NCBI RefSeq assembly: GCF_030913365.1
Contig: NZ_CP133160.1
Coordinates: 3,882,001-3,946,000 of the forward strand
Length of the DNA: 64,000 bases
From: Stenotrophomonas sp. 24(2023)
Lineage (GTDB): Bacteria; Pseudomonadota; Gammaproteobacteria; Xanthomonadales; Xanthomonadaceae
Direction of reading: 5' to 3'
Shown piece after piece: positions 1-64,000 of the stretch. The translations under genes and the position numbers were made by a program. The notes beneath the pieces are model-generated. The model was not told where the DNA came from and did no database searches. It saw nothing but the letters and a program-made list of their open reading frames with translations. Position 1 is the stretch's first letter; every line of letters begins with the position of its first letter.

Positions 1-398
1 AGGCAGCGGGCCCGCTGCAGGTGACTTTCCACCGCGCGTTCGACGCGACGCGTGACCTGCCGACGGCGCTGGAACAGGTGATCGGCCTGGGGTGCCAGCG
101 GGTGCTCAGTTCCGGCGGCCGTGCCAGCGCGGAGGCGGGCAGCGAGGTGCTGGCCGGGCTGGTGAAGCAATCCGCCGGGCGTATCCAGGTGATGGCCGGG
201 GCGGGGCTGGGGCCGGCCAACGTCGCCTCGGTGGCCCGCCGCACCGGTTGCCAGGAGCTGCATGCCTCGGCCAAGGCGCCGCGCCATTCGGCCATGGCCT
301 TCCACAACCCTGCGCTGACCGGACTGGATCCCCACTGGAGCCAGTCCGATACCGCCGTGGTGGCCCGCCTGCGGCAGGCGTTGGATGCCATGGCATGA
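1..398 (+). CDS. cutC: Copper homeostasis protein CutC, C-terminal part (5' end outside window)
   Basis: The reading frame is open from the left window edge and ends at TGA 396-398, leaving about 132 codons of the C-terminal part of CutC. The visible strand VTFHRAFD, followed by RVLSSGG and the MAGAGL segment, is typical of the CutC TIM-barrel family, in which these motifs line the barrel mouth. The protein is cytosolic. CutC was linked to copper tolerance in Escherichia coli, but its biochemical role is unsettled, so the name reflects family only. The GTG at 21 is internal and not the start. A strong hairpin lies 50 bases downstream, and the next gene belongs to a different functional group. 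Confidence 0.85.
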   Translation, partial: AAGPLQVTFHRAFDATRDLPTALEQVIGLGCQRVLSSGGRASAEAGSEVLAGLVKQSAGRIQVMAGAGLGPANVASVARRTGCQELHASAKAPRHSAMAFHNPALTGLDPHWSQSDTAVVARLRQALDAMA

Positions 399-449
399 AT
401 GCAGGATGACTCGTTTGCGCAAGCTGTCGCGTGCGGGTCATGTCGTTGT

Positions 450-479
450 GTTGGGCGGTACGTCGGCGTACTGCCCAAC
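450..479 (+). terminator. Strong hairpin after cutC, likely terminator
   Basis: A 13-bp stem (GTTGGGCGGTACG paired with CGTACTGCCCAAC, one G-T pair) closes a TCGG loop and is followed by GTGTTGATTTT. The stem and the moderate T-tract fit a rho-independent terminator ending cutC. The stem is unusually long, so it could also act in both directions or be a mobile palindrome. Confidence 0.6.
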
Positions 480-572
480 GTGTTGATTTTACTTGGGTGA
501 AGCGGCGCGTGCTGTCATGAGATGGCGCGCTGCTGCGGCGCAGCATGATTCCCTGGATTCAGCTGTGCTTAA

Positions 573-588
573 TTTGGATCGATCCAGA
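573..588 (+). promoter_or_regulatory. Candidate LacI-family operator, site 1 (before first TonB receptor)
   Basis: The palindrome TGGATCGATCCA (575-586) lies in TTTGG-ATCGAT-CCAGA, about 110 bases before the receptor ATG at 695. The same core with the same flank pattern occurs three more times, in the 6971-7518 intergenic region. CG-centred palindromes are typical of LacI-family operators, and a LacI-type gene sits at 10077. The binding protein is inferred. Confidence 0.6.
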
Positions 589-694
589 TGGAAAGGTGGG
601 GCCGCCGGGGCGACCCCGGTTCCGCCTTGCCCGGTCTTCGCTGGAGCACGCCGTCCTGCCGTTCGTGTCCCACCCCATTCCAGAGCAACCACCC

Positions 695-3652
695 ATGGCT
701 CATTCGTCCCGCCCCCGGCGCCACCTGCTGTCCCATTCCCTGTTGCTGGCCCTGCTGCCGTTGGCTGCCCATGCCCAGCAAGCCCCTGCCGACGCCCCGC
801 AGAACCTCGACACCGTCACCGTCACCGGTTCGCGCATCAAGCGCTCGGCCGTGGAAGGCCCGGCCCCGGTGAACATCATCACCGCCGCGCAGATCCAGAA
901 AGAAGGCTTCGTCACCGTCTACGACATGTTGACCACGCTGACCGAAGCCACCGGCACGGTCGAGGCGCCGTCGCAGTGGGGCTCGCACACGCCCAACGCC
1001 AGCGGCCTGAACCTGCGCGGCATGGGCCCCAACCGCACCCTGCTGCTGGTCAACGGGCGCCGCGTGGCGGATTACCCGCTGCCGTACGGCGGTGAAACCA
1101 ACTTCTCCAACTACAGCAACATCCCGGCCGCCGCCGTCGAGCGTGTCGAAGTGCTGACCGGTGGTGCCTCGGCCATCTACGGCTCGGACGCGATCGCCGG
1201 CGTGGTCAACGTCATCCTCAAGACCCACTACGACGGCGACCAGGTGCGCGTGCGCGGCGGCACCTCCACCGAAGGCGGCCGCGATACCTGGGACCTGTCC
1301 TGGGCCGGTGGCAAGACCGGCGACAGATGGAGCGTCACCTACGCCCTGCAGTACAACAAGCGTGACCCGCTGTTCGGCCGCGACCGTCCGGCGATGGACG
1401 ATGCCGACGACGCGCCGTACGCGTCCTGGAACATGGAGCAGCGCAAGGTCGGCTTCCGTCCCACCACCGGCCTGGCGCTGATCGATTCCAGCACCGGCCG
1501 CCGCCTGGCGCCCCCGGCCGGCACCTGCGAGAAGTTCAACGGCGAGTACTACACCGCTGACCGCCTGGTCTACAACTACGGCACCAACACGGTCAGCAAC
1601 ACCGGCCAGCTGTGCGGCATGACCGCCGACTACGCCAACTGGCTGCTGACCGGCGGCTCGGAAAACGTGTCGGGCAACCTGTATGGCACCTTCGACTTCG
1701 ACAATGGCCTGCAGGCCTGGAGCAACCTGGCCGTCTACCATTCCAAGGCGCTGTGGGGCACCAGCCCGCCGAGCGTGTACCTGGTGGACGATGCCAATGG
1801 CTACTTCTGGGACGCCAACCGCAATGCGCCGCTGATCGGCTCGCGCCAGTTCACGCCGAACGAAGTGGGGGGCCTGAAGAACCTGCGCAATACCAACCAG
1901 GAACTGTCCTTCGACTGGAGTGCCGGCCTGCGCGGCCGCCTGGCCGACCGCTTCGACTGGAGCGCCACCATCGGCCGCTCGTACTACCGCGTGGAAGAAC
2001 GCCAGAACGTGGTCAACAAGCAGAAGTCGTACGACTTCTTCCTCGGCCCGCGCCTGGGCACCACCGCCGACGGCGAAGCCATCTATGCCCTCAACGAGCA
2101 GCGCTGGTGGAACCCGGTCACCCCCGAGCAGTACTGGCAGATGGGTACGGTCGCCAAGAACCGTGCCTCGTCCTACGTCAACCAGGCCTCGGCGGACATC
2201 ACCGGTGACCTGCTGCAGGGCTGGGCCGGCCCGATCTCCTTCGCCGGTGTCGTGGAAGTGGCCAAGCAGGGCTATCAGCTGGGGCCGGACCCGCGTGCCG
2301 GCATCGATTTCGACCTGCAGAACGTGGACCGCGGCGGTGGCGAACGCACCCGCTATTCGGCCGGCCTGGAGTTCAAGATCCCGCTGCTGGAATCGCTGAC
2401 CGCCACCGCCGCTGCGCGCTATGACCGCTACGGCAGCTACAAGGCCAGCGACAGCGCCAACGCGCTGGACATCGGCAGCCAGAAGGAAACCACCTGGAAC
2501 GCGGGGCTGGAATGGCGCCCGTTCGAGACGCTGCTGGTGCGTGGCTCCTATGCCACCAGCTTCCATGCCCCGGACATGCACTACCTGCTGGGCCAGCCCA
2601 GTTCCTCGGAAGTGCAGACCACCGACCGCCTGCACTGCATCCAGAGCGGCGCCTACAAGGTCAACAACTGCGGCGTCGGCAACAACGACGTCTGGTACAC
2701 CTTCGACGTGAACCGCCGTGGCACCCCGTTGCTGCGCCCGGAAACCGGTGATTCGTGGACGGTCGGCTTCGTCTGGGACGTGCTGCCCAATGCTTCGCTG
2801 ACCGCCGATTACTGGGTGATCAAGCTGGAGGACATGATCGTCGACGTGGGGTCGGATGAAATCCTGTCCGCCGAAGCCGGCTGCAAGACCGGCCTGAACA
2901 TCGACGGCACGCCGTGGAGCAATCCCGGTGGCAGCGCCTACTGTGATGGCATCCTGGCGCGGGTGAATCGTGATGCCAACGGCCGCCTGGTATCGATCGA
3001 GCGCGGCCCGTTCAACCTGGCCCAGCGCACGGTGAAGGGCATCGACGTGACCGCACGTTACCGGCTGGACACCAATGCCTTGGGCAACTTCCAGTTCTCG
3101 CTGAACTACACCAACCAGCTGTCGACCAAGGAACAGCGCTACGCCGCCGATCCGAACCCGGAACGCCGTGACCGCGACCTGCGCAGCAAGATCCGCGGCA
3201 GCGTGGCCTGGCAGCTGGGCCGCTGGAACGCGAACGTCTTCGCTGACCGCGTCGGTTCGGTGCCGGGCGTACGCTACCACTGGGGCACCGACCGCCTGGA
3301 CAATCCCGGGGGCTGCCTGCCGTTCGCCGATGGTTACGTGCCCAGCGACAGCCCGTCGGCCAACTGCAGTGAGCCGCTGAACCTGCCCAACGGCGCACCG
3401 AACCCGAACCCGAACGCGGGCAAGTCCACCGAGCGCTATTTCGGTCGCGTCGGGCCGTTCATCACCTGGAACGTCAACGTGGGCTACCAGGTGACCGAGC
3501 ACGCCAAGGTGAACCTGTACGTCAACAACGTGTTCAATTCGGCCAGCTGGAACCACAAGGACCCGTACAAGCTGGACTACGATTTCGCCCCGACCCGCCT
3601 GCTGAGCGCGGTTGGCCGCGAGTTCGCACTGGAATACGTGTTCGACTTCTGA
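695..3652 (+). CDS. TonB-dependent outer-membrane receptor
   Basis: This 985-residue protein is an outer-membrane active transporter powered by TonB-ExbBD. Residues 1-27 form a signal peptide ending AHA before QQAPAD. A TonB-box-like segment LDTVTVTGSRI follows, then the plug domain to about residue 170 with the conserved LNLRGMGPNRTLLLVNGRR and GGASAIYGSDAIAGVVN segments. The remainder is the beta-barrel, ending in the expected aromatic F (EYVFDF). The frame stays open upstream to 545, but the ATG at 695 directly precedes a proper signal peptide and is preferred. The gene lies beside a mannoside degradation locus and carries the same palindromic operator, so an oligosaccharide substrate is likely; the sequence itself does not reveal the ligand. 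Confidence 0.93.
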   Translation: MAHSSRPRRHLLSHSLLLALLPLAAHAQQAPADAPQNLDTVTVTGSRIKRSAVEGPAPVNIITAAQIQKEGFVTVYDMLTTLTEATGTVEAPSQWGSHTPNASGLNLRGMGPNRTLLLVNGRRVADYPLPYGGETNFSNYSNIPAAAVERVEVLTGGASAIYGSDAIAGVVNVILKTHYDGDQVRVRGGTSTEGGRDTWDLSWAGGKTGDRWSVTYALQYNKRDPLFGRDRPAMDDADDAPYASWNMEQRKVGFRPTTGLALIDSSTGRRLAPPAGTCEKFNGEYYTADRLVYNYGTNTVSNTGQLCGMTADYANWLLTGGSENVSGNLYGTFDFDNGLQAWSNLAVYHSKALWGTSPPSVYLVDDANGYFWDANRNAPLIGSRQFTPNEVGGLKNLRNTNQELSFDWSAGLRGRLADRFDWSATIGRSYYRVEERQNVVNKQKSYDFFLGPRLGTTADGEAIYALNEQRWWNPVTPEQYWQMGTVAKNRASSYVNQASADITGDLLQGWAGPISFAGVVEVAKQGYQLGPDPRAGIDFDLQNVDRGGGERTRYSAGLEFKIPLLESLTATAAARYDRYGSYKASDSANALDIGSQKETTWNAGLEWRPFETLLVRGSYATSFHAPDMHYLLGQPSSSEVQTTDRLHCIQSGAYKVNNCGVGNNDVWYTFDVNRRGTPLLRPETGDSWTVGFVWDVLPNASLTADYWVIKLEDMIVDVGSDEILSAEAGCKTGLNIDGTPWSNPGGSAYCDGILARVNRDANGRLVSIERGPFNLAQRTVKGIDVTARYRLDTNALGNFQFSLNYTNQLSTKEQRYAADPNPERRDRDLRSKIRGSVAWQLGRWNANVFADRVGSVPGVRYHWGTDRLDNPGGCLPFADGYVPSDSPSANCSEPLNLPNGAPNPNPNAGKSTERYFGRVGPFITWNVNVGYQVTEHAKVNLYVNNVFNSASWNHKDPYKLDYDFAPTRLLSAVGREFALEYVFDF

Positions 3653-3681
3653 TCCGCACCGCCGATCCTGGCACCCCTGCA

Positions 3682-3705
3682 AAGGCCCCGCTTCGGCGGG
3701 GCCTT
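3682..3705 (+). terminator. Terminator hairpin after first TonB receptor
   Basis: A perfect 10-bp stem AAGGCCCCGC / GCGGGGCCTT closes a TTCG tetraloop 29 bases after the stop codon. The A-start and T-end of the stem give a short terminator in this orientation. Confidence 0.75.
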
Positions 3706-3716
3706 CGCGTATCCGC

Positions 3717-3781
3717 GTAGCGCCACGCCCTGCGTGGATGCCCCCGATGCCGACGCCGTAGATCCACGCCATGCGTGGATG
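3717..3781. repeat. Two SMAG-type palindromes
   Basis: Two GTAG-headed palindromes lie between the converging receptor genes. The one at 3717-3740 has an imperfect stem (GCCACG...CGTGG). The one at 3758-3781 is a consensus copy, GTAGATCCACGC followed by CATGCGTGGATG. They match the short repeats named SMAG in Stenotrophomonas maltophilia. Confidence 0.85.
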
Positions 3782-3810
3782 AACCATCCGGGCCCCCCGA
3801 ACCCCGCCCA

Positions 3811-3847
3811 CAAAAAACGGCAGCCACCTGTCCCAGCGCGGCTGCCG
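3811..3847 (-). terminator. Rho-independent terminator of second TonB receptor
   Basis: Read on the minus strand, stem CGGCAGCC (3840-3847) pairs with GGCTGCCG (3818-3825), followed by TTTTTTG from the A-run at 3812-3817. It lies 37 bases past the receptor stop codon. Confidence 0.85.
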
Positions 3848-3883
3848 TGGAGGATCGTCCCCGCACAGGGCGGGGGTGGTGCC

Positions 3884-6800
3884 TTAGAACTTGTAGGTCA
3901 CGCCGAAGTACAGCTGGCGGCCGGAGTAGGTGTTCGAGTACAGGCGCGACAGGGTGTCGTTGCCCAGGTGGATGCGCTGCTCGGACTTGGTGGCGTTGAT
4001 CACCGACGCGGTGACGGTCCAGTCCGGGGTGATGTTGTATGCCGCGTTCAGGTCCAGCTGGTCATACGGCTCGGAGTACTGGGTGAAGCCGTTCTGCAGG
4101 CCGCCCACCACTTCGCCGCGGCGGTTGAACGAGGCGCGGGCCAGGAACTTGTCGTTCTCGTAGAACACGGTCACATTGGCCTGGTTCTTGGCGCTGCCCA
4201 CCAGCGGCGACGAACCGATTTCCTTGCCGTCGATCTCGATCGAGGCCAGGTTGGTGTCGTTGTAGGTGTAGTTGGCCTGCACGCCGAAGCCGAAGCCGAA
4301 GGTGTACTGGCCGTACAGTTCCACGCCCTGCGACACGCCGTCACGGCCGTTGGCCTGGGTGGAGTAGTTCTGCACGGTCACGTTCTCGCCGCCGACCATC
4401 ATCTGCACGTCACGCACGACCGGGACGGTGAAGTTGTCCACGTTCTTGCGGAACAGGCCGATGCCGGCTACCGCGCCCGGCTTGAAGTACCACTCCAGGC
4501 CGACGTCGAACTGGGTGGCCTTGAACGGCTCCAGGTTCTTGTTGCTGCCGCTGCCGGACCAGCCCTGGGTCGGTGCACCACCGGCGACGCGGCGGTCATT
4601 GACGTACTCCTGGCTGAAGAACTGCAGGCTGCCCGGCGCGGCGATGCTGGTGTAACCCGGGCGGGCGATCACCTTCGAGGCGGCGCCACGCAGCACCAGG
4701 TTGTCGGTGATGTCCCAGGCGATGTTGAAGCTGGGCAGCACGTCGGTGTAGGTCTTGTCCACGCCGATCAGCTCGTAGGTCTTGCTGCGGGCCATCGCGT
4801 CGGGCAGGCGCACGAAGCCGCTTTCGCAGCCATACCCGGTGTTGGAGCCGATCAGCGCAGCGGCCGCCGGGTCGTTGCAGGCCATCGGCGAACCGGCGGC
4901 ATTGTTCTGGAAGTAGTCGTTGAACTTCTCGATCGAATCGCTGGACTGGGCGAACTGCTCGGTGCGCACCACGCGGAAGCCGACGTTGCCGCGCAGGCGC
5001 TCGGTGCGGAAGTTGGCCTGGAAGTAGCCCGAGTAGATCTTCTCGTTGACGTTGTAGACGAAGTCGTCTTCCTTCCGGTTCTGCATCTGCCCGTAGCGGG
5101 AGTTCAGGTAGTTGATGTAGGCCGGGTAGTTGATGCCGGGGAAGATGTTGGCGTTGAAGCCGCCGGCGATGTTGCCGATCGGGTTGTCCAGGAAGAAGCC
5201 CGGCTGGGCGATGCCAGCGGTCGAATCGCAGCCGGCCTGGTAGCGCTTGCTGTAGTCGGACGGGTCGGCGCCCTGGCAGACCCAGTAGGAATTGCCGGTG
5301 TTGCGGTGGACCTTGCCGTCACGGTACTTCACGCCGAACTGGATCGAGTCCAGCCAGCCCTGTTCGAACAGCTTGGTGAAGTCGGCCTGGAAGTGGCTCT
5401 GCTTGACGCTGGTCTGCATCCACGACGAATCGGTCGAGCCGGTGTCGATCTCGGCGATGCCGGCCTTCAGCTGGTCCTGCAGGTTCTGCGCGAAGGTCAC
5501 GCTCGGGGTGCCGTTGAGGTCCCAGGCGGTGTAGGTGTTGCCGGCCTGCCACTGGCCATCGACCTGGCGGCGCGGCTTGGCGGCGGTACGGAAGTTGACC
5601 GACGGGCCACCCTCGGACCAGGTGCGGCCACCGCTGAAGCTGGCCTTCCACAACGGGCTGATGTCCCAGTCGATGGTCAGGTCGGCGGTCTGCGAGAGGG
5701 CCTTTTCCTTGCTGTAGTTGCCGGTCAGCTGCGGGGTCGGCACGGTGCAGTCATCCGGGCCCCAGCCGCCCGGCGGCAGGCCGGCGGCAGCGGCCTGCTG
5801 CTCACTGCAGATGTAGTTCTTGCCCGGCTGCAGCTGGTATTCGGCCGAGGTGACGTTGCGGCCACTGGCATCGAAGCCCAGGCCGTTGAGCAGGCGGCCG
5901 CCGGCCCAGTTGCCGTCCTTGTTGTAGCGGGCCAGGTTCCACTCCGGCACCTTGAGCATGTTCTGGACGTAGTCGCCCTGCAGCTCGAAGCGGAAGTAGT
6001 TGGCGGTCATCGTCACGTTGTCGACCGGCTTGAACTGGAAGGTGAACTGGCCACCCTTGCGCTCACGCTGCTCGTCGCGCACGGCGAAGTTGACCGAGGT
6101 CGGCATGAAGAAGTCGGAGTAGTTGCCGCCGTTCTGGTTGTTGAAGCCCGAGCGGCCCCACCAGTAGCGCACGCTGTCCGAGTCCATCGGGTTGCCATAG
6201 GCATCGCGGGCTGTGCCGGTGCCGTACCACTGGTAGTCCTCGGTGGTGACCTGCATGCTGCGGTTGGTGCGCTTCTGCTGGGTCACGCCGACCAGCACGC
6301 CGAAGCGCTCGTCCTTGCTGTGCCAGGAGTACAGGCCCGACAGCTGGCCATCGACATCGTGGCTGGTATCGGAGGTGGTGCCTTCCAGGGTCACGAAGCC
6401 GGAGTTGGCCTTCATGTCCAGCGGGCGGCGGGTGTGCAGGATGACCGTGCCGCCGATGCCGCCTTCGTCGATGCGGGCTTCAGGCGTCTTGAACAGCTCG
6501 GCGCTGGAGAGCATGTTCGACGGCAGCAGGGTGTAGTTGAACGAACGGCTGGCCTCGTTGTTGGTTTCCGAGGTGGCGATGTAGTTGCCGTTCAACTGGG
6601 TCAGGGTCAGGTCCGGGTCCAGGCCGCGCACGCTGACCGACTTGCCTTCGCCGCCGTCACGGGTAATGACCACGCCCGGCACGCGCTGCAGCGCGTCGGC
6701 GACGTTCTTGTCGGGGAACTTGCCCACGTCCTCGGCAGTGATCACTTCGACCACCGCGTTGGCTTCGCGCTTCTGCGACAGGCTCTTTTCGATGGCGTAG

Positions 6801-6970
6801 CGGTAGCCGGTGACCTGGACGCTGTCCAGGGTGGTGGCGGCATCCTGGCCCTGCGGTGCGGGGGCCGGCGCCTGCTGGGCGAACGCGGTGGCCGGCAGCA
6901 GGGCGGCCAGGGCGATGGTGATGGCCGACGACAGCGTGTCGCGGCCGAAGTGGCGTGCGGTGTACTTCAT
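3884..6970 (-). CDS. TonB-dependent receptor, Xanthomonas/Caulobacter (TIGR01782-like) type
   Basis: This 1028-residue receptor has a signal peptide at residues 1-31 (ending TAFA before QQAPAP) and the TonB-box-like LDSVQVTGYR. The segment EVITAEDVGKFPDKNVADAL and the following VRGLDPDLT are hallmarks of the large Xanthomonas/Caulobacter receptor family used for complex carbohydrates. The barrel ends in YFGVTYKF with a terminal aromatic residue. The start is the ATG at 6970, which is preceded by GGGAGAGGGAGAG as ribosome binding site; upstream in-frame ATGs would add a non-signal leader. It diverges from the GH92 gene over a 548-base region with three copies of the shared operator, so the two are probably co-regulated. 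An oligosaccharide ligand, perhaps mannose-rich glycan, is inferred from context. Confidence 0.93.
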   Translation of the reverse strand: MKYTARHFGRDTLSSAITIALAALLPATAFAQQAPAPAPQGQDAATTLDSVQVTGYRYAIEKSLSQKREANAVVEVITAEDVGKFPDKNVADALQRVPGVVITRDGGEGKSVSVRGLDPDLTLTQLNGNYIATSETNNEASRSFNYTLLPSNMLSSAELFKTPEARIDEGGIGGTVILHTRRPLDMKANSGFVTLEGTTSDTSHDVDGQLSGLYSWHSKDERFGVLVGVTQQKRTNRSMQVTTEDYQWYGTGTARDAYGNPMDSDSVRYWWGRSGFNNQNGGNYSDFFMPTSVNFAVRDEQRERKGGQFTFQFKPVDNVTMTANYFRFELQGDYVQNMLKVPEWNLARYNKDGNWAGGRLLNGLGFDASGRNVTSAEYQLQPGKNYICSEQQAAAAGLPPGGWGPDDCTVPTPQLTGNYSKEKALSQTADLTIDWDISPLWKASFSGGRTWSEGGPSVNFRTAAKPRRQVDGQWQAGNTYTAWDLNGTPSVTFAQNLQDQLKAGIAEIDTGSTDSSWMQTSVKQSHFQADFTKLFEQGWLDSIQFGVKYRDGKVHRNTGNSYWVCQGADPSDYSKRYQAGCDSTAGIAQPGFFLDNPIGNIAGGFNANIFPGINYPAYINYLNSRYGQMQNRKEDDFVYNVNEKIYSGYFQANFRTERLRGNVGFRVVRTEQFAQSSDSIEKFNDYFQNNAAGSPMACNDPAAAALIGSNTGYGCESGFVRLPDAMARSKTYELIGVDKTYTDVLPSFNIAWDITDNLVLRGAASKVIARPGYTSIAAPGSLQFFSQEYVNDRRVAGGAPTQGWSGSGSNKNLEPFKATQFDVGLEWYFKPGAVAGIGLFRKNVDNFTVPVVRDVQMMVGGENVTVQNYSTQANGRDGVSQGVELYGQYTFGFGFGVQANYTYNDTNLASIEIDGKEIGSSPLVGSAKNQANVTVFYENDKFLARASFNRRGEVVGGLQNGFTQYSEPYDQLDLNAAYNITPDWTVTASVINATKSEQRIHLGNDTLSRLYSNTYSGRQLYFGVTYKF

Positions 6971-7017
6971 ATGGATGCTCTCCCTCTCCCGATGTGAGCC
7001 GGTGTGACTCTGAATGA

Positions 7018-7033
7018 CCTGAATCGATCTAAT
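7018..7033. promoter_or_regulatory. Candidate LacI-family operator, site 2
   Basis: CCTGA-ATCGAT-CTAAT is centred about 55 bases before the ATG of the minus-strand receptor. Read on that strand it is ATTAG-ATCGAT-TCAGG, fitting the half-site HTTRG seen at the other sites. Confidence 0.6.
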
Positions 7034-7142
7034 AAATGAAGCCGACTTTTCTTCAAGCGTCGGGGGCACTCTGCCCATCGCTGGGGCATCGCTTGGCAAG
7101 GTCCGTTCCGGCGCCTACTCCCGGCCATCGTGATCGGTCATG

Positions 7143-7158
7143 CTTGGATCGATCTAAT
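7143..7158. promoter_or_regulatory. Candidate LacI-family operator, site 3
   Basis: CTTGG-ATCGAT-CTAAT is the copy closest to the derived consensus. It lies 125 bases from site 2 and 214 bases from site 4 (core to core), between the two divergent genes. A pair of distant sites could allow DNA looping, which is inference. Confidence 0.6.
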
Positions 7159-7356
7159 CGCTGGCGGCGGATTTTTAGCACAGGGCAGGGCAACAGGCAT
7201 GCTGCTCCGCAATATTTCCCCGTGGTGACAGGCGGGAGACGGTGCGATGACCGTGCCAGGGGCCGCCGGTGCGCGGGCCTGGGCGGCGGAAATGCCGAAT
7301 CCGGACGAAAAATTGTTGCAGCGCAGAATGCAAGGCGCGAATTTCCCATGCTCTAC

Positions 7357-7372
7357 TTTCAATCGATCTAAA
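7357..7372. promoter_or_regulatory. Candidate LacI-family operator, site 4
   Basis: TTTCA-ATCGAT-CTAAA lies about 150 bases before the GH92 ATG, in a local A/T-rich patch that probably includes the promoter of the mannosidase gene. Confidence 0.6.
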
Positions 7373-7518
7373 TTCCCCGTACCGGGGAGTCCGGATCGAC
7401 CACAGGGGGTCACCGGCGCAGCCTGCCGTGCCCTGCCACGCCTGCCGGGCGAGGGCAGGGGCCAGGCCGAAGGGCCGGGCAGGCACCCTGACGCCCCGAC
7501 GCGACCACAGGATGACCC

Positions 7519-9978
7519 ATGCCCGCGATGCCGACCGTCCCCCTTCGCCCCTTCCGCCGCCCGTTGGCGGGCGTGGCCTGCCTGCTGGCCCTGTCGCTGG
7601 CGCCGATGCTGCAGGCCGCCCCGGCCGCGCTGGAGCGCGAAGTCAACACGTTCATCGGCAGCAAGGACGATGGCAACACGTTCCCGGGGGCTTCGGCGCC
7701 GTTCGGCCTGATCCAGGTCAGTCCCATCGGCAGCCACTATTCGGGCTGGCGCTATGACGATGAGAAGATCCGTGGCTTCGGCCACTCCTTCCTGTCCGGT
7801 GCCGGCTGCTGGGAGCAGGGCGGCCAGGTCTCGGTCCTGCCGGTGACCGGCAGCATCGGTCCCGGTGGCGATTTCGATACCGCCGATGCGAAGGCCTTCA
7901 ACCACAAGACCTACGCCTCGGCCTACACCCACGAGGGCGAGGTCGGCCAGGCCGGCTATTACAAGGTGCGCCTGACCAGCTACGGCGGCATCGACGCCGA
8001 AGCCACCGCCCGCACCCGCGCCGCGGCCGAGCGCTATACCTTCAGCCAGCGCAGCGGCGATGGCCACGTGATGGTCAACGTCGGCCAGGCCAACGAGCGC
8101 CATTCGGTGATCGGCAGCGTGATCGACGTGGTCGGTGACCGTGCCGTGGAAGGCAAGCTGGTCACCAAGAGTTTCTGTGGTGGCCACCAGTACACCACCT
8201 GGTTCCGCATCGAGTTCGACCGCCCGTTCAAGGCCTTCGGTACCTGGGGCGAGGGCGGTGGCCTGCCGGGGGCGCGCCACAGCATGGAAGGCGAGCAGAA
8301 GCCCAATGGTGCCTGGCTGAGCTTCGACCTGGGCAAGGGCCAGTCGGTCACGGCGGTCAGCGCGATCTCCCACGTTGATGCCGAAGGCGCGCGTGCCAAC
8401 CTGCGTGCCGATGGCATGCAGGGGGAGGCGCTGCTGGGCTTTGACCGCATGCGTGGCCTGTCACAGCAGGCCTGGCGCAAGGAACTGGCCGGCGTGCGCG
8501 TGCAGGGTGGCAGCGGTGATGACCGCACCGTGTTCTATACCGCGCTGTACCACGCGCTGCTGCAGCCGCTGACCGGCAGCGATGCCGATGGCCGCTACCG
8601 GGGCTACGACGATGGCATCCACCGTGCCGAGGGCTGGACCTACTACGAGTACTTCTCGCTGTGGGATACCTACCGCGCGCAGAACCAGTGGCTGGCGCTG
8701 ACCCGGCCGGACGTGGCCCGCGACATCGGCCGCACGCTGCTGGCGATCGACGAGCAGGGCGGCTGGCTGCCGCGCTGGGGCTATGCCAACTTCGAAACCA
8801 ACATCATGACCGGCGACCCGGTCACCCCGTTCATGGTCGACCTGTGGCGCTTCGGCGCGCTCAAGGGCCGTGAAGGGCAGGCCTGGGACGCGCTGCGCCG
8901 CAACGCCTTCAGCATGCCGCCGCTGAATTCGCGTCATGCCGGCCGTTCCGGCAATGCCAGCTACCTGGCCAACGGCTATGTGCAGTACGACCGCGCCGTG
9001 CCGTCCAAGGGCATGGATGTCGACCCGCACCACGGCGGCTCGGCCACCCTGGAATACGCGCTGGCCGACTGCGCGCTTTCGCAGATGGCCGTCGGACTGG
9101 GCCACGACCAGGATGCGGCGCTGCTGCGCGAACGCGGCCGCAACTGGCACAAGGTGTGGGACCCCTCGGTACGCGATGCCGAGACCGGCTTCACCGGCTT
9201 CCCGCGGCCGCGTACCGACGGCGGCCCGTGGTACGTGCCGGCCAACGGCCAGTACAGCCCGCGCTCGGACCATGGCTTCCATGAAGGTACCGCCTGGCAG
9301 TACCAGTGGCTGGCCCAGCAGGATGTGCCCGGCCTGGTCGAGGCCATGCATGGGCGTGAGCAGGCGGCCCGCCGGCTGGATACCTTCTTCGCCATGGACG
9401 CGCTGACCGCCGACCCGCTGCAGGCCGCGCGCAAGGAATGGGTGGTGGGCCCGTACAGCTACTACAACCAGTACCGCTACAACCCGAACAACGAGCCGGA
9501 CCTGCACGCGCCGTGGATGTACACGCTGATCGGCCAGCCGTGGAAGACCGCCACCGTGCTGCGTGCGGCCCAGCAGCTGTTCACCAACGCGCCCAATGGT
9601 GTCACCGGCAACGATGACCTGGGCACGATGTCGGCCTGGTACCTGTTCAGCGCGATCGGCCTGTACCCGGCGGTCCCGGGCAGTGGCGAGTTCCTGCTGC
9701 ACACCCCGCGCTTTGCCAAGGTCGAGATCGACATGGGCAATGGCCGCACCCTGCGCGTGGATGCCCCGGGGGCCGACGGCCAGCGCCTGCAGTACGTGCA
9801 GGGCGTGCAGGTCGATGGCAAGGCCCATGCCCCGGTGTGGCTGGACTGGAACCGCCTGCAGCAGGGCCCGCGCGTGCGCTTCGCCCTGGATGCCAAGGCG
9901 CCGGAACAGGGCTGGGGCACCCAGGTGGCCGATCTGCCGGTGTCCTGGTGCGCCGCCCCGGGCAGCGTGCTCAAGTGA
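7519..9978 (+). CDS. GH92-family exo-alpha-mannosidase, exported
   Basis: This 819-residue glycoside hydrolase removes terminal alpha-linked mannose from glycans (the GH92 family is mostly alpha-1,2-mannosidases, calcium-dependent and inverting). Residues 1 to about 34 form a signal peptide, so the enzyme is periplasmic or secreted. The N-terminal beta-sandwich begins with VNTFIGSKDDGNTFPGA, and the C-terminal barrel carries TLEYA (after HHGGSA), NNEPD at residues 657-661 and GNDD at 697-700 before MSAWY. The TLEYA and GNDD segments contain the acid and base residues in characterised members. A downstream ATG at 7528 is a possible alternative start. A hairpin separates it from the lacI gene. 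Linkage specificity cannot be read from sequence alone. Confidence 0.93.
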   Translation: MPAMPTVPLRPFRRPLAGVACLLALSLAPMLQAAPAALEREVNTFIGSKDDGNTFPGASAPFGLIQVSPIGSHYSGWRYDDEKIRGFGHSFLSGAGCWEQGGQVSVLPVTGSIGPGGDFDTADAKAFNHKTYASAYTHEGEVGQAGYYKVRLTSYGGIDAEATARTRAAAERYTFSQRSGDGHVMVNVGQANERHSVIGSVIDVVGDRAVEGKLVTKSFCGGHQYTTWFRIEFDRPFKAFGTWGEGGGLPGARHSMEGEQKPNGAWLSFDLGKGQSVTAVSAISHVDAEGARANLRADGMQGEALLGFDRMRGLSQQAWRKELAGVRVQGGSGDDRTVFYTALYHALLQPLTGSDADGRYRGYDDGIHRAEGWTYYEYFSLWDTYRAQNQWLALTRPDVARDIGRTLLAIDEQGGWLPRWGYANFETNIMTGDPVTPFMVDLWRFGALKGREGQAWDALRRNAFSMPPLNSRHAGRSGNASYLANGYVQYDRAVPSKGMDVDPHHGGSATLEYALADCALSQMAVGLGHDQDAALLRERGRNWHKVWDPSVRDAETGFTGFPRPRTDGGPWYVPANGQYSPRSDHGFHEGTAWQYQWLAQQDVPGLVEAMHGREQAARRLDTFFAMDALTADPLQAARKEWVVGPYSYYNQYRYNPNNEPDLHAPWMYTLIGQPWKTATVLRAAQQLFTNAPNGVTGNDDLGTMSAWYLFSAIGLYPAVPGSGEFLLHTPRFAKVEIDMGNGRTLRVDAPGADGQRLQYVQGVQVDGKAHAPVWLDWNRLQQGPRVRFALDAKAPEQGWGTQVADLPVSWCAAPGSVLK

Positions 9979-9984
9979 GCCATT

Positions 9985-10021
9985 GCCGTGCCGCTCGCAG
10001 GACCCCAGCGAACGGCACGGC
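9985..10021 (+). terminator. Hairpin between GH92 gene and lacI-type gene
   Basis: GCCGTGCCG (9985-9993) pairs perfectly with CGGCACGGC (10013-10021) across a 19-base loop just after the GH92 stop. There is no T-run, so termination is uncertain; it may only reduce read-through. Confidence 0.4.
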
Positions 10022-10076
10022 ACGGCGTGGCCGCGATCCATTAGGCTTGCAGCACCGCTTGGACGCCACGGACACC

Positions 10077-11135
10077 ATGAACGATTCCACCAGCAGCTCC
10101 AAACCCACCCGCAAGGGGGACAACCGCCCGGTCACCGTGACCGACATCGCCCGTGCGACGGGGGTGTCGCGCGCCACGGTGTCACTGGTGCTGCGTGGCA
10201 GCCCCCTGGTCAATGTCGATACCCGGGCACGGGTGGAGGCCGAGCTGCGCAAGCAGCGCTATGTCTACAACCGCGCGGCCGCCAACCTGCGCCGGCGCAC
10301 CTCCAGCAGCATCGCGCTGGTCATCAACGACCTGTCCAACCCGTTCTTCGCCGAATTCGCTTCCGGGGTGGACGAGGCGCTGGGCGGCAAGGGCTATGTG
10401 ACCCTGCTCGGCAGCACCGGCGAATCGCCGCAGCGCCAGCAGGCGGTGCTGACCACGCTGATGGAACACACGCCGGCGGGCCTGATCCTGTCGCCGGCCG
10501 AAGGCAGCCAGGTCAGCGAACTGCGGCAGGCGCTGGGCGCCAATGCCAACGTGCTGCTGTTCAACCGTGAACTGGCCGGGGCGGATTGGGATTTCCTGAC
10601 CCTGGACAACCAGCAGGGGGCCTGGCAGGCCACGCGCCACCTGATCGAGCGCGGCCATCGCCACATTGCATTCTTCGGCGGCCATGCCGATTCCAGTTCC
10701 TGCCACCAGCGCCGTACCGGCTACCAGCAGGCCCTGGCCGAAGCCGGCCTGCAGGTGCGCCCGGAGTGGCTGATCGAATCGGCGCCGAACCGCCTGGAAG
10801 CGGCGGCGCGTACCAGCGAACTGTTCGCCAGCAAGGAACGTCCCAGTGCAGCGGTCTGCTACAACGACACCGTGGCGCTGGGCCTGATGCTGGGCCTGAC
10901 CTCGCGGGGCATCCGCCCCGGCGGCGATTTCGCGGTCACCGGCTTCGATGATATTTCCGAGGCGGCGGTGGCCGTACCGCCGTTGACCACGCTTACCGCC
11001 GACCCGCGTGAACGCGGCCGGCAGGCCGCCGCGCTGCTGCTGCAGCGGCTGGACACCCCCGATGCCCCGCCGACCCGCACCGTCGCCCCCGTGCAGCTGC
11101 GGATCCGCGAAAGCAGTGCCGCCCGACCTACCTGA
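10077..11135 (+). CDS. LacI-family transcriptional regulator of the mannoside locus
   Basis: This 352-residue repressor has an N-terminal helix-turn-helix with hinge (VTVTDIARATGVSRATVSLV, residues 19-38) followed by a periplasmic-binding-protein-like sugar-sensing domain (SSIALVINDLSNPFFAEF onward, with FAVTGFDDI near the C-terminus). A hydrophilic extension of about 18 residues precedes the DNA-binding helices. The ATG at 10077 is chosen because the frame upstream is only shadow of the GH92 gene. It lies between the GH92 gene and the transporter, which points to local control. The palindromes at 573, 7018, 7143 and 7357 are the obvious candidate targets. The inducer is probably mannose or a mannoside, which is inference. 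Confidence 0.9.
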   Translation: MNDSTSSSKPTRKGDNRPVTVTDIARATGVSRATVSLVLRGSPLVNVDTRARVEAELRKQRYVYNRAAANLRRRTSSSIALVINDLSNPFFAEFASGVDEALGGKGYVTLLGSTGESPQRQQAVLTTLMEHTPAGLILSPAEGSQVSELRQALGANANVLLFNRELAGADWDFLTLDNQQGAWQATRHLIERGHRHIAFFGGHADSSSCHQRRTGYQQALAEAGLQVRPEWLIESAPNRLEAAARTSELFASKERPSAAVCYNDTVALGLMLGLTSRGIRPGGDFAVTGFDDISEAAVAVPPLTTLTADPRERGRQAAALLLQRLDTPDAPPTRTVAPVQLRIRESSAARPT

Positions 11136-11176
11136 CCCCCTTCCACCCACCCAACGCATCCAAAGGCGCGCCACGC

Positions 11177-12484
11177 ATGCCGATCTCTTCAACGCCCCTG
11201 TCAACCCGAGGTTCCTCGGCAACGGCGGTCACCCCGCGCGTCGCCCTGGGCGTGGCCACCACGATCTTCTTCATGTGGGGTTTCCTGACCAGCCTCAATG
11301 ACGTGCTGATTCCGCACCTGAAGGCGGTGTTCGAACTGAACTACACCCGGGCGATGCTGGTGCAGTTCACCTTCTTCGGCGCGTACTTCCTGATGTCGCT
11401 GCCGGCAGGGTGGCTGGTGGCGCGGCTGGGTTACAAGAACGGCATCGTGGCCGGGCTGGTGATCGCCGGCGTCGGCGCACTCGGCTTCTGGCCGGCCGCT
11501 GCGCTGCGCATGTACGAAGCCTTCCTGGCCTCGCTGTTCGTGCTGGCCACCGGCATCACCGTGCTGCAGGTGGCTGCCAACCCGTACGTGGCGCTGCTGG
11601 GCCCGGAACAGACCAGTTCCAGCCGGCTGACCCTGGCGCAGGCGCTGAATTCGCTGGGTACCACCCTGGCCCCGCTGTTCGGCGGCCTGCTGATCCTGGG
11701 GACCACGGTCAAGAGCGGCGACCAGATCGATGCGCTGCCGGCCGCCGAGCAGATCGCCTACCGCGCCGCCGAAGCGCAGTCGGTGCAGGGCCCCTACGTG
11801 GGCTTGGCGATCGCGCTGGTGCTGCTGGCCATCTTCGTCTACCTGTTCCGCCTGCCGTCGCTGACCGAGGACACCGAACAGGCCGACACTAGCCACCACA
11901 CCCTGCTGGACGCCCTGCGCGAGCCGCACGTGCTGTTCGGTGTGCTGGCGATCTTCTTCTATGTGGGCGCGGAAGTGTCCATCGGCAGTTTCCTGGTCAA
12001 CTACCTGTCGATGCCCGACATCGGCGGCATCACCGAGCAGCAGGCCACCCACTACGTGTCCGCCTACTGGGGCGGTGCGATGATCGGCCGCTTCGCCGGT
12101 TCCTGGCTGCTGGTACGCTTCTCGCCGCGTCGCCTGCTGGCGTTGTTCGCCGCAGCGAACATCGTGCTGCTGGGGGTGACGCTGATGTCGGCCGGGCAGA
12201 CCGCGGTGTACTGCATCGTGGCCACGGGCCTGTTCAACTCGATCATGTTCCCGACCATCTTCGCGCTTGGCATCGAGCGCCTGGGGCCGCTGACCAGCAA
12301 GGCCTCCAGCCTGCTGATCATGGCCATTGTCGGCGGTGCCGTGCTGCCCCTGCTGCAGGGCGCGCTGGCCGACCACATCGGCGTGCACTACAGCTTCGTG
12401 CTGCCGGTGCTGTGCTACGCCTACATCATTTTCTACGGCCTGGTGGGCTCGCGCCCCCGCGTAGGCAACATCCGCGGAGACTGA
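11177..12484 (+). CDS. FucP/GluP-type sugar:proton symporter (MFS)
   Basis: This 435-residue inner-membrane transporter has about twelve hydrophobic helices. The segment MWGFLTSLNDVLIPHLKAVF and the following FGAYFLMSLPAGWL are typical of the FucP family, which imports fucose, glucose, galactose or mannose with protons; VAANPYVALLGP is also a family hallmark. It follows the LacI-type gene by 41 bases and precedes the kinase by 6 bases, so it is in an operon with the kinase and isomerase genes. From that context the substrate is most likely mannose (or another hexose released by the mannosidases). The sequence alone does not fix the sugar. Confidence 0.9.
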   Translation: MPISSTPLSTRGSSATAVTPRVALGVATTIFFMWGFLTSLNDVLIPHLKAVFELNYTRAMLVQFTFFGAYFLMSLPAGWLVARLGYKNGIVAGLVIAGVGALGFWPAAALRMYEAFLASLFVLATGITVLQVAANPYVALLGPEQTSSSRLTLAQALNSLGTTLAPLFGGLLILGTTVKSGDQIDALPAAEQIAYRAAEAQSVQGPYVGLAIALVLLAIFVYLFRLPSLTEDTEQADTSHHTLLDALREPHVLFGVLAIFFYVGAEVSIGSFLVNYLSMPDIGGITEQQATHYVSAYWGGAMIGRFAGSWLLVRFSPRRLLALFAAANIVLLGVTLMSAGQTAVYCIVATGLFNSIMFPTIFALGIERLGPLTSKASSLLIMAIVGGAVLPLLQGALADHIGVHYSFVLPVLCYAYIIFYGLVGSRPRVGNIRGD

Positions 12485-12490
12485 GGCCAC

Positions 12491-13486
12491 ATGGGAAAGA
12501 TTGTTTGTTTCGGCGAGATTTTGATCGATCTACTCGCCCAGCCGCCGGCATCGCCGGAGACCCCGCGCGCCTTCCTGCAGTATGCCGGTGGCGCGCCGGC
12601 CAACGTTGCCGTGGCCGCCGCCCGGCTGGGGGCGGACACCCAGTTCGTGGGCATGCTCGGCCGCGACATGTTCGGTGACTTCCTGGCCGAGAGCCTGGCC
12701 GAACATGGCGTGGGCACCGACCATATCGTGCGAACCGATGCGGCCAAGACCGCGCTGGCGTTCGTTGCCCTGGACGCCAGTGGCGAACGCAGCTTCAGCT
12801 TCTACCGGCCGCCGGCCGCGGACCTGCTGTTCCGTGACAGCGATTTCCAGCCGGCCAGCTTCGTCGATGCACGCTGCTTCCATGTCTGCTCCAACAGCCT
12901 GACCGAGCCGGCCATCGCCGAAGCGACCTTCGCCGGCATGGACCGCGCGCGCGCTGCCGGTGCCGTGGTCAGCCTGGACCTGAACCTGCGTCCGGCCCTG
13001 TGGCCGGCCGGTGCCGACCCGCTGCCGTGGCTGTGGCAGGCACTGGAACGCGCCGACCTGGTCAAGCTCTCGCGCGAGGAACTGGACTACCTGGCCGCGC
13101 CGCTGGGGGCCGACGGTGATGCGCAGGTGCTGCGCCGCCTGCTGGCCGCACAGGCGCGCTGGGTCATCATCACCGACGGCGCTGCGGCGCTGCGCTGGTA
13201 CACCCGGGATGCACAGGGCAGCGTGCCCAGCTTCCGCGTGGCCACCGTGGACACCACCGCCGCTGGCGATGCCTTCGTGGGGGGCGTGCTGGTCGGGCTG
13301 GTCGAGCGCGGTGGTGCAGGGCCCGGCTTTGCGGCGTTCTGCCAGGATGCCGACGCCATCGCCGGCACGCTGCGCTTTGCCGCCGCTGTCGGTGCACTGG
13401 CCGTCACCCGCAAGGGCGCCTTCGCCGCCATGCCTTCACTTGATGAAGTGCAGCAGCTGCTGCACGCACAGGAACTTACCGCATGA
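12491..13486 (+). CDS. PfkB-family sugar kinase, probable fructokinase
   Basis: This 331-residue cytosolic ribokinase-fold kinase opens with the family signature CFGEILIDLL and GGAPANVAVAAARLG. It carries the second PfkB signature DTTAAGDAF (residues 254-262), where D260 is the expected catalytic base; the usual DTxGAGD has Ala in place of the first Gly. The gene overlaps the isomerase start by four bases (ATGA), so the two proteins are translationally coupled. Since the neighbour makes fructose from mannose, phosphorylation of fructose to fructose-6-phosphate is the sensible assignment. 2-keto-3-deoxygluconate kinase is the main alternative, but no gene of that pathway is present here. Confidence 0.85.
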   Translation: MGKIVCFGEILIDLLAQPPASPETPRAFLQYAGGAPANVAVAAARLGADTQFVGMLGRDMFGDFLAESLAEHGVGTDHIVRTDAAKTALAFVALDASGERSFSFYRPPAADLLFRDSDFQPASFVDARCFHVCSNSLTEPAIAEATFAGMDRARAAGAVVSLDLNLRPALWPAGADPLPWLWQALERADLVKLSREELDYLAAPLGADGDAQVLRRLLAAQARWVIITDGAAALRWYTRDAQGSVPSFRVATVDTTAAGDAFVGGVLVGLVERGGAGPGFAAFCQDADAIAGTLRFAAAVGALAVTRKGAFAAMPSLDEVQQLLHAQELTA

Positions 13487-14712
13487 CCACGACCTCCCCC
13501 GATTTCCGTTCGCCGGACTTCCTGCGCGGCCATATCGCGCACACGATGGCGTTCTACCACCCGCACTGCATCGATCCCAACGGCGGCTTCTTCCACTACT
13601 TCAAGGATGACGGCAGCGTCTATGACGCCGGCCACCGCCACCTGGTGAGCAGCACCCGCTTCGTGTTCGACTACGCCATGGCCTACCGTGAATTCGGTGA
13701 TGCGGCCTACCTGGAGGGTGTGCAGCACGGTGTGCGCTACCTGCGCGAGGTGCACCGCAACCCGGCCACCGGCGGCTATGCCTGGACGATCCGCGACGGC
13801 AAGGTCGAGGACGACATGAACCACTGCTATGGCCTGGCCTTCGTGCTGCTGGCCTACAGCTGTGCGCTCAAGGCCGGCATCGAGCAGGCGCGTGCGTGGA
13901 TGGACGAAACCTGGCAGCTGCTGGAAGCGCGCTTCTGGGAGCCGCAGTACAGCCTGTACAAGGACGAGGCCGACGCGCAGTGGAACTTCACCGGCTACCG
14001 TGGCCAGAACGCCAACATGCACATGTGCGAGGCGATGCTGGCCGCGTTCGAGGCCAGCGGCGAGCAGCGTTACGTTGATCGCGCGCTGCTGCTGGCCGAT
14101 ACCATGACCCGCCGCCAGGCGGCCAAGGCCGGTGGCCTGGTGTGGGAACACTACGACGTCAACTGGGACATCGACTGGAACTACAACCTGGACAACCCAA
14201 AGCACCTGTTCCGTCCGTGGGGCTTCCAGCCGGGGCACCAGACCGAATGGGCCAAGCTGCTGCTGATCCTGGACCGGCATGTGCAGGCCGACTGGCTGGT
14301 GCCGACCGCACAGCACCTGTTCGACGTGGCGGTGGAGCGCAGCTGGGATGAAGCGCGTGGCGGCCTGTACTACGGCTTCGCGCCGGAAGAACGCCGCCAG
14401 CCGGGCATGGACGGGGCGCCGATCGCCGGCGACAGTTTCGTCTGTGATGACGACAAGTACTTCTGGGTGCAGGCCGAAACGCTGGCCACCGCCGCGCTGA
14501 TGGCCAAGCGCACCGGCGATGACCGCTACTGGCAGTGGTACGAGCGCATCTGGGCGTATTCGTGGGAGCACTTCGTCGACCACCAGTACGGCGCGTGGTT
14601 CCGCATCCTCGATGCCGACAACCGCAGGTACAGCGACGAGAAGAGCCCGGCGGGCAAGGTCGATTACCACACCATGGGTGCCTGCTACGAAGTGCTGAAC
14701 GTCGTGCGCTGA
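13483..14712 (+). CDS. AGE-family epimerase/isomerase, probable D-mannose isomerase
   Basis: This 409-residue cytosolic protein has the (alpha/alpha)6-barrel pattern of the N-acylglucosamine 2-epimerase superfamily. Visible marks include STRFVFDYAMAYREFGD, MHMCEAMLAAFEAS and RPWGFQPGHQTEWAKLL; the histidines in these segments correspond to the catalytic region. Members of this size with the QPGHQTEW motif include bacterial mannose isomerases (mannose to fructose). The start overlaps the kinase stop. Coupling to a fructokinase and two mannosidases strongly favours mannose isomerase over N-acylglucosamine or cellobiose epimerase. It gives a kinase-independent entry for free mannose. Assignment of substrate is inference from family and context. 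Confidence 0.85.
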   Translation: MTTTSPDFRSPDFLRGHIAHTMAFYHPHCIDPNGGFFHYFKDDGSVYDAGHRHLVSSTRFVFDYAMAYREFGDAAYLEGVQHGVRYLREVHRNPATGGYAWTIRDGKVEDDMNHCYGLAFVLLAYSCALKAGIEQARAWMDETWQLLEARFWEPQYSLYKDEADAQWNFTGYRGQNANMHMCEAMLAAFEASGEQRYVDRALLLADTMTRRQAAKAGGLVWEHYDVNWDIDWNYNLDNPKHLFRPWGFQPGHQTEWAKLLLILDRHVQADWLVPTAQHLFDVAVERSWDEARGGLYYGFAPEERRQPGMDGAPIAGDSFVCDDDKYFWVQAETLATAALMAKRTGDDRYWQWYERIWAYSWEHFVDHQYGAWFRILDADNRRYSDEKSPAGKVDYHTMGACYEVLNVVR

Positions 14713-14767
14713 GCGCACCCGGCGCGCCGCGAACGGGGAGCCGGGCCACGCCCGGCAGGAAGCATCG

Positions 14768-14790
14768 GTAGCGCCAGGCCATGCCTGGCG
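14768..14790 (+). repeat. SMAG-type palindrome (CCAGGC variety)
   Basis: GTAGCGCCAGG followed by CCATGCCTGGCG, a perfect copy of the variety that builds the array at 17.5-18.0 kb, sits 21 bases before the beta-mannosidase ATG. It could form a hairpin in the mRNA between isomerase and mannosidase genes. Confidence 0.85.
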
Positions 14791-14811
14791 AACACAACAG
14801 GAGTTACGCAC

Positions 14812-17442
14812 ATGCACCGCCCCTTCCACAGTGTCCGTACCCTGTCTTGGTTGCTCCTGTTGCTGGGCATCGTCGCGGCGGCCCCACTGGCCGCCGCGCC
14901 GCTGCAGGCGCACTGGGAATTCCGCCTGCTGCCCGGTGACGCCCAGGGCGCCTCCCACCCTGGGCTGCAGCAGTGGCGCGACGCCCATGTGCCCGGCAGC
15001 GTGCATACCGACCTGCTGGCCCATGGCCTGGTCCGCGACCCCTATGTCGGCGCCGCCGAAGCGGAACTGCAGTGGATCGGGCTGGCGGACTGGGAATACC
15101 GTGCCCGCTTCGAGGTGGACGCCGCCACCCTGGCGCGGCCGCATGCCGAACTGCGGTTCGATGGCCTGGACACCTATGCCGAGGTGACGCTCAACGGCAA
15201 ACCCCTGCTGAAGGCCGACAATGCCCATCGCACCTGGCGCGCCCGGGTCGACGGCCGCCTCAAGGCCAGCGGCAATGAACTGCAGATCGTGTTCCGCTCT
15301 CCGATCCGCACCCTGCTGCCGGGCGTGCAGGCGATGCCGCACAAGATCGCCGGCAATTATCCCTCGCCCTACGGCGATGAGCCCAAGGACGCGATGGTCG
15401 GCAACTTCGCGCGCAAACCGGCCTATCACTTCGGCTGGGACTGGGGGCCGCGCTATGTCACCGCCGGTGTCTGGCGCAACGTGGACCTGCAGAGCTGGGA
15501 TGACACCCGCCTGACCGACCTCGCCGTGCGTACCGATGCGCTGGACGCGCAGCAGGCGCGCCTGACCGTACAGGTGCAGCTGCAGCAGGACACGGCCGGC
15601 AGCGCAGCGCTGGCCGTGGAGGTGCTCGATCCTGACGGCCGCAGTGTGTTCCGCCGCCAGCAGCCGGCGCTGCTGCAGGCCGGCAGCACCACCGTGGAGG
15701 TGCCGGTGCAACTGGACCATCCGCGCCGCTGGTGGCCGGCCGGGCAGGGCGCGCAGGACCGCTACACGGTGACGGTGTCGGTGGCCGGGCGCGACGATGA
15801 CGCCCATCGCCTGCAGCAGCGCATCGGCCTGCGCACGGTCGAGCTGCGCCGCGAACAGGATGACACGGGCGGGCAGGGCTTTGCCTTCGTCATCAATGGC
15901 GTGCCGGTGTTCGCCAAGGGCGCCAACGTGATTCCCTTCGACGCCTTCCCCGCACGCGTGGATGCCGCGCGGCTGCGGCAGGTGCTGACCGCCGCCCGCG
16001 ATGCCAACATGAACATGGTGCGCAACTGGGGCGGTGGCTACTACGAAGACGATGCCTTCTTCGACATCGCCGACGAGCTGGGCCTGCTGGTCTGGCAGGA
16101 CTTCATGTTCGGCGGCGGCATGCAGCCCGGTTATGACCCCGCGTTCCGTGCCAGCGTGGTGGCCGAGGCGCGTGACAACGTGCGCCGGCTGCGCCATCAC
16201 CCCAGCATCGTGCTGTGGTGTGGCAACAATGAAGAAGAAACCGCGTGGAAGGACTGGGGCCATGGCCGCGATCTGAAGGCCGCCGATCCCGTGTTCGCCG
16301 CCAAGGTCTGGCAGGGCTACGTGGACCTGTTCGGCAACGACCTGCGCCAGGTGGTGGCGGAAGAGGGGCTGGGTGTGCCGTACTGGTCCAGCTCGCCGAG
16401 CAATGACCTGGATACCAAGGCCAACGATTCCACCCGCGGCGACAAGCACTACTGGGAAGTGTGGGGCAACCCGGCCTTGCCGGTGCAGGCCTACCTGCGG
16501 CAGACCCCGCGCTTCATGTCCGAATACGGGCTGCAGGGCTGGCCGTCGCTGGCGACCATCGACCAGATCGCCACGCCGGCCGAACAGCGCATCGACAGCC
16601 CGGTCATCCGCGCCCACCAGAAGTTCATGGCCGGCGATGGCAATACCCGCCTGCTGCATTACATCGAGATGGCGTACGGCACGCCGCGTGATTTCGCGGA
16701 TTTCGTCTATCTCAGCCAGGTCATGCAGGCCGAGGGCATCGCCCTGGCGGCGCTGCATCATCGCGCATCGCGGCCTTACACGATGGGTTCGTTGTATTGG
16801 CAGCTCAACGATGTCTGGCCGGGGGCGTCCTGGTCCAGCGTGGACTACTACGGCCGCTGGAAGGCGCTGCATTACCAGGCCCGCCGCTTCTTCGCACCGG
16901 TCACGCTGGCCGCGCTGCGCGATGAGGGCCGCACGCGCGTGCGGTTGATCAATGACGGCCAGCTGCCGCTGCAGGCGCGCTGGCGGCTGCGGGTGATGGA
17001 TGTGGCCGGCAAGGTGCTCAGCCGCCGTGAACTACCGGTGACGCTGTCCGTGGCCGGGGTCACCGATGCCGGCACCTACACCGATGCCGAACTGCTGGGC
17101 AAGGCCGACCCGGCCCGCACCGTGGCGGTGTATGAACTGCTGCAGGAAGGCAAGGTGACCGCACGCCAGGTGGTGGGTTTCGTGGAGGCCAAGGACCAGG
17201 TGCTGGCCCGTGATGCGCTGCGCGCGACGCTGGACATCGATGGGAGCCACTACCGCCTGCGCCTGCAGAGCAGCGCGCTGGTGCGTGCGGCCTGGATTGA
17301 TTTCGGTGCGCTGGACGTGCGGCTGGAGGACAACCTGCTTGACCTGCTGCCAGGTGAAACGCGCGATATCGCGGTGAACAGCAGCGCCGACCTGGCTACC
17401 CTGCGCGCCGCGATGCGGTTGCGGACCCTCAACGACCATTGA
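14812..17442 (+). CDS. GH2-family beta-mannosidase, exported
   Basis: This 876-residue retaining glycosidase probably removes beta-linked mannose, such as the core mannose of N-glycans or manno-oligosaccharides. A signal peptide (residues 1 to about 29, ending AAA) sends it to the periplasm. The order is the jelly-roll N-terminal domain (VPGSVHTDLLAHGLV, WEYRARF), the immunoglobulin-like domain, then the barrel with acid/base E474 in WCGNNEEE and nucleophile E571 in FMSEYGLQGWP. HFGWDWGPRY and SLYWQLNDVWPGASW are typical of beta-mannosidases rather than beta-galactosidases. The start ATG has AGGAG about ten bases upstream. It closes the mannoside operon before the SMAG array. Confidence 0.93.
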   Translation: MHRPFHSVRTLSWLLLLLGIVAAAPLAAAPLQAHWEFRLLPGDAQGASHPGLQQWRDAHVPGSVHTDLLAHGLVRDPYVGAAEAELQWIGLADWEYRARFEVDAATLARPHAELRFDGLDTYAEVTLNGKPLLKADNAHRTWRARVDGRLKASGNELQIVFRSPIRTLLPGVQAMPHKIAGNYPSPYGDEPKDAMVGNFARKPAYHFGWDWGPRYVTAGVWRNVDLQSWDDTRLTDLAVRTDALDAQQARLTVQVQLQQDTAGSAALAVEVLDPDGRSVFRRQQPALLQAGSTTVEVPVQLDHPRRWWPAGQGAQDRYTVTVSVAGRDDDAHRLQQRIGLRTVELRREQDDTGGQGFAFVINGVPVFAKGANVIPFDAFPARVDAARLRQVLTAARDANMNMVRNWGGGYYEDDAFFDIADELGLLVWQDFMFGGGMQPGYDPAFRASVVAEARDNVRRLRHHPSIVLWCGNNEEETAWKDWGHGRDLKAADPVFAAKVWQGYVDLFGNDLRQVVAEEGLGVPYWSSSPSNDLDTKANDSTRGDKHYWEVWGNPALPVQAYLRQTPRFMSEYGLQGWPSLATIDQIATPAEQRIDSPVIRAHQKFMAGDGNTRLLHYIEMAYGTPRDFADFVYLSQVMQAEGIALAALHHRASRPYTMGSLYWQLNDVWPGASWSSVDYYGRWKALHYQARRFFAPVTLAALRDEGRTRVRLINDGQLPLQARWRLRVMDVAGKVLSRRELPVTLSVAGVTDAGTYTDAELLGKADPARTVAVYELLQEGKVTARQVVGFVEAKDQVLARDALRATLDIDGSHYRLRLQSSALVRAAWIDFGALDVRLEDNLLDLLPGETRDIAVNSSADLATLRAAMRLRTLNDH

Positions 17443-17459
17443 GGGCCGCTCGTTCCCCG

Positions 17460-18034
17460 GCAGCGCCAGGCCATGCCTGGCGGAACGTATCCGTTGTGGG
17501 GGATGGCATCGAAGGCCGCATCCACGCATGGCGTGGATCTACGGGAGGGCATGGCGCCCCGGTGTAGCGCCAGGCCATGCCTGGCGGGTTGTGTCCGTTG
17601 CGGGAGATTGCGTCGGAGGCCCATCCACGCATGGCGTGGATCTACGGGAGGGCGTGGCGCCCCGGTGTAGCGCCAGGCCATGCCTGGCGGATTGTTTCCG
17701 TTGCGGGAGATTGCGCCGGAGGCCACATCCACGCATGGCGTGGATCTACGGGAGGGCCTGGCGCCCCGGTGTAGCGCCAGGCCATGCCTGGCGGGTTGTG
17801 TCCGTTGCGGGAGATTGCGCCGGAGGCCCATCCACGCATGGCGTGGATCTACGGGAGGGCGTGGCGCCCCGGTGTAGCGCCAGGCCATGCCTGGCGGATT
17901 GTTTCCGTTGCGGGAGATTGCGCCGGAGGCCGCATCCACGCATGGCGTGGATCTACGGGAGGGCGTGGCGCCCCGGTGTAGCGCCAGGCCATGCCTGGCG
18001 GGTTGTGTCCGTTCCACGCATGGCGTGGATCTGC
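17460..18034. repeat. Tandem SMAG array with 103/104-bp units and 207-bp higher-order period
   Basis: Six GTAGCGCCAGGCC... palindromes (starts 17460, 17564, 17667, 17771, 17874, 17978; the first has GCAG) alternate with six inverted copies of the other variety (ATCCACGCATGGCGTGGATC). The spacers are also conserved: one contains TCCGTTGCGGGAGATTGCG, the other GGGAGGGCGTGGCGCCCCGG. Units alternate between two forms (GGTTGTGTCCG and GGATTGTTTCCG after the palindrome), so the real duplicated block is about 207 bases. The array fills the whole space between the converging beta-mannosidase and mtnC genes. The 65-codon open frames in it are by-products of the repeats. Confidence 0.92.
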
Positions 18035-18037
18035 CGG

Positions 18038-18733
18038 TTACAGCACGATCTGTTGGAAATTCTCGACGCGGGTGTGGCCGTGCGCGGCGTCACCGGTGCG
18101 CGGCAGCGGGTAATCGTCAAGGCGGTCCAGCAGACGCGTCTGCAGACCGGCGTCACGGGCGGCATCCAGTTCCTCGACCACGTCGGACAGGAACAGGATC
18201 TCACCCGCCGGCATGCCGATCGCGCGCACGATGTGGCGGTAGCTGTCGGCCTCGCGCTTGCCGCCCACTTCGGTGTCGAACCAGCCCGACACCAGCGGGG
18301 CCAGGTCGCCGGCATCGCTGAAGCCGAAGAACAGCTTCTGCGCCGGCACCGAACCGGACGAGTACACGTACAGCGGCAGGCCGGCGGCGTGCCACCCCTT
18401 CAGCACTGGTGCCACCTCCGGGTAGAAGTGGGCGGTGTAGTCGCCGCGGCGGTAGCCGGCATCCCAGATCAGGCCCTGCAGGGCCTTCAGCGCGGTGTGC
18501 TTGCGGTCCTGGTCGATCCAGCCCTGCAGCGTCTCCACGATCACGCCATCCTGGCAGGCACCGCCGATCTCGGCCGCCACCAGGTCCAGCCAGCGGCGGA
18601 CGTCCGGCTGCTGGCCGTGTTCGGCGACGAAGCCGGGCAGGGCCTTGCGGGCGTAAGGGAACAGCACGTTCTTGACGAACGAGATGCTGCTGGTGGTGCC
18701 TTCGATGTCGGTCAGGATGACGCGGGGCTGCAT
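18038..18733 (-). CDS. mtnC: 2,3-diketo-5-methylthiopentyl-1-phosphate enolase-phosphatase (E1)
   Basis: This 231-residue cytosolic HAD-superfamily enzyme enolises and dephosphorylates the methionine-salvage intermediate to the acireductone used by MtnD. The first HAD motif is [15 protein letters not shown], where D9 and E11 are the family's catalytic acids (DxExT form typical of MtnC). [16 protein letters not shown] holds motif II with the conserved SSGS, and [11 protein letters not shown] supplies the Lys of motif [15 protein letters not shown] is motif IV. The gene starts four bases after the mtnD stop, so the two are co-transcribed and act in consecutive steps. It ends against the SMAG array. 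Confidence 0.95.
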
Positions 18734-18737
18734 GGAA

Positions 18738-19295
18738 TCAGGATGCCTGGGTAGGAACGTAACGGGGGAATTTCTGGGCGATGTCGGTGCCGGTGAAGTG
18801 GCCGACCCAGCCGTCCGGCTCGGTGAAGAAGCGGATGGCCACGAAGCTCGGCTCCTCGCCCATGTCGAACCAGTGGGTGGTGCCATCCGGCACGGCGATC
18901 AGGTCGTCCTTCACGCATTCGATCTCGTAGACCTTGTCGTCCACGTGCAGGGTGAACAGGCCCGAGCCGGCGACGAAGAAGCGCACCTCGTCTTCCTTGT
19001 GGAAGTGTTCGTCGAGGAACTTCTTGCGCATCTCGGCGCGGTTGGGGTTGTCCGGGGCGATCGAGGCCACGTCCACGCTCTTGAAGCCATGCTGGGCAAC
19101 CAGGCGGTCGATGTCGGCGCGGTAGGCGGCGAACACGTCCTCCTGGCTGGCGCCCGGCGCGACCGGCGCGGTGGCCTGCCAGCGCTCGAAGGTGACACCG
19201 ATCTTCTGCAGCTCGGCCGCGATGGCCGCGCCGTCCTGGGTGTCCAGCAGCGGGGCCTCGGGGGCGGTGTCGTTGTAGATGCGCAGTCGGCTCAT
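18738..19295 (-). CDS. mtnD: Acireductone dioxygenase
   Basis: This 185-residue cupin enzyme uses oxygen to convert acireductone to the 2-keto acid of methionine plus formate (iron form) or to a nickel-dependent off-pathway product. The metal ligands are visible as H97, H99 and E103 in [13 protein letters not shown], with H141 in TTHWFDMG. I chose the ATG at 19295 (MSRLRIYND) because the family starts near this residue; an upstream ATG at 19334 would add 13 residues. A 136-base gap containing a hairpin separates it from mtnB, while mtnC follows after four bases. Confidence 0.95.
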
Positions 19296-19347
19296 GGCGG
19301 CGGCTTGAACGTCGTTGGATAAGGGGGAACGCAAAGATTAACAGCGA

Positions 19348-19370
19348 CGCCGCCATGGTGGATGGCGGCG
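19348..19370 (-). promoter_or_regulatory. Hairpin between mtnB and mtnD
   Basis: CGCCGCCAT pairs perfectly with ATGGCGGCG around a five-base loop. Read on the minus strand it is followed by TCGCTGTTAATCTTT, so it may act as a weak terminator, attenuator or RNA-stability element between the mtnB and mtnD messages. Confidence 0.4.
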
Positions 19371-19431
19371 CTGATGACCATGGAAACGGCTCAGATTCCT
19401 TTCAGGATTCAATTTTGCCGATCCGGCGGTT

Positions 19432-20073
19432 TCAGCCGCGCAGCTTCTTCAGCTCCAGCTCGCAGTGGAACAGGAACTCGAAGGCCTCCAGGTGGCGGCG
19501 GGCTTCGGCCATGTCGCGGCCCCAGGCGTACAGGCCGTGGCCGTCGATCAGGTAGCCCCACAGTGCCTGGCGGTCCAGCAGCGCATCGACCTGGGCCGAG
19601 AGCACGTCCATGTCCTGGGTATTGGCGAACACCGGCACGTCCACGGCCATTTCATGGGTACTGTTGCCAGCGAAGGCCTTCAGCAGCTCGTAGCCCTCCA
19701 GGTGCACATGGCCCTGCGGCGCATACAGGCGCGAGGCGATGGTCTGCACCGGCGAGTGCGTGTGCAGCACGCAGCCGATTTCCGGGAAGCGGCGGTACAG
19801 CTGGGTGTGCAGCAGGGTTTCGGCGGACGGGCGCAGCGGGCGGCCGACGGCCTTGCCCTCGAAATCGACCACCATGATGTCGTCCTGCACCAGCCGGCCC
19901 TTGTCCTTGCCGGACACGGTGATGGCCGCATGGCGATCATCCAGGCGGTGGGAGAAGTTGCTGCTGGTGGCAGGGGTCCAGCCGGCCTGGGCCAGTTCGC
20001 GGACGTTGTCGATCAGCAGCTGGGCCAGTTCGCCCAGGCGGGCGGTGTCGTACGGGAAGGTGGGGGCGTTCAT
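19432..20073 (-). CDS. mtnB: Methylthioribulose-1-phosphate dehydratase
   Basis: This 213-residue cytosolic zinc enzyme of the class II aldolase fold dehydrates methylthioribulose-1-phosphate, the step before Mtn[18 protein letters not shown] and SAETLLH (E85) are family marks; zinc ligands are H104 and H106 in VLHTHSP and the His of DGHGLYAWG. The ATG at 20073 (MNAPTFPYD) is preferred to the longer start at 20100. It is the first of three salvage genes on this strand. No mtnA or mtnK/mtnP is present in the window, so the upstream steps are encoded elsewhere. Confidence 0.95.
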
Positions 20074-20299
20074 GGGGGCGATTTTACTGGATTCGGCCAA
20101 CGGCTGAGCCCCTCGTGGCGGGCGTCAGAAGCAGGTTCCGTGGGCTGGCCGGTCGGGTGGGCCGCGCAGGGGACGCCGTGAACCCGTTCATGGGGGCTTG
20201 GCCGCGACACCCATGCCGCGGATACCCCCAGCGGTTGCCGTTGCTGTTGCTCCGGCTTCAACGGTGGGTGCAGGGCCGCAGGCCCTGCAATACCCCCCC
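20074..20299. other. Intergenic region with hairpins between permease and mtnB
   Basis: No gene is seen here. At 20269-20289 there is a perfect hairpin (TGCAGGGCC, loop GCA, GGCCCTGCA) just after the permease stop codon on the minus strand, a plausible terminator without a T-run. A second, looser inverted repeat CATGGGGG...CACCCATG spans about 20189-20215. The promoter of mtnB must lie in the part nearest 20074-20110, where ATCCAGTAAAATCG is read on the minus strand. Confidence 0.4.
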
Positions 20300-21727
20300 T
20301 TACTTCACCCGCAGGCGGCTGTGCCTGAAGCCGTAGGTGAAATAGATCACGAAGCCGACCAGGGTCCACACGCCCATCAGCATCCAGTTGTGCAGCGTCA
20401 TCGCCGACAGCAGGGCCAGGCAGCTGATCACGCCCAGGCTGCAGACCAGCCAGGCGGCCGGAATGCGGAACGGGCGCGGCAGGTCCGGCTGGGTGCGGCG
20501 CAGGATCAGCACGCCGGCGCAGACCGCGGCGAAGGCGATCAGCGTGCCCATCGAGGTCAGTTCGCCCAGGATGTCCAGCGGGAACAGCGCGGCCAGCAGG
20601 GCGATGCCGATGCCGGTGATCACCGTGTTGATGTGCGGGGTACGGTACTTCGGGTGGATGCGGGTGAACACCGGCGGCAGCAGGCCGTCGCGGCCCATGA
20701 TCATGAAGATGCGCGGCTGGCCGATCACCATCACCAGCACCACCGAAGCCAGGCCGATCAGCGCGCCTACTTCCACGACCCAGCGCAGCCAGCCCAGCTG
20801 CGGGTGGGCGGCCACGGCGGTCACCACCGGCTCGTCGGTGCCCAGCAGGTGGAACGGCACCAGCCCGGTCATCACCGCCGCCATGGCGATGTACAGCACG
20901 GTGCAGATCACCAGTGACAGCATCATGCCGATCGGCATGTCGCGCTGGGGGCGGTGCGATTCCTGCGCGGCCACGGATACCGCCTCGAAGCCGATGTAGG
21001 CGAAGAACACCATCGCCGCGCCGCGCAGCACGCCTTCCATGCCGTACTTGCCGGGGCCTTCGTTGGCGGGGATGAACGGGGTCCAGTTGCTGGTGTCCAC
21101 GTACTTCCAGCCGACCACGATGACCAGCACGATCAGCCCGGTCTTGAGGATGACCATGGCCATGTTCATCGCCGAGGACTTGCTGATGCCCACGTAGCAC
21201 AGCCAGGTCAGCAGCAGCACCAGGATGGCGGCGGGAATGTTGGCGATCGCGCCGGTGGGGCGCAGCTGCGCGTCCAGCGGAGCGCTGACCAGCGCGGCGG
21301 GCAGGTGGATGTCGAACTGGCTGAGGAAACTGAGGAAGTAGCCGGTCCAGCTGACCGCCACCGCCGAGGCGGACACCCCGTATTCGAGCACCAGCATCCA
21401 GCCGATGAACCAGGCCGACAGCTCACCGAAGGTGGCGTAGGTGTAGGTGTAGGCGCTGCCGGAGACCGGCACCATCGCGGCGAACTCGGCATAGGCCATC
21501 GCGCAGAACGCGCAGCACACCGCCGCCAGCACGAACGACAGCATGATGGCCGGGCCGGCATGGTTGGCCGCCGCCTGGCCGGTGATGACGAAGATGCCGC
21601 CGCCGATGACCGCGCCGATGCCCAGGGCGGTCAGGCCCCAGGGGCCGAGGTGGCGGCGCAGGCTCAGGCCGTTGGCGTCTTCATGGGCGGCATGCGGATG
21701 CTTGGTGGCCCAGAGTTGCTTGAACAT
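20300..21727 (-). CDS. APC-family amino acid permease (CAT/YfnA type), copy 1
   Basis: This 475-residue inner-membrane transporter has about twelve membrane helices. Its first helix, GIGAVIGGGIFVITGQAAANH, and YAEFAAMVPVSGSAYTYTYATFGEL are diagnostic of the cationic/branched amino-acid transporter branch of the APC superfamily. VFFAYIGFEAVSVAAQES is the conserved helix 6 segment. The ATG at 21727 is used; a longer start at 21769 would only add hydrophilic residues. It is closely similar to the next gene, from which it is separated by 85 bases with a strong hairpin. The substrate amino acid is not predictable. Confidence 0.92.
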   Translation of the reverse strand: MFKQLWATKHPHAAHEDANGLSLRRHLGPWGLTALGIGAVIGGGIFVITGQAAANHAGPAIMLSFVLAAVCCAFCAMAYAEFAAMVPVSGSAYTYTYATFGELSAWFIGWMLVLEYGVSASAVAVSWTGYFLSFLSQFDIHLPAALVSAPLDAQLRPTGAIANIPAAILVLLLTWLCYVGISKSSAMNMAMVILKTGLIVLVIVVGWKYVDTSNWTPFIPANEGPGKYGMEGVLRGAAMVFFAYIGFEAVSVAAQESHRPQRDMPIGMMLSLVICTVLYIAMAAVMTGLVPFHLLGTDEPVVTAVAAHPQLGWLRWVVEVGALIGLASVVLVMVIGQPRIFMIMGRDGLLPPVFTRIHPKYRTPHINTVITGIGIALLAALFPLDILGELTSMGTLIAFAAVCAGVLILRRTQPDLPRPFRIPAAWLVCSLGVISCLALLSAMTLHNWMLMGVWTLVGFVIYFTYGFRHSRLRVK

Positions 21728-21780
21728 GTGTCGTTGTGTCTTGTCGGTGTGCCGGTGGCGGCCTGGCACGGGCGAAAACG

Positions 21781-21807
21781 GACGGGCCGGCGCAGGGCCG
21801 GCCCGTC
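21781..21807 (-). terminator. Strong terminator hairpin between the two permease genes
   Basis: An 11-bp perfect stem GACGGGCCGGC / GCCGGCCCGTC closes a five-base loop and on the minus strand is followed by CGTTTTC. It lies six bases past the stop of permease 2, so permease 1 probably has its own promoter. Confidence 0.7.
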
Positions 21808-21812
21808 GGGGG

Positions 21813-23288
21813 TCAGGTGGACTTGGCCAGCTTGCTGTTGCGGATGCCGTAGCCCAGGTAGATCAGCATGCCCAGCACGGTCCAGCCGACGAACAGGTGC
21901 CAGTGCACCACGAACGCCTGCCAGAACAGGAACAGGCAGGCGGCCGCGCCCAGCGGGCAGATCACCCAGACCAGCGGCACGCGGAACGGACGGTGGATTT
22001 CCGGACGGCTGTAGCGCAGCACCAGCACGCCGATGCAGACGGTGGCGAAGGCCAGCAGGGTGCCCATGGAGACCAGTTCGCCCAGTACGTTCAGCGGCAC
22101 TAGGCCGGCCAGCGCCGCAGCGATCACGCCGACCACGATCGTGGCCCAGTACGGGGTGCGGAAACGGCTGTGGACCTTGCCGAAGAACTTCGGCAGCAGG
22201 CCGTCGCGGGAAATGGTGTAGGCGATGCGGGTCTGGCCCATCATCATCACCAGTACCACCGAGGACAGGCCGGCGATGGCGCCGATTTCCACGGCGGTCT
22301 TCAGCCAGGACAGGGTGGGGTAGGGCTCCAGCGCGGTGGCCACCGGCTTGTCGGTGCCCAGCAGGTTGAACGGCATCATGCCGGTCAGCACGGCGCAGAC
22401 GATGATGTAGACCACGGTGCACACGGCCAGCGAGCCGAGCAGGCCGATCGGCATGTTGCGCTGGGGGTCCTTGGTTTCACCGGCGGCGGTGGAGACCGCG
22501 TCGAAGCCGATGTAGGCGAAGAACACGATGGTGGCCGCGCGGAAGATGCCGCTCCAGCCGAATTCACCCGGCACGCCGGTGTTTTCGGGGATGAAGGGAT
22601 GCCAGTTGGCCGGGTCGATGTGGGCCGCGCCGAAGCCGATGAACAGGCAGATCACGGTGACCTTGATCGCCACGATGATCGCGTTGACGAAGGCCGACTG
22701 GGTCACGCCGACGTACAGCAGGCCGGACACCGCTGCCACGATCAGCACCGCCGGCAGGTTGAACAGCTTGCCGGAGGAGACGAACTCGCTGCCGGTCCAG
22801 GCGATGGGCGCGGCGCTGAGCAGGTCCGGGAAGGGCATGTGCAGCGTGGTGGTGATGAAGCTGATCAGGTAGGCCGACCAGCCCACCGCGACCGAGGCCG
22901 AGGCGAACAGGTATTCCAGCACCAGGCACCAGCCGATGAACCAGGCCATGCCTTCGCCGAGGGTGGCGTAGGAATAGGAATAGGCGCTGCCGGAGACCGG
23001 CATCATCGCCGCGAACTCGGCGTAGCACAGGCCCGCCAGGGCGCAGGCGAAGCCGGCGATCACGAACGACAGCATCACCGCCGGGCCGGCGTGGTTGGCC
23101 GCCGCCTGGCCGGTCAGTACGAAGATGCCTGCACCGATCACCGCACCAATGCCGAGCATGATGAGGTGTTTGGCCGTGAGGGTCCGTTTCAGCGTGGCTT
23201 CGCCATCCAGGCTGCCTTCGATGGGTTCGCCGGCATCGACGTGCCCGGCCGGTTGCACCGGCTTGACCCTCAACAGAGCTTTCAGCAT
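21813..23288 (-). CDS. APC-family amino acid permease (CAT/YfnA type), copy 2
   Basis: This 491-residue inner-membrane transporter is paralogous to the downstream neighbour. It has the same GIGAVIGAGIFVLTGQAAANH helix 1, YAEFAAMMPVSGSAYSYSYATLGE and VFFAYIGFDAVSTAAGET. It differs by a longer hydrophilic N-terminus (about 45 residues) before helix 1. The ATG at 23288 (MLKALLRVK) is preceded by AGGGAAGT, a good ribosome site. The tandem pair probably arose by duplication, and differences in helices may reflect different amino acids. Its promoter lies in the 179-base region shared with the divergent Nudix gene. Confidence 0.92.
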   Translation of the reverse strand: MLKALLRVKPVQPAGHVDAGEPIEGSLDGEATLKRTLTAKHLIMLGIGAVIGAGIFVLTGQAAANHAGPAVMLSFVIAGFACALAGLCYAEFAAMMPVSGSAYSYSYATLGEGMAWFIGWCLVLEYLFASASVAVGWSAYLISFITTTLHMPFPDLLSAAPIAWTGSEFVSSGKLFNLPAVLIVAAVSGLLYVGVTQSAFVNAIIVAIKVTVICLFIGFGAAHIDPANWHPFIPENTGVPGEFGWSGIFRAATIVFFAYIGFDAVSTAAGETKDPQRNMPIGLLGSLAVCTVVYIIVCAVLTGMMPFNLLGTDKPVATALEPYPTLSWLKTAVEIGAIAGLSSVVLVMMMGQTRIAYTISRDGLLPKFFGKVHSRFRTPYWATIVVGVIAAALAGLVPLNVLGELVSMGTLLAFATVCIGVLVLRYSRPEIHRPFRVPLVWVICPLGAAACLFLFWQAFVVHWHLFVGWTVLGMLIYLGYGIRNSKLAKST

Positions 23289-23467
23289 GCAGTACTTCCC
23301 TAATGGTTCGGAGTGGGAGGGCCGCCGGTACGTTGCCAACGGCCTGGAATGGTGAAGGCCGCGCGAACGGCCCGCTGTACCTTAGCCAAAGCTGAAGCCA
23401 ACGCACAAGCGCAATCGCAACATTGAACGGCGATAATGGCCGATCTTTTTCCCGTACCCCCGCATTC

Positions 23468-24037
23468 ATGAGCGAAACCGCTGAAGTCCTTGCCGTACTT
23501 GACGATCGCCTGCGCGCCCTGTTGCGTGACCATGCCCGCCAGGTGCCGTCGGACGACGCCCTCGCCGCCGAATTCAGCACATTGATCGACGACCCGGAAG
23601 ATCCGTTCCGGCGGGAGCGCCTGGCGGGCCACTTCACGGCCAGCTGCTGGCTGGTCAGCGCCGATGGCACGCGGGCGCTGCTGACCCATCACCGCAAGCT
23701 GCAGCGCTGGCTGCAGCTGGGCGGCCACGCCGACGGCGACCACGACCTGGCACGGGTCGCGCTGAAGGAGGCGGAAGAGGAATCAGGCCTGTCCGGGCTG
23801 GTGCTGGACGATCCGGCGATCTTCGACATCGACAAGCACTGGATTCCCGAGCGCAGGGACGTCCCCGGCCATTGGCACTACGACGTGCGTTTCGTGATCC
23901 GCGCCGTGGCCGGCGAGGCCTTCGCCATCAGCGAGGAATCGCTGGACCTGGCCTGGCGCCCGGTGCCCGAGATCGCCGCCGACCCGGAATCGGACGAATC
24001 GATGCAGCGCATGGCGCGCCGCTGGCTGGCGCGCTGA
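23468..24037 (+). CDS. Nudix hydrolase with atypical Nudix box
   Basis: This 189-residue cytosolic protein carries a Nudix fold from about residue 55 onward. The Nudix box starts at G86 (GGHADG) and ends KEAEEESGL (residues 100-108). Catalytic E101, E104 and E105 are kept, but the usual first Glu is His92 and the conserved Arg is Lys100. Substrates of Nudix enzymes are nucleoside diphosphates linked to another group; this one cannot be named. An alpha-helical N-terminal region of about 50 residues precedes the domain. It diverges from permease 2 and ends before a pair of SMAG repeats. Confidence 0.88.
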   Translation: MSETAEVLAVLDDRLRALLRDHARQVPSDDALAAEFSTLIDDPEDPFRRERLAGHFTASCWLVSADGTRALLTHHRKLQRWLQLGGHADGDHDLARVALKEAEEESGLSGLVLDDPAIFDIDKHWIPERRDVPGHWHYDVRFVIRAVAGEAFAISEESLDLAWRPVPEIAADPESDESMQRMARRWLAR

Positions 24038-24043
24038 GCGCAC

Positions 24044-24112
24044 GGATCCACGCATGGCGTGGATCCACAGAACGCCATCGCATCCCCGGTAGATCCACGC
24101 CATGCGTGGATG
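24044..24112. repeat. Two SMAG palindromes between converging genes
   Basis: An inverted copy (GGATCCACGCATGGCGTGGATCC without GTAG) at 24044-24066 and a consensus copy (GTAGATCCACGC...GTGGATGG) at 24089-24112 lie between the Nudix and serA stop codons. Transcribed together the two could pair into a longer structure and serve as a bidirectional terminator. Confidence 0.8.
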
Positions 24113-24124
24113 GCGGGATGCGTG

Positions 24125-25366
24125 TCAATACAGGATGCGCGTGCGCAACGTGCCCGGAATCGCCGCCAGCTCATCCCGCACGGCCGAGGCCTGGGGCGCT
24201 TCGGCGGTGATGTCGATCACCACGTAGCCCACCTGCGGGTCGGTGCGCAGGAACTGGCCGTCGATGTTGACGTTGTGCCGCGAGAAGATCTCGTTGACCT
24301 TGGACAGCACGCCGGGCACGTTGCGGTGGATGTGCAGCAGGCGCAGGCTGCCGTCGTGTTCGGGCAGGGTGACTTCGGGGAAGTTGACCGCCGACAGCGT
24401 GCTGCCGTTGTCGCTGTAGCGCACCAGCTTGGCCGCCACTTCCACGCCGATGTTGTCCTGCGCCTCCAGCGTGCTGCCGCCCACGTGGGGGGTCAGGATC
24501 ACGTTGTCGTGGCGGGTCAGCGGGGACTCGAAGACATCGCCGTTGCCCTTGGGTTCGACCGGGAACACGTCCAGCGCCGCGCCGCCCAGGTGGCCGGAAG
24601 CCAGGGCGGCATCGAGCGCGGCGATGTCCACCACGGTGCCACGGGCGGCGTTGATCAGGTGCGCCCCGCGGCGCATCTTCGCCAGTTCCGGCGCGCCGAT
24701 CATCCATTGCGTGGCGGTGGTTTCCGGCACGTGCAGGGTGACGATGTCGGCGCGCTCGAGCAGGTCGTCCAGGCTGGCCGCCGCGCGGGCGTTGCCCAGC
24801 GCCAGCTTGGTTTCCACGTCATGGAAGATCACGTGCAGGCCCAGTGCTTCGGCCATCACGCCGACCTGGGTGCCGATATGGCCGTAGCCGATGATGCCCA
24901 GGGTCTTGCCGCGCACTTCATGGCTGCCGGCGGCCGACTTGGACCAGCCGCCACGGTGGCACTCGGCGTTCTTCTGCGGGATGCCGCGGGTCAGCATGAT
25001 CGCCTCGGCGACCACCAGCTCGGCCACGCTGCGGGTGTTGGAGTAGGGCGCGTTGAACACCGGGATGCCGGCGATCTCCGCCGCGTCCAGGTCGACCTGG
25101 TTGGTGCCGATGCAGAAGCAGCCCACCGCGATCAGGCGCTTGGCCTCGGCCAGCACCTCGGCACTGAGCTGGGTGCGCGAGCGGATGCCGACGATGTGCG
25201 CCTCGGCGATGCGGGCCTTCAGCTCCTCTTCCGGCAGGGCCTTGCTGTGCACCTCGATCTGGCTGTAGCCGGCGGCGGTGAACACATCCACGGCGGTCTG
25301 GCTGACCCCCTCCAGCAACAGCACACGGATATCCTGCTTCGGGTACGAGGTCTTCTTCGGCGACAT
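24125..25366 (-). CDS. serA: D-3-phosphoglycerate dehydrogenase
   Basis: This 413-residue cytosolic NAD enzyme opens serine biosynthesis from 3-phosphoglycerate; enzymes of this type can also reduce 2-ketoglutarate to D-2-hydroxyglutarate. The Rossmann motif is GIIGYGHIGTQVG (GYGHIG at 160-165); catalytic residues are R242 (NAARGTVVD), E271 (VEPKGNG) and H294 (PHVGGST). The last about 75 residues form an ACT domain (HIHRNVPGVLSKVNEIF) for feedback by serine. Length is the same class as the E. coli enzyme (410). The ATG at 25366 is chosen from the family N-terminus. It is transcribed away from the neighbouring FAD dehydrogenase, with 172 bases between. Confidence 0.95.
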   Translation of the reverse strand: MSPKKTSYPKQDIRVLLLEGVSQTAVDVFTAAGYSQIEVHSKALPEEELKARIAEAHIVGIRSRTQLSAEVLAEAKRLIAVGCFCIGTNQVDLDAAEIAGIPVFNAPYSNTRSVAELVVAEAIMLTRGIPQKNAECHRGGWSKSAAGSHEVRGKTLGIIGYGHIGTQVGVMAEALGLHVIFHDVETKLALGNARAAASLDDLLERADIVTLHVPETTATQWMIGAPELAKMRRGAHLINAARGTVVDIAALDAALASGHLGGAALDVFPVEPKGNGDVFESPLTRHDNVILTPHVGGSTLEAQDNIGVEVAAKLVRYSDNGSTLSAVNFPEVTLPEHDGSLRLLHIHRNVPGVLSKVNEIFSRHNVNIDGQFLRTDPQVGYVVIDITAEAPQASAVRDELAAIPGTLRTRILY

Positions 25367-25538
25367 GGGGCGGCACGGCCAGTGGGACGGGAGCGATCCA
25401 CTATGCCAGAACGCGGCGCCGATGGTGCAGTGCGCAAATGGTTGCATCCGTAGCCATCCGCCCCGCACCGGGCGGGCTGGACGCTGAGCGGCGGCGCTGG
25501 CACGCTTGCCCGTTCTTCATGCATCGTGCTGGACCGCC

Positions 25539-26927
25539 ATGACCGATTCCCGCCTCGCCTCGCTGCACCAGGCCGTCCCCGGCCTGCGCCTGAAGACCGA
25601 CCCGGCCGACCTGGAACACTACGGGCGCGACTGGACCCGGCGCTGGACGCCGGCGCCGCTGGCCATCGCCCTGCCGGCGACGGTGGAGGAGGTGCAGGCG
25701 GTGCTGCGCTGGTGCGCCGCCGAAGGCGTGGCGGTGGTGCCGTCGGGGGGGCGCACCGGGCTGTCCGGCGGCGCGGTGGCCGCCCATGGCGAACTGGTGC
25801 TGAGCCTGGAGCGGATGAACAAGGCGCTGGCCTACGATGCGGTCGACCGCACGCTGGTGGTGCAGGCCGGCATGCCGCTGGAAGCCATCCACAACGCTGC
25901 GCGCGAGCATGGCCTGATCTATCCGGTCGATTTCGCCGCGCGCGGCTCGTGCTCGATCGGCGGCAACATCGCCACCAATGCCGGCGGCATCCGCGTGATC
26001 CGCTACGGCAATACCCGCGAATGGATTGCCGGGCTGAAGGTGGTCACCGCCGATGGCGACCTGCTCGAGCTCAACAAGGGCCTGATCAAGAATTCCAGCG
26101 GCTACGACTTCCGCCAGCTGCTGATCGGCTCGGAAGGCACGCTGGGCGTGATCGTGGAGGCCACCCTGAAGCTGGCCGATCCGCCGCCGGCGAGCAATGT
26201 GATGCTGCTGGCGCTGCCCAGCTTCGAGGTGCTGATGCAGGTGTTCGCGGCGTTCCGTGCCCGGCTGCAGCTGCAGGCGTTCGAGTTCTTCACCGACCGT
26301 GCGCTGCACCACGTGCTGGCGCACGGTGCGCAGGCGCCGTTCGCCGAGGTCCATCCGTATTACGTGGTGACCGAATTCGCCGCCGACGATGCGGCGCAGG
26401 AAGCGGCGGCGATGGCGGCCTTCGAGGATTGCCTGGGCAATGGCTGGGTCAGCGATGGCGTGGTCAGCGCCAGCGATGCCCAGGCCGCGCAGTTGTGGCG
26501 CCTGCGCGAAGGCATCACCGAGGCGCTGGCGCGTCATACCCCGTACAAGAACGATGTGTCGGTGCGCATTTCGGCCATGCCCGCGTTCCTGGCCGAAACC
26601 CAGGCGCTGATCGGCCAGGCCTATCCGCACTTCGACGTGGTCTGGTTCGGCCACATCGGCGATGGCAACCTGCACATCAATGTGCTCAAGCCGGAAGGGA
26701 CCTCCGCCGGAGAGTTCGTCGGCCAGTGCGAGCACGTGACCAAGCTGCTGGCGCAGGTGCTGGCACGGTTCAATGGCAGCATCTCCGCCGAACATGGCAT
26801 CGGCCTGGTCAAGAAAGGCTATCTGGACAGCACCCGCGGCCCGGCCGAGATCGCGCTGATGAAGGCGGTCAAGCGCGCGTTCGATCCCCAAGGCCGGCTG
26901 AACCCGGGCAAGCTGTTCGACGCCTGA
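25539..26927 (+). CDS. FAD-linked D-2-hydroxyglutarate dehydrogenase (D-lactate dehydrogenase family)
   Basis: This 462-residue flavoenzyme has an N-terminal FAD_binding_4 domain (VVPSGGRTGLSGGAVAAHG, then IGGNIATNAGGIRVIRYGNT) and a C-terminal FAD-oxidase cap with the metal-binding signature HIGDGNLHINV and EHGIGLVKKGYL. Members oxidise D-2-hydroxy acids and pass electrons to electron-transfer flavoprotein or quinone. The head-to-head position with serA matches the established coupling of SerA and D-2-hydroxyglutarate dehydrogenase in Pseudomonas, where the dehydrogenase removes the hydroxyglutarate made by SerA. D-lactate or glycolate oxidation is the alternative. The ATG at 25539 is preferred to an in-frame TTG at 25506. 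Confidence 0.85.
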   Translation: MTDSRLASLHQAVPGLRLKTDPADLEHYGRDWTRRWTPAPLAIALPATVEEVQAVLRWCAAEGVAVVPSGGRTGLSGGAVAAHGELVLSLERMNKALAYDAVDRTLVVQAGMPLEAIHNAAREHGLIYPVDFAARGSCSIGGNIATNAGGIRVIRYGNTREWIAGLKVVTADGDLLELNKGLIKNSSGYDFRQLLIGSEGTLGVIVEATLKLADPPPASNVMLLALPSFEVLMQVFAAFRARLQLQAFEFFTDRALHHVLAHGAQAPFAEVHPYYVVTEFAADDAAQEAAAMAAFEDCLGNGWVSDGVVSASDAQAAQLWRLREGITEALARHTPYKNDVSVRISAMPAFLAETQALIGQAYPHFDVVWFGHIGDGNLHINVLKPEGTSAGEFVGQCEHVTKLLAQVLARFNGSISAEHGIGLVKKGYLDSTRGPAEIALMKAVKRAFDPQGRLNPGKLFDA

Positions 26928-26988
26928 GGCAGACAAAGTCTTCACGCAGCGATTACGCTGCCGCTTCCTTCCCTGATTGCCGCGACCG

Positions 26989-27288
26989 ATGACCCGACCG
27001 CTCCTGCTGCTTGCCCTGCTGTCCCTGCCGCTTGCCGGCTTCGCTTCCAGCTTCGCCGGCACTTCCGCAGGCTCGGCCACCGGGGCCTCCTCCGGTTCCT
27101 CGGCCAGTTCGTCCGGCGACGACAAGGTCGTCGAGGCCGCGCGCGATGATGCCGCAGCCTTCGTCGCCAGTGATGGCCAGATCCGTGGCGCACGCCTGCA
27201 GGCCGCGCTGGTGCACCTGCGCGAGCAGGACACGGCCGCACGCGGGCAGAGTGACCTGGAGCTGGCCCGCGCGCTGTTGGCACGCTGA
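26989..27288 (+). CDS. DUF2388 family small exported protein
   Basis: This 99-residue protein has a signal peptide (LLLLALLSLPLAGFA, residues 5-19) followed by a Ser/Gly-rich stretch and the DUF2388 core DDKVVEAARDDAAAFVASDG and RGARLQAALVHLRE. The function of the family is unknown. It is followed after 24 bases by a large exported protein with an Lnb-like domain; in my recollection these two families are also neighbours in Pseudomonas, which suggests a joint envelope role. The ATG at 26989 is used rather than an upstream TTG. Confidence 0.8.
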   Translation: MTRPLLLLALLSLPLAGFASSFAGTSAGSATGASSGSSASSSGDDKVVEAARDDAAAFVASDGQIRGARLQAALVHLREQDTAARGQSDLELARALLAR

Positions 27289-27312
27289 TACCCGCGGCAG
27301 GCCGGCGACGGC

Positions 27313-29118
27313 ATGACCGTTTCCCGTAGCCTGGCCTGCGCCGGCCTGGGGTTGCTGCTGGCGATGCCGGCGGTGCAGGCTGCCCAGCGCCTGCAGCTGG
27401 ACCCGCACGGACTGGACCCGCTGCAGCAGCAGCGGGCGCAGCAGGTGCTGGACGATGTGCAGGCGCTGCTCCCTGCGGGCCTGTTGCAGGCGTTGCCGGC
27501 ACAGGTCCAGGTGGCCTGGCCGGATGACCTGCCGGCCGATGTGCATGGCCGTGCCTTTGCCGGCCGCGTCGCCTTGCGCCGGTCGCTGCTGGACACGCCC
27601 GGGGCTGACGGGCCTGCGGTGGCCGCCGCAGCGCAGGCACCGCGCCGGGCGCTGGTGCATGAACTGGTCCATGTCGCCGACCGCGGCGGGGCGGGCTGGT
27701 CACGCAGCGCCCGTTTCCGTGACCTGGCCGGCTGGCAACGCCGGCCCTGGCACCTGGGGCGGGGTGCCAATGATTTCAGCGACCGCAGCCCGGACGACTA
27801 CGAGCGCACCAGCGCGGCCGAGTACCTTGCGGTGAACGCCGAGCATTACCTGCTCGATCCGGACTATGCCTGCCGCCGGCCGGCGCTGGCGCGCTGGTAC
27901 CGCGACCACCTGGGTGCCGGCGCAGCCTCGGCTTCCTGCGGTGTTTCCGTACCGCTGCTGCAGGCCGATGCCGAAGAAGGCGCGGCTTCGTTGCTGTCGC
28001 TGGACCCGGCCCGGGTGTATGCGGTGGACTACCTGTTCGCCGAGGGCAGCGCGCAGCCGATGAGCCGCTGGGGCCACAGCATGCTGCGGCTGGTGATCTG
28101 CCGGCCGGGGCGGCCCCGCGGCCCGGACTGCCGCCTGGATCTGGAATACCACCGGGTGCTGTCCTTCCGCGCATTCGTCGGTGATGTGCAGATCTCCAAC
28201 TGGCGTGGCCTGACCGGTGGCTATCCGTCGCGGTTGTTCGTCTTGCCGCTGCAGCAGGTCATCGATGAATACACCCAGGTCGAGCTGCGCGGGCTGGCGT
28301 CGTTGCCGCTGCGGCTGACGGCCGATGAAACCGCCCAGCTGCTGGAGCGTGCCGCGCAGGTGCACTGGACCTACGACGGCCACTATTACTTCGTCAGCAA
28401 CAACTGCGCGGTGGAAACGGCCAAGCTGCTGCAGGCCGGCGTGCCGCGGCTGGGCGAGGCCGGGCTGGCCCAGCTCAGCCCGCGTGGCCTGCGCGCGCGG
28501 CTGGCGCGGCGGGGCGTGCTGGACGAGCAGGTGCTGCGGGATCGCGCAGCGGCCCAGCGGCAGGGGTACTACTTCGCTTCCGCGCGCGACCACTACCAGC
28601 AGTTGTTCGCGGTGGCCGCGGCGCAGATGGCATTGCCCGCGCGCGATGCTGCGGCCTGGCTGGCCCTGCCGGCGCAGGTGCGGCAGCCCTGGCTGCAGCA
28701 GGGTGACCTGCGCGCCACCGCCGGCCTGCTCCTGCTGGAAAAGGCCGCGCAGCGCCGTGCCGACCTGCGCGCACGCGATGTGCTCAAGCGCCAGCTGCTG
28801 CGCGCGCCGGACAGTGCGGCCACGCAGCAGCTGCGCGCCCTGCTGCAGCAGGCCGGGCAATGGTTGCGCCCGGCGTACCTGCTGGCCGGGGGGTATGGCC
28901 TGCCGCAGGCCGGGGAACAGGCGCAGGTGGCCGATGCCGTGGCTGCGGCCAGCGTGCAGGCCGTGCCGGCCTGGCGTGCCCTGCGCCAGCAGCTGCGTGC
29001 GCAGCTGCCTGCGGCGCGCCGGCAGGACATGGACACCATTGATGCGAACCTGGCCGCATTGGGCGCGCGCCTGCGCCTGCTGGCCGCCGAACCGGCTACT
29101 GCCGCGGCAGTTCGATGA
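27313..29118 (+). CDS. Exported DUF4105 (Lnb N-terminal-like) protein with HExxH-like motif
   Basis: This 601-residue protein has a signal peptide (residues 1 to about 24, ending VQAA). An HELVH motif at 116-120 followed by ERTSAAEYLAVNAEHYL resembles a zinc-metallopeptidase site in its first part. The middle has RWGHSMLRLV (H255) and HYYFVSNNCAVETAKLL (C365), the marks of the DUF4105/Lnb family, whose enterococcal founding member N-acylates lipoproteins with a Cys/His site. The last 200 residues are Ala/Gln/Leu-rich helices. Function is unknown; a periplasmic hydrolase or acyltransferase is possible. Its 3' end overlaps the converging sensor-kinase gene by 23 bases. Confidence 0.8.
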   Translation: MTVSRSLACAGLGLLLAMPAVQAAQRLQLDPHGLDPLQQQRAQQVLDDVQALLPAGLLQALPAQVQVAWPDDLPADVHGRAFAGRVALRRSLLDTPGADGPAVAAAAQAPRRALVHELVHVADRGGAGWSRSARFRDLAGWQRRPWHLGRGANDFSDRSPDDYERTSAAEYLAVNAEHYLLDPDYACRRPALARWYRDHLGAGAASASCGVSVPLLQADAEEGAASLLSLDPARVYAVDYLFAEGSAQPMSRWGHSMLRLVICRPGRPRGPDCRLDLEYHRVLSFRAFVGDVQISNWRGLTGGYPSRLFVLPLQQVIDEYTQVELRGLASLPLRLTADETAQLLERAAQVHWTYDGHYYFVSNNCAVETAKLLQAGVPRLGEAGLAQLSPRGLRARLARRGVLDEQVLRDRAAAQRQGYYFASARDHYQQLFAVAAAQMALPARDAAAWLALPAQVRQPWLQQGDLRATAGLLLLEKAAQRRADLRARDVLKRQLLRAPDSAATQQLRALLQQAGQWLRPAYLLAGGYGLPQAGEQAQVADAVAAASVQAVPAWRALRQQLRAQLPAARRQDMDTIDANLAALGARLRLLAAEPATAAAVR

Positions 29119-30163
29119 TGAAGCGGCTGCCGCCGGCACTGCCCGGCGTGCAGCGCACCTGGCCGCCATGGGCATCGATGATGGCCTTGACCACCGCCAG
29201 GCCCAGGCCGCTGCCACCGCCCTGGCGCGAGCGGGACCCGTCGCCGCGCATGAACGGATGGAAGATGCTGGCATGCTGCGCCGGGTCGATGCCCGGGCCT
29301 TCGTCCTCGATGGCGATCTGCACATGGGCCAGGGTTTCGTGCACGGCAATGCGGATGCGGCCGGGGGTCGCATAGCGCCGGGCATTCTCCAGCAGGGCCA
29401 GCAATGCCTGCCGCAGGCGGGTGGGATCGCAGTGCGCGGGGTGTTCCCCGCGGCTGGTCTCCAGTTCCAGCACGAAGCCGGCGCTGCGGAAGGCCGGGTC
29501 GACCAGGGTCATCACCGAATGGATCTCGTTGACCACATCGGCGCGGGCGCGGCGTACCTCCAGCCGCGCATTGTCGGCCAGGCTCAGCACGCGCAGGTCC
29601 TCGATCAGCCGCGACAGGCCTTCCACCTGTGCCAACAGGCTGCGGAACTGCGCCTCGTCGGGTTGGAACACCCCTTCGGCCAGGCCCTGCAGGCGGCCGC
29701 GCAGGATGGTCACCGGCGTGCGCAGCTCATGGGCGATGGCCGCATGCCACATCGTGCGCTCGCGCTCCATCGCCTGCAGGCGGTCGGCCATGGCGTTGAA
29801 GTCATCCACCAGCAGCGCCACTTCGCCCGGGGAATCATCGGTGGTGCTGGCGCGGACGCCCAGGTTGCCTTCGGCCAGGGCGCGGATGCTGTCCACCAGG
29901 GAGTTCATTGGCGACAGGATGCGCTGTGCCAGGCGCACCGAGGCGGCGATGGCCAGGCCCAGGCCGAGCAGGGTGACCCCGACCATCCACACCAGTTCCG
30001 GGCCGGTCGGCAGCCAGCCGTCCGGCTCGTTGGCGCTGGCGGGGAAGAACTCGACCAGCACGGCGTACAGCAGGTAGGAACTGAGGATCATCATCACGAT
30101 GACCGCCAGCACCATCAGCGACATCGAAACGATGATGTGCCGGCTCAGCCCGGAACGGCGCAT
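29096..30163 (-). CDS. smeSy: Sensor histidine kinase, BaeS/SmeSy type
   Basis: This 355-residue inner-membrane kinase has two transmembrane helices (about residues 10-38 and 57-77) enclosing an unusually short periplasmic loop of some 20 residues. A HAMP linker follows (LAQRILSPMNSLVDSI). The phospho-acceptor is H145 in IAHELRTPVT, and the ATPase domain has LLENARRYA (N box), DEGPGI (G1) and GGSGLGLAVVKAI (G2). The start codon shares one base with the response-regulator stop, so they are translationally coupled. The pair diverges from an RND pump, the arrangement described for SmeRySy and SmeYZ in S. maltophilia. The gene name rests on that arrangement and is tentative. Confidence 0.8.
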   Translation of the reverse strand: MRRSGLSRHIIVSMSLMVLAVIVMMILSSYLLYAVLVEFFPASANEPDGWLPTGPELVWMVGVTLLGLGLAIAASVRLAQRILSPMNSLVDSIRALAEGNLGVRASTTDDSPGEVALLVDDFNAMADRLQAMERERTMWHAAIAHELRTPVTILRGRLQGLAEGVFQPDEAQFRSLLAQVEGLSRLIEDLRVLSLADNARLEVRRARADVVNEIHSVMTLVDPAFRSAGFVLELETSRGEHPAHCDPTRLRQALLALLENARRYATPGRIRIAVHETLAHVQIAIEDEGPGIDPAQHASIFHPFMRGDGSRSRQGGGSGLGLAVVKAIIDAHGGQVRCTPGSAGGSRFIIELPRQ

Positions 30164-30912
30164 CAGCGGTCCGCCATCAGCCGGTAGCCGACACCGCGCA
30201 CGCTGGCCGGGACATGGCCCATGCCGACATCATCGAGTTTGCGGCGCAGCTTGCTCACGTGGCTGTCCACGGTGCGTTCGAGGGCCTCGCTTTCCGGCAG
30301 GCACTCATGCATCAGTTCGCTGCGGCTGAAGATGCGGGTCGGTGCCAGGGCCATGCAGTGCAGCAGCTTGAACTCGGTCAGCGTCAGCAGCAGCTCGTGG
30401 CTGTAGCCATCGCCTTCCACGTGCACGGCGTGGGTGGCCAGGTCGATCACCAGCGGCCCGACCCGCAGCACCGGCGCGGCATCCGGGCGGGTGCCACGCA
30501 GCGTGCGGCGCAGCACGGCGCGTACGCGCGCGGCTACTTCGGCCGGGTTGAAAGGCTTGACCACGTAATCGTCGGCCCCCATGCGCAGGGCCGTCAGCTT
30601 GTCCAGGTCCTGGTCCAGCGCGGTCAGCATGATGACCGGTGTATCGCCGCGCTGGCGCAGCTGGCTCAGCACGCTCCAGCCATCCAGCCCGGGCAGCTGC
30701 ACATCCAGCAGCACCAGGTCCGGGCGTGCACTGCGGTGCAGGTCGAGCGCAGCGGGGCCATCGATCGCGCGCAGCGTGCGCAGGCCTTCACGTTCCAGGT
30801 AGGCAGCGATGATGTCGGTGATTTCCGCTTCATCCTCCACGATCAGCACGAGCGCATCGAGGGAGCGGTCCCATTGCGCGGCCGGCGCAAGGGTAGGGGC
30901 AGGGGCTGGCAT
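30163..30912 (-). CDS. smeRy: OmpR-family response regulator, SmeRy type
   Basis: This 249-residue regulator has a receiver domain (LVLIVEDEAEITDIIAAYLE, phospho-acceptor D70 in LVLLDVQLPGLDG, conserved Lys in VVKPFNPAE) and a C-terminal winged helix (LTLTEFKLLHCMALAPTRIF, then RTVDSHVSKLRRKL). A 20-residue Ala/Pro-rich leader precedes the receiver. The ATG at 30912 is chosen because longer versions run into the divergent transporter gene. The 126 bases between this gene and the adaptor gene must carry both promoters, so direct control of the pump is likely. Such systems alter aminoglycoside and other drug susceptibility in Stenotrophomonas. Confidence 0.82.
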   Translation of the reverse strand: MPAPAPTLAPAAQWDRSLDALVLIVEDEAEITDIIAAYLEREGLRTLRAIDGPAALDLHRSARPDLVLLDVQLPGLDGWSVLSQLRQRGDTPVIMLTALDQDLDKLTALRMGADDYVVKPFNPAEVAARVRAVLRRTLRGTRPDAAPVLRVGPLVIDLATHAVHVEGDGYSHELLLTLTEFKLLHCMALAPTRIFSRSELMHECLPESEALERTVDSHVSKLRRKLDDVGMGHVPASVRGVGYRLMADR

Positions 30913-31038
30913 GCAGTCAGGGGCCTGAAGGTGCTTGCCTCCATCGTATCTCCACACTTGCTCCATCGAAACCCCATCGTGGTCTTCCACACTGCGCGCT
31001 TCATGATCCAGCGCCGCGATGCCGGCCCGTGTACAGCA

Positions 31039-32172
31039 ATGAGAACCTTCAGGACCCCGTTCGCCGCGCTGTGCGCGGCCCTCGCCCTGGCCATGACGGC
31101 CTGCTCCGCGCCCGACGCGCCGCCACCGGCCCCGCCCCGCGTGGGCGTGCTGACCGTGGCCCCGCAGGTCGTGCAGCGTGAAGACGAACTGCCCGGCCGC
31201 GTAGCGGCGGTGCGTACCGCGCAGATCCGTGCGCAGGTGGGCGGCATCGTGCTCAAGCGCCTGTTCGAGCAGGGCGCCGAAGTCGGCCAGGGCCAGCCGC
31301 TGTTCCAGATCGATCCGGCAGCGTTCCGCGCCGATGTCGATTCGGCGCTGGCCGCCCTGCAGCGCAGCGAGGCGGCGCTGGCACGTTCGCGCCTGCATTC
31401 GCAGCGCCTGCATGCGCTGGCCAGTGCGCAGGCGGTCAGCCAGCAGAACCGCGACGATGCCAATGCCGAGCATGAGCAGGCGCGCGCGGCGGTCAACGAG
31501 GCCCGGGCGATCCTGGCCCGGCGCCAGCTGGACCTGCGCTACGCCACGGTCAGCGCGCCCATCGCCGGGCGTATCGACCAGGCGCTGGTCAGTGAAGGCG
31601 CGCTGGTGGGCGTGGCCGATGCCGAGCCGATGGCGGTGGTGCAGCAGATCGACCAGGTCTATGTGGACGTGCGCCAGCCCGCATCGCAGCTGCAGCCGCT
31701 GCAGCGCAGTGCCGGGCAGGGCGATGCCGTGGCGGTGACCGTGCTGGGGCCGGGCGGGCAACCGCTGGCCGAGTCCGGGCAGCTGCTGTTCTCGGGCATC
31801 AACGTCGATGCGCGTACCGGTGATGTGATCCTGCGCATCCTGGTCGACAACCCGCGCCGTGAACTGCTACCGGGCATGTATGTCCGTGCACGGGTGCCAC
31901 GCGGCGGGCCGGACAGCACCGTGCTGCTGCCACAGCAGGCCGTGCTGCGCAGTGCGGGCGGCCAGGCGTATGCCTGGGTGATCGCCAGCGACGGCAAGGC
32001 GGTCATCCGCACGCTGCAGGTGGACAGCGGCGTGCCCGGTCATTGGCGCGTGCGCCAGGGCCTGGCGGCCGGCGAAAAGGTGGTGGTGGAGGGGCAGGAG
32101 CGCCTGCAGGAAGGCATGCAGGTGGATGCCCGCCGCTGGCAGCCGGTCACCGCCGCGGCAGAACAGTCCTGA
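31039..32172 (+). CDS. smeY: RND pump periplasmic adaptor lipoprotein, SmeY type
   Basis: This 377-residue membrane-fusion protein links the inner-membrane pump to an outer-membrane channel. A lipobox-like end of the signal peptide places C22 (MTACSAPD) as the lipidated residue. The order is lipoyl half (IRAQVGGIVLKRLFEQGAEV), a short coiled-coil hairpin (residues about 105-160), lipoyl half (LRYATVSAPIAGRID), beta-barrel and membrane-proximal domains, as in AcrA/MexA. The ATG at 31039 is the only start that gives a signal peptide; the frame upstream lies over the regulator gene. The pump gene follows after 45 bases. No outer-membrane channel gene is present, as in smeYZ, so a shared TolC-like channel is expected. 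Confidence 0.85.
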   Translation: MRTFRTPFAALCAALALAMTACSAPDAPPPAPPRVGVLTVAPQVVQREDELPGRVAAVRTAQIRAQVGGIVLKRLFEQGAEVGQGQPLFQIDPAAFRADVDSALAALQRSEAALARSRLHSQRLHALASAQAVSQQNRDDANAEHEQARAAVNEARAILARRQLDLRYATVSAPIAGRIDQALVSEGALVGVADAEPMAVVQQIDQVYVDVRQPASQLQPLQRSAGQGDAVAVTVLGPGGQPLAESGQLLFSGINVDARTGDVILRILVDNPRRELLPGMYVRARVPRGGPDSTVLLPQQAVLRSAGGQAYAWVIASDGKAVIRTLQVDSGVPGHWRVRQGLAAGEKVVVEGQERLQEGMQVDARRWQPVTAAAEQS

Positions 32173-32217
32173 GCACAGCACGGTCCGGGTATACCGGCCA
32201 CAGGGAAGGAACACATC

Positions 32218-35200
32218 ATGGCCCGCTTCTTCATCGATCGCCCGGTATTCGCCTGGGTGCTGGCGATCTTCATCGTGCTGGCCGGCGTGCTGGCGATCCC
32301 GCGCCTGGCGGTGGAGCGCTACCCGGCGGTCGCCCCGCCCAGTGTCAGCATCTATGCCAGCTACCCCGGCGCCAGTCCGCAGACGCTCAATGATGCGGTG
32401 GTCGGCCTGATCGAGCGTGAGCTGTCCAGCGTCAAGCACCTGCTGTACTTCGAATCGTCGGTGGATACGTCCGGTGAAGCCTCGATCACGGCGACCTTCG
32501 TGCCCGGTACCGATCCGGAGCTGGCACAGGTGGACGTACAGAACCGCATCAAGGCCATCGAGCCGCGGCTGCCACGCACGGTGCGGCAGAACGGCCTGTT
32601 CGTGGAGGCGGCCGATTCGGGCTTCCTGATGCTGGTCGGGTTGAACTCGCCCGATGGCAGCGTCAGCGAAGCCGCGCTGGGCGACTTCATGGCCCGCAAC
32701 ATCATCGAGGAACTGCGCCGTGTCGATGGCGTGGGCCGGGTGCAGCTGTTCGGTGCCGAGCAGGCCATGCGGGTCTGGCTGGACCCGGCACGGCTGACCG
32801 GCTATGGCCTGACCGTGACCGATGTGGCCAGCGCCATCGAGCAGCAGAACCTGGAGATCGCACCGGGCCGCATCGGCGATTCGCCGGCGGTGGCCGGCCA
32901 GCGCATCACCGTGCCGCTCAATGCGCAGGGCCAGCTGTCCACGCCGGAGGCCTTCGCCGCCATCGTGCTGCGCGCCGGCCGCGATGGCTCGCGCGTGCTG
33001 CTGGGGGATGTGGCCCGGGTCGAACTGGGCGCGCAGAGCTATGCCTGGGGCACCCGCGAGGATGGCCGCCCGGCCACCGCCGCCGGTGTGCAGCTGCGCC
33101 CCGGCGCCAATGCCGTGCGCACGGCGGCGGCGGTGCGCGCGCGCCTGGCCGAGCTGCAGCCCTTGCTGCCGCAGGGCGTGTCGGCGAGTATTCCGTTCGA
33201 CACCGCGCCGTTTGTGAAGATCTCCATCCAGAAAGTGGTGCAGACACTGCTTGAAGCCATGGCGCTGGTGTTCGCGGTGATGTTCCTGTTCCTGCAGAAC
33301 TGGCGCTACACCCTGATTCCCGCGCTGGTGGCGCCGATCGCCCTGCTGGGCACCTTCGCGGTGATGCTGGCGGCGGGCTTCTCGATCAACGTGCTGACGA
33401 TGTTCGGCATGGTGCTGGCCATCGGCATCATCGTCGACGACGCGATCGTGGTGGTGGAAGGCGTGGAGCGGATCATGGCCGAGGAAGGGCTGCCGCCGCG
33501 CGAGGCCACGCTCAAGGCGATGCGCGAACTGACCGGCGCCGTGGTGGGCATCACCCTGGTGCTGACCGCAGTGTTCATCCCGATGGCACTGGCCAGCGGT
33601 TCGGTCGGGGCGATCTACCGCCAGTTCACCGTGGCGATGTCGGTGTCGATCCTGTTCTCGGCACTGCTGGCCTTGAGCCTGACCCCGGCGCTGTGCGCCA
33701 CCCTGCTGCGCCCGAGCACCCGTGGCCACCATGGCCGCAGCGGCTTCTTCGGTGCGTTCAACCGTGCCTTCGAGCGCATGACCGGCCGCTACCAGCAGGG
33801 CGTAGCCGTGGTGCTGCGCCGGGCCGGACGGGTGATGGGCGTGTTTGCCGGGCTGGTGGTGGCGCTGCTGCTGGGCCTGTACGCGCTGCCCGGTGCGTTC
33901 CTGCCGGAAGAAGACCAGGGGTACTTCATGACCTCCATCCAGCTGCCTGCCGAGGCGACTGCCGAACGCACGCTGGCGGTGGTGGAGGCGTATGAACAGC
34001 ATGTGGCATCGCGGCCGGGCATCGCATCCAACCAGTCGATCCTCGGTTACAGCTTCGCCGGCTCGGGGCCGAGTGCGGCACTGGCCTACACCATGCTCAA
34101 GGACTGGGGCGAGCGCGCCGGAGCCACGGCCGCCGATGAGGTGGTGGCCGTGCAGCAGGCGATGGCCGGGCTGCGGGAAGGCGAGGTCATCAGCGTGCTG
34201 CCGCCGGCCATCGACAGCCTGGGCCGCTCGTCCGGCTTCAGCCTGGCCCTGCAGGCGCGCACCGGCCAGGGCCCGGCACAGCTGCGTGCCGCGCTGGAGC
34301 AGCTGCTGGCTGCCGCACAGGCCAGCCCGCTGCTGGCCGAGGTGCATGCCGACGGGTTGCCGTCCGGCACGGCGCTGCGGCTGGACATCGACCGTGCCAA
34401 GGCCGAGGCGATGGGCGTGGGCTTTGCGGACATCAGCAGCACGTTGTCCGCCGCGATGGGGTCGCAGTACGTCAATGACTTCCCCAATGCCGGCCGGCTG
34501 CAGCAGGTGATCGTGCAGGCCGATGCCGCGCACCGCATGGAGATCGACGATGTGCTGGCGCTGTACGTGCGCAACCACGATGGCGGGATGGTCGCCCTGT
34601 CCGAGCTGGTCACGCCGGTGTGGACGCAGGCACCGCTGCAGCTGCAGCGTTACCTGGGCTTCCCGGCGTTGAATGTCACCGGTGCGCCGGCACAGGGCGT
34701 GTCCACCGGCCAGGCCATGGCCGAGATGGAGCGGCTGGCGCGCCAGCTGCCGCCGGGGTTCGCACTGCAGTGGACCAGCCAGTCGCTGCAGGAGCGCGAA
34801 TCGGCGGCGCAGGCACCGTGGTTGCTGCTGCTGTCGATGCTGGTGGTGTTCCTGGTGCTTGCGGCGCTGTATGAAAGCTGGTCGATTCCGGTAGCGGTGC
34901 TGCTGGTGGTGCCGCTGGGGCTGCTGGGTGCGGTGGCGGCGGTGTTGTTGCGGGGCATGCCGAACGATGTGTTCTTCAAGGTCGGCATGATTACCGTGAT
35001 CGGCCTGTCGGCAAAGAACGCGATCCTGATCGTGGAGTTTGCCCGCCAGCTGCAGCGCCAGGGGCGCAGTGCGGCCGGTGCGGCGCTGGAAGCAGCCCGT
35101 CTGCGCCTGCGGCCGATCCTGATGACATCGCTGGCCTTCGCTCTGGGCGTGGTGCCGTTGATGCTGGCGCAGGGGGCATCGCGCGAAACCCAGCAGGCCA

Positions 35201-35364
35201 TCGGTACCGGCGTGTTCGGTGGCATGGTCAGTGCGACCGTGCTGGCGGTGTTCTTCGTGCCGGCGTTCTACATCGTGGTGCAGGGGGCGCGGCGCTGGCT
35301 GGGCCGGCACCTGCTGCGGCGCCGGCCGATGACAGGAGAGTCCGTGGATGGTCACCAACGTTGA
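32218..35364 (+). CDS. smeZ: RND multidrug efflux transporter (HAE1/AcrB family), SmeZ type
   Basis: This 1048-residue inner-membrane proton/drug antiporter matches AcrB in length and register. It starts MARFFIDRPVFAWVLAIFI, carries the proton-relay aspartates D407 and D408 in GIIVDDAIVVVEGVER exactly at the AcrB positions, and has the matching lysine at K933 (GLSAKNAILIVEF). Two large periplasmic loops follow helices 1 and 7. GXXXD and P-rich segments typical of the family are intact, so the pump looks functional. It ends by overlapping the next small gene by 17 bases. Assignment as SmeZ rests on the adjacent divergent two-component system and absence of a channel gene. Confidence 0.87.
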   Translation: MARFFIDRPVFAWVLAIFIVLAGVLAIPRLAVERYPAVAPPSVSIYASYPGASPQTLNDAVVGLIERELSSVKHLLYFESSVDTSGEASITATFVPGTDPELAQVDVQNRIKAIEPRLPRTVRQNGLFVEAADSGFLMLVGLNSPDGSVSEAALGDFMARNIIEELRRVDGVGRVQLFGAEQAMRVWLDPARLTGYGLTVTDVASAIEQQNLEIAPGRIGDSPAVAGQRITVPLNAQGQLSTPEAFAAIVLRAGRDGSRVLLGDVARVELGAQSYAWGTREDGRPATAAGVQLRPGANAVRTAAAVRARLAELQPLLPQGVSASIPFDTAPFVKISIQKVVQTLLEAMALVFAVMFLFLQNWRYTLIPALVAPIALLGTFAVMLAAGFSINVLTMFGMVLAIGIIVDDAIVVVEGVERIMAEEGLPPREATLKAMRELTGAVVGITLVLTAVFIPMALASGSVGAIYRQFTVAMSVSILFSALLALSLTPALCATLLRPSTRGHHGRSGFFGAFNRAFERMTGRYQQGVAVVLRRAGRVMGVFAGLVVALLLGLYALPGAFLPEEDQGYFMTSIQLPAEATAERTLAVVEAYEQHVASRPGIASNQSILGYSFAGSGPSAALAYTMLKDWGERAGATAADEVVAVQQAMAGLREGEVISVLPPAIDSLGRSSGFSLALQARTGQGPAQLRAALEQLLAAAQASPLLAEVHADGLPSGTALRLDIDRAKAEAMGVGFADISSTLSAAMGSQYVNDFPNAGRLQQVIVQADAAHRMEIDDVLALYVRNHDGGMVALSELVTPVWTQAPLQLQRYLGFPALNVTGAPAQGVSTGQAMAEMERLARQLPPGFALQWTSQSLQERESAAQAPWLLLLSMLVVFLVLAALYESWSIPVAVLLVVPLGLLGAVAAVLLRGMPNDVFFKVGMITVIGLSAKNAILIVEFARQLQRQGRSAAGAALEAARLRLRPILMTSLAFALGVVPLMLAQGASRETQQAIGTGVFGGMVSATVLAVFFVPAFYIVVQGARRWLGRHLLRRRPMTGESVDGHQR

Positions 35365-35740
35365 CGGATTGGAGGCAGCGCAGCTGCAGGCCCTGGAAGA
35401 ACGCCTGCAGCGGGCGCTGGTGCAGGGCGCGGCCGCGGACATCGATGCCATGCTGTCGCCGGCGTTCTTCGTGCTCGATGCCCAGGGGGAGCCGCTTCCG
35501 GTGTTGCCCGGCTGGCAGGCATGGCGCGCAGGCGGGGTCCAGGTGCAGGGGCTGGACGAGCAGGATGTCGAGACGCTGCTGTGCGGCCGCCTAGCCCTGC
35601 GCACCAGCACGGTGCGCCTTCAGGTACGCATGGAGGGCCGGAACCTTCCACCCGTGCAGTTGCGGTTGCTGCGGGTGTGGGCGTGCAGTGCCTGCCCGGC
35701 CGGTGCACAGCTGCTGTCGATGACGCTGATCCTGGCCTGA
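35348..35740 (+). CDS. Small protein downstream of the pump, possibly NTF2/SnoaL-like
   Basis: This 130-residue protein begins inside the pump gene at ATG 35348, 13 bases after an AGGAG (35334-35340 region), and is thus part of the pump operon. The N-terminal helix LEERLQRALVQGAAADIDAML and the following PAFFVLDAQGEPLP strand resemble the start of small NTF2-like folds, but I do not recognise the family with certainty. It has three or four cysteines (LCGRL, WACSACPAG) and no signal peptide or membrane helix. A role tied to the pump is suggested only by the overlap. Confidence 0.65.
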   Translation: MVTNVDGLEAAQLQALEERLQRALVQGAAADIDAMLSPAFFVLDAQGEPLPVLPGWQAWRAGGVQVQGLDEQDVETLLCGRLALRTSTVRLQVRMEGRNLPPVQLRLLRVWACSACPAGAQLLSMTLILA

Positions 35741-35829
35741 GCCGGGCCGTGGTCAGGCCCCGCTCAGTTGATGGCCGGCCAGCAGTGGTACGGTCAAGGA
35801 TTGATGACGTTGCGACAAGGAGTCGATGC

Positions 35830-36516
35830 ATGCGAGCTGTAACCGTGCTGTTCGTGGCCCCATTGGCGATGGCGCTGGCGGCCTGCCAGCCGACGCCCGC
35901 CGCTGCGCCGCCGGCCGCTGGCGACGACACGCCGGTACCGAAGGCCGCCGCCAGCAGCGAGCACGTGGTGTTCCAGTGTGGCGAGCTGGCCGTGGAGGCC
36001 ACCTACCACGGGCAGGAACGCGCCACGGTGCGGGTGGCGGGCCGCACGCTGCAGCTGGAGCCGGAGATGGTGGCATCGGGCGCGCGTTTCGGTGATGCGC
36101 AGGGCAATGCGCTGTGGACCAAGGGCGACGGCGATGGCGTGCTGAGCCTGGCCGGCGAGCCGGATCGTACCTGCCGGGCAGGGGGCAAGGATTCGTCGGC
36201 ACGGACCATCGCGCCTGCGCGCTTCCATGCCCGTGGCAATGAGCCCGGTTGGACGGCGGATGTGGAGGCCGGCATACACGGTGGGCCGGTGCTGCGCGTG
36301 GAAGTGGACTATGGCGACCGTCGCTTCGAGGTGCCCACCCCTGCGCAGGGGGCCGATGGCTGGATCGGCAAGGCCACCGATGGTACGGACATCAAGCTGA
36401 GTTTCCAGCGGGGTGCCTGCGAGGACGACATGAGTGGCGAACCGTTCGAGGCGCGCGCGATGCTGACGGTAGGCACCCGCCAATACCACGGTTGCGGTAC
36501 GTTCGCGGCGCGTTGA
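35830..36516 (+). CDS. Lipoprotein with MliC-like and COG3650-like domains
   Basis: This 228-residue protein has a lipoprotein signal peptide (residues 1-18, MALAAC with C19 as the lipid site) and a Pro/Ala-rich linker. Residues 45 to about 117 look like an MliC-type lysozyme-inhibitor domain: VVFQCGELAVEATY and the W-KGDGDGVLSL segment end with a second Cys, a pair likely to form a disulfide. The C-terminal part starts ARFHARGNEPGWTADVE, a mark of COG3650-type proteins found alone or joined to MliC-like domains. It may protect the cell wall from lysozyme. The ATG at 35830 is preferred as it directly starts the signal peptide. Confidence 0.78.
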   Translation: MRAVTVLFVAPLAMALAACQPTPAAAPPAAGDDTPVPKAAASSEHVVFQCGELAVEATYHGQERATVRVAGRTLQLEPEMVASGARFGDAQGNALWTKGDGDGVLSLAGEPDRTCRAGGKDSSARTIAPARFHARGNEPGWTADVEAGIHGGPVLRVEVDYGDRRFEVPTPAQGADGWIGKATDGTDIKLSFQRGACEDDMSGEPFEARAMLTVGTRQYHGCGTFAAR

Positions 36517-36540
36517 ACGACGCGCACGGGCCATGCCCGC

Positions 36541-36627
36541 GTAGATCCACGCCATGCGTGGGTGACACCGGCATCAATGCCGGAAGCGACGCGGTCCTGT
36601 CATGTAGATCCACGCCATGCGTGGATG
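36541..36627. repeat. Two SMAG palindromes, same orientation
   Basis: Two copies headed GTAGATCCACGCC (36541-36564 with a GGTG end, 36604-36627 with the consensus GGATG) lie 63 bases apart in direct orientation downstream of the lipoprotein gene, in the gap before the converging efpL. Confidence 0.85.
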
Positions 36628-36644
36628 GCGCCTTCATCAATCGC

Positions 36645-36666
36645 GGCACCGGACGCCCCCGGTGCC
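36645..36666 (-). terminator. Hairpin after efpL
   Basis: GGCACCGG (36645-36652) pairs with CCGGTGCC (36659-36666) about 30 bases past the efpL stop on the minus strand. No T-run follows, so this is a weak terminator call. Confidence 0.4.
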
Positions 36667-36694
36667 AGCCATGCCGGCATCGGGGGCAGCGGAT

Positions 36695-37261
36695 TCAGTC
36701 CGCGCGGCCGGCGAATTCGCCGGTGGTGGTGTTCACCAGCACGCGTTCGCCGTTGGTGATGTATTCGGGCACCATGATTTCCATGCCGGTGTTCAGCTTG
36801 GCCGGCTTCGGGCGCTTGGTGGCGGTGCCGCCCTTCAGTTCCGGCGGGGTTTCCACCACTTCCAGGGTCACGTTCTGCGGCAGCTGGATGGCCACCGGCA
36901 GTTCGTCGATGACCTGCACGTAGATGCCGGTCAGTCCATCGGTGATGTAGCCGGCGTCATCGCCGATCACGTCCGCGTCCAGGGTGTAGGGGGTGTAGTC
37001 CTCGTCATCGAGGAACACGAACGCCTCGCCATCCTTGTACGAATAGGTCGACTGGCGGCGCAGCAGCTCCACTTCCACCAGGTTGTCATCGGCGTCGAAG
37101 CTGGCGTCGAGCTTGTTGCCGCCCGGCACGCTGTACATGATGAAGCGGAAGCGCACATTGCCGCCGCGGCCCTGCGGCGAGCTGCGTTCGATGTCGCGGA
37201 TCTGGTAGACGCCGTTGTTGTACTCGACGACGTTGCCCTTCTTGATGTCGTTGGCTTTCAT
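36695..37261 (-). CDS. efpL: Elongation factor P-like protein EfpL (YeiP)
   Basis: This 188-residue translation factor has the three-domain architecture of EF-P: an N-terminal KOW-like domain, then two OB domains. It belongs to the EfpL/YeiP branch rather than true EF-P: the tip of the N-terminal loop is SSPQGRGGN, with Arg where EF-P carries a modified Lys or Arg, and the protein ends AGRAD like Yei[15 protein letters not shown] and [13 protein letters not shown] are the conserved OB-domain segments. EfpL relieves ribosome stalling at proline-containing and some other sequences without needing the Lys modification. It stands alone, 48 bases after the SDR gene on the same strand, and may be co-transcribed with it. 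Confidence 0.9.
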
Positions 37262-37309
37262 GGTGGTGTAGCTCGTTGGGGGAGGGCGCCGTCCCGGCGC
37301 CCGGGGGAA

Positions 37310-38080
37310 TCACTTCGGAGCGAGGCGGGTGGCGCCGTCCAGGCGGATGGTCTCGCCGTTGAGGTAGGTGTTGCCCAGGATATAGCCGACCAGGCTGGCG
37401 AAATCCTCCGGCTTGCCCAGGCGCGAGGGGAACGGAATCGAGGCGGCCAGCGATTCCTGCACGGCCGGCGGCATGCCATCGACCATCGGCGTCCAGAACA
37501 CGCCCGGGGCGATGGTGTTCACGCGGATGCCGAAGCGCGACAGTTCGCGGGCCATCGGCAGGGTCATGGATACCACGCCGCCCTTGCTGGCGGCGTAGGC
37601 CGCCTGGCCGATCTGGCCTTCGTAGGCGGCGATGCTGGCGGTGTTGATGATGACGCCGCGCTCGCCGTCGCTGCCGGCCGCGTTGTGCTGCATGCGGTTG
37701 GCGGCGGCCTTGGCGACATTGAAGCTGCCGACCAGGTTGACCATCACCGTGCCCTGGAACCCGGCCAGCGGCATCGGCCCTTCCTTGCCCAGCACGCGGC
37801 CGGCGCCCAGGATGCCGGCGCAGTTGACGGCCACGTTCAGGCCGCCGAGGAAATCGTGGGCCTGGTCGATGGCAGCGGCCACGGCGGCTTCATCGCTGAC
37901 GTTGACGTTGAAATAGCGCGCGTTGCCGTCGCCCAGCGTGGCCACGGCGGCGGCGCCCTTGTCGGCGTTGAGATCGAACAGCGCCACCTTGGCGCCCTGG
38001 GCGACGAGGTGTTCAGCGACGGCCAGGCCAAGGCCGGATACGCCGCCGGTGATGACGGCACGGACGGAAGACAGCTGCAT
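37310..38080 (-). CDS. 3-hydroxyacyl-CoA dehydrogenase-like SDR (type II, HSD17B10 family)
   Basis: This 256-residue cytosolic NAD-dependent short-chain dehydrogenase has the cofactor motif TGGVSGLGLAVA near its N-terminus, NCAGI, and the active-site Y-x3-K in AAYAASKGGV. The segments DLNADKG (NAD preference by acidic residue), GERGVIINTASIAAYEGQ and NTIAPGVFWTPM match the type 2 3-hydroxyacyl-CoA dehydrogenases, which act on 2-methyl-3-hydroxybutyryl-CoA and short-chain hydroxyacyl-CoAs in isoleucine and fatty-acid breakdown. Its neighbours are leucine-degradation genes, which fits. The ATG at 38080 leaves 81 bases to the upstream lyase gene. Confidence 0.88.
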   Translation of the reverse strand: MQLSSVRAVITGGVSGLGLAVAEHLVAQGAKVALFDLNADKGAAAVATLGDGNARYFNVNVSDEAAVAAAIDQAHDFLGGLNVAVNCAGILGAGRVLGKEGPMPLAGFQGTVMVNLVGSFNVAKAAANRMQHNAAGSDGERGVIINTASIAAYEGQIGQAAYAASKGGVVSMTLPMARELSRFGIRVNTIAPGVFWTPMVDGMPPAVQESLAASIPFPSRLGKPEDFASLVGYILGNTYLNGETIRLDGATRLAPK

Positions 38081-38161
38081 TGCACGGTCCTGCAGGTTTC
38101 AGAACCGGCGATTCTAGCGGATGCCGCTGTCCTGTCCGTTGTGCAGTGCGTGCAGCCGGGC

Positions 38162-39085
38162 TCAGCCGGAGGCGGCCAGTGCCTGGCCCACGCGGCTGGC
38201 GGTCGGCCGCCCGAGCAGCCCGGCCAGCCAGCGGCCGGTCTCGGCCAGTGCAGGCAGGTCCACCCCGCAGTCCAGGCCCAGGCCCTGCAGCAGGTAGACC
38301 ACATCCTCGCTGGCGACGTTGCCGCTGGCGCCCTTGGCGTAGGGGCAGCCACCGGCACCGGACACCGCGCTGTCCACCACGCGCACGCCTTCCTCCAGGC
38401 AGGCGGCGATGTTGGCGATGGCCTGCCCGTAGGTGTCGTGGAAGTGCACCGCCAGTGCCGCCATCGGAATCTCGGTGGCAACGGCCTGCAGCATCGCGCG
38501 CGCCTTGTGCGGGGTGCCCACGCCGATGGTGTCGCCCAGCGAGATTTCGTAGCAGCCCATCTGGTGCAGGGCACGGGCCACGCGCACCACATCGCTGACC
38601 GGCACCGCGCCCTGGTAGGGGCAGCCGAGCACGGTGGACACGTAGCCGCGCACCCGTACGCCATCGGCGGCGGCGCGGCGCAGGATCGGCGCGAACCGGG
38701 CCAGCGATTCGTCGATCCCGGCGTTGGTGTTGGTGCGGTTGAAGGCTTCCGAGGCGGCCGTGAACACCGCCACTTCGGTCACGCCGACCGCGCGGGCACG
38801 GTCATAGCCCTGCTCGTTGGGCACCAGCACCGGGTAGGCGATGCCCGGGTGGCGCTGGATGCCGGCGTAGACCTCGGCAGCATCGGCCAGCTGGGGCACC
38901 CACTTGGGGCTGACGAAGCTGGTGGCCTCGATGGTGCGCAGGCCGGTGGCCGACAGGCGGTCGATCAGGGTGATCTTGTCCGCGGTGGCGATGGGCTGCT
39001 TTTCATTCTGCAGGCCATCGCGGGGGCCGACTTCGACGATGCGGACGAAATCAGCGGAGGAGGGGGTGGGGCTGGGCTGGCTCAC
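38162..39085 (-). CDS. Hydroxymethylglutaryl-CoA lyase
   Basis: This 307-residue cytosolic lyase splits HMG-CoA to acetyl-CoA and acetoacetate at the end of leucine degradation (called MvaB or LiuE in various genomes). Near the N-terminus VEVGPRDGLQNEK is the conserved metal/acid-binding start of the TIM barrel; TSFVSPKWVPQLADA and VHFHDTYGQAIANI are further marks, and the signature SGAGGCPYAKGASGNVASED contains the active-site Cys. A GTG at 39085 is taken as start because a longer frame would run over the VOC gene with no homology. The VOC gene lies 58 bases upstream. Confidence 0.92.
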   Translation of the reverse strand: MSQPSPTPSSADFVRIVEVGPRDGLQNEKQPIATADKITLIDRLSATGLRTIEATSFVSPKWVPQLADAAEVYAGIQRHPGIAYPVLVPNEQGYDRARAVGVTEVAVFTAASEAFNRTNTNAGIDESLARFAPILRRAAADGVRVRGYVSTVLGCPYQGAVPVSDVVRVARALHQMGCYEISLGDTIGVGTPHKARAMLQAVATEIPMAALAVHFHDTYGQAIANIAACLEEGVRVVDSAVSGAGGCPYAKGASGNVASEDVVYLLQGLGLDCGVDLPALAETGRWLAGLLGRPTASRVGQALAASG

Positions 39086-39143
39086 GGTGGTTCCTGGGAA
39101 AGCGGCCACGGGCAGGGAGGGCCGGGGCGAAGGGCAGGGCGGT

Positions 39144-39530
39144 TCAGCCCGGAAGGTGGCAGACCGCCTCGATGTTGGCGCCGTCCGGGTCCAGCGCGAA
39201 GGCGGCGTAGTAATCGGGGTGGTACCAGGGGCGCAGCCCCGGCGCACCGTTGTCGGTGCCCCCGGCGGCCAGCGCGGCCGCGTGGAAGGCATCGACCGCG
39301 GCGCGATCCGGGCAGGCCAGCGCGACATGGGTGCCGGCACTGCTGCCAGGACCATTGCCGACCCACAGGAACGGCTTGCCGTCGCGGCCGAAACCGGCGT
39401 GGTCATGGGCACCGGTCTGTGCGGCGCTGACTTCCATCACCAGCGTGATGCCCAGCGGGGCCAGTGCGGCTGTATAGAACGCGGTGCTGCGGGCGATATC
39501 GGTGCAGGTCAGGCCAACATGGTCAAGCAT
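39144..39530 (-). CDS. VOC-family (glyoxalase/dioxygenase-fold) protein
   Basis: This 128-residue protein has the paired beta-alpha-beta-beta-beta halves of the vicinal oxygen chelate fold. It starts LDHVGLTCTDIARSTAFYTAAL (family N-terminus with a metal-ligand His) and ends YYAAFALDPDGANIEAVCH, where the DPDGxxIE motif holds the expected Glu ligand. Substrate is unknown; members act on glyoxal adducts, aromatic rings or antibiotics. Its start is one base from the enoyl-CoA hydratase stop, so it belongs to that transcription unit and may be accessory to acyl-CoA breakdown. Confidence 0.85.
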   Translation of the reverse strand: MLDHVGLTCTDIARSTAFYTAALAPLGITLVMEVSAAQTGAHDHAGFGRDGKPFLWVGNGPGSSAGTHVALACPDRAAVDAFHAAALAAGGTDNGAPGLRPWYHPDYYAAFALDPDGANIEAVCHLPG

Positions 39531-39531
39531 C

Positions 39532-40320
39532 TCAGGCCTCCGTGACCCAGTGTGGGGCCCGCTTGTCCAGGAAGGCGCCCAGGCCCTCCTGGCCTTCGGC
39601 CGAGACCCGCAGGCGGGCGATCAGCGCGGCATTGTCGCGGTCCAGGGCGTCGCGGTCGCGGCTGTCGCGGACCTGGCGCACCAGCTGCTTGGCCGAGGCC
39701 GAAGCGATCGGACCGGCCTTGTCCAGCAGGGCCAGCTGGCGCTGCACGGCCTCGTCCAGCCGCTCCGGTTCGACCAGCTGGTGGACCAGGCCGATGCGCA
39801 GGGCGGTCTCGGCGTCGAAGTGTTCACCCGTAGCGAACCAGCGGCGTGACTGGCGGGCGCCGATCGCTTCGATCACATACGGGGAGATCACCGCCGGCAG
39901 CAGGCCCAGCCGGCTTTCGGTCAGGCCGAAGCGGGCGCTGGAAACGGCGATGGCGATGTCGCAGCAGGCCACCAGGCCGACGCCACCGCCAAAGGCGGCG
40001 CCGTGGACGCGGGCCAGGGTCGGCCTGGGCAGTTCGTCCAGGGTGCGCATCAACCGTGCCAGGGCCATGGCGTCTTCCCGGTTGGCCTCTTCGCTGGCGG
40101 CGGCCATGCCGCGCATCCACTGCATGTCCGCCCCGGCCGAGAACGAGGCGCCGTGCCCGGCGATCACCACGGCACGCACGCTGTCATCGCGGCCGGCCGC
40201 CTCCAGCGCGGCGGTCAGCTGGGCGATCAGCCCGGCATCGAAGGCATTGTGCAGCTCCGGCCGGTTCAGCCAGAGGGTGAGGGTGGCGCCGCTGCGCTCG
40301 ATCTTCAATGCGTCGGTCAT
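39532..40320 (-). CDS. liuC: Enoyl-CoA hydratase/isomerase family protein, probable methylglutaconyl-CoA hydratase
   Basis: This 262-residue crotonase-fold enzyme has the oxyanion-hole segments HGASFSAGADMQWM and VHGAAFGGGVGLVACCDIA, and RFGLTESRLGLLPAVISPYV with the acidic active-site residue in place. The sequence style (ADMQWM, GLLPAVISPY) matches 3-methylglutaconyl-CoA hydratases of the liu leucine pathway better than general fatty-acid hydratases. A HMG-CoA lyase, which uses its product, follows two genes downstream. The usual liuA, liuB and liuD partners are not in the window. The gene is the first of its operon, diverging from feoA over 117 bases. Confidence 0.85.
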   Translation of the reverse strand: MTDALKIERSGATLTLWLNRPELHNAFDAGLIAQLTAALEAAGRDDSVRAVVIAGHGASFSAGADMQWMRGMAAASEEANREDAMALARLMRTLDELPRPTLARVHGAAFGGGVGLVACCDIAIAVSSARFGLTESRLGLLPAVISPYVIEAIGARQSRRWFATGEHFDAETALRIGLVHQLVEPERLDEAVQRQLALLDKAGPIASASAKQLVRQVRDSRDRDALDRDNAALIARLRVSAEGQEGLGAFLDKRAPHWVTEA

Positions 40321-40393
40321 GAGTCTCGGGTCATTCCATACCTGACTGGATCATAGCGGGCCATTGGTCATGGGCCATGACGCGACGCGGGAA

Positions 40394-40416
40394 TGTTAGA
40401 ATCGAGAACCATTTAC
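40394..40416 (+). promoter_or_regulatory. Candidate feo promoter and Fur box
   Basis: TGTTAGAAT (40394-40402) resembles an extended -10 element. Immediately after it, GAGAACCATTTAC (40404-40416) matches 9 of 13 positions of one half of the Fur consensus (GATAATCATTATC), while the other half is poor. The position, about 25 bases before the feoA start, fits iron-controlled expression, but the match is only moderate. Confidence 0.4.
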
Positions 40417-40437
40417 ATCCAGCTGAGATTGCGCTAG

Positions 40438-40692
40438 ATGACGCTGTCCGAACTGCCCCTGCACACCCCGGCCGTGGTCGATTCCGTGCAGGACCTGCAC
40501 GCCAACGATGCCATCGCCCGGCGGCTGCGCGAGCTGGGTTTCGTGAAGGGTGAGGATGTCCGCCTGGTCGCGCGGGGCCCGGTCGGCGGCGAACCGCTGC
40601 TGGTGCAGGTGGGGTTTACCCGTTTCGCGCTGCGTATCAGTGAAGCCAAGCGGATCGTCATCGATGCCGCCCGTCCGGAGTCCCGCGCATGA
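40438..40692 (+). CDS. feoA: Ferrous iron transport protein FeoA
   Basis: This 84-residue cytosolic SH3-like protein is the small partner of FeoB in ferrous iron uptake. The family segments are RRLRELGFVKGEDVRLVARG near the middle and VGFTRFALRISEAKRI at the end. FeoA is thought to bind FeoB and tune its activity. Its stop overlaps the feoB start by four bases (ATGA), giving translational coupling. It has the expected length (75-85) for free-standing FeoA. A candidate Fur site precedes it. Confidence 0.95.
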   Translation: MTLSELPLHTPAVVDSVQDLHANDAIARRLRELGFVKGEDVRLVARGPVGGEPLLVQVGFTRFALRISEAKRIVIDAARPESRA

Positions 40693-42551
40693 ATGCCGCC
40701 GCCAACGCCGCCCCCCTGCGCATCGCGCTGGTCGGCAACCCCAACAGTGGCAAGACCGCGCTGTTCAACCAGCTCACCGGCAGCCGGCAGAAGGTGGCCA
40801 ACTACACCGGCGTGACCGTGGAGCGCAAGGAAGGCCGGCTGCGCGCGCCCTCCGGCCGCGAGTTCGCCGTGCTCGATCTTCCGGGCGCCTACAGCCTGCA
40901 GCCGGCCAGCCTGGACGAGGCGATCACCCGTGACCTGTGCCGGGGGTTCTACCCGGGCGAGGCCGCGCCGGACGTGCTGCTGTGCGTGATCGATGCCACC
41001 AACCTGCGCCTGCACCTGCGCTTCGCGCTGGAACTGCGCGAGCTGGGCAAGCCGATGGTCATCGCGCTGAACATGGTCGATGCGGCCCAGCGCCGGGGCA
41101 TCCAGATCGATGTGGCCGCGCTGGAGCGCGAGATCGGCGTGCCGGTGGTGGAAACGGTGGCCGTGCGCAAGCAGGGCGCCAAGGCGCTGGTGGAGCGCCT
41201 GGACGCGATGGTGCCGCACCTGGACGCCCCGGTGACCGTGGCGGCGGAGACCGATTACCACGCCCGCGTGCGTGCGGTGCTGGATGCGGCGGTACGCATG
41301 CCGGCGCGGACCGCCGAGATCGACGACAGGCTGGACCGCTGGCTGCTGCACCCGGTCTGGGGCCTGGCCACGCTGGTGGTGGTGATGTTCCTGATCTTCC
41401 AGGCGGTGTACGCCTGGGCCGCCCCGCTGATGGACGGCATCGATGCCGGTTTCGCCTGGCTGGGGCAGTACGTTGCCGGCGTGCTGCCGGCCGGGCCGCT
41501 GGCCAGCCTGATCAGCGACGGCATCATCGCCGGCACCGGCAGCGTGGTGGTGTTCCTGCCGCAGATCCTGATCCTGTTCTTCTTCATCCTGGTGCTGGAG
41601 GAATCCGGCTACCTGCCGCGTGCGGCGTTCCTGCTGGACCGCATGATGGCGGCCGCCGGCCTGTCCGGCCGCTCGTTCATCCCGCTGCTGTCCAGCTTTG
41701 CCTGCGCGGTGCCGGGCATCATGTCCACCCGCAGCATCCAGGACCCGCGCGACCGCCTGGCGACGATCCTGGTGGCGCCGCTGATGACCTGCTCGGCGCG
41801 GCTGCCGGTGTATGCGCTGCTGATTGGTGCGTTCATCCCGCAGAAGACCGTCTGGGGGGTGTTCAACCAGCAGGGCCTGGTGCTGTTCGGCCTGTATGCG
41901 GCCGGCATCCTCAGCGCGCTGGCGATGTCGTGGATCATGAAGAAGTGGCGCCGCGACAAGAGCGAGCACCCGCTGATGCTGGAGCTGCCGTCCTACCGCC
42001 TGCCGAACCCGCGTGACCTGGCGGTGGGCCTGTACGAGCGTGCCACCATCTTCCTCAAGCGCGTGGGCGGCATCATCCTGGCGCTGACCGTGCTGTTGTG
42101 GTTCCTGCTGTCCTTCCCCGGCGCGCCGGAAAACGCGACGATGCCGGCGATCGACTACAGCTTCGCCGGCCAGCTGGGCCATGCGCTGGCGGTGGTGTTC
42201 GCACCGCTGGGCTTCAACTGGCAGATCTGCATTGCGCTGATTCCGGGCCTCGCCGCGCGCGAAGTGGCCGTGGCCTCGCTGGCCACCGTCTATGCGCTGT
42301 CGGCCGCCGATGACGATGCCGCCAGCCAGGCACTGACCCCGTTGATCAGCGATGGCTGGTCGCTGGCCACCGCGTTGTCGCTGCTGGTCTGGTACATCTA
42401 CGCACCGATGTGCATTTCCACCCTGGCCACCATCAAGCGCGAAACCAATTCGTGGCGGCAGATGGGCTTTGCGGCCTTCTACCTGTTCGCGGCGGCCTAC
42501 GTGGCCTCGCTGATCACCTACCAGGTGACCGTGGCACTGGGAGGCGGCTGA
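40689..42551 (+). CDS. feoB: Ferrous iron transporter FeoB
   Basis: This 620-residue inner-membrane Fe2+ transporter has an N-terminal G-protein domain: G1 GNPNSGKT (residues 16-23, K22), the switch region NYTGVTVERKEG, G3 DLPGAYSL and G4 NMVD. A helical regulator domain follows, then the Gate domains with PQILILFFFILVLEESGYL and FACAVPGIMSTR, the latter holding a membrane Cys typical of FeoB pores. It is shorter than the E. coli protein (773 residues), mostly in the C-terminal and loop parts, but all core motifs are intact. The feoA overlap and the next gene's start (sharing one base with its stop) make a tight three-gene operon. Confidence 0.95.
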   Translation: MNAAANAAPLRIALVGNPNSGKTALFNQLTGSRQKVANYTGVTVERKEGRLRAPSGREFAVLDLPGAYSLQPASLDEAITRDLCRGFYPGEAAPDVLLCVIDATNLRLHLRFALELRELGKPMVIALNMVDAAQRRGIQIDVAALEREIGVPVVETVAVRKQGAKALVERLDAMVPHLDAPVTVAAETDYHARVRAVLDAAVRMPARTAEIDDRLDRWLLHPVWGLATLVVVMFLIFQAVYAWAAPLMDGIDAGFAWLGQYVAGVLPAGPLASLISDGIIAGTGSVVVFLPQILILFFFILVLEESGYLPRAAFLLDRMMAAAGLSGRSFIPLLSSFACAVPGIMSTRSIQDPRDRLATILVAPLMTCSARLPVYALLIGAFIPQKTVWGVFNQQGLVLFGLYAAGILSALAMSWIMKKWRRDKSEHPLMLELPSYRLPNPRDLAVGLYERATIFLKRVGGIILALTVLLWFLLSFPGAPENATMPAIDYSFAGQLGHALAVVFAPLGFNWQICIALIPGLAAREVAVASLATVYALSAADDDAASQALTPLISDGWSLATALSLLVWYIYAPMCISTLATIKRETNSWRQMGFAAFYLFAAAYVASLITYQVTVALGGG

Positions 42552-42805
42552 TGGACCGCGGGCTGCTGCTGCAATACGTGCTGATCGCGCTGGCCGTGCT
42601 GGTCAGTGCGTGGGTGGTGTTGAAGAAGCAGTTTCCCGGCACCGTGCGCAAGGCGCGGGGTGCCCTGGCGCTGCGCCTTGTGCGGCCTTCCCGTGCCGCC
42701 TGGCTGCAGCGGCTGGGCCGCAGGATCGCCCCCCCGGTAGCCGGTGGCGGTGGTGCGTGCGGTGGCTGCGACAGTTGCGGCCCGAGCCCGCCGAAGCAGC
42801 ATTGA
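42551..42805 (+). CDS. Small Cys-rich single-pass membrane protein of the feo operon
   Basis: This 84-residue protein starts at ATG 42551, whose A is the last base of the feoB stop. Residues 5-23 (LLLQYVLIALAVLVSAWVV) form one membrane helix; a basic middle (KARGALALRLVRPSRAAW) follows, and the C-terminal tail has the cluster GACGGCDSCGP with three cysteines. It takes the position of FeoC in other feo operons but is unlike the winged-helix FeoC; the Cys cluster could bind iron or an iron-sulfur cluster. Comparable small proteins follow feoB in related genera. No function is proven by sequence. Confidence 0.75.
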   Translation: MDRGLLLQYVLIALAVLVSAWVVLKKQFPGTVRKARGALALRLVRPSRAAWLQRLGRRIAPPVAGGGGACGGCDSCGPSPPKQH

Positions 42806-42819
42806 CCCGCGTTGCCCCT

Positions 42820-42957
42820 GGCTGGCGCCCGGCCATGCCGGGCGGCATCGGGGATCGCACGATGTGGGTTTCATCCACGCATGGCGTGGATCTACCGGAT
42901 GATGGCCCCGTCCACGCAGGGCGTGGGTTCATCTGTAGCGCCAGGCCATGCCTGGCG
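42820..42957. repeat. Group of SMAG palindromes after feo operon
   Basis: Four elements fill the gap before the converging oxidoreductase gene: a degenerate GGCGCCCGGCCATGCCGGGC copy (about 42823-42846), an inverted copy ATCCACGC...GGATCTAC at 42873-42895, a shorter degenerate TCCACGCAGGGCGTGG at about 42911, and a consensus GTAGCGCCAGGCC copy at 42935-42957. They mix the two varieties found elsewhere. Confidence 0.8.
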
Positions 42958-42967
42958 GCGTTCGCCA

Positions 42968-43549
42968 TCAGCGTCCGGCCCGCCCCAGGCGTTCAACCTT
43001 TTCCAGCCATGCGTCCCGCCGTGCGGGCGTGCTGCTGCGTACCGGCCCCAGTGCGGTGATCCGTACCGGGCGGATGCCGCAGAACTCCAGGATGGTGCCG
43101 CGTACCTGTGCATGGCCCGGCGCGCGATAGAACCCGCGGTAGTACCAGAGCGGCGTGTCCATCGGGGTGATCACCCGGGCGCTGCGGCCAGCCAGCAGCC
43201 GGTCCCACCAGACCGAACCCTGCCGGTAGCGGAAGGCATAGCCCGGCAGCAGCACGCGGTCGAAGAAACCCTTCAACAGCGCGGGCATCGCCCCCCACCA
43301 GGTGGGATACACCAGTACCAGATGGTCACAGGCGGCGATGGCATCGGCGGCCTGCCGCAGGTCCGGTTCCAGCGGCTGCACCTGGCGGTAACCGTGGCGC
43401 AGGATCGGGTCGAACATCAGTTCGCCCAGTGCGATCAGGCGGACGGCATGACCGGCCTCGGTCGCGGCGGCAGCGTAACGTTCGGCCAGCGCGCCGCAGA
43501 GGCTGTTGCGGTCGGGGTGGCCCAGCAGGACAAGGATGGAGCGCGGCAC
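42968..43549 (-). CDS. NAD(P)H-dependent oxidoreductase, flavodoxin-like fold (NQO1/MdaB/KefF type)
   Basis: This 193-residue cytosolic flavoprotein starts RSILVLLGHPDRNSLCGALAERY, the dinucleotide-site strand and phosphate loop of the NAD(P)H:quinone oxidoreductase family. VLVYPTWWGAMPALLKGFFDRVLLPGYAF is the second hallmark, forming the flavin-binding loop. Such enzymes reduce quinones by two electrons and protect from redox cycling compounds. It is transcribed in the same direction as the following MerR regulator and SDR, 55 bases after the regulator, so the three may form one stress-response unit. The ATG at 43549 fits the family start. Confidence 0.87.
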   Translation of the reverse strand: MPRSILVLLGHPDRNSLCGALAERYAAAATEAGHAVRLIALGELMFDPILRHGYRQVQPLEPDLRQAADAIAACDHLVLVYPTWWGAMPALLKGFFDRVLLPGYAFRYRQGSVWWDRLLAGRSARVITPMDTPLWYYRGFYRAPGHAQVRGTILEFCGIRPVRITALGPVRSSTPARRDAWLEKVERLGRAGR

Positions 43550-43603
43550 GGATCACCTCATGGCTGTGAAGCGGCCACCTTCCGCTGTGCCCCAGGGGCA
43601 GAG

Positions 43604-44002
43604 TCAAGCAGGCGCGCGCGCGCAGTCGTGCCGGGCCAGGTCGCAGTCCCCGCCGCCGTGCTGCAGCCAGTGCCGGAGCCCGTCCTGTACCTGGCGCAGT
43701 TGGCGTTCCACGCCGCGCAGGCGCTCGCGTTCGGCCACGACCTGCGCATGCTGGCGCTCAAGCAGGGCCGCTACGCCCGGCCAGTCAAGCTGGCCGTCGG
43801 CGCGGCGCAGGCGCGAAACGGCCGCCAGGCCGATGCCCAGCGCCAGTGCCTGGCGGATCAGCTGCACCATCGCCACGTCCTGCTCGCTGTAGCTGCGGTA
43901 GCGGTTGTGGCGGGCCACCGGCGGCAGCAGGCCACGCGCCTCATACAGGCGGATGGCCTTGGCGCTGGCGCCGGTGCGCTGGGCGACCTCGGAAATGCGC
44001 AC
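43604..44002 (-). CDS. MerR-family transcriptional regulator
   Basis: This 132-residue regulator has the winged helix-turn-helix ISEVAQRTGASAKAIRLYEA at its very N-terminus, the family ARGLLPP and RYRSYSEQDV wing, and a long dimerising coiled coil (LLERQHAQVVAERERLRGVERQLRQVQ). The C-terminal tail HGGGDCDLARHDC has two cysteines, which may sense metal or oxidant, but this is not certain. The start is GTG at 44002, the only one that gives the standard N-terminus. It lies three bases after the SDR stop and 55 bases before the quinone oxidoreductase gene, so its likely targets are these neighbours. Confidence 0.88.
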   Translation of the reverse strand: MRISEVAQRTGASAKAIRLYEARGLLPPVARHNRYRSYSEQDVAMVQLIRQALALGIGLAAVSRLRRADGQLDWPGVAALLERQHAQVVAERERLRGVERQLRQVQDGLRHWLQHGGGDCDLARHDCARAPA

Positions 44003-44005
44003 CGC

Positions 44006-44767
44006 TCAGTCCCGCACCAGCCCGCCATCGACCACCAGGTTCTGGCCGGTGACCGCGCGCGCCCAGGGGCTGGCGAAGAACAGCACGGCATCGGCGAACT
44101 CGGCCGGGGTGGTCACGCTGCGCAGCGGGGTGTTGGCGGCGATGTAGTCGAACACGGCCTCGGGCGTGGCGGCACTGGCGTCGGTGGTACGCAGCAGGCC
44201 GCCGGACAGCATGTTCACGGTGATGCCATGCGGGCCGAGGTCGCCGGCCAGGGTGCGGGTCAGCGACAGCAGGGCGGCCTTGGCGGCGGTGTAATCGTGG
44301 TAGGGCACGACCGGGTTCTGGAACAGGTTGGTGCCGATGTTGATGATGCGGCCGAAGCGCCGTGCCTGCATGCCCGGCAGGCTGGCCTGCACGGTGTTCA
44401 GTGCGCCGCGCACGCTGCCTTCGAACTGCGCCTGGAAGGCCGGCCAGCCGATGGTATCGGCCGCATCGCGGCCATCGCCGTTGAACGAAAACGCGGCCAG
44501 CGCGTTGTTCACCACGGTGGTCACGGCCTGGCCGAAGTGGGCCTGGCCCTGCTGCAGCAGGGCATCGACCTGGGCGCGATCAGTCACATCGGCCTGCAGC
44601 GCCAGGGCATTGCCGCCCAGCGTGCTGGCCAGGGCGCGCGCGGTGGCCTCGCTACGGCGGTAGTTGATGATCACGCGCGCGCCCTGCGCGGCGAAGGCGC
44701 GGGCGATGTGCTGGCCCAGGCCGCGGCCGGCACCGGTGACCAACACGAGCTGTTCGGAAATCTGCAT
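44006..44767 (-). CDS. Short-chain dehydrogenase/reductase (FabG-like)
   Basis: This 253-residue cytosolic NAD(P)-dependent reductase has TGAGRGLGQHIARAF, VVNNALAAF (variant of NNAG) and Y-x3-K in YHDYTAAKAALLSL, followed by GPHGITVNMLSGGLLRT and TGQNLVVDGGLVRD. NYRRSE after strand 2 suggests NADP preference. The Ala in place of Gly in the NNAG motif is common in FabG-like but non-fatty-acid-synthesis members. The substrate is unknown. It is the first gene of the minus-strand set with merR and the quinone oxidoreductase, diverging from dapB over 81 bases. Confidence 0.88.
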   Translation of the reverse strand: MQISEQLVLVTGAGRGLGQHIARAFAAQGARVIINYRRSEATARALASTLGGNALALQADVTDRAQVDALLQQGQAHFGQAVTTVVNNALAAFSFNGDGRDAADTIGWPAFQAQFEGSVRGALNTVQASLPGMQARRFGRIINIGTNLFQNPVVPYHDYTAAKAALLSLTRTLAGDLGPHGITVNMLSGGLLRTTDASAATPEAVFDYIAANTPLRSVTTPAEFADAVLFFASPWARAVTGQNLVVDGGLVRD

Positions 44768-44848
44768 GGCGGCCTCATCGAAACGGGGCGGGCAGCGTAG
44801 CAGTCATGGTGCTTGTCGAACCACGCGCGCACCGGCTAGCCTGCGCGG

Positions 44849-45577
44849 ATGAACCAGACTCCCCTGCGATTGCTCATCCACGGCGCTTCCGGGCGCATGG
44901 GCCAGGCCCTGCTGCGCCTGGCCGCCGAACACCCCGAACAGCTGCAGGTCGTGGCGGCGGTCACCGGCCGTGCGCCGGCGCAGCGCGTGGTCGATGGCGT
45001 GCCGCACTTCGCCGCCAGCGAACTGCCCGGCGCGCCGCCGTTCGATGTGGCCATTGATTTCAGCCTGCCCGAAGGCTTCGACCCGATCGTTGCCCTGTGC
45101 GTCGAGCGTGGTGCCGGCCTGGTGTCGGGCACCACCGGCATCAGTCCGGTGCAGCGTGATGCGCTGGACGCGGCCGCCGCGACGATCCCGCTGGTGTGGG
45201 CGTCGAATTTCAGCCTGGGCGTGGCGGTGCTGGACGAACTGGTCGAGCGCGCGGCGCAGGCGCTGGCGGGCTGGGACTGCGATGTGGTCGAGTCGCACCA
45301 TACGAAGAAGAAGGACGCACCCTCCGGGACCGCCCTGACCCTGGGCGCGGCGGCGGAGCGGGGCGGTGCCCAGCCGCACTACGCCAGCCTGCGGGCCGGC
45401 GACATCATCGGTGAGCACCTGGTGCAGTTCACCGGCCAGGGCGAGCGCATCGAGCTGGTGCACCGCGCGACCAACCGCGACATCTTCGCCCGGGGGGCGC
45501 TGTTCGTGGCCCGCCAGCTGCCGGGCCGGCCGGCCGGCAGCTACCGGGTCCGTGACCTGCTGGACGGGCCGCGCTGA
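44849..45577 (+). CDS. dapB: 4-hydroxy-tetrahydrodipicolinate reductase
   Basis: This 242-residue cytosolic NAD(P)H enzyme serves lysine and diaminopimelate (cell wall) synthesis. The cofactor motif HGASGRMG (residues 11-18) is at the N-terminus; SGTTGIS and WASNFSLGVAVL follow, and the catalytic stretch ESHHTKKKDAPSGTA has H150/H151 and the proton-donor Lys. A region of about 20 residues between the Rossmann fold start and the active-site domain is shorter than in E. coli DapB (273 aa), which is usual for this group. It precedes carAB by 312 bases, the order often seen in gammaproteobacteria. Confidence 0.95.
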   Translation: MNQTPLRLLIHGASGRMGQALLRLAAEHPEQLQVVAAVTGRAPAQRVVDGVPHFAASELPGAPPFDVAIDFSLPEGFDPIVALCVERGAGLVSGTTGISPVQRDALDAAAATIPLVWASNFSLGVAVLDELVERAAQALAGWDCDVVESHHTKKKDAPSGTALTLGAAAERGGAQPHYASLRAGDIIGEHLVQFTGQGERIELVHRATNRDIFARGALFVARQLPGRPAGSYRVRDLLDGPR

Positions 45578-45591
45578 CCGGCCCAGGTCGA

Positions 45592-45650
45592 TGGTGGATG
45601 CCAACCTTGGTGGGCAGGCTTTCCGGGAAGCGCCAACCACGGTTGGCGCC
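45592..45650. repeat. Degenerate SMAG-like palindromes (CCAACC variety) before carA
   Basis: GATGCCAACCTTGGTGGGC (about 45596-45614) and the perfect palindrome GCGCCAACCACGGTTGGCGC (45630-45649) have the SMAG layout but with a third stem sequence. Both lack the GTAG head. They lie just after dapB and may end its transcript. Confidence 0.6.
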
Positions 45651-45733
45651 TGCCAGGGCCGGGGCGGGCGCCCGGCATACGCCGCCGGATTGAAATGAAT
45701 ACGCAATCGCCTGTTCAGAAACCGCGATAACCG

Positions 45734-45763
45734 CTGGCGCGGGCGGCCCGGCGGCGCTACAAT
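45734..45763 (+). promoter_or_regulatory. Candidate carA promoter
   Basis: TACAAT at 45758-45763 is a good -10 hexamer in a GC-rich context, with CTGGCG 18 bases upstream as a weak -35. It would give a leader of about 120 bases before the carA start. The rest of the 312-base gap (45578-45889) holds only the repeats listed and no gene. Confidence 0.4.
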
Positions 45764-45889
45764 TCGCACTCGCCGAATCACGAAAGCCGGACCGGTCCCA
45801 GACCGCACGTCCGCGCTTTTTTGCAACCGGATTTCCGTGAGCGCAGGCGTGACTTCGGTTCCCCCTTGGTAGCCAAAGTGAGATGTTCC

Positions 45890-47017
45890 GTGACCCAAGC
45901 CGCAATCCTCGTCCTTGAAGACGGTACCGTTTTCGAGGGTGAATCCGTAGGCGCGCCCGGCCTGTCCGTCGGTGAGGTGGTGTTCAACACCGCCATGACC
46001 GGCTACCAGGAAGTGCTGACCGACCCGTCCTACGCCCGGCAGATGGTCACGTTGACCTATCCGCACATCGGCAACACCGGCATGACCGACCAGGACGATG
46101 AAGCGTCCAAGGTGTGGTCGGCCGGTCTGATCGTGCGCGACGTTCCGCGCCGCCCGAGCAGCTGGCGCAACCAGGTGTCCCTGCAGGACTGGCTGGTGCA
46201 GCGTGGCGTGGTCGCCATCGCCGGCATCGACACCCGCAAGCTGACCCGCATCCTGCGCGAGCGCGGCGCCCAGAACGGCGCGCTGATGGCGGGCGACATC
46301 GATGTGGAAAAGGCGCTGGAAGCGGCCCGCAAGTTCCCGGGCCTGAAGGGCATGGACCTGGCCAAGGTGGTCACCACCGAAAAGAGCTACCCCTGGACCG
46401 AAGGCCAGCTGGACCTGGACGCCAACGCGTTCGTCAGCGTGCCGGGCCGCTTCAAGGTCGTGGCCTATGACTTCGGCGCCAAGCTGAACATCCTGCGCAT
46501 GCTGGCCGAGCGCGGCTGCGAGATCACCGTGGTGCCGGCGCAGACCCCGGCCGCCGAAGTGCTGGCGATGAAGCCGGACGGCGTGTTCCTGTCCAACGGC
46601 CCGGGCGACCCGGAACCGTGCGACTACGCCATCGCCGCGATCAAGGAATTCATCGCCGCCAAGCTGCCGGTGTTCGGCATCTGCCTGGGTCACCAGCTGC
46701 TGGCGCTGGCCTCCGGCGCCAAGACGGTCAAGATGGGCCATGGCCACCACGGCGCCAACCACCCGGTGCAGGACCTGGACAGCGGCCGGGTGATGATCAC
46801 CTCGCAGAACCACGGCTTCGCGGTCGACGAAAGCTCGCTGCCGCCGACCCTGCGCGTGACCCACCGCTCGCTGTTCGATGGCACCAACCAGGGCATCGCG
46901 CGCACCGACGTGCCGGCGTTCTCGTTCCAGGGCCACCCGGAAGCCTCGCCGGGCCCGCACGATGTCGGCCCGCTGTTCGACCGTTTCGTGACCCTGATGG
47001 AGCAGGCCAAGGCCTGA
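45890..47017 (+). CDS. carA: Carbamoyl-phosphate synthase small (glutaminase) subunit
   Basis: This 375-residue cytosolic protein supplies ammonia from glutamine to CarB for arginine and pyrimidine synthesis. The N-terminal domain starts [21 protein letters not shown] and [21 protein letters not shown]. The class I amidotransferase domain carries nucleophile C265 in [10 protein letters not shown] and the His/Glu pair in [11 protein letters not shown]. The GTG at 45890 gives the family's normal length; the frame is open upstream to 45821, but those codons have no similarity. A 150-base gap without a gene separates it from carB. Confidence 0.96.
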
Positions 47018-47167
47018 GCACTGTGCCGCCGGCCTGACCGGCGGTGACCGCAAAGGACTGCAAGCCGGTGCAGCACGGCCGCCACAGGCGCGGTGCCGCA
47101 CCCCAGATTCCTGATCGACAGCGTGCGATCACGCCCCCAGACACGCTGTACTGACTTAGAGAAGACA

Positions 47168-50406
<3,239 letters not shown>

Positions 50407-50410
<4 letters not shown>

Positions 50411-50883
50411 GAGCCCCCATCACCATGAAGGGCGCGCAGAAGCTGCGCGACGAACTGGATCACCTCAAGTCGGTCAAGCGCCCGAAGGTGATCGCCGCGA
50501 TTGCTGAAGCACGCGAGCACGGTGACCTGAAGGAGAACGCCGAGTACCACGCCGCGCGCGAGGAACAGGGCTTCATCGAAGGCCGCATCAAGCAGCTGGA
50601 AGGCGAGCTGTCGCACGCCGAGATCATCGATGTGAGCAAGCTCAACGCAGGCTCGAAGGTGGTGTTCGGCGCCAGCGTGACCCTGGCCGACGTGGAAACC
50701 GACGAAGAGAAGAAGTACCAGATCGTTGGCGACCTGGAAGCGGACATCAAGCTGGGCCTGATCGCCATTTCCTCGCCGGTGGCGCGCGCGATGATCGGCA
50801 AGCTGGAAGGCGATTCGATCGTGATCGACGCCCCGGCCGGCCAGCGCGAGTACGAGATCGTCAGCGTCAGCTACGCGGACTGA
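50407..50883 (+). CDS. greA: Transcription elongation factor GreA
   Basis: This 158-residue factor rescues backtracked RNA polymerase by stimulating transcript cleavage. The N-terminal coiled coil has the tip residues in [21 protein letters not shown] (conserved D and E at the tip) and the C-terminal FKBP-like domain has [20 protein letters not shown] and [16 protein letters not shown]. Length is identical to E. coli GreA. The ATG at 50407 lies within the carB stop (ATGA), so carB and greA are translationally coupled, a tie of biosynthesis and transcription genes seen in related bacteria. Confidence 0.96.
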
Positions 50884-50886
50884 TCG

Positions 50887-51807
50887 GTGGCGACGGCGAC
50901 CCTGCTGTTGCCGGCACGCAGCCGCTTCGCCGCGGCTGCGCTGCCGGACGATGTTTCCGCCGCGCTCGGGCGGGCCGAGCAGGCCGACGTGGCGGCGGGC
51001 GAACGCGAACAGCTGCAGCGCCACTTCACGGTCGCCGCGCCGGACTGGCCGGTGGCCGCCTTGACCCGCCAGCTCGACGTCGGCGATGCCGCCGGCGCCA
51101 GCTGGCTGCGGGCTGATCCGGCCTATGTGGTGCCGGACATGCAGGGTGCGCGCATGATGGGGCACGGCGATACGCTGCGCCCCGACGCCCAGGACAGCGC
51201 AGCACTGCTGCCGGCGCTGCAGGCGCTGTTTGCCGAATCCGGGTTCACCTTCGATGCGCCGTCGCCATCGCGCTGGTACCTGCGGCTGCCGATCGACCTG
51301 GCCCTGCCGCGCTTCGCCGCGCCGGATGAGGTGCTGGGGGATGACCTGTTCGCGCACCTGCCCGACGGTGATGCCGGGCGCCGCTGGCGTGCGTTGCTGA
51401 CCGAGGCGCAGGTGGTCCTGCATACCCACCCGTGGAACCAGCAGCGCCTGGCGGCCGGCAAGCAGCCGATCAACTCCCTGTGGTTCTGGGGCCCGGGCGT
51501 GATGCCGGTGGCCGTCAGTACCCGCCATGCGCAGGTACGCAGCCGCGACGCGCTGCTGCGCGGTCTGGCCCAGGCCGCTGGCGTGGCCGTGGACGGCGAG
51601 CAGACGGTCGATGCGCTGGTCGATCTGCGCCAGCTGCGCTCGCTGCAGCAGTTGGGTACCGAGGCGATCCCCCCGCTGCTGGCCGCCCTCAAGCGCGGTG
51701 AACTGCAGACCCTGGTGCTCGATTTCGAGGATGGCCGCCAGTTCACGCTGGATCGCAGGCAGCGCTGGAAGTTCTGGAAGAAGCCGAGGCAACTGCACGA
51801 CGCGTAG
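50887..51807 (+). CDS. Phosphoglycerate-mutase-like (ApgM-related) conserved protein
   Basis: This 306-residue protein starts at a GTG three bases after greA. In Xanthomonadaceae such genes carry the label 'phosphoglycerate mutase', and NQQRLAAGKQPINSLWFWGPGVMP resembles the N-x2-R-x3-G-x2-P-x-N-x-W-x-WG motif of archaeal-type cofactor-independent mutases. However, the alkaline-phosphatase metal motifs of true mutases are not evident, so an enzymatic role is doubtful. WLRADPAYVVPDMQGARMMG is another conserved patch. The C-terminus has an aromatic basic tail (QRWKFWKKPRQ). Its stop codon TAG is part of a SMAG-like GTAG. The function is unknown. Confidence 0.7.
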   Translation: MATATLLLPARSRFAAAALPDDVSAALGRAEQADVAAGEREQLQRHFTVAAPDWPVAALTRQLDVGDAAGASWLRADPAYVVPDMQGARMMGHGDTLRPDAQDSAALLPALQALFAESGFTFDAPSPSRWYLRLPIDLALPRFAAPDEVLGDDLFAHLPDGDAGRRWRALLTEAQVVLHTHPWNQQRLAAGKQPINSLWFWGPGVMPVAVSTRHAQVRSRDALLRGLAQAAGVAVDGEQTVDALVDLRQLRSLQQLGTEAIPPLLAALKRGELQTLVLDFEDGRQFTLDRRQRWKFWKKPRQLHDA

Positions 51808-51890
51808 AGCCACGCCCTGCGTGCGCACGTTGGGGTACATCCAGGCCCTGCGTGTGCACATTGGGGAGATCCACGCCCTGCGTGGATGGG
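51804..51890. repeat. Three degenerate SMAG units in tandem
   Basis: GTAGAGCCACGCCCTGCGTG (51804), GTACATCCAGGCCCTGCGTG (51835) and GAGATCCACGCCCTGCGTGG (51866) are spaced about 31 bases apart, with CACGTTGGG and CACATTGGG as linkers. The first copy supplies the TAG stop of the preceding gene. The stem sequences have drifted, so this is an old tandem duplication. Confidence 0.75.
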
Positions 51891-51970
51891 GTTGAACCGA
51901 TCCGTTAGGGCCCGCCATCGCCGTGCATTTGCGCCCGCGCTATGATGCGGGCGTCTTCCGCAACCCGGCG

Positions 51971-53731
51971 ATGCCGATGTCCCTTGCCGCCGCTGCGCAG
52001 CCGTTGTCCGATACACCCGTGATCCGCCGCCGTGATGCTGGTACGCCGGTGGACTGGCCGGACGATACGCTGCCGCTGCTGGCCCGCCTGTATGCCAGCC
52101 GTGGCGCCGCCACGCCGGCATTGGCGCTGCCGAAGCTGGGCAATCTGCATGCCCCGGACCTGATGACCGGTATCGAGGCTGCCGTCGCGCTGCTGGCAGC
52201 GGCGATCGCTGGAAACCAGCGCATCCTCGTCGTCGGCGATTTCGACTGTGATGGTGCCACCGCCTGCGCGGTCGGCGTGCGTGGCCTGCGCATGCTGGGC
52301 GCACAGCAGGTGCTGCATGCGGTGCCCAACCGCATGGTGCATGGCTACGGCCTGTCGCCCTCGCTGGTGGAGGAACTGGCACCGCTGCAGCCGGACCTGC
52401 TGGTCACCGTCGACCATGGCATCGCCTGCCATGCCGGGGTCACCGCGGCCAAAGCGCGCGGTTGGCAAGTGCTGGTCACCGATCACCACCTGCCCGGACC
52501 GCAGCTGCCGCCGGCCGACGTGATCGTCGATCCCAATCTGGAGGGCGATGCCTTCCCCAGCAAAGCGCTGGCCGGTGTCGGTGTCATCTTCTACGTGCTG
52601 ATGGCGTTGCGCCGCCACCTGCGCACGTCCGGTGCCTTTGCCGATGGCAAGGGGCCGGACCTGACGGTGCTGCTGGATCTGGTTGCGGTGGGCACCGTGG
52701 CCGACCTGGTCAGCCTGGATGCCAACAATCGCGCCCTGGTCAGTGCAGGCCTGCGCCGTCTGCGCGCAGGGCAGGGCTGCGTCGGGCTCAATGCACTGAT
52801 CGAAGCCAGTGGCCGCGATGTGAAGCGCTTGACCGCCACCGACATCGGTTTCGCACTCGGTCCACGCCTGAACGCGGCCGGGCGGCTGGAGGACATGGCG
52901 CTGGGCATCGCGCTGCTGCTGACCGACGAGCCCCGGCAGGCGCGCGAGATCGCGCAGACGCTGGAGCAGATCAATGCCGAGCGGCGCGCGGTGCAGCAGG
53001 TGATGACCGACGATGCCGAGCGCGCCGTGTCGCGCGTGGTGCTGGACATGGCGGGCCAGCGGCCCGTAGCGGCCTGCCTGTTCGATCCGGACTGGCACCC
53101 GGGCGTGGTGGGCCTGGTGGCATCGAAAATGAAGGATCGCCTGCATCGCCCGGTCATCGCCTTCGCGCCGGCCGAACCGGGGGCGGACGTGCTGCGTGGT
53201 TCGGCGCGCTCGATCGCCGGCCTGCACATCCGTGATGCGCTGGCATGGGTGGATTCGCAGCACCCGGGCCTGATCGAGCGGTTTGGTGGCCATGCCATGG
53301 CCGCCGGCCTGACCTTGCGCCACGAGGCGCTCGTTGCGTTCGAGTCGGCGTTCATTGCCGCCGTACAGGACCTGGTCGATCCAGCGTCCCTGCAGCAGCA
53401 GGTGATGAGTGATGGCGAGCTGGGCGTGGATGAACTTGACCATCGCCATGCCGAAGCGCTGCGCCTGGCCGGTCCCTGGGGCCAGGGCTTTCCCGAACCA
53501 CTGTTCGATGGCCACTTCGAGGTGGCCAACTGGCGGGTGCTGAAAGAGCGCCACCTGAAGCTGGAACTGCGCCAGCCTGGCGGCGGGGGCGTGATCAACG
53601 CGATCCATTTCGGTGGCTGGACCGGCAACGCGCCCAGCCGCCATGTGCACCTGGCGTACCGGCTGGCCTGCGATGACTACCGCGGGGGCACCGCCATCCA
53701 GCTGATCGTCGAGCACTGCCTGCCGGCGTAA
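51971..53731 (+). CDS. recJ: Single-stranded-DNA-specific exonuclease RecJ
   Basis: This 586-residue DHH-family nuclease degrades single-stranded DNA 5' to 3' in recombination and mismatch repair. The DHH motifs are VVGDFDCDGATA (D90, D92, D94), VDHGIACH, VTDHHLPG and GTVADLVSL; the DHHA1 part contains GSARSIAGLHIRDAL and ERFGGHAMAAGLTLR, and an OB domain follows. The usual motif I is DYDxDG, here DFDCDG. The ATG at 51971 is chosen; a second at 51977 or a GTG at 51923 are alternatives. It lies 80 bases after the degenerate SMAG units. Confidence 0.94.
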   Translation: MPMSLAAAAQPLSDTPVIRRRDAGTPVDWPDDTLPLLARLYASRGAATPALALPKLGNLHAPDLMTGIEAAVALLAAAIAGNQRILVVGDFDCDGATACAVGVRGLRMLGAQQVLHAVPNRMVHGYGLSPSLVEELAPLQPDLLVTVDHGIACHAGVTAAKARGWQVLVTDHHLPGPQLPPADVIVDPNLEGDAFPSKALAGVGVIFYVLMALRRHLRTSGAFADGKGPDLTVLLDLVAVGTVADLVSLDANNRALVSAGLRRLRAGQGCVGLNALIEASGRDVKRLTATDIGFALGPRLNAAGRLEDMALGIALLLTDEPRQAREIAQTLEQINAERRAVQQVMTDDAERAVSRVVLDMAGQRPVAACLFDPDWHPGVVGLVASKMKDRLHRPVIAFAPAEPGADVLRGSARSIAGLHIRDALAWVDSQHPGLIERFGGHAMAAGLTLRHEALVAFESAFIAAVQDLVDPASLQQQVMSDGELGVDELDHRHAEALRLAGPWGQGFPEPLFDGHFEVANWRVLKERHLKLELRQPGGGGVINAIHFGGWTGNAPSRHVHLAYRLACDDYRGGTAIQLIVEHCLPA

Positions 53732-53735
53732 TGCC

Positions 53736-53903
53736 ACGCATGCGCGGCTGTTTTCCGCGTGGTGTCGACATGGCGTATCCACGCATGGCGTGGATCTACA
53801 ACGGCCCGTCATGCGTGGCTGCTTTTCGCGTGATGCTGGCAGGGCGGATCCACGCATGGCGTGGATCTACAACGGCGCGCCATGCGTGGCTGTTCTCCGC
53901 GTG
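53736..53903. repeat. Repeat block: three 25-bp units around two inverted SMAGs
   Basis: The unit CATGCGTGGCTGTTCTCCGCGTG occurs three times with small changes (about 53739, 53809, 53881). Between them lie two inverted SMAG copies, ATCCACGC...GTGGATCTAC at 53777-53799 and 53848-53870, each followed by AACGGC. Period is about 71 bases. The block fills the gap between recJ and the converging DUF1176 gene. Confidence 0.75.
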
Positions 53904-53916
53904 ATACCCGCTGGAC

Positions 53917-54948
53917 TCAGGGGTTGACCTGGGTCACCAGCGTGGGCATCTCCCAGGCGCCGCCGGCGGCTACCAGCCGGCACAAGCCGCTGTTGGCATC
54001 GGCCGTCATCACGAACGCGGTACCGTTCCACCCCCAGGCCTTGGTCGACCAGCAGTCGCCCAGGCCGCGCCCCTTGTGGGCGGCGTTGATGGTGGCGCCG
54101 TCATCATCCCCGCCCAGCGTGGTCACCAGCACCGGCTGGTACGGCGCGCGGTCCCGGGTGACCCAGTAGCCGCTGCCTTCGTTGTAGGCACCGCGCCAGC
54201 AGGGCATCGACACCAGCAACGTGTCCTTGCCGAGGCGCTTGACGGTCAGCTCGACGCCTTCCTGCGCCAGCATGCTGTCCGCCGCCAGCGCATCGCAGTC
54301 CTCGCTCGAGGTCACCGCGGCCAGTGCCGCGCGCAGGGCCGGTGACCGCGCCAGTGCCGTGTCGGCCGGTCGGGTCGGTACCAGCTTGGCCAGGGTCACC
54401 GTCGGTGGCGGCAGTGCCGGCAGTACGGCGGCCTCGCTGCGGGTGCCCTTGCGGACCAGTGCACCGGGGGTGTCCAGCCGGCCCTGGAATTCGTCCATCT
54501 TCAGCAGCACGGCGGTGGCCCCGCGATCGGACACCGTCCAGCGCCGCCCATCGTTGCCAAGGGCGACGATACGGCTGCTGCGCGCCAGCGAGGCGAGCAG
54601 GGCGCGGGTCTGTGTCTCTGACAGGTCGGCGGTGCCATCGCGCAGCGGCAGCGCACCAAGATCCTTGCCGTTGATCTGCAGCGCCAGCCGCGCGGGCATC
54701 GTCGTTTCATCGTACTGGCCCAGCATCAGCTGCGCGCTGACCTTCTGTTCCGGCCCGCCCTTGCGGGTCAGCAGCACGGATACCGGCAGGTTGTCACCGT
54801 CCTCGTCCTGGTAGCCGGCGGCGCGGCAGGTGCGCGTGTTGTCGCAGGCCAGCGTCCAGTCATTGTGGGTGAAGCGGATGCCTTCCACGGGGGCCGCCTG
54901 GGCCAGGCCGGCCACGGCCAGCAGCATCAGAATCAGGGAAGAGCGCAT
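53917..54948 (-). CDS. DUF1176 domain exported protein
   Basis: This 343-residue protein has a signal peptide (MRSSLILMLLAVAGLAQAAP, cleavage near residue 18) and the family start FTHNDWTLACDNTRTCRAAGY, in which paired Cys residues are kept. Further Cys pairs (DCDALA, MPCWRGAY, DCWSTKAWGW, GLCRLV) suggest a disulfide-bonded periplasmic or secreted protein. DUF1176 proteins are of unknown function and are common in proteobacteria. The ATG at 54948 is the only start with a proper signal peptide. Its promoter lies in the 255 bases shared with the divergent vgrG. Confidence 0.85.
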   Translation of the reverse strand: MRSSLILMLLAVAGLAQAAPVEGIRFTHNDWTLACDNTRTCRAAGYQDEDGDNLPVSVLLTRKGGPEQKVSAQLMLGQYDETTMPARLALQINGKDLGALPLRDGTADLSETQTRALLASLARSSRIVALGNDGRRWTVSDRGATAVLLKMDEFQGRLDTPGALVRKGTRSEAAVLPALPPPTVTLAKLVPTRPADTALARSPALRAALAAVTSSEDCDALAADSMLAQEGVELTVKRLGKDTLLVSMPCWRGAYNEGSGYWVTRDRAPYQPVLVTTLGGDDDGATINAAHKGRGLGDCWSTKAWGWNGTAFVMTADANSGLCRLVAAGGAWEMPTLVTQVNP

Positions 54949-55088
54949 GCACGACGTCCTTGCAGGGGTATCCATCCAATGGGCGTGCATCTTGCGCCTG
55001 CAGGCGTGGTTTCGTCCATGGCGTACGGGAGCGGTGTGACGGAAATACGCTGCGTTCGTGTGAAAACGTGATACATCGCGCACTTGTG

Positions 55089-55117
55089 GTTCAGGATTCA
55101 GCCTGAATCCGCCTGAA
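55089..55117. promoter_or_regulatory. Inverted repeat upstream of vgrG
   Basis: GGATTCA (55094-55100) and TGAATCC (55104-55110) form a perfect 7-bp inverted repeat with a three-base centre. The hexamer CCTGAA is repeated at 55102 and 55112, and its inverse TTCAGG begins at 55090. It lies about 95 bases before the vgrG ATG and could be a regulator site; no binding protein can be named. Confidence 0.35.
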
Positions 55118-55203
55118 CAAGGCGCAGACCGTCAAAAAGCTGGCACGCGTCACACCGTGATGGCACAGTCGGGCTTCGACCAACATGGGACACGGAACGC
55201 CCG

Positions 55204-57447
55204 ATGTATGCCGAATCATTGCTGCCGGCGGCAGCCCTGCAACGCCTCCACCAGGACAAGCGCCTGCTCCGCGTGGATACCGCGCTCGACACGGATACCT
55301 TCCTGGTCAAGCAGTTCGGTGGCCGCGAGACGGTGTCCGCGCCCTTCACCTACCGTATCGAGCTGCTTTCCATCCAGCCCCGGCTGGAACTGAAGCAGCT
55401 GGTCGGCCAGCCCCTGCGGCTGCACCTGGGCGATGAATTCGGCAACCGCAGCGTGCATGGCTACGTGCGTGAATTCGCCAGTACCGGCCAGCAGGCGCAG
55501 TTCAGCGCCTACCGGGTGGAGCTGGCACCGTGGTTCGCCTTCCTGGACTACACCTGCAATTGCCGCATCTTCCAGGACAAGACCGTCCTGCAGATCATCG
55601 AAGCGGTGTTCGAGGGCTACGCTGGCCTGGCCCGCTTCCGCTACGACCTCAACACCGGCAAGCTGCAGCCGCTGTCCTATTGTGTGCAGTACAACGAATC
55701 GGATTTCGCCTTCGTCAGCCGCCTGCTGGAAGACGCCGGGCTGTATTACAGCTTCGTGCATGACGAGGAAGGGCATGAGATGGTGCTCAGCGATGATTCC
55801 ACGCTGAGCACGGTGCACGGTGAACCGGGCGTGGTCGATTTCGTGTCGGACCAGGGCACGTTGGCGCGCACCGGCCTGCACCGCTGGGGTGCCCGGCGGC
55901 GGGTCGGGCCGAGCGTGCAGACCCTGCGCAGCTTCGATTTCAAGCAGCCGGGCGAGCGCCTGGATGGCAACCAGGGCAACCAGGTGCCGCTGGGCCTGCT
56001 GCCACCGCTGGAACAGTACCGCTATGACGGTGCGGCACGTTTCGCCAACAGCCGCGTGGGCCAGGCACTGGCGGCGGTGCGCAACGAGGAGGCGGCCTGG
56101 CCGACCAAGCTGTTCGAATGCAGCGGCAATGCCGGCGAACTGCAGGCCGGGGGATGCTTCACCCTGGAGCGGCATCCGGATTTCATCGGCCGCGACGAGG
56201 CCGACCGCAGTTTCTTCGTGGTGGCCGTGCAGCGCGAAGGACACAACAACTTCGCCAGCGACTTTGCCAGCGCCGAAGCACCGAGCATGGAGATGCAGGC
56301 CGAAGTGCTGCGCCGCCATGTGCCCTACCGGCCGCTGCGGCAGACCCCGTGGCCACGCATGCCCGGGCCGCAGACGGCCACCGTGGTGGGGCCGCCGGGC
56401 GAAGAGCTGCACGCCGATGCCTACGGGCGGGTGAAGGTGCAGTTCCACTGGGATCGCGACCTGGACCGCCGCGAGAATGCCTCGTGCTGGATCCGCAGCG
56501 CCAGTCCCTGGGCCGGTGCGGACATGGGCGGCGTGTCGCCGCCGCGCGTGGGCCAGGAAGTCATCGTCGATTTCCTTGATGGTGACCCGGACCGCCCGAT
56601 CATCACCGGCCGGGTCTACAACGAGGACAACATGCCGCCGTTCGGCATGGAGGTCAGTGGCCTGAAATCCAAGACGGTCAAGGGTGCCGGCTGGAACGAG
56701 ATCACCATGCACGATGGTGCCGGCGGCGAGCTGCTCAACATGCGCGCGCAGCGGGACATGGTCACCACGGTGCTGAATGACCAGAACGCGAGCGTCAAGA
56801 ACAACAAGTCCACCTCGGTGGCGGTCAACCACCGCATGGATGTCGGGGCCAACCAGGACATCAGCGTCGGTGGCAACCGCGGCATCACCATCACCGGCAC
56901 CGATCTGCTGGGCGTGACCGGGACGCGCACCAGCAACGTGACCGGTGCGGTCACCGAGAAGTACGAGGCGGGCGAGACCAAGACGATCAGCGCGGCCGGC
57001 TACACCGAAACCATCACCGGTGATTTCAGGACCACCCTGACCGGCAACTACACCAGCCAGCGCACCGGCACCTGGACCGAAACAGTCACTTCCACTTCCA
57101 GCCGCACGGTGGGCGGCCTGGTGACCGAGACGTTGAAGGCGGCGCGCGAGGTGACCATCACCGGCCATGACACGCGCAAGGTGCAGGGCAAGGTCGATGA
57201 CAGCAACGTCGGCGAGCGCGTCATCGATGTGACCGGCAACTTCAGCCAGGACAGCACCGGCACGCACACCCAGGGGTCGGACGGTGACATGACCCTGGAG
57301 TCGGCCGTCAAGCTCAGCAGCAAGGTCGGCGGGTCGGTCATCGAGATCACCAGCAGCGCGATCAAGATCACCGCCGGCGGTTCGGAGGTGGTGATCGATG
57401 CCAGCGGCGTGTCGGTCAACGGCAGCGAAATCAAGCTCAACTGCTGA
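55204..57447 (+). CDS. vgrG: Type VI secretion system spike protein VgrG (TssI)
   Basis: This 747-residue protein forms the trimeric tip spike of the T6SS tube. The gp27-like part covers about residues 1-370 (LVKQFGGRETVSAPFTYRIELLS, YNESDFAFVSRLLEDAGLYY). The gp5-like OB domain follows around 390-470 (GRVKVQFHWDRD, WAGADMGGVSPPRVGQEVIVDF). The C-terminal 270 residues are a beta-needle rich in T, G and V repeats, ending IKLNC without an extra enzymatic domain, so it acts as a carrier. No other T6SS core gene is in the window, making this an orphan vgrG island. The ATG at 55204 is used. Confidence 0.94.
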   Translation: MYAESLLPAAALQRLHQDKRLLRVDTALDTDTFLVKQFGGRETVSAPFTYRIELLSIQPRLELKQLVGQPLRLHLGDEFGNRSVHGYVREFASTGQQAQFSAYRVELAPWFAFLDYTCNCRIFQDKTVLQIIEAVFEGYAGLARFRYDLNTGKLQPLSYCVQYNESDFAFVSRLLEDAGLYYSFVHDEEGHEMVLSDDSTLSTVHGEPGVVDFVSDQGTLARTGLHRWGARRRVGPSVQTLRSFDFKQPGERLDGNQGNQVPLGLLPPLEQYRYDGAARFANSRVGQALAAVRNEEAAWPTKLFECSGNAGELQAGGCFTLERHPDFIGRDEADRSFFVVAVQREGHNNFASDFASAEAPSMEMQAEVLRRHVPYRPLRQTPWPRMPGPQTATVVGPPGEELHADAYGRVKVQFHWDRDLDRRENASCWIRSASPWAGADMGGVSPPRVGQEVIVDFLDGDPDRPIITGRVYNEDNMPPFGMEVSGLKSKTVKGAGWNEITMHDGAGGELLNMRAQRDMVTTVLNDQNASVKNNKSTSVAVNHRMDVGANQDISVGGNRGITITGTDLLGVTGTRTSNVTGAVTEKYEAGETKTISAAGYTETITGDFRTTLTGNYTSQRTGTWTETVTSTSSRTVGGLVTETLKAAREVTITGHDTRKVQGKVDDSNVGERVIDVTGNFSQDSTGTHTQGSDGDMTLESAVKLSSKVGGSVIEITSSAIKITAGGSEVVIDASGVSVNGSEIKLNC

Positions 57448-57459
57448 GGGAGGCGCATC

Positions 57460-59076
57460 ATGCAGGACACTCCGATGCTGCGCGGCCTGAACGCCCTGCG
57501 TGACGCTTGGCTGGACGCTACCGCAGACAACAGCCGGCGGTTGCTGGTGTGGCGGCTTCCGGCCGCCGCCAGCCGGTTGCTGGCAGCCTTCTTCGAGATG
57601 CAGCGCCATGATGCCGGGCGCGATACACCCGACTTCTTCCTGCGTCTGGACACGGCCTACGAACTGGGCTTCCGTTACAGCCGGCAGCTGAAGCAGGACC
57701 TGCTGGAGCGCTATCTGGCCAGCCAGGAAGAACTGCGTGCCCAGCAGGTGCCGCTGGGGTGGCGCGGGCCGCATGAGGCGCATCCGGACAGCGCACATGG
57801 CGTGGTCGAGGTGCTGGAAAGCTTTGCTGCCCACCATGGTGAGCACCTGCGGCTGCTGGCCGCCGTGCTGGAGCCGGAACGTTGCGTGCCTGGCGAAGGC
57901 TTCGAGCGCTGGGTCGATGCCGCGTTGGCGGCGGGGCCCGGTCCGCGCCTGCGGCTGGTGCTGGTGGACACCGAGGAAGATCCGCGCTGGCAGCCGCTGC
58001 TGGAACGGCATGACAAGGTGGCCCGCATCGTGGGCGCGCCGGTGGACATGTTCGCCATCGCCCGTGACACGGCCGCGCAGTCAGCCGGCCGCGGGCCGCA
58101 GGTCCTGTACCGGCAGCTGCTGGCCGACCTGATGCTGCTGCTCGAACGCGGCAGCCCGGCGCAGGTGGTGGCCCGGGCCGAGCGTGCGCAGGGGCTGGCA
58201 CAGCGCCAGGGCTGGCACGACCAGCATGCAGTGGTGCAGATGATGGTGGCCGGCGCCTGGCTGAAGCACGGTGATCCTGCGCAGGCCATCAACGGCTATC
58301 GGCAGGCGCGCAGCGCCGCCGATGCGGCGCGCATTGCCGGCAATCCGGCGGCGCCGGAACTGGTGATGCAGAGCTGGTTTGGTGAGGCCGGCTGCTGGCT
58401 GGCCGCCAAGCAACCCGAGCGTGCCGCGCAGACCTACCTGCAGGCCGCGACATCGGCGGCAAGCATTCCCCACCCGATGTTCGCGCTGGAAGGCCAGCGC
58501 ATGGCCGGCTGGTGCCTGCTGCAGGCCGGGCAGCGCGAGGCGGCGCGTACCCAGCTGCTGGAGGCCATCCGCATCGCCAAACCGCTCACGCCGGCCGATC
58601 GCAAGGCCACGACCCTGCCGCAGGCCCTGTGGGATGCGCTGCAGCTGCAGGATGCGCGCCGCTGTGAATCGCTGCAGCAGGTGGCCACCGACTACCTGCA
58701 GGCCAGCACGGGCCTGCTTGAGAAAGCCGACGCCCAGGGCCGCGCCCTGGGCCCGCAGCCGCCACGTGCCGCACTGGATGCCATCGATGCGCAACTGGAT
58801 GCCGCGCTGGAGCAGGGCTTCCATCGTGCCCAGCAGGCGCGGGAGCGGCTGGTGCAGGGCGGTGATGAATTCTTCCGCAGGATCGTGGCCGTTGGTCGCG
58901 ATTTCCTCGACGCCGGCTGGAATGGCCTGCCGGCCATCGAGCACCCGCTGGACCATGACGTTCCCATTTGGAGCGAGCCCCCGTCGATGCAGCCGTTGCC
59001 AGACCCGGCCGGCCTGCTGCAGGGGCCATTGCAGGCCGGAAACCCGGCCACCCCGACAGGAGTCGTTGCTGCATGA
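57460..59076 (+). CDS. Unrecognised TPR-containing protein between VgrG and Rhs, candidate T6SS adaptor
   Basis: This 538-residue protein begins 13 bases after vgrG and ends in the start codon of the small membrane peptide. It has no signal peptide. The first about 210 residues (RRLLVWRLPAAASRLLAAFF, later LRLRLVLVDTEEDPRWQPLL) look like a compact alpha/beta domain that I cannot assign. Residues about 230-390 have helical pairs of the TPR type (GDPAQAINGYRQARSAADAA, KQPERAAQTYLQAATSAASI, GQREAARTQLLEAIRIAKPL). A Pro-rich tail closes it. It is unlike the known T6SS loaders (DUF4123, DUF1795/Eag, DUF2169). Position suggests it loads the Rhs protein on VgrG; this is inference. Confidence 0.75.
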   Translation: MQDTPMLRGLNALRDAWLDATADNSRRLLVWRLPAAASRLLAAFFEMQRHDAGRDTPDFFLRLDTAYELGFRYSRQLKQDLLERYLASQEELRAQQVPLGWRGPHEAHPDSAHGVVEVLESFAAHHGEHLRLLAAVLEPERCVPGEGFERWVDAALAAGPGPRLRLVLVDTEEDPRWQPLLERHDKVARIVGAPVDMFAIARDTAAQSAGRGPQVLYRQLLADLMLLLERGSPAQVVARAERAQGLAQRQGWHDQHAVVQMMVAGAWLKHGDPAQAINGYRQARSAADAARIAGNPAAPELVMQSWFGEAGCWLAAKQPERAAQTYLQAATSAASIPHPMFALEGQRMAGWCLLQAGQREAARTQLLEAIRIAKPLTPADRKATTLPQALWDALQLQDARRCESLQQVATDYLQASTGLLEKADAQGRALGPQPPRAALDAIDAQLDAALEQGFHRAQQARERLVQGGDEFFRRIVAVGRDFLDAGWNGLPAIEHPLDHDVPIWSEPPSMQPLPDPAGLLQGPLQAGNPATPTGVVAA

Positions 59077-59201
59077 CGTCGAAGAAAACCGTGGTGATGG
59101 TGCTGGCCATCGTGCTGGGCATCATCGTCGTGACCTGGATCAGCGCCGAATACCGTGACGAAGTAAAGGCGTTCCTGCGCGCATTGTTCCGCGCCTTGTA
59201 G
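59073..59201 (+). CDS. 42-residue single-pass membrane peptide
   Basis: The ATG at 59073 overlaps the preceding stop by four bases (ATGA). The 42 residues consist of a short basic start MTSKK, one hydrophobic helix (VVMVLAIVLGIIVVTWI) and an amphipathic end (EYRDEVKAFLRALFRAL). Tight coupling on both sides (the Rhs gene starts 19 bases after its stop) argues that it is real. It might anchor the adaptor or effector to the inner membrane or provide partial self-protection; the role is unknown. Confidence 0.7.
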   Translation: MTSKKTVVMVLAIVLGIIVVTWISAEYRDEVKAFLRALFRAL

Positions 59202-59220
59202 TGCAACAGGGAGTGTTGCC

Positions 59221-62200
59221 GTGAGCATTGCCGCCAAGCATTTCGATCCGCAGCTGGGCATCGACATCCACATGTACGCGGTGCCGCCGTGCCCGCTGCC
59301 GACGCCGCACATCGGCCTGGTACTGGACCCGTTCGACTACATCCCGTTCATCGGTTCGACCACCAAGGTGGGCGGTGTGCACCGGGGCACCGCCGGCACC
59401 GGCGGCCTGGACATCCACATTCCGCTGGGCGTGTGGGGCCCGCCATTGGCGGCGCCGATGGGCCCGCAGTTCGACGGCGAAGAGATCTTCATGGGCAGCC
59501 GCACGGTGTCGGTCGATGGCGAGCCGTTCTCGCGGCTGGCCATGCCGGTACTCGACTGCAACCTGGCCGGCATGATCAACCCGTTCCGGGTGAAGAAGCC
59601 GAAGAAGCCGCTGCGTGCCATGTCGCTGCCGACCGGGCTGAACGTGGCCATTCCCACCAACGTGACGGTCGGTGGGCCGCCGACGGTGTCCTGGACCGCA
59701 CTGGCCTTCCGCGCGGCATTCGCCGGCTTGGGCAAGCTGCGCAAGAGCGCGTTCTTCCGCAGGAAGATGGATGCTTTCGCCAACTGGCGGCGTGGCAAGT
59801 GGGGGCATCTGCCGTCGGGCTTCCTCAAGTGCAAGGTGCTGCGTGCCGAGCCGGTGGACATCCGTGATGGCAGCGTGGTGGTCAGCCACCAGGACTTCGA
59901 CATTCCGGGGCGGCTGCCCTTCGCCTGGCAACGCAGCTATGGCTCACGCCGCGCGGGCGAAGCGGGCCAGTGCGGCTTGGGCTGGCAGACGCCGGCAGAC
60001 CTCTATCTGGAACTGCTGGACGACGGCAGCGTGTGGCTGTCCGGCCCGGACCAGGTCGCCTTCTTCCCCGAACTGCCACCGGCCGAGGGCGAAGCCGGGG
60101 CGATCCTCGATTTCGTGGACGGCGCGCGGCTGCTGCGTCGTCGCGGGCAGTGGTGCGTGCGTTTCAAGAGCGGCCTGCAGTATGTGTTCGGCGGTGAACT
60201 GCCTGCGGGTGTAAGCGCGCTGCCGAATCCACAGTCGTGGCCGATCGAGCGCATCGAGGATGCCCACGGCAATCACTGGCGTTTCGAGCGCCGCGACGGC
60301 CACCTGGTCCGCATCGTCGAAAGCGGACTCGGCGATCTGCAGGGGCGTTTCATCGAGGTGGAGGCCCGCCAGGGCCGCATCGAGCGGATGGCGCTGCACG
60401 ACCCCGCCACCGGTCTTGCCCATCCGCTGGTGAGTTACCGCTACAGTCATGATGGTGACCTGCTGGCTGCGGTGGACCCGCTCGGTGCGCCGCGCACGTT
60501 TGCATATGAGCAGCACCGCCTGGTGCGGCATACCGACCGTGTGGGCCTGTCCTTCCATTACGCGTTCGATGCGCAGGGCAGGGTGGTGCACTCGTGGGGG
60601 GATGGCGGGCTGTACGACTACCATTTTGCCTATGACGCGCTGCTGCGTGAAACCCGGGTGACCGACTCGCTGGGCCACCTGAGTGTGGTCAAGTTCGACG
60701 AGAACCAGCTGCCGCTGTGCGAGATCGATCCGCTCGACGGGGTCACGATCTTCGAGTACGACGACTTCGGCCGGACCGTGGCCGTGACCGATCCGGAGGG
60801 GCTGCGCACGGCATTTGCCCATGATGCGCATGGCAACCTGGTGTGCCTGACCCGCGCCGACGGCAGCACGGTGCAGATGGAGTACGACGCGCAGGACCGC
60901 ATGGTGTCCCTGCGTACGCCCGATGGCAGCGACTGGCGGCAGGACTACGATGCGCGTGGCCTGCTGATGGCGCAGATCGATCCCCTTGGTGCCACCACGC
61001 GCTTCGACTACGACGCGCAGGGTCAACTGCTGGCCCAGACCAATGCGCGGCAGGCGGTGACTCGGCTGCGCTACGACCGTCATGGTCTGGTGGCGGCGGT
61101 GATCGATGCGCTGGGCCATGAAAGCCAGTATGCACACGACCCGCTGGGCAACCTGCAGCAGCAGGTGGACCCGCTGGGCCAGATCTCCCGCTATGAGTAC
61201 GACGCCAAGGGGCGGCTGCTGGCCACGCTGGGACCGGACGGTGCCGGTGTGCGTTGCGAGTACGACGCCGAAGACCAACTGCTGCGCTATAGCGATGAGG
61301 CCGGTGCGCAGACGCGACTGCAGTACGTGGGCATCGGCCAGATCGGCAAGCGCCTGCAGGCTGACGGCCATACCGTCGAGTATCGCTATGACAGCGAAGA
61401 GCAGCTGGTGGCGGTCATCAACCAGCGCGGCGAGACCTACCAGCTGGTGCGCGATGCGCTGGGCCGCATCGTCGAGGAGGTGGACTACTGGGGGCAGTCA
61501 CGGCGCTACACCTACGATGCTGCCGGACGGCTGACGGCCACGCTGGACCCGTTGGGCCAGCGCATCGCCTTCACTACCGACAAGCTTGGGCGCATCACCC
61601 GCAAGACGCTGCCGGACGTGCGCCATCCCGGCCAGCAGGTCCAGGAGCATTTCGTCTACGACACGCAGGGGCAGATCGTCGAGCTGCGCAATCCGGCACG
61701 TACCGTGAAGCGGCGTTACGACCCGGTGGGGCAGTTGCTGGAGGAACTGCAGGATGGCTTCCGCGTGGGCTATGCCTACGACGAAGTAGGTAACCGTGTG
61801 CTGCGCGAGACTGCTGCCGGCAATCGTGTGGCGTTCGGTTATGACCTGCGTGACCAGGCCGTCTCAGTGGCCATCAATGACGAGCCGCCGATCACGATCG
61901 AGCGTGATGCGCTGGGTCGTGCCACACGCGAGCAGCTCAGTCCGCAGTTGCAGCGCGAGTTCACCTACGACAGCCGCAACCTGCTGACGTCGCAATCGGT
62001 GCTGAAGGACGCTGCACCGCTGTTCGAGACGCGTTACGACTACGACCGCAGTGGCAACCTGACCCGTCGTAGCGACAGCGCCCAAGGTGTGGACGAGTAC
62101 CGTTACGATGCGATCGGACGCCTGCTGCAGCACATCGACCCGAAGGGCAGGGTCGAGCGCTACTTCAGCGATCCGGCCGGCGACCGCCTGCGCACCGAAG

Positions 62201-63804
62201 TGAAGCAGGTGCAGGCGCGCAAGGTGGTGGGCGGTGACGATGACGACCTGAGTACGTGGACGCGCGAAGGAACCTACCAGGGCACGCACTACGTGTTCGA
62301 CCGTGCCGGTGACCTGGTGCGCAAGGGCGTGCCGCACGGCGACGCGCCGGATGACCTGACGCTGATCTGGGATGCCAACCATCGTTTGGCGGAGAGCCGC
62401 CGCAACGGGCAATCAACGTACTACGGCTATGACCCGCTGGGACGGCGGGTGTTCAAGCGCAACCCGGCGCAGACGACGTGGTTCTTCTGGGATGGCGATG
62501 CGTTGCTGGGTGAGGTGCCGCAGGCCAACGATGCCGAAGAGGCAGCGCCGGTCTGGGTGGGGAACGTGGCCAGCCTGGTGGAGGTGAGGCGTCGGCAGCG
62601 GCGGCTGGAAAAGCTGCATGAACGGGTGCGGGAGTATGTGTATTACCCGGGGACGTTTGTGCCGTTGGCGTTGGTCGCTGATCGCACTCCTGATGAAATG
62701 GGACCCATGGAGGCCTCATCGGCAACCTGTGACCCGTCTCTTCCTCGTTTTCAGGAGACAGAACTGCATGAAAGCAAACAGCGACCGGGTAACAGCAAAG
62801 CGCTGCAATCTGGGGCGGCTGGTGGCCAGCAACGTTCTGCTGGTCTAGGTAGTGCCGCTCTGGTGCTGGGCACGGCGAAGCTGTCGACCTCTACCCAGCT
62901 AGAGGTATCATCTGATGGAGCGGGGGGCCTTGGCAGCATCACTCTTGGTACTCCAGTGGCAAGGGGAAGTCTAAAGAGGTCCGCTTCTCCTGATGAGGCG
63001 GCGCCAACGACGCCAGATCACCGCGTGTCCGACGTTCCGGGACCTATCAGTTGTCCGCCCTCCCACGTGTTCCTGTATGTCAGCCATGTGAACGGGTGTC
63101 CGTCCAGATTGCTGGGAGGTAATGGATCAGTCCTGTGGCGCGCCGACCATAGTCCTTGGGGCGCTGGATCGCCGAGTCTGGAGCTGCTCACGAATCCGCT
63201 GAGGCTTCCTGGTCAGTACGAGGACGTAGAAACGGGCCTCAATTACAATCGATACCGGTACTACGACTCCGCGCTCGGTGCGTATATAGGTCAGGATCCG
63301 ATTCGCCTCCGCGGTGGAATCAACACATACGCCTACCCTGTGAATCCACATCGCTGGATTGATCCATGGGGATTGATCTTGGGCGAGGTTGCTGATGCTG
63401 CCCCAACCACGCCGGGCATCTATCACATTGAACTCGACGGCGAGTACTACACGGGTAGTGGCGTGAACATCAGGGATCGAATCTCTGATGCCAATCATCC
63501 AGCGAAGGATCTACTGAACAATCCTGATGTTACGATCACCACGTACCCCGTGGATCTCGGCAGTGCGGCCGGCGATACGCGCATGACAAATCACGTTCTG
63601 CGGGGTTACGAACAGGGGATTATGGATGCAGCAAACAATGTGCCTAAAGAGGGGGGCTCACTGAATCAGATTCGTGCAGCCCGTGTGGCCCGGGTGGACG
63701 AGTTCGCCGAGGATGCCCTGCGGCACGCAGCAAGCCGTGGGGCGGGTGTCGTTAGCAATCCGGCCACGAGGGCTGCTGTTTCTGCAGCTAGAAACGCTTG
63801 CTGA
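59221..63804 (+). CDS. PAAR-like/Rhs polymorphic toxin with predicted GIY-YIG (URI) nuclease tip
   Basis: This 1527-residue effector starts at GTG 59221. Residues 1 to about 160 form a PAAR-like tip domain that would cap VgrG (FDPQLGIDIHMYAVPP, HRGTAGTGGLDIHIP). A DUF6531-like segment (QDFDIPGRLPFAWQRSYG) at about 225-240 is followed by many YD/RHS repeats to about residue 1150, which build the toxin-holding shell. The conserved closing motif PHRWIDPWGL is at 1376-1385, where Rhs proteins cleave. The last 142 residues are the variable toxin: GIY at 1399-1401, YTG at 1410-1412, R1418/R1420 and E1464 fit a GIY-YIG nuclease. A Ser/Ala-rich insert at about 1158-1281 interrupts the shell. Confidence 0.88.
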   Translation: MSIAAKHFDPQLGIDIHMYAVPPCPLPTPHIGLVLDPFDYIPFIGSTTKVGGVHRGTAGTGGLDIHIPLGVWGPPLAAPMGPQFDGEEIFMGSRTVSVDGEPFSRLAMPVLDCNLAGMINPFRVKKPKKPLRAMSLPTGLNVAIPTNVTVGGPPTVSWTALAFRAAFAGLGKLRKSAFFRRKMDAFANWRRGKWGHLPSGFLKCKVLRAEPVDIRDGSVVVSHQDFDIPGRLPFAWQRSYGSRRAGEAGQCGLGWQTPADLYLELLDDGSVWLSGPDQVAFFPELPPAEGEAGAILDFVDGARLLRRRGQWCVRFKSGLQYVFGGELPAGVSALPNPQSWPIERIEDAHGNHWRFERRDGHLVRIVESGLGDLQGRFIEVEARQGRIERMALHDPATGLAHPLVSYRYSHDGDLLAAVDPLGAPRTFAYEQHRLVRHTDRVGLSFHYAFDAQGRVVHSWGDGGLYDYHFAYDALLRETRVTDSLGHLSVVKFDENQLPLCEIDPLDGVTIFEYDDFGRTVAVTDPEGLRTAFAHDAHGNLVCLTRADGSTVQMEYDAQDRMVSLRTPDGSDWRQDYDARGLLMAQIDPLGATTRFDYDAQGQLLAQTNARQAVTRLRYDRHGLVAAVIDALGHESQYAHDPLGNLQQQVDPLGQISRYEYDAKGRLLATLGPDGAGVRCEYDAEDQLLRYSDEAGAQTRLQYVGIGQIGKRLQADGHTVEYRYDSEEQLVAVINQRGETYQLVRDALGRIVEEVDYWGQSRRYTYDAAGRLTATLDPLGQRIAFTTDKLGRITRKTLPDVRHPGQQVQEHFVYDTQGQIVELRNPARTVKRRYDPVGQLLEELQDGFRVGYAYDEVGNRVLRETAAGNRVAFGYDLRDQAVSVAINDEPPITIERDALGRATREQLSPQLQREFTYDSRNLLTSQSVLKDAAPLFETRYDYDRSGNLTRRSDSAQGVDEYRYDAIGRLLQHIDPKGRVERYFSDPAGDRLRTEVKQVQARKVVGGDDDDLSTWTREGTYQGTHYVFDRAGDLVRKGVPHGDAPDDLTLIWDANHRLAESRRNGQSTYYGYDPLGRRVFKRNPAQTTWFFWDGDALLGEVPQANDAEEAAPVWVGNVASLVEVRRRQRRLEKLHERVREYVYYPGTFVPLALVADRTPDEMGPMEASSATCDPSLPRFQETELHESKQRPGNSKALQSGAAGGQQRSAGLGSAALVLGTAKLSTSTQLEVSSDGAGGLGSITLGTPVARGSLKRSASPDEAAPTTPDHRVSDVPGPISCPPSHVFLYVSHVNGCPSRLLGGNGSVLWRADHSPWGAGSPSLELLTNPLRLPGQYEDVETGLNYNRYRYYDSALGAYIGQDPIRLRGGINTYAYPVNPHRWIDPWGLILGEVADAAPTTPGIYHIELDGEYYTGSGVNIRDRISDANHPAKDLLNNPDVTITTYPVDLGSAAGDTRMTNHVLRGYEQGIMDAANNVPKEGGSLNQIRAARVARVDEFAEDALRHAASRGAGVVSNPATRAAVSAARNAC

Positions 63805-63819
63805 TTCGAAGAAGAGAAT

Positions 63820-64000
63820 ATGAATAATAAAGTTATTTTGCTGCACAGCAGGAACGAAGCGGCGTTCCCGACGCCGGGAGCTGAGCTGGTGTTCTTCAAC
63901 GCTCCCTTCAATAGCGAAAAGCTTGCAAAAATACAGCAGGCTCACCTTTGGTCACCTCCCGGCGACAAACTTGAGGAGCTGCCAGAGATGCTCAGGGAGA
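63820..64000 (+). CDS. Probable immunity protein for the Rhs toxin (3' end outside window)
   Basis: An open frame starts at ATG 63820, 15 bases after the toxin stop, with GAAGAG as ribosome site, and runs to the window edge (60 codons). The visible start is MNNKVILLHSRNEAAF, followed by PGAELVFFNAPFNSEKLAK. I do not recognise the family. Position straight behind the toxin, low G+C (88 of 180 bases in 63781-63960 by hand count, about 49%) and A/T-rich start are what is expected of a cognate immunity gene acquired with its toxin. It is too incomplete for further statements. Confidence 0.6.
   Translation, partial: MNNKVILLHSRNEAAFPTPGAELVFFNAPFNSEKLAKIQQAHLWSPPGDKLEELPEMLRE

Follow-up and report, generated by a model that had tools for sequence, protein, structure and literature searches.

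Reviews name DUF4123, DUF1795, DUF2169, DUF2875, and PRK06147 as families of adaptors or chaperones of the type VI secretion system (T6SS). Class I prePAAR-Rhs effectors carry a transmembrane domain (TMD) between the prePAAR motif and PAAR, and an Eag chaperone shields this segment (PMC7773334). TPR-repeat proteins have also been reported near orphan VgrGs of Lysobacter enzymogenes C3 and Dyella japonica, where the available text assigns them no role (PMC6653060). The closest described locus belongs to the seed-borne strain Stenotrophomonas rhizophila CFBP13503 and has the order vgrG6, tap6, paar-rhs-tse6 (PMC13340143, published in 2026). Tap6 is a 59.5-kDa hypothetical protein that was named an adaptor by its genomic context and was detected in the cell proteome, and loss of V6 lowers the killing of a Plantibacter strain (PMC13340143).

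The window analyzed here, i.e., the whole stretch of 64,000 nucleotides from a Stenotrophomonas-like genome of 4.52 Mb, contains a locus that resembles the tap6 region. The published masses of 81.7, 59.5, and 172.2 kDa (PMC13340143) compare with 81.6, 59.0, and 168.4 kDa for the respective window proteins. Judged by gene order and mass, Tap6 (WP_181406191.1) is probably an orthologue of the TPR protein encoded in the window. As far as comparative sequence analysis can tell, the latter is probably a dedicated T6SS loading protein of a distinct family. The literature searched, which covered few subscription papers and was in part available as excerpts, yielded no description of this TPR family, of its fold, or of the small membrane peptide (MP) encoded next to it.

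Organization of the locus

In the earlier note, vgrG, the TPR gene, a 42-residue peptide, and a PAAR-Rhs gene had been described as tightly packed. Reading of the ORFs bears this out, with a gap of 12 bases, an overlap of 4 bases, and a gap of 19 bases between successive genes (Table 1). The TPR ORF starts with ATG and has GGAGG upstream. GGAG precedes the MP ORF, whose ATG overlaps the stop codon of the TPR gene as ATGA in the window, and the start codon of the PAAR-Rhs ORF is GTG.

Table 1. Features of the vgrG-TPR-MP-Rhs locus, with positions given in the window.
Feature	Position	Strand	Basis
vgrG (TssI), 747 aa	55204..57447	+	TIGR03361 E 5e-161; Phage_GPD E 8e-81
TPR adaptor candidate, 538 aa, long form	57460..59076	+	ORF; AF2 mean pLDDT 90.2, pTM 0.82
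TPR protein, N-terminal alpha/beta domain, residues 1-212, predicted AAA+/STAND-like, without Walker A	57460..58095	+	AF2, Foldseek, motif scan
TPR superhelix, residues about 213-383	58096..58608	+	Profile matches and AF2 model
TPR protein, C-terminal helical extension and tail, residues about 399-538, missing in the short form	58654..59073	+	AF2, locus comparison
MP, 42-aa single-TM peptide with charged C-terminal segment	59073..59201	+	ORF; kept in 30/33 long-form loci
PAAR-Rhs effector, 1527 aa	59221..63804	+	RHS_repeat E 1e-76; Rhs_assc_core E 3e-21
Rhs prePAAR-like/PAAR-like tip region, residues about 1-125, without insert	59221..59595	+	Alignment A5; weak PAAR matches
Rhs variable C-terminal toxin domain	63376..63804	+	Sequence past DPWGL motif
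Candidate immunity ORF, runs off the window	63820..64000	+	Position only

Distribution and gene neighborhood

Protein searches detected the TPR protein in 13 of 198 Xanthomonadaceae genomes, and profile searches in 3 of 369 genomes sampled at the class level and 4 of 398 at the phylum level, the genome of the window being counted in each. Searches that started from two divergent members recovered it from 12 of 200 genomes in the family of G865 and from 10 of 99 in the family of G711. The former family is taken as Burkholderiaceae on the basis of matches between its members and records named Burkholderia or Caballeronia; the latter appears to be Enterobacteriaceae and is called enterobacteria-like below. 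Named matches comprise plasmid records of Variovorax, Burkholderia, Caballeronia, and Paraburkholderia, and in the two plasmid records inspected the TPR gene is annotated as a hypothetical protein. One vgrG-TPR-Rhs module resides on a Burkholderia ubonensis plasmid that was typed as conjugative (L074; NZ_CP013369.1), and the module may therefore move between strains. No DNA match was obtained in 20,395 E. coli records, which were searched at the DNA level with one enterobacteria-like member as the query. The module also occurs on a contig titled Bacillus subtilis (L022; JAHREJ010000013.1), whose TPR protein and VgrG are 76% identical to those of the window; this assembly is probably mislabelled or contaminated. 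Besides the long form of the TPR protein, a short form of about 410-440 aa exists that has no C-terminal extension. Two enterobacteria-like genomes, G1130 (L065/L071) and G1141 (L067/L070), each contain a long-form plus a short-form module.

Gene neighborhoods were compared in 50 loci, namely 49 tabulated loci and the outlier L033. Also left out of the table were the frameshifted copies in G1151 (L061, L069, and L072), a fragment in G1009 (L058), the duplicates L023 (equal to G163) and L025 (equal to G043), copies under further identifiers, and the plasmid matches H2/H9, H4/H7, and H5/H8, the first of which shares the coordinates of G1009. Two of the tabulated rows are imperfect, because the TPR gene is frameshifted in L024 and split over two contigs in L014 (G080). 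A PAAR-Rhs gene of the same family lies directly downstream of the TPR gene in 49 of the 50 loci and vgrG directly upstream in 46, counts that are not independent, as many of these loci are close relatives. The homologues were thus not located mainly away from vgrG and rhs genes, a distribution that would have spoken against an adaptor. In G080, vgrG was seen on another contig (L013). Three loci (L055-L057) have the Rhs gene and gave no vgrG match upstream, longer stretches (L117-L119) having been searched as well. The outlier L033 (positions 2308-3654) encodes a distant TPR homologue with 21% identity, whose gene stands apart from vgrG and rhs genes; its genome (G248) gave five matches to the T6SS sheath protein VipB.

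Two of the TPR-Rhs pairs without vgrG adjoin a repeat-bearing stretch and ORFs (L117, positions 8360-10792; L118, positions 9967-13008); the upstream repeats and ORFs look like those of a CRISPR-Cas locus. In G1009 (L057/L118), a stop near the start interrupts the Rhs gene, and the second, decayed TPR fragment mentioned above is found close by.

Family assignment and predicted fold of the TPR protein

The absence of DUF4123, DUF1795, and DUF2169 from the TPR protein of the window, as claimed in the earlier note, was confirmed, with no match at E values up to 1; the same holds for DUF2875 (Tla3). None of the three former domains appears among the 25 of 35 families listed for 37 TPR homologues, and DUF4150 was not matched by profile search in the window module or the Rhs N-termini. 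At the genome level, profile searches (E up to 0.001) did not find DUF1795 (PF08786) in 12 and DUF2169 in 10 of the 13 TPR-positive Xanthomonadaceae genomes, both sets including the window's own; G080 does have matches to both domains. Homology to a classical adaptor was thus not found: none of the named families tested showed the clear relationship that would have contradicted a new family.

Profile matches of the single protein to TPR families are weak. Pfam TPR_2 is matched at E 2e-4, below its cut-off, and NCBIfam LcrH_SycD is matched by residues 306-374 at E 4e-6, with a score of 26.5 bits where the cut-off is 104.8. A sequence profile (A3) matches designed TPR proteins at 2e-7, and the AlphaFold2 (AF2) model, which was computed from a 37-sequence alignment, has a helical repeat superhelix. 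In the predicted order, the alpha/beta domain (residues 1-212) comes first and the TPR helices (about 213-383) second; two long helices then lead to a tail that is disordered in part. A structure search with the full model retrieved the TPR proteins Rap and kinesin light chain as well as the STAND-TPR protein 6mfv. From model, structure search, and profile match, the protein is assigned to the TPR superfamily.

The N-terminal domain modelled alone (residues 1-215) reached a pLDDT of 91.5. Its best Foldseek match in the PDB has an E value of 0.0022, none being at or below 0.001, and TMq ranges from 0.24 to 0.51 among the 50 matches listed. Despite these weak E values, all 50 are P-loop NTPase proteins by title, mostly AAA+ or STAND, and include ORC/Cdc6, TnsC, Apaf-1, CED-4, and Avs4. 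The Walker A motif GxxxxGK[ST] is absent from the N-terminal domain in 38 of 38 alignment rows; the sole occurrence in the rows scanned, at position 261 of L064, is inside the TPR part. This domain is therefore probably inactive as an ATPase, and we regard it, by prediction, as a degenerate AAA+/STAND-like domain. The first 210 residues, which according to the earlier note resembled no known adaptor, thereby have a predicted fold.

Association with one type of Rhs effector

Co-occurrence was analyzed with the first 250 residues of the window Rhs protein as the query. This N-terminus was detected in 13 of 13 TPR-positive and 0 of 185 TPR-negative Xanthomonadaceae genomes (198 searched) and in 10 of 10 TPR-positive and 1 of 89 TPR-negative genomes of the enterobacteria-like family, with Fisher tests, which ignore kinship, giving 1e-20 and 7e-13, respectively. 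The single TPR-negative match (G1193) is weak (E 4e-4) and concerns a more distant Rhs protein, and its locus (L116) gave Rhs matches only. VipB was found in 12 of 13 TPR-positive versus 33 of 185 TPR-negative Xanthomonadaceae and in 24 of 25 other TPR-positive genomes; it was not matched in two module carriers, the draft genome G504 and the 86% complete G080. These data bear on the question whether the TPR protein could be a general factor of T6SS assembly or spike maturation, comparable to the Tvp proteins or TslA. The usual position of its gene right after vgrG would suit such a factor, and spike assembly can depend on a number of accessory proteins, as Tvp complexes demonstrate (PMC13373197). 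However, the TPR protein tracks the Rhs N-terminus and not the T6SS, as the 33 VipB-positive Xanthomonadaceae of the sample that lack it illustrate, and L055-L057 keep the Rhs gene without an adjacent vgrG. A general role is thus improbable.

One TPR gene can serve as neighbor to several effectors. G048 has five PAAR-Rhs genes behind a single set of vgrG, TPR gene, and MP, and in G043 and G015 one such set precedes two PAAR-Rhs genes each. The TPR protein of the window is 87-89% identical to those of five S. maltophilia-type loci, whether they share the window's toxin (L023) or have another one (L015, L016, and L020); identity is 89% at L016, with an unrelated toxin, and 87% at L023, with the same toxin. 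Since the toxins change and the TPR protein remains this similar, the pattern fits an adaptor rather than an immunity protein, and covariation of the TPR protein with the toxin domain was not found in the loci compared. TPR/Sel1 proteins beside rhs genes have been labelled as immunity proteins in EHEC and Salmonella (PMC7216683, PMC11669294). For the protein studied here such a function was rejected and is hardly conceivable: the gene is located upstream of the effector, it is kept across unrelated toxins, and a single copy precedes up to five effectors.

Thus, the TPR protein shows the context of an adaptor, being encoded beside vgrG and effector and tied to the effector N-terminus. The proposal of the earlier note that it is a distinct adaptor gains support from the lack of homology to the adaptor families tested and from its location at PAAR-Rhs genes in nearly all loci. 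The adaptor interpretation is well supported by this comparative evidence and has been anticipated in part by the name Tap6.

The toxin ends of 17 Rhs proteins, including four of the five in G048, are mostly unrelated, and 5 pairs match at E values up to 1e-3. L017 was cut by the script at an internal motif, and its toxin is outside this comparison. Among the 16 other ends compared, the window toxin domain matches only that of L023. It contains 'GIYHIELDGEYYTGSGVNIRDRI', which has the appearance of a GIY-YIG nuclease motif, and has no Pfam match in this region (63376-63804). Pieces with 83-90% identity to the window toxin end lie downstream of Rhs in L016 (15045-15158), L017 (16513-16818), and L020 (15036-15236), where they look like displaced toxin cassettes of these S. 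maltophilia-type loci.

The membrane peptide and the effector insert

Profile support for calling the Rhs N-terminus a PAAR region is weak, with PF05488 matched in 1 of 28 members at E 0.05 and PDB chain 4jiv_D at E 0.48. The N-terminus of the window effector reads AAKHFDPQLGIDIH, where 7 residues separate D from H, and contains no insert. It thus differs from the clients of Eag chaperones (prePAAR class I), which have AARxxDxxxH and a TMD in cis before PAAR.

MP is encoded at the corresponding position of 30 out of 33 long-form loci (28 identified by script; L062 and L067 by reading) and in 0 of 16 short-form loci. It consists of a positively charged N-terminus and a TM stretch, whose 19-residue Kyte-Doolittle maximum is 2.19-2.82 in the 28 peptides measured, followed by '..EYRDEV.AFLRAL.RAL', in which a pattern of the type E.R.FLRAL.RAL is conserved. 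The short length of 42 codons could indicate a chance or coupling ORF without a functional protein product. In line with such an ORF, 120 pairs from 16 loci show a modest codon-position bias, with 1660/1113/1917 differences at positions 1/2/3, and amino acid changes exceed silent changes in distant pairs. Yet place, length, and motif are similar in 30 loci from at least two bacterial families, down to 32% identity, which makes a chance ORF very unlikely.

In the short-form loci, the effector has an insert between the segment HLDPVVGVDVH...PHPHVG and the remaining PAAR-like region (alignment A5). The distance between the anchors is 64-111 residues in 11 short-form loci versus 17 in 21 loci with MP. 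Five further short-form loci also have the insert, as read by eye, and none was seen in the 29 readable loci with MP, the 30th (L040) being cut by a contig end. Several inserts show Gly/Ala-rich stretches. Their highest 19-residue hydropathy is 1.06-1.64 in the 11 loci, 10 of which fall under 1.6, the usual cut-off for TM segments. On sequence grounds, the insert is hydrophobic and an unproven candidate TM segment. It is perhaps also the source of matches to a citrate-transporter model, which were obtained for 2 of 28 Rhs N-termini (best E 6e-4). A strict swap of MP for the insert was rejected. Three loci have no MP although they belong to the long form, namely L032 (504 aa, with a shortened tail and counted as long form), L034, and L073; the first two have no insert either, and that of L073 is shorter, less hydrophobic, and unlike a TM helix.

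The earlier note regarded MP as a possible membrane tether; in this reading, it would sit in the inner membrane and fix the adaptor, and hence the effector, at the T6SS membrane complex. The clear TM stretch, the positive N-terminus, and the start that overlaps the TPR stop in the window are in agreement with this idea. However, all 16 short-form loci as well as L032, L034, and L073 have no MP, so that the adaptor family needs no tether, and the short-form replacement sits in the effector and not in the adaptor. We therefore consider a tether rather unlikely. MP and insert appear to be alternative states of most loci, a pattern that is suggestive and fits a detached membrane segment of the effector at least as well as a tether. 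The presence of MP is explained by three changes on the adaptor tree, which was calculated without the C-terminal extension and carries long-branch warnings; so few changes make the alternation a hint rather than strong statistical evidence. Given where class I prePAAR-Rhs effectors carry their TMD, the layout of the present loci suggests that MP may correspond to this segment, supplied in trans. A possible, still tentative model is a split effector, in which MP would be the detached membrane segment of the PAAR region, shielded by the extension of the pseudo-AAA+/STAND TPR chaperone, loaded onto the spike in trans, and common to several Rhs toxins.

Proposed function

TPR domains are generic protein-binding scaffolds. 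The TPR protein most likely binds the PAAR-like N-terminal region of the effector in the cytoplasm, and this contact would involve the AAA+/STAND-like domain and the TPR superhelix. It would then hand the effector to the VgrG encoded alongside. Long-form proteins probably use their helical extension to keep the hydrophobic MP bound and soluble until spike assembly. Taken as a whole, we find it likely that the protein is a dedicated, toxin-independent adaptor or chaperone for one class of T6SS PAAR-Rhs effectors, which would bind the PAAR region, deliver the effector to VgrG, and hold MP.

If this is true, a further adaptor family with an ATPase-like fold lacking Walker A exists across Xanthomonadaceae, Burkholderiaceae, and an enterobacteria-like family. 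Such a family would serve as a new marker in the search for Rhs toxins. The pair of adaptor and MP would offer a direct test of how toxins cross membranes, namely whether a translocation segment is functional when supplied in trans.

Comparison with known systems

TPR-type chaperones for secreted proteins are known from type III secretion (LcrH/SycD), but the match of the window protein is far under the cut-off of that family and confined to the TPR part. TslA is a TPR protein linked to the T6SS, of i4b clusters; unlike the proposed adaptor, it is a periplasmic localization factor (PMC10434147). In the Tvp/DUF2169 systems, several accessory proteins cooperate as partners to load a PAAR-like tip onto VgrG (PMC13373197), which resembles the role suggested here, whereas the window module has neither DUF2169 nor DUF4150. 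The predicted order of an AAA+/STAND-like domain and a TPR superhelix is the same as in STAND/AAA+ ATPases with TPR sensors (PH0952, PDB 6mfv). In contrast to these ATPases, the window protein has no Walker A motif and is set in a T6SS operon.

The Eag chaperones (DUF1795) are similar in that their gene is directly upstream of the PAAR-Rhs effector and that they are dedicated to its N-terminus (PMC7773334). They are mainly beta proteins, however, whereas the TPR model is mixed alpha/beta plus all-helical and has no DUF1795 match. Moreover, Eag clients carry their TMD in cis (PMC7773334) and the window effector does not. The available text on Tap6 gives this protein no family or fold and makes no mention of a small peptide (PMC13340143). 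Thus, the adaptor label is already known from Tap6, and new here are the TPR adaptor family, its predicted pseudo-AAA+/STAND fold, and the apparent alternation between MP and the effector insert.
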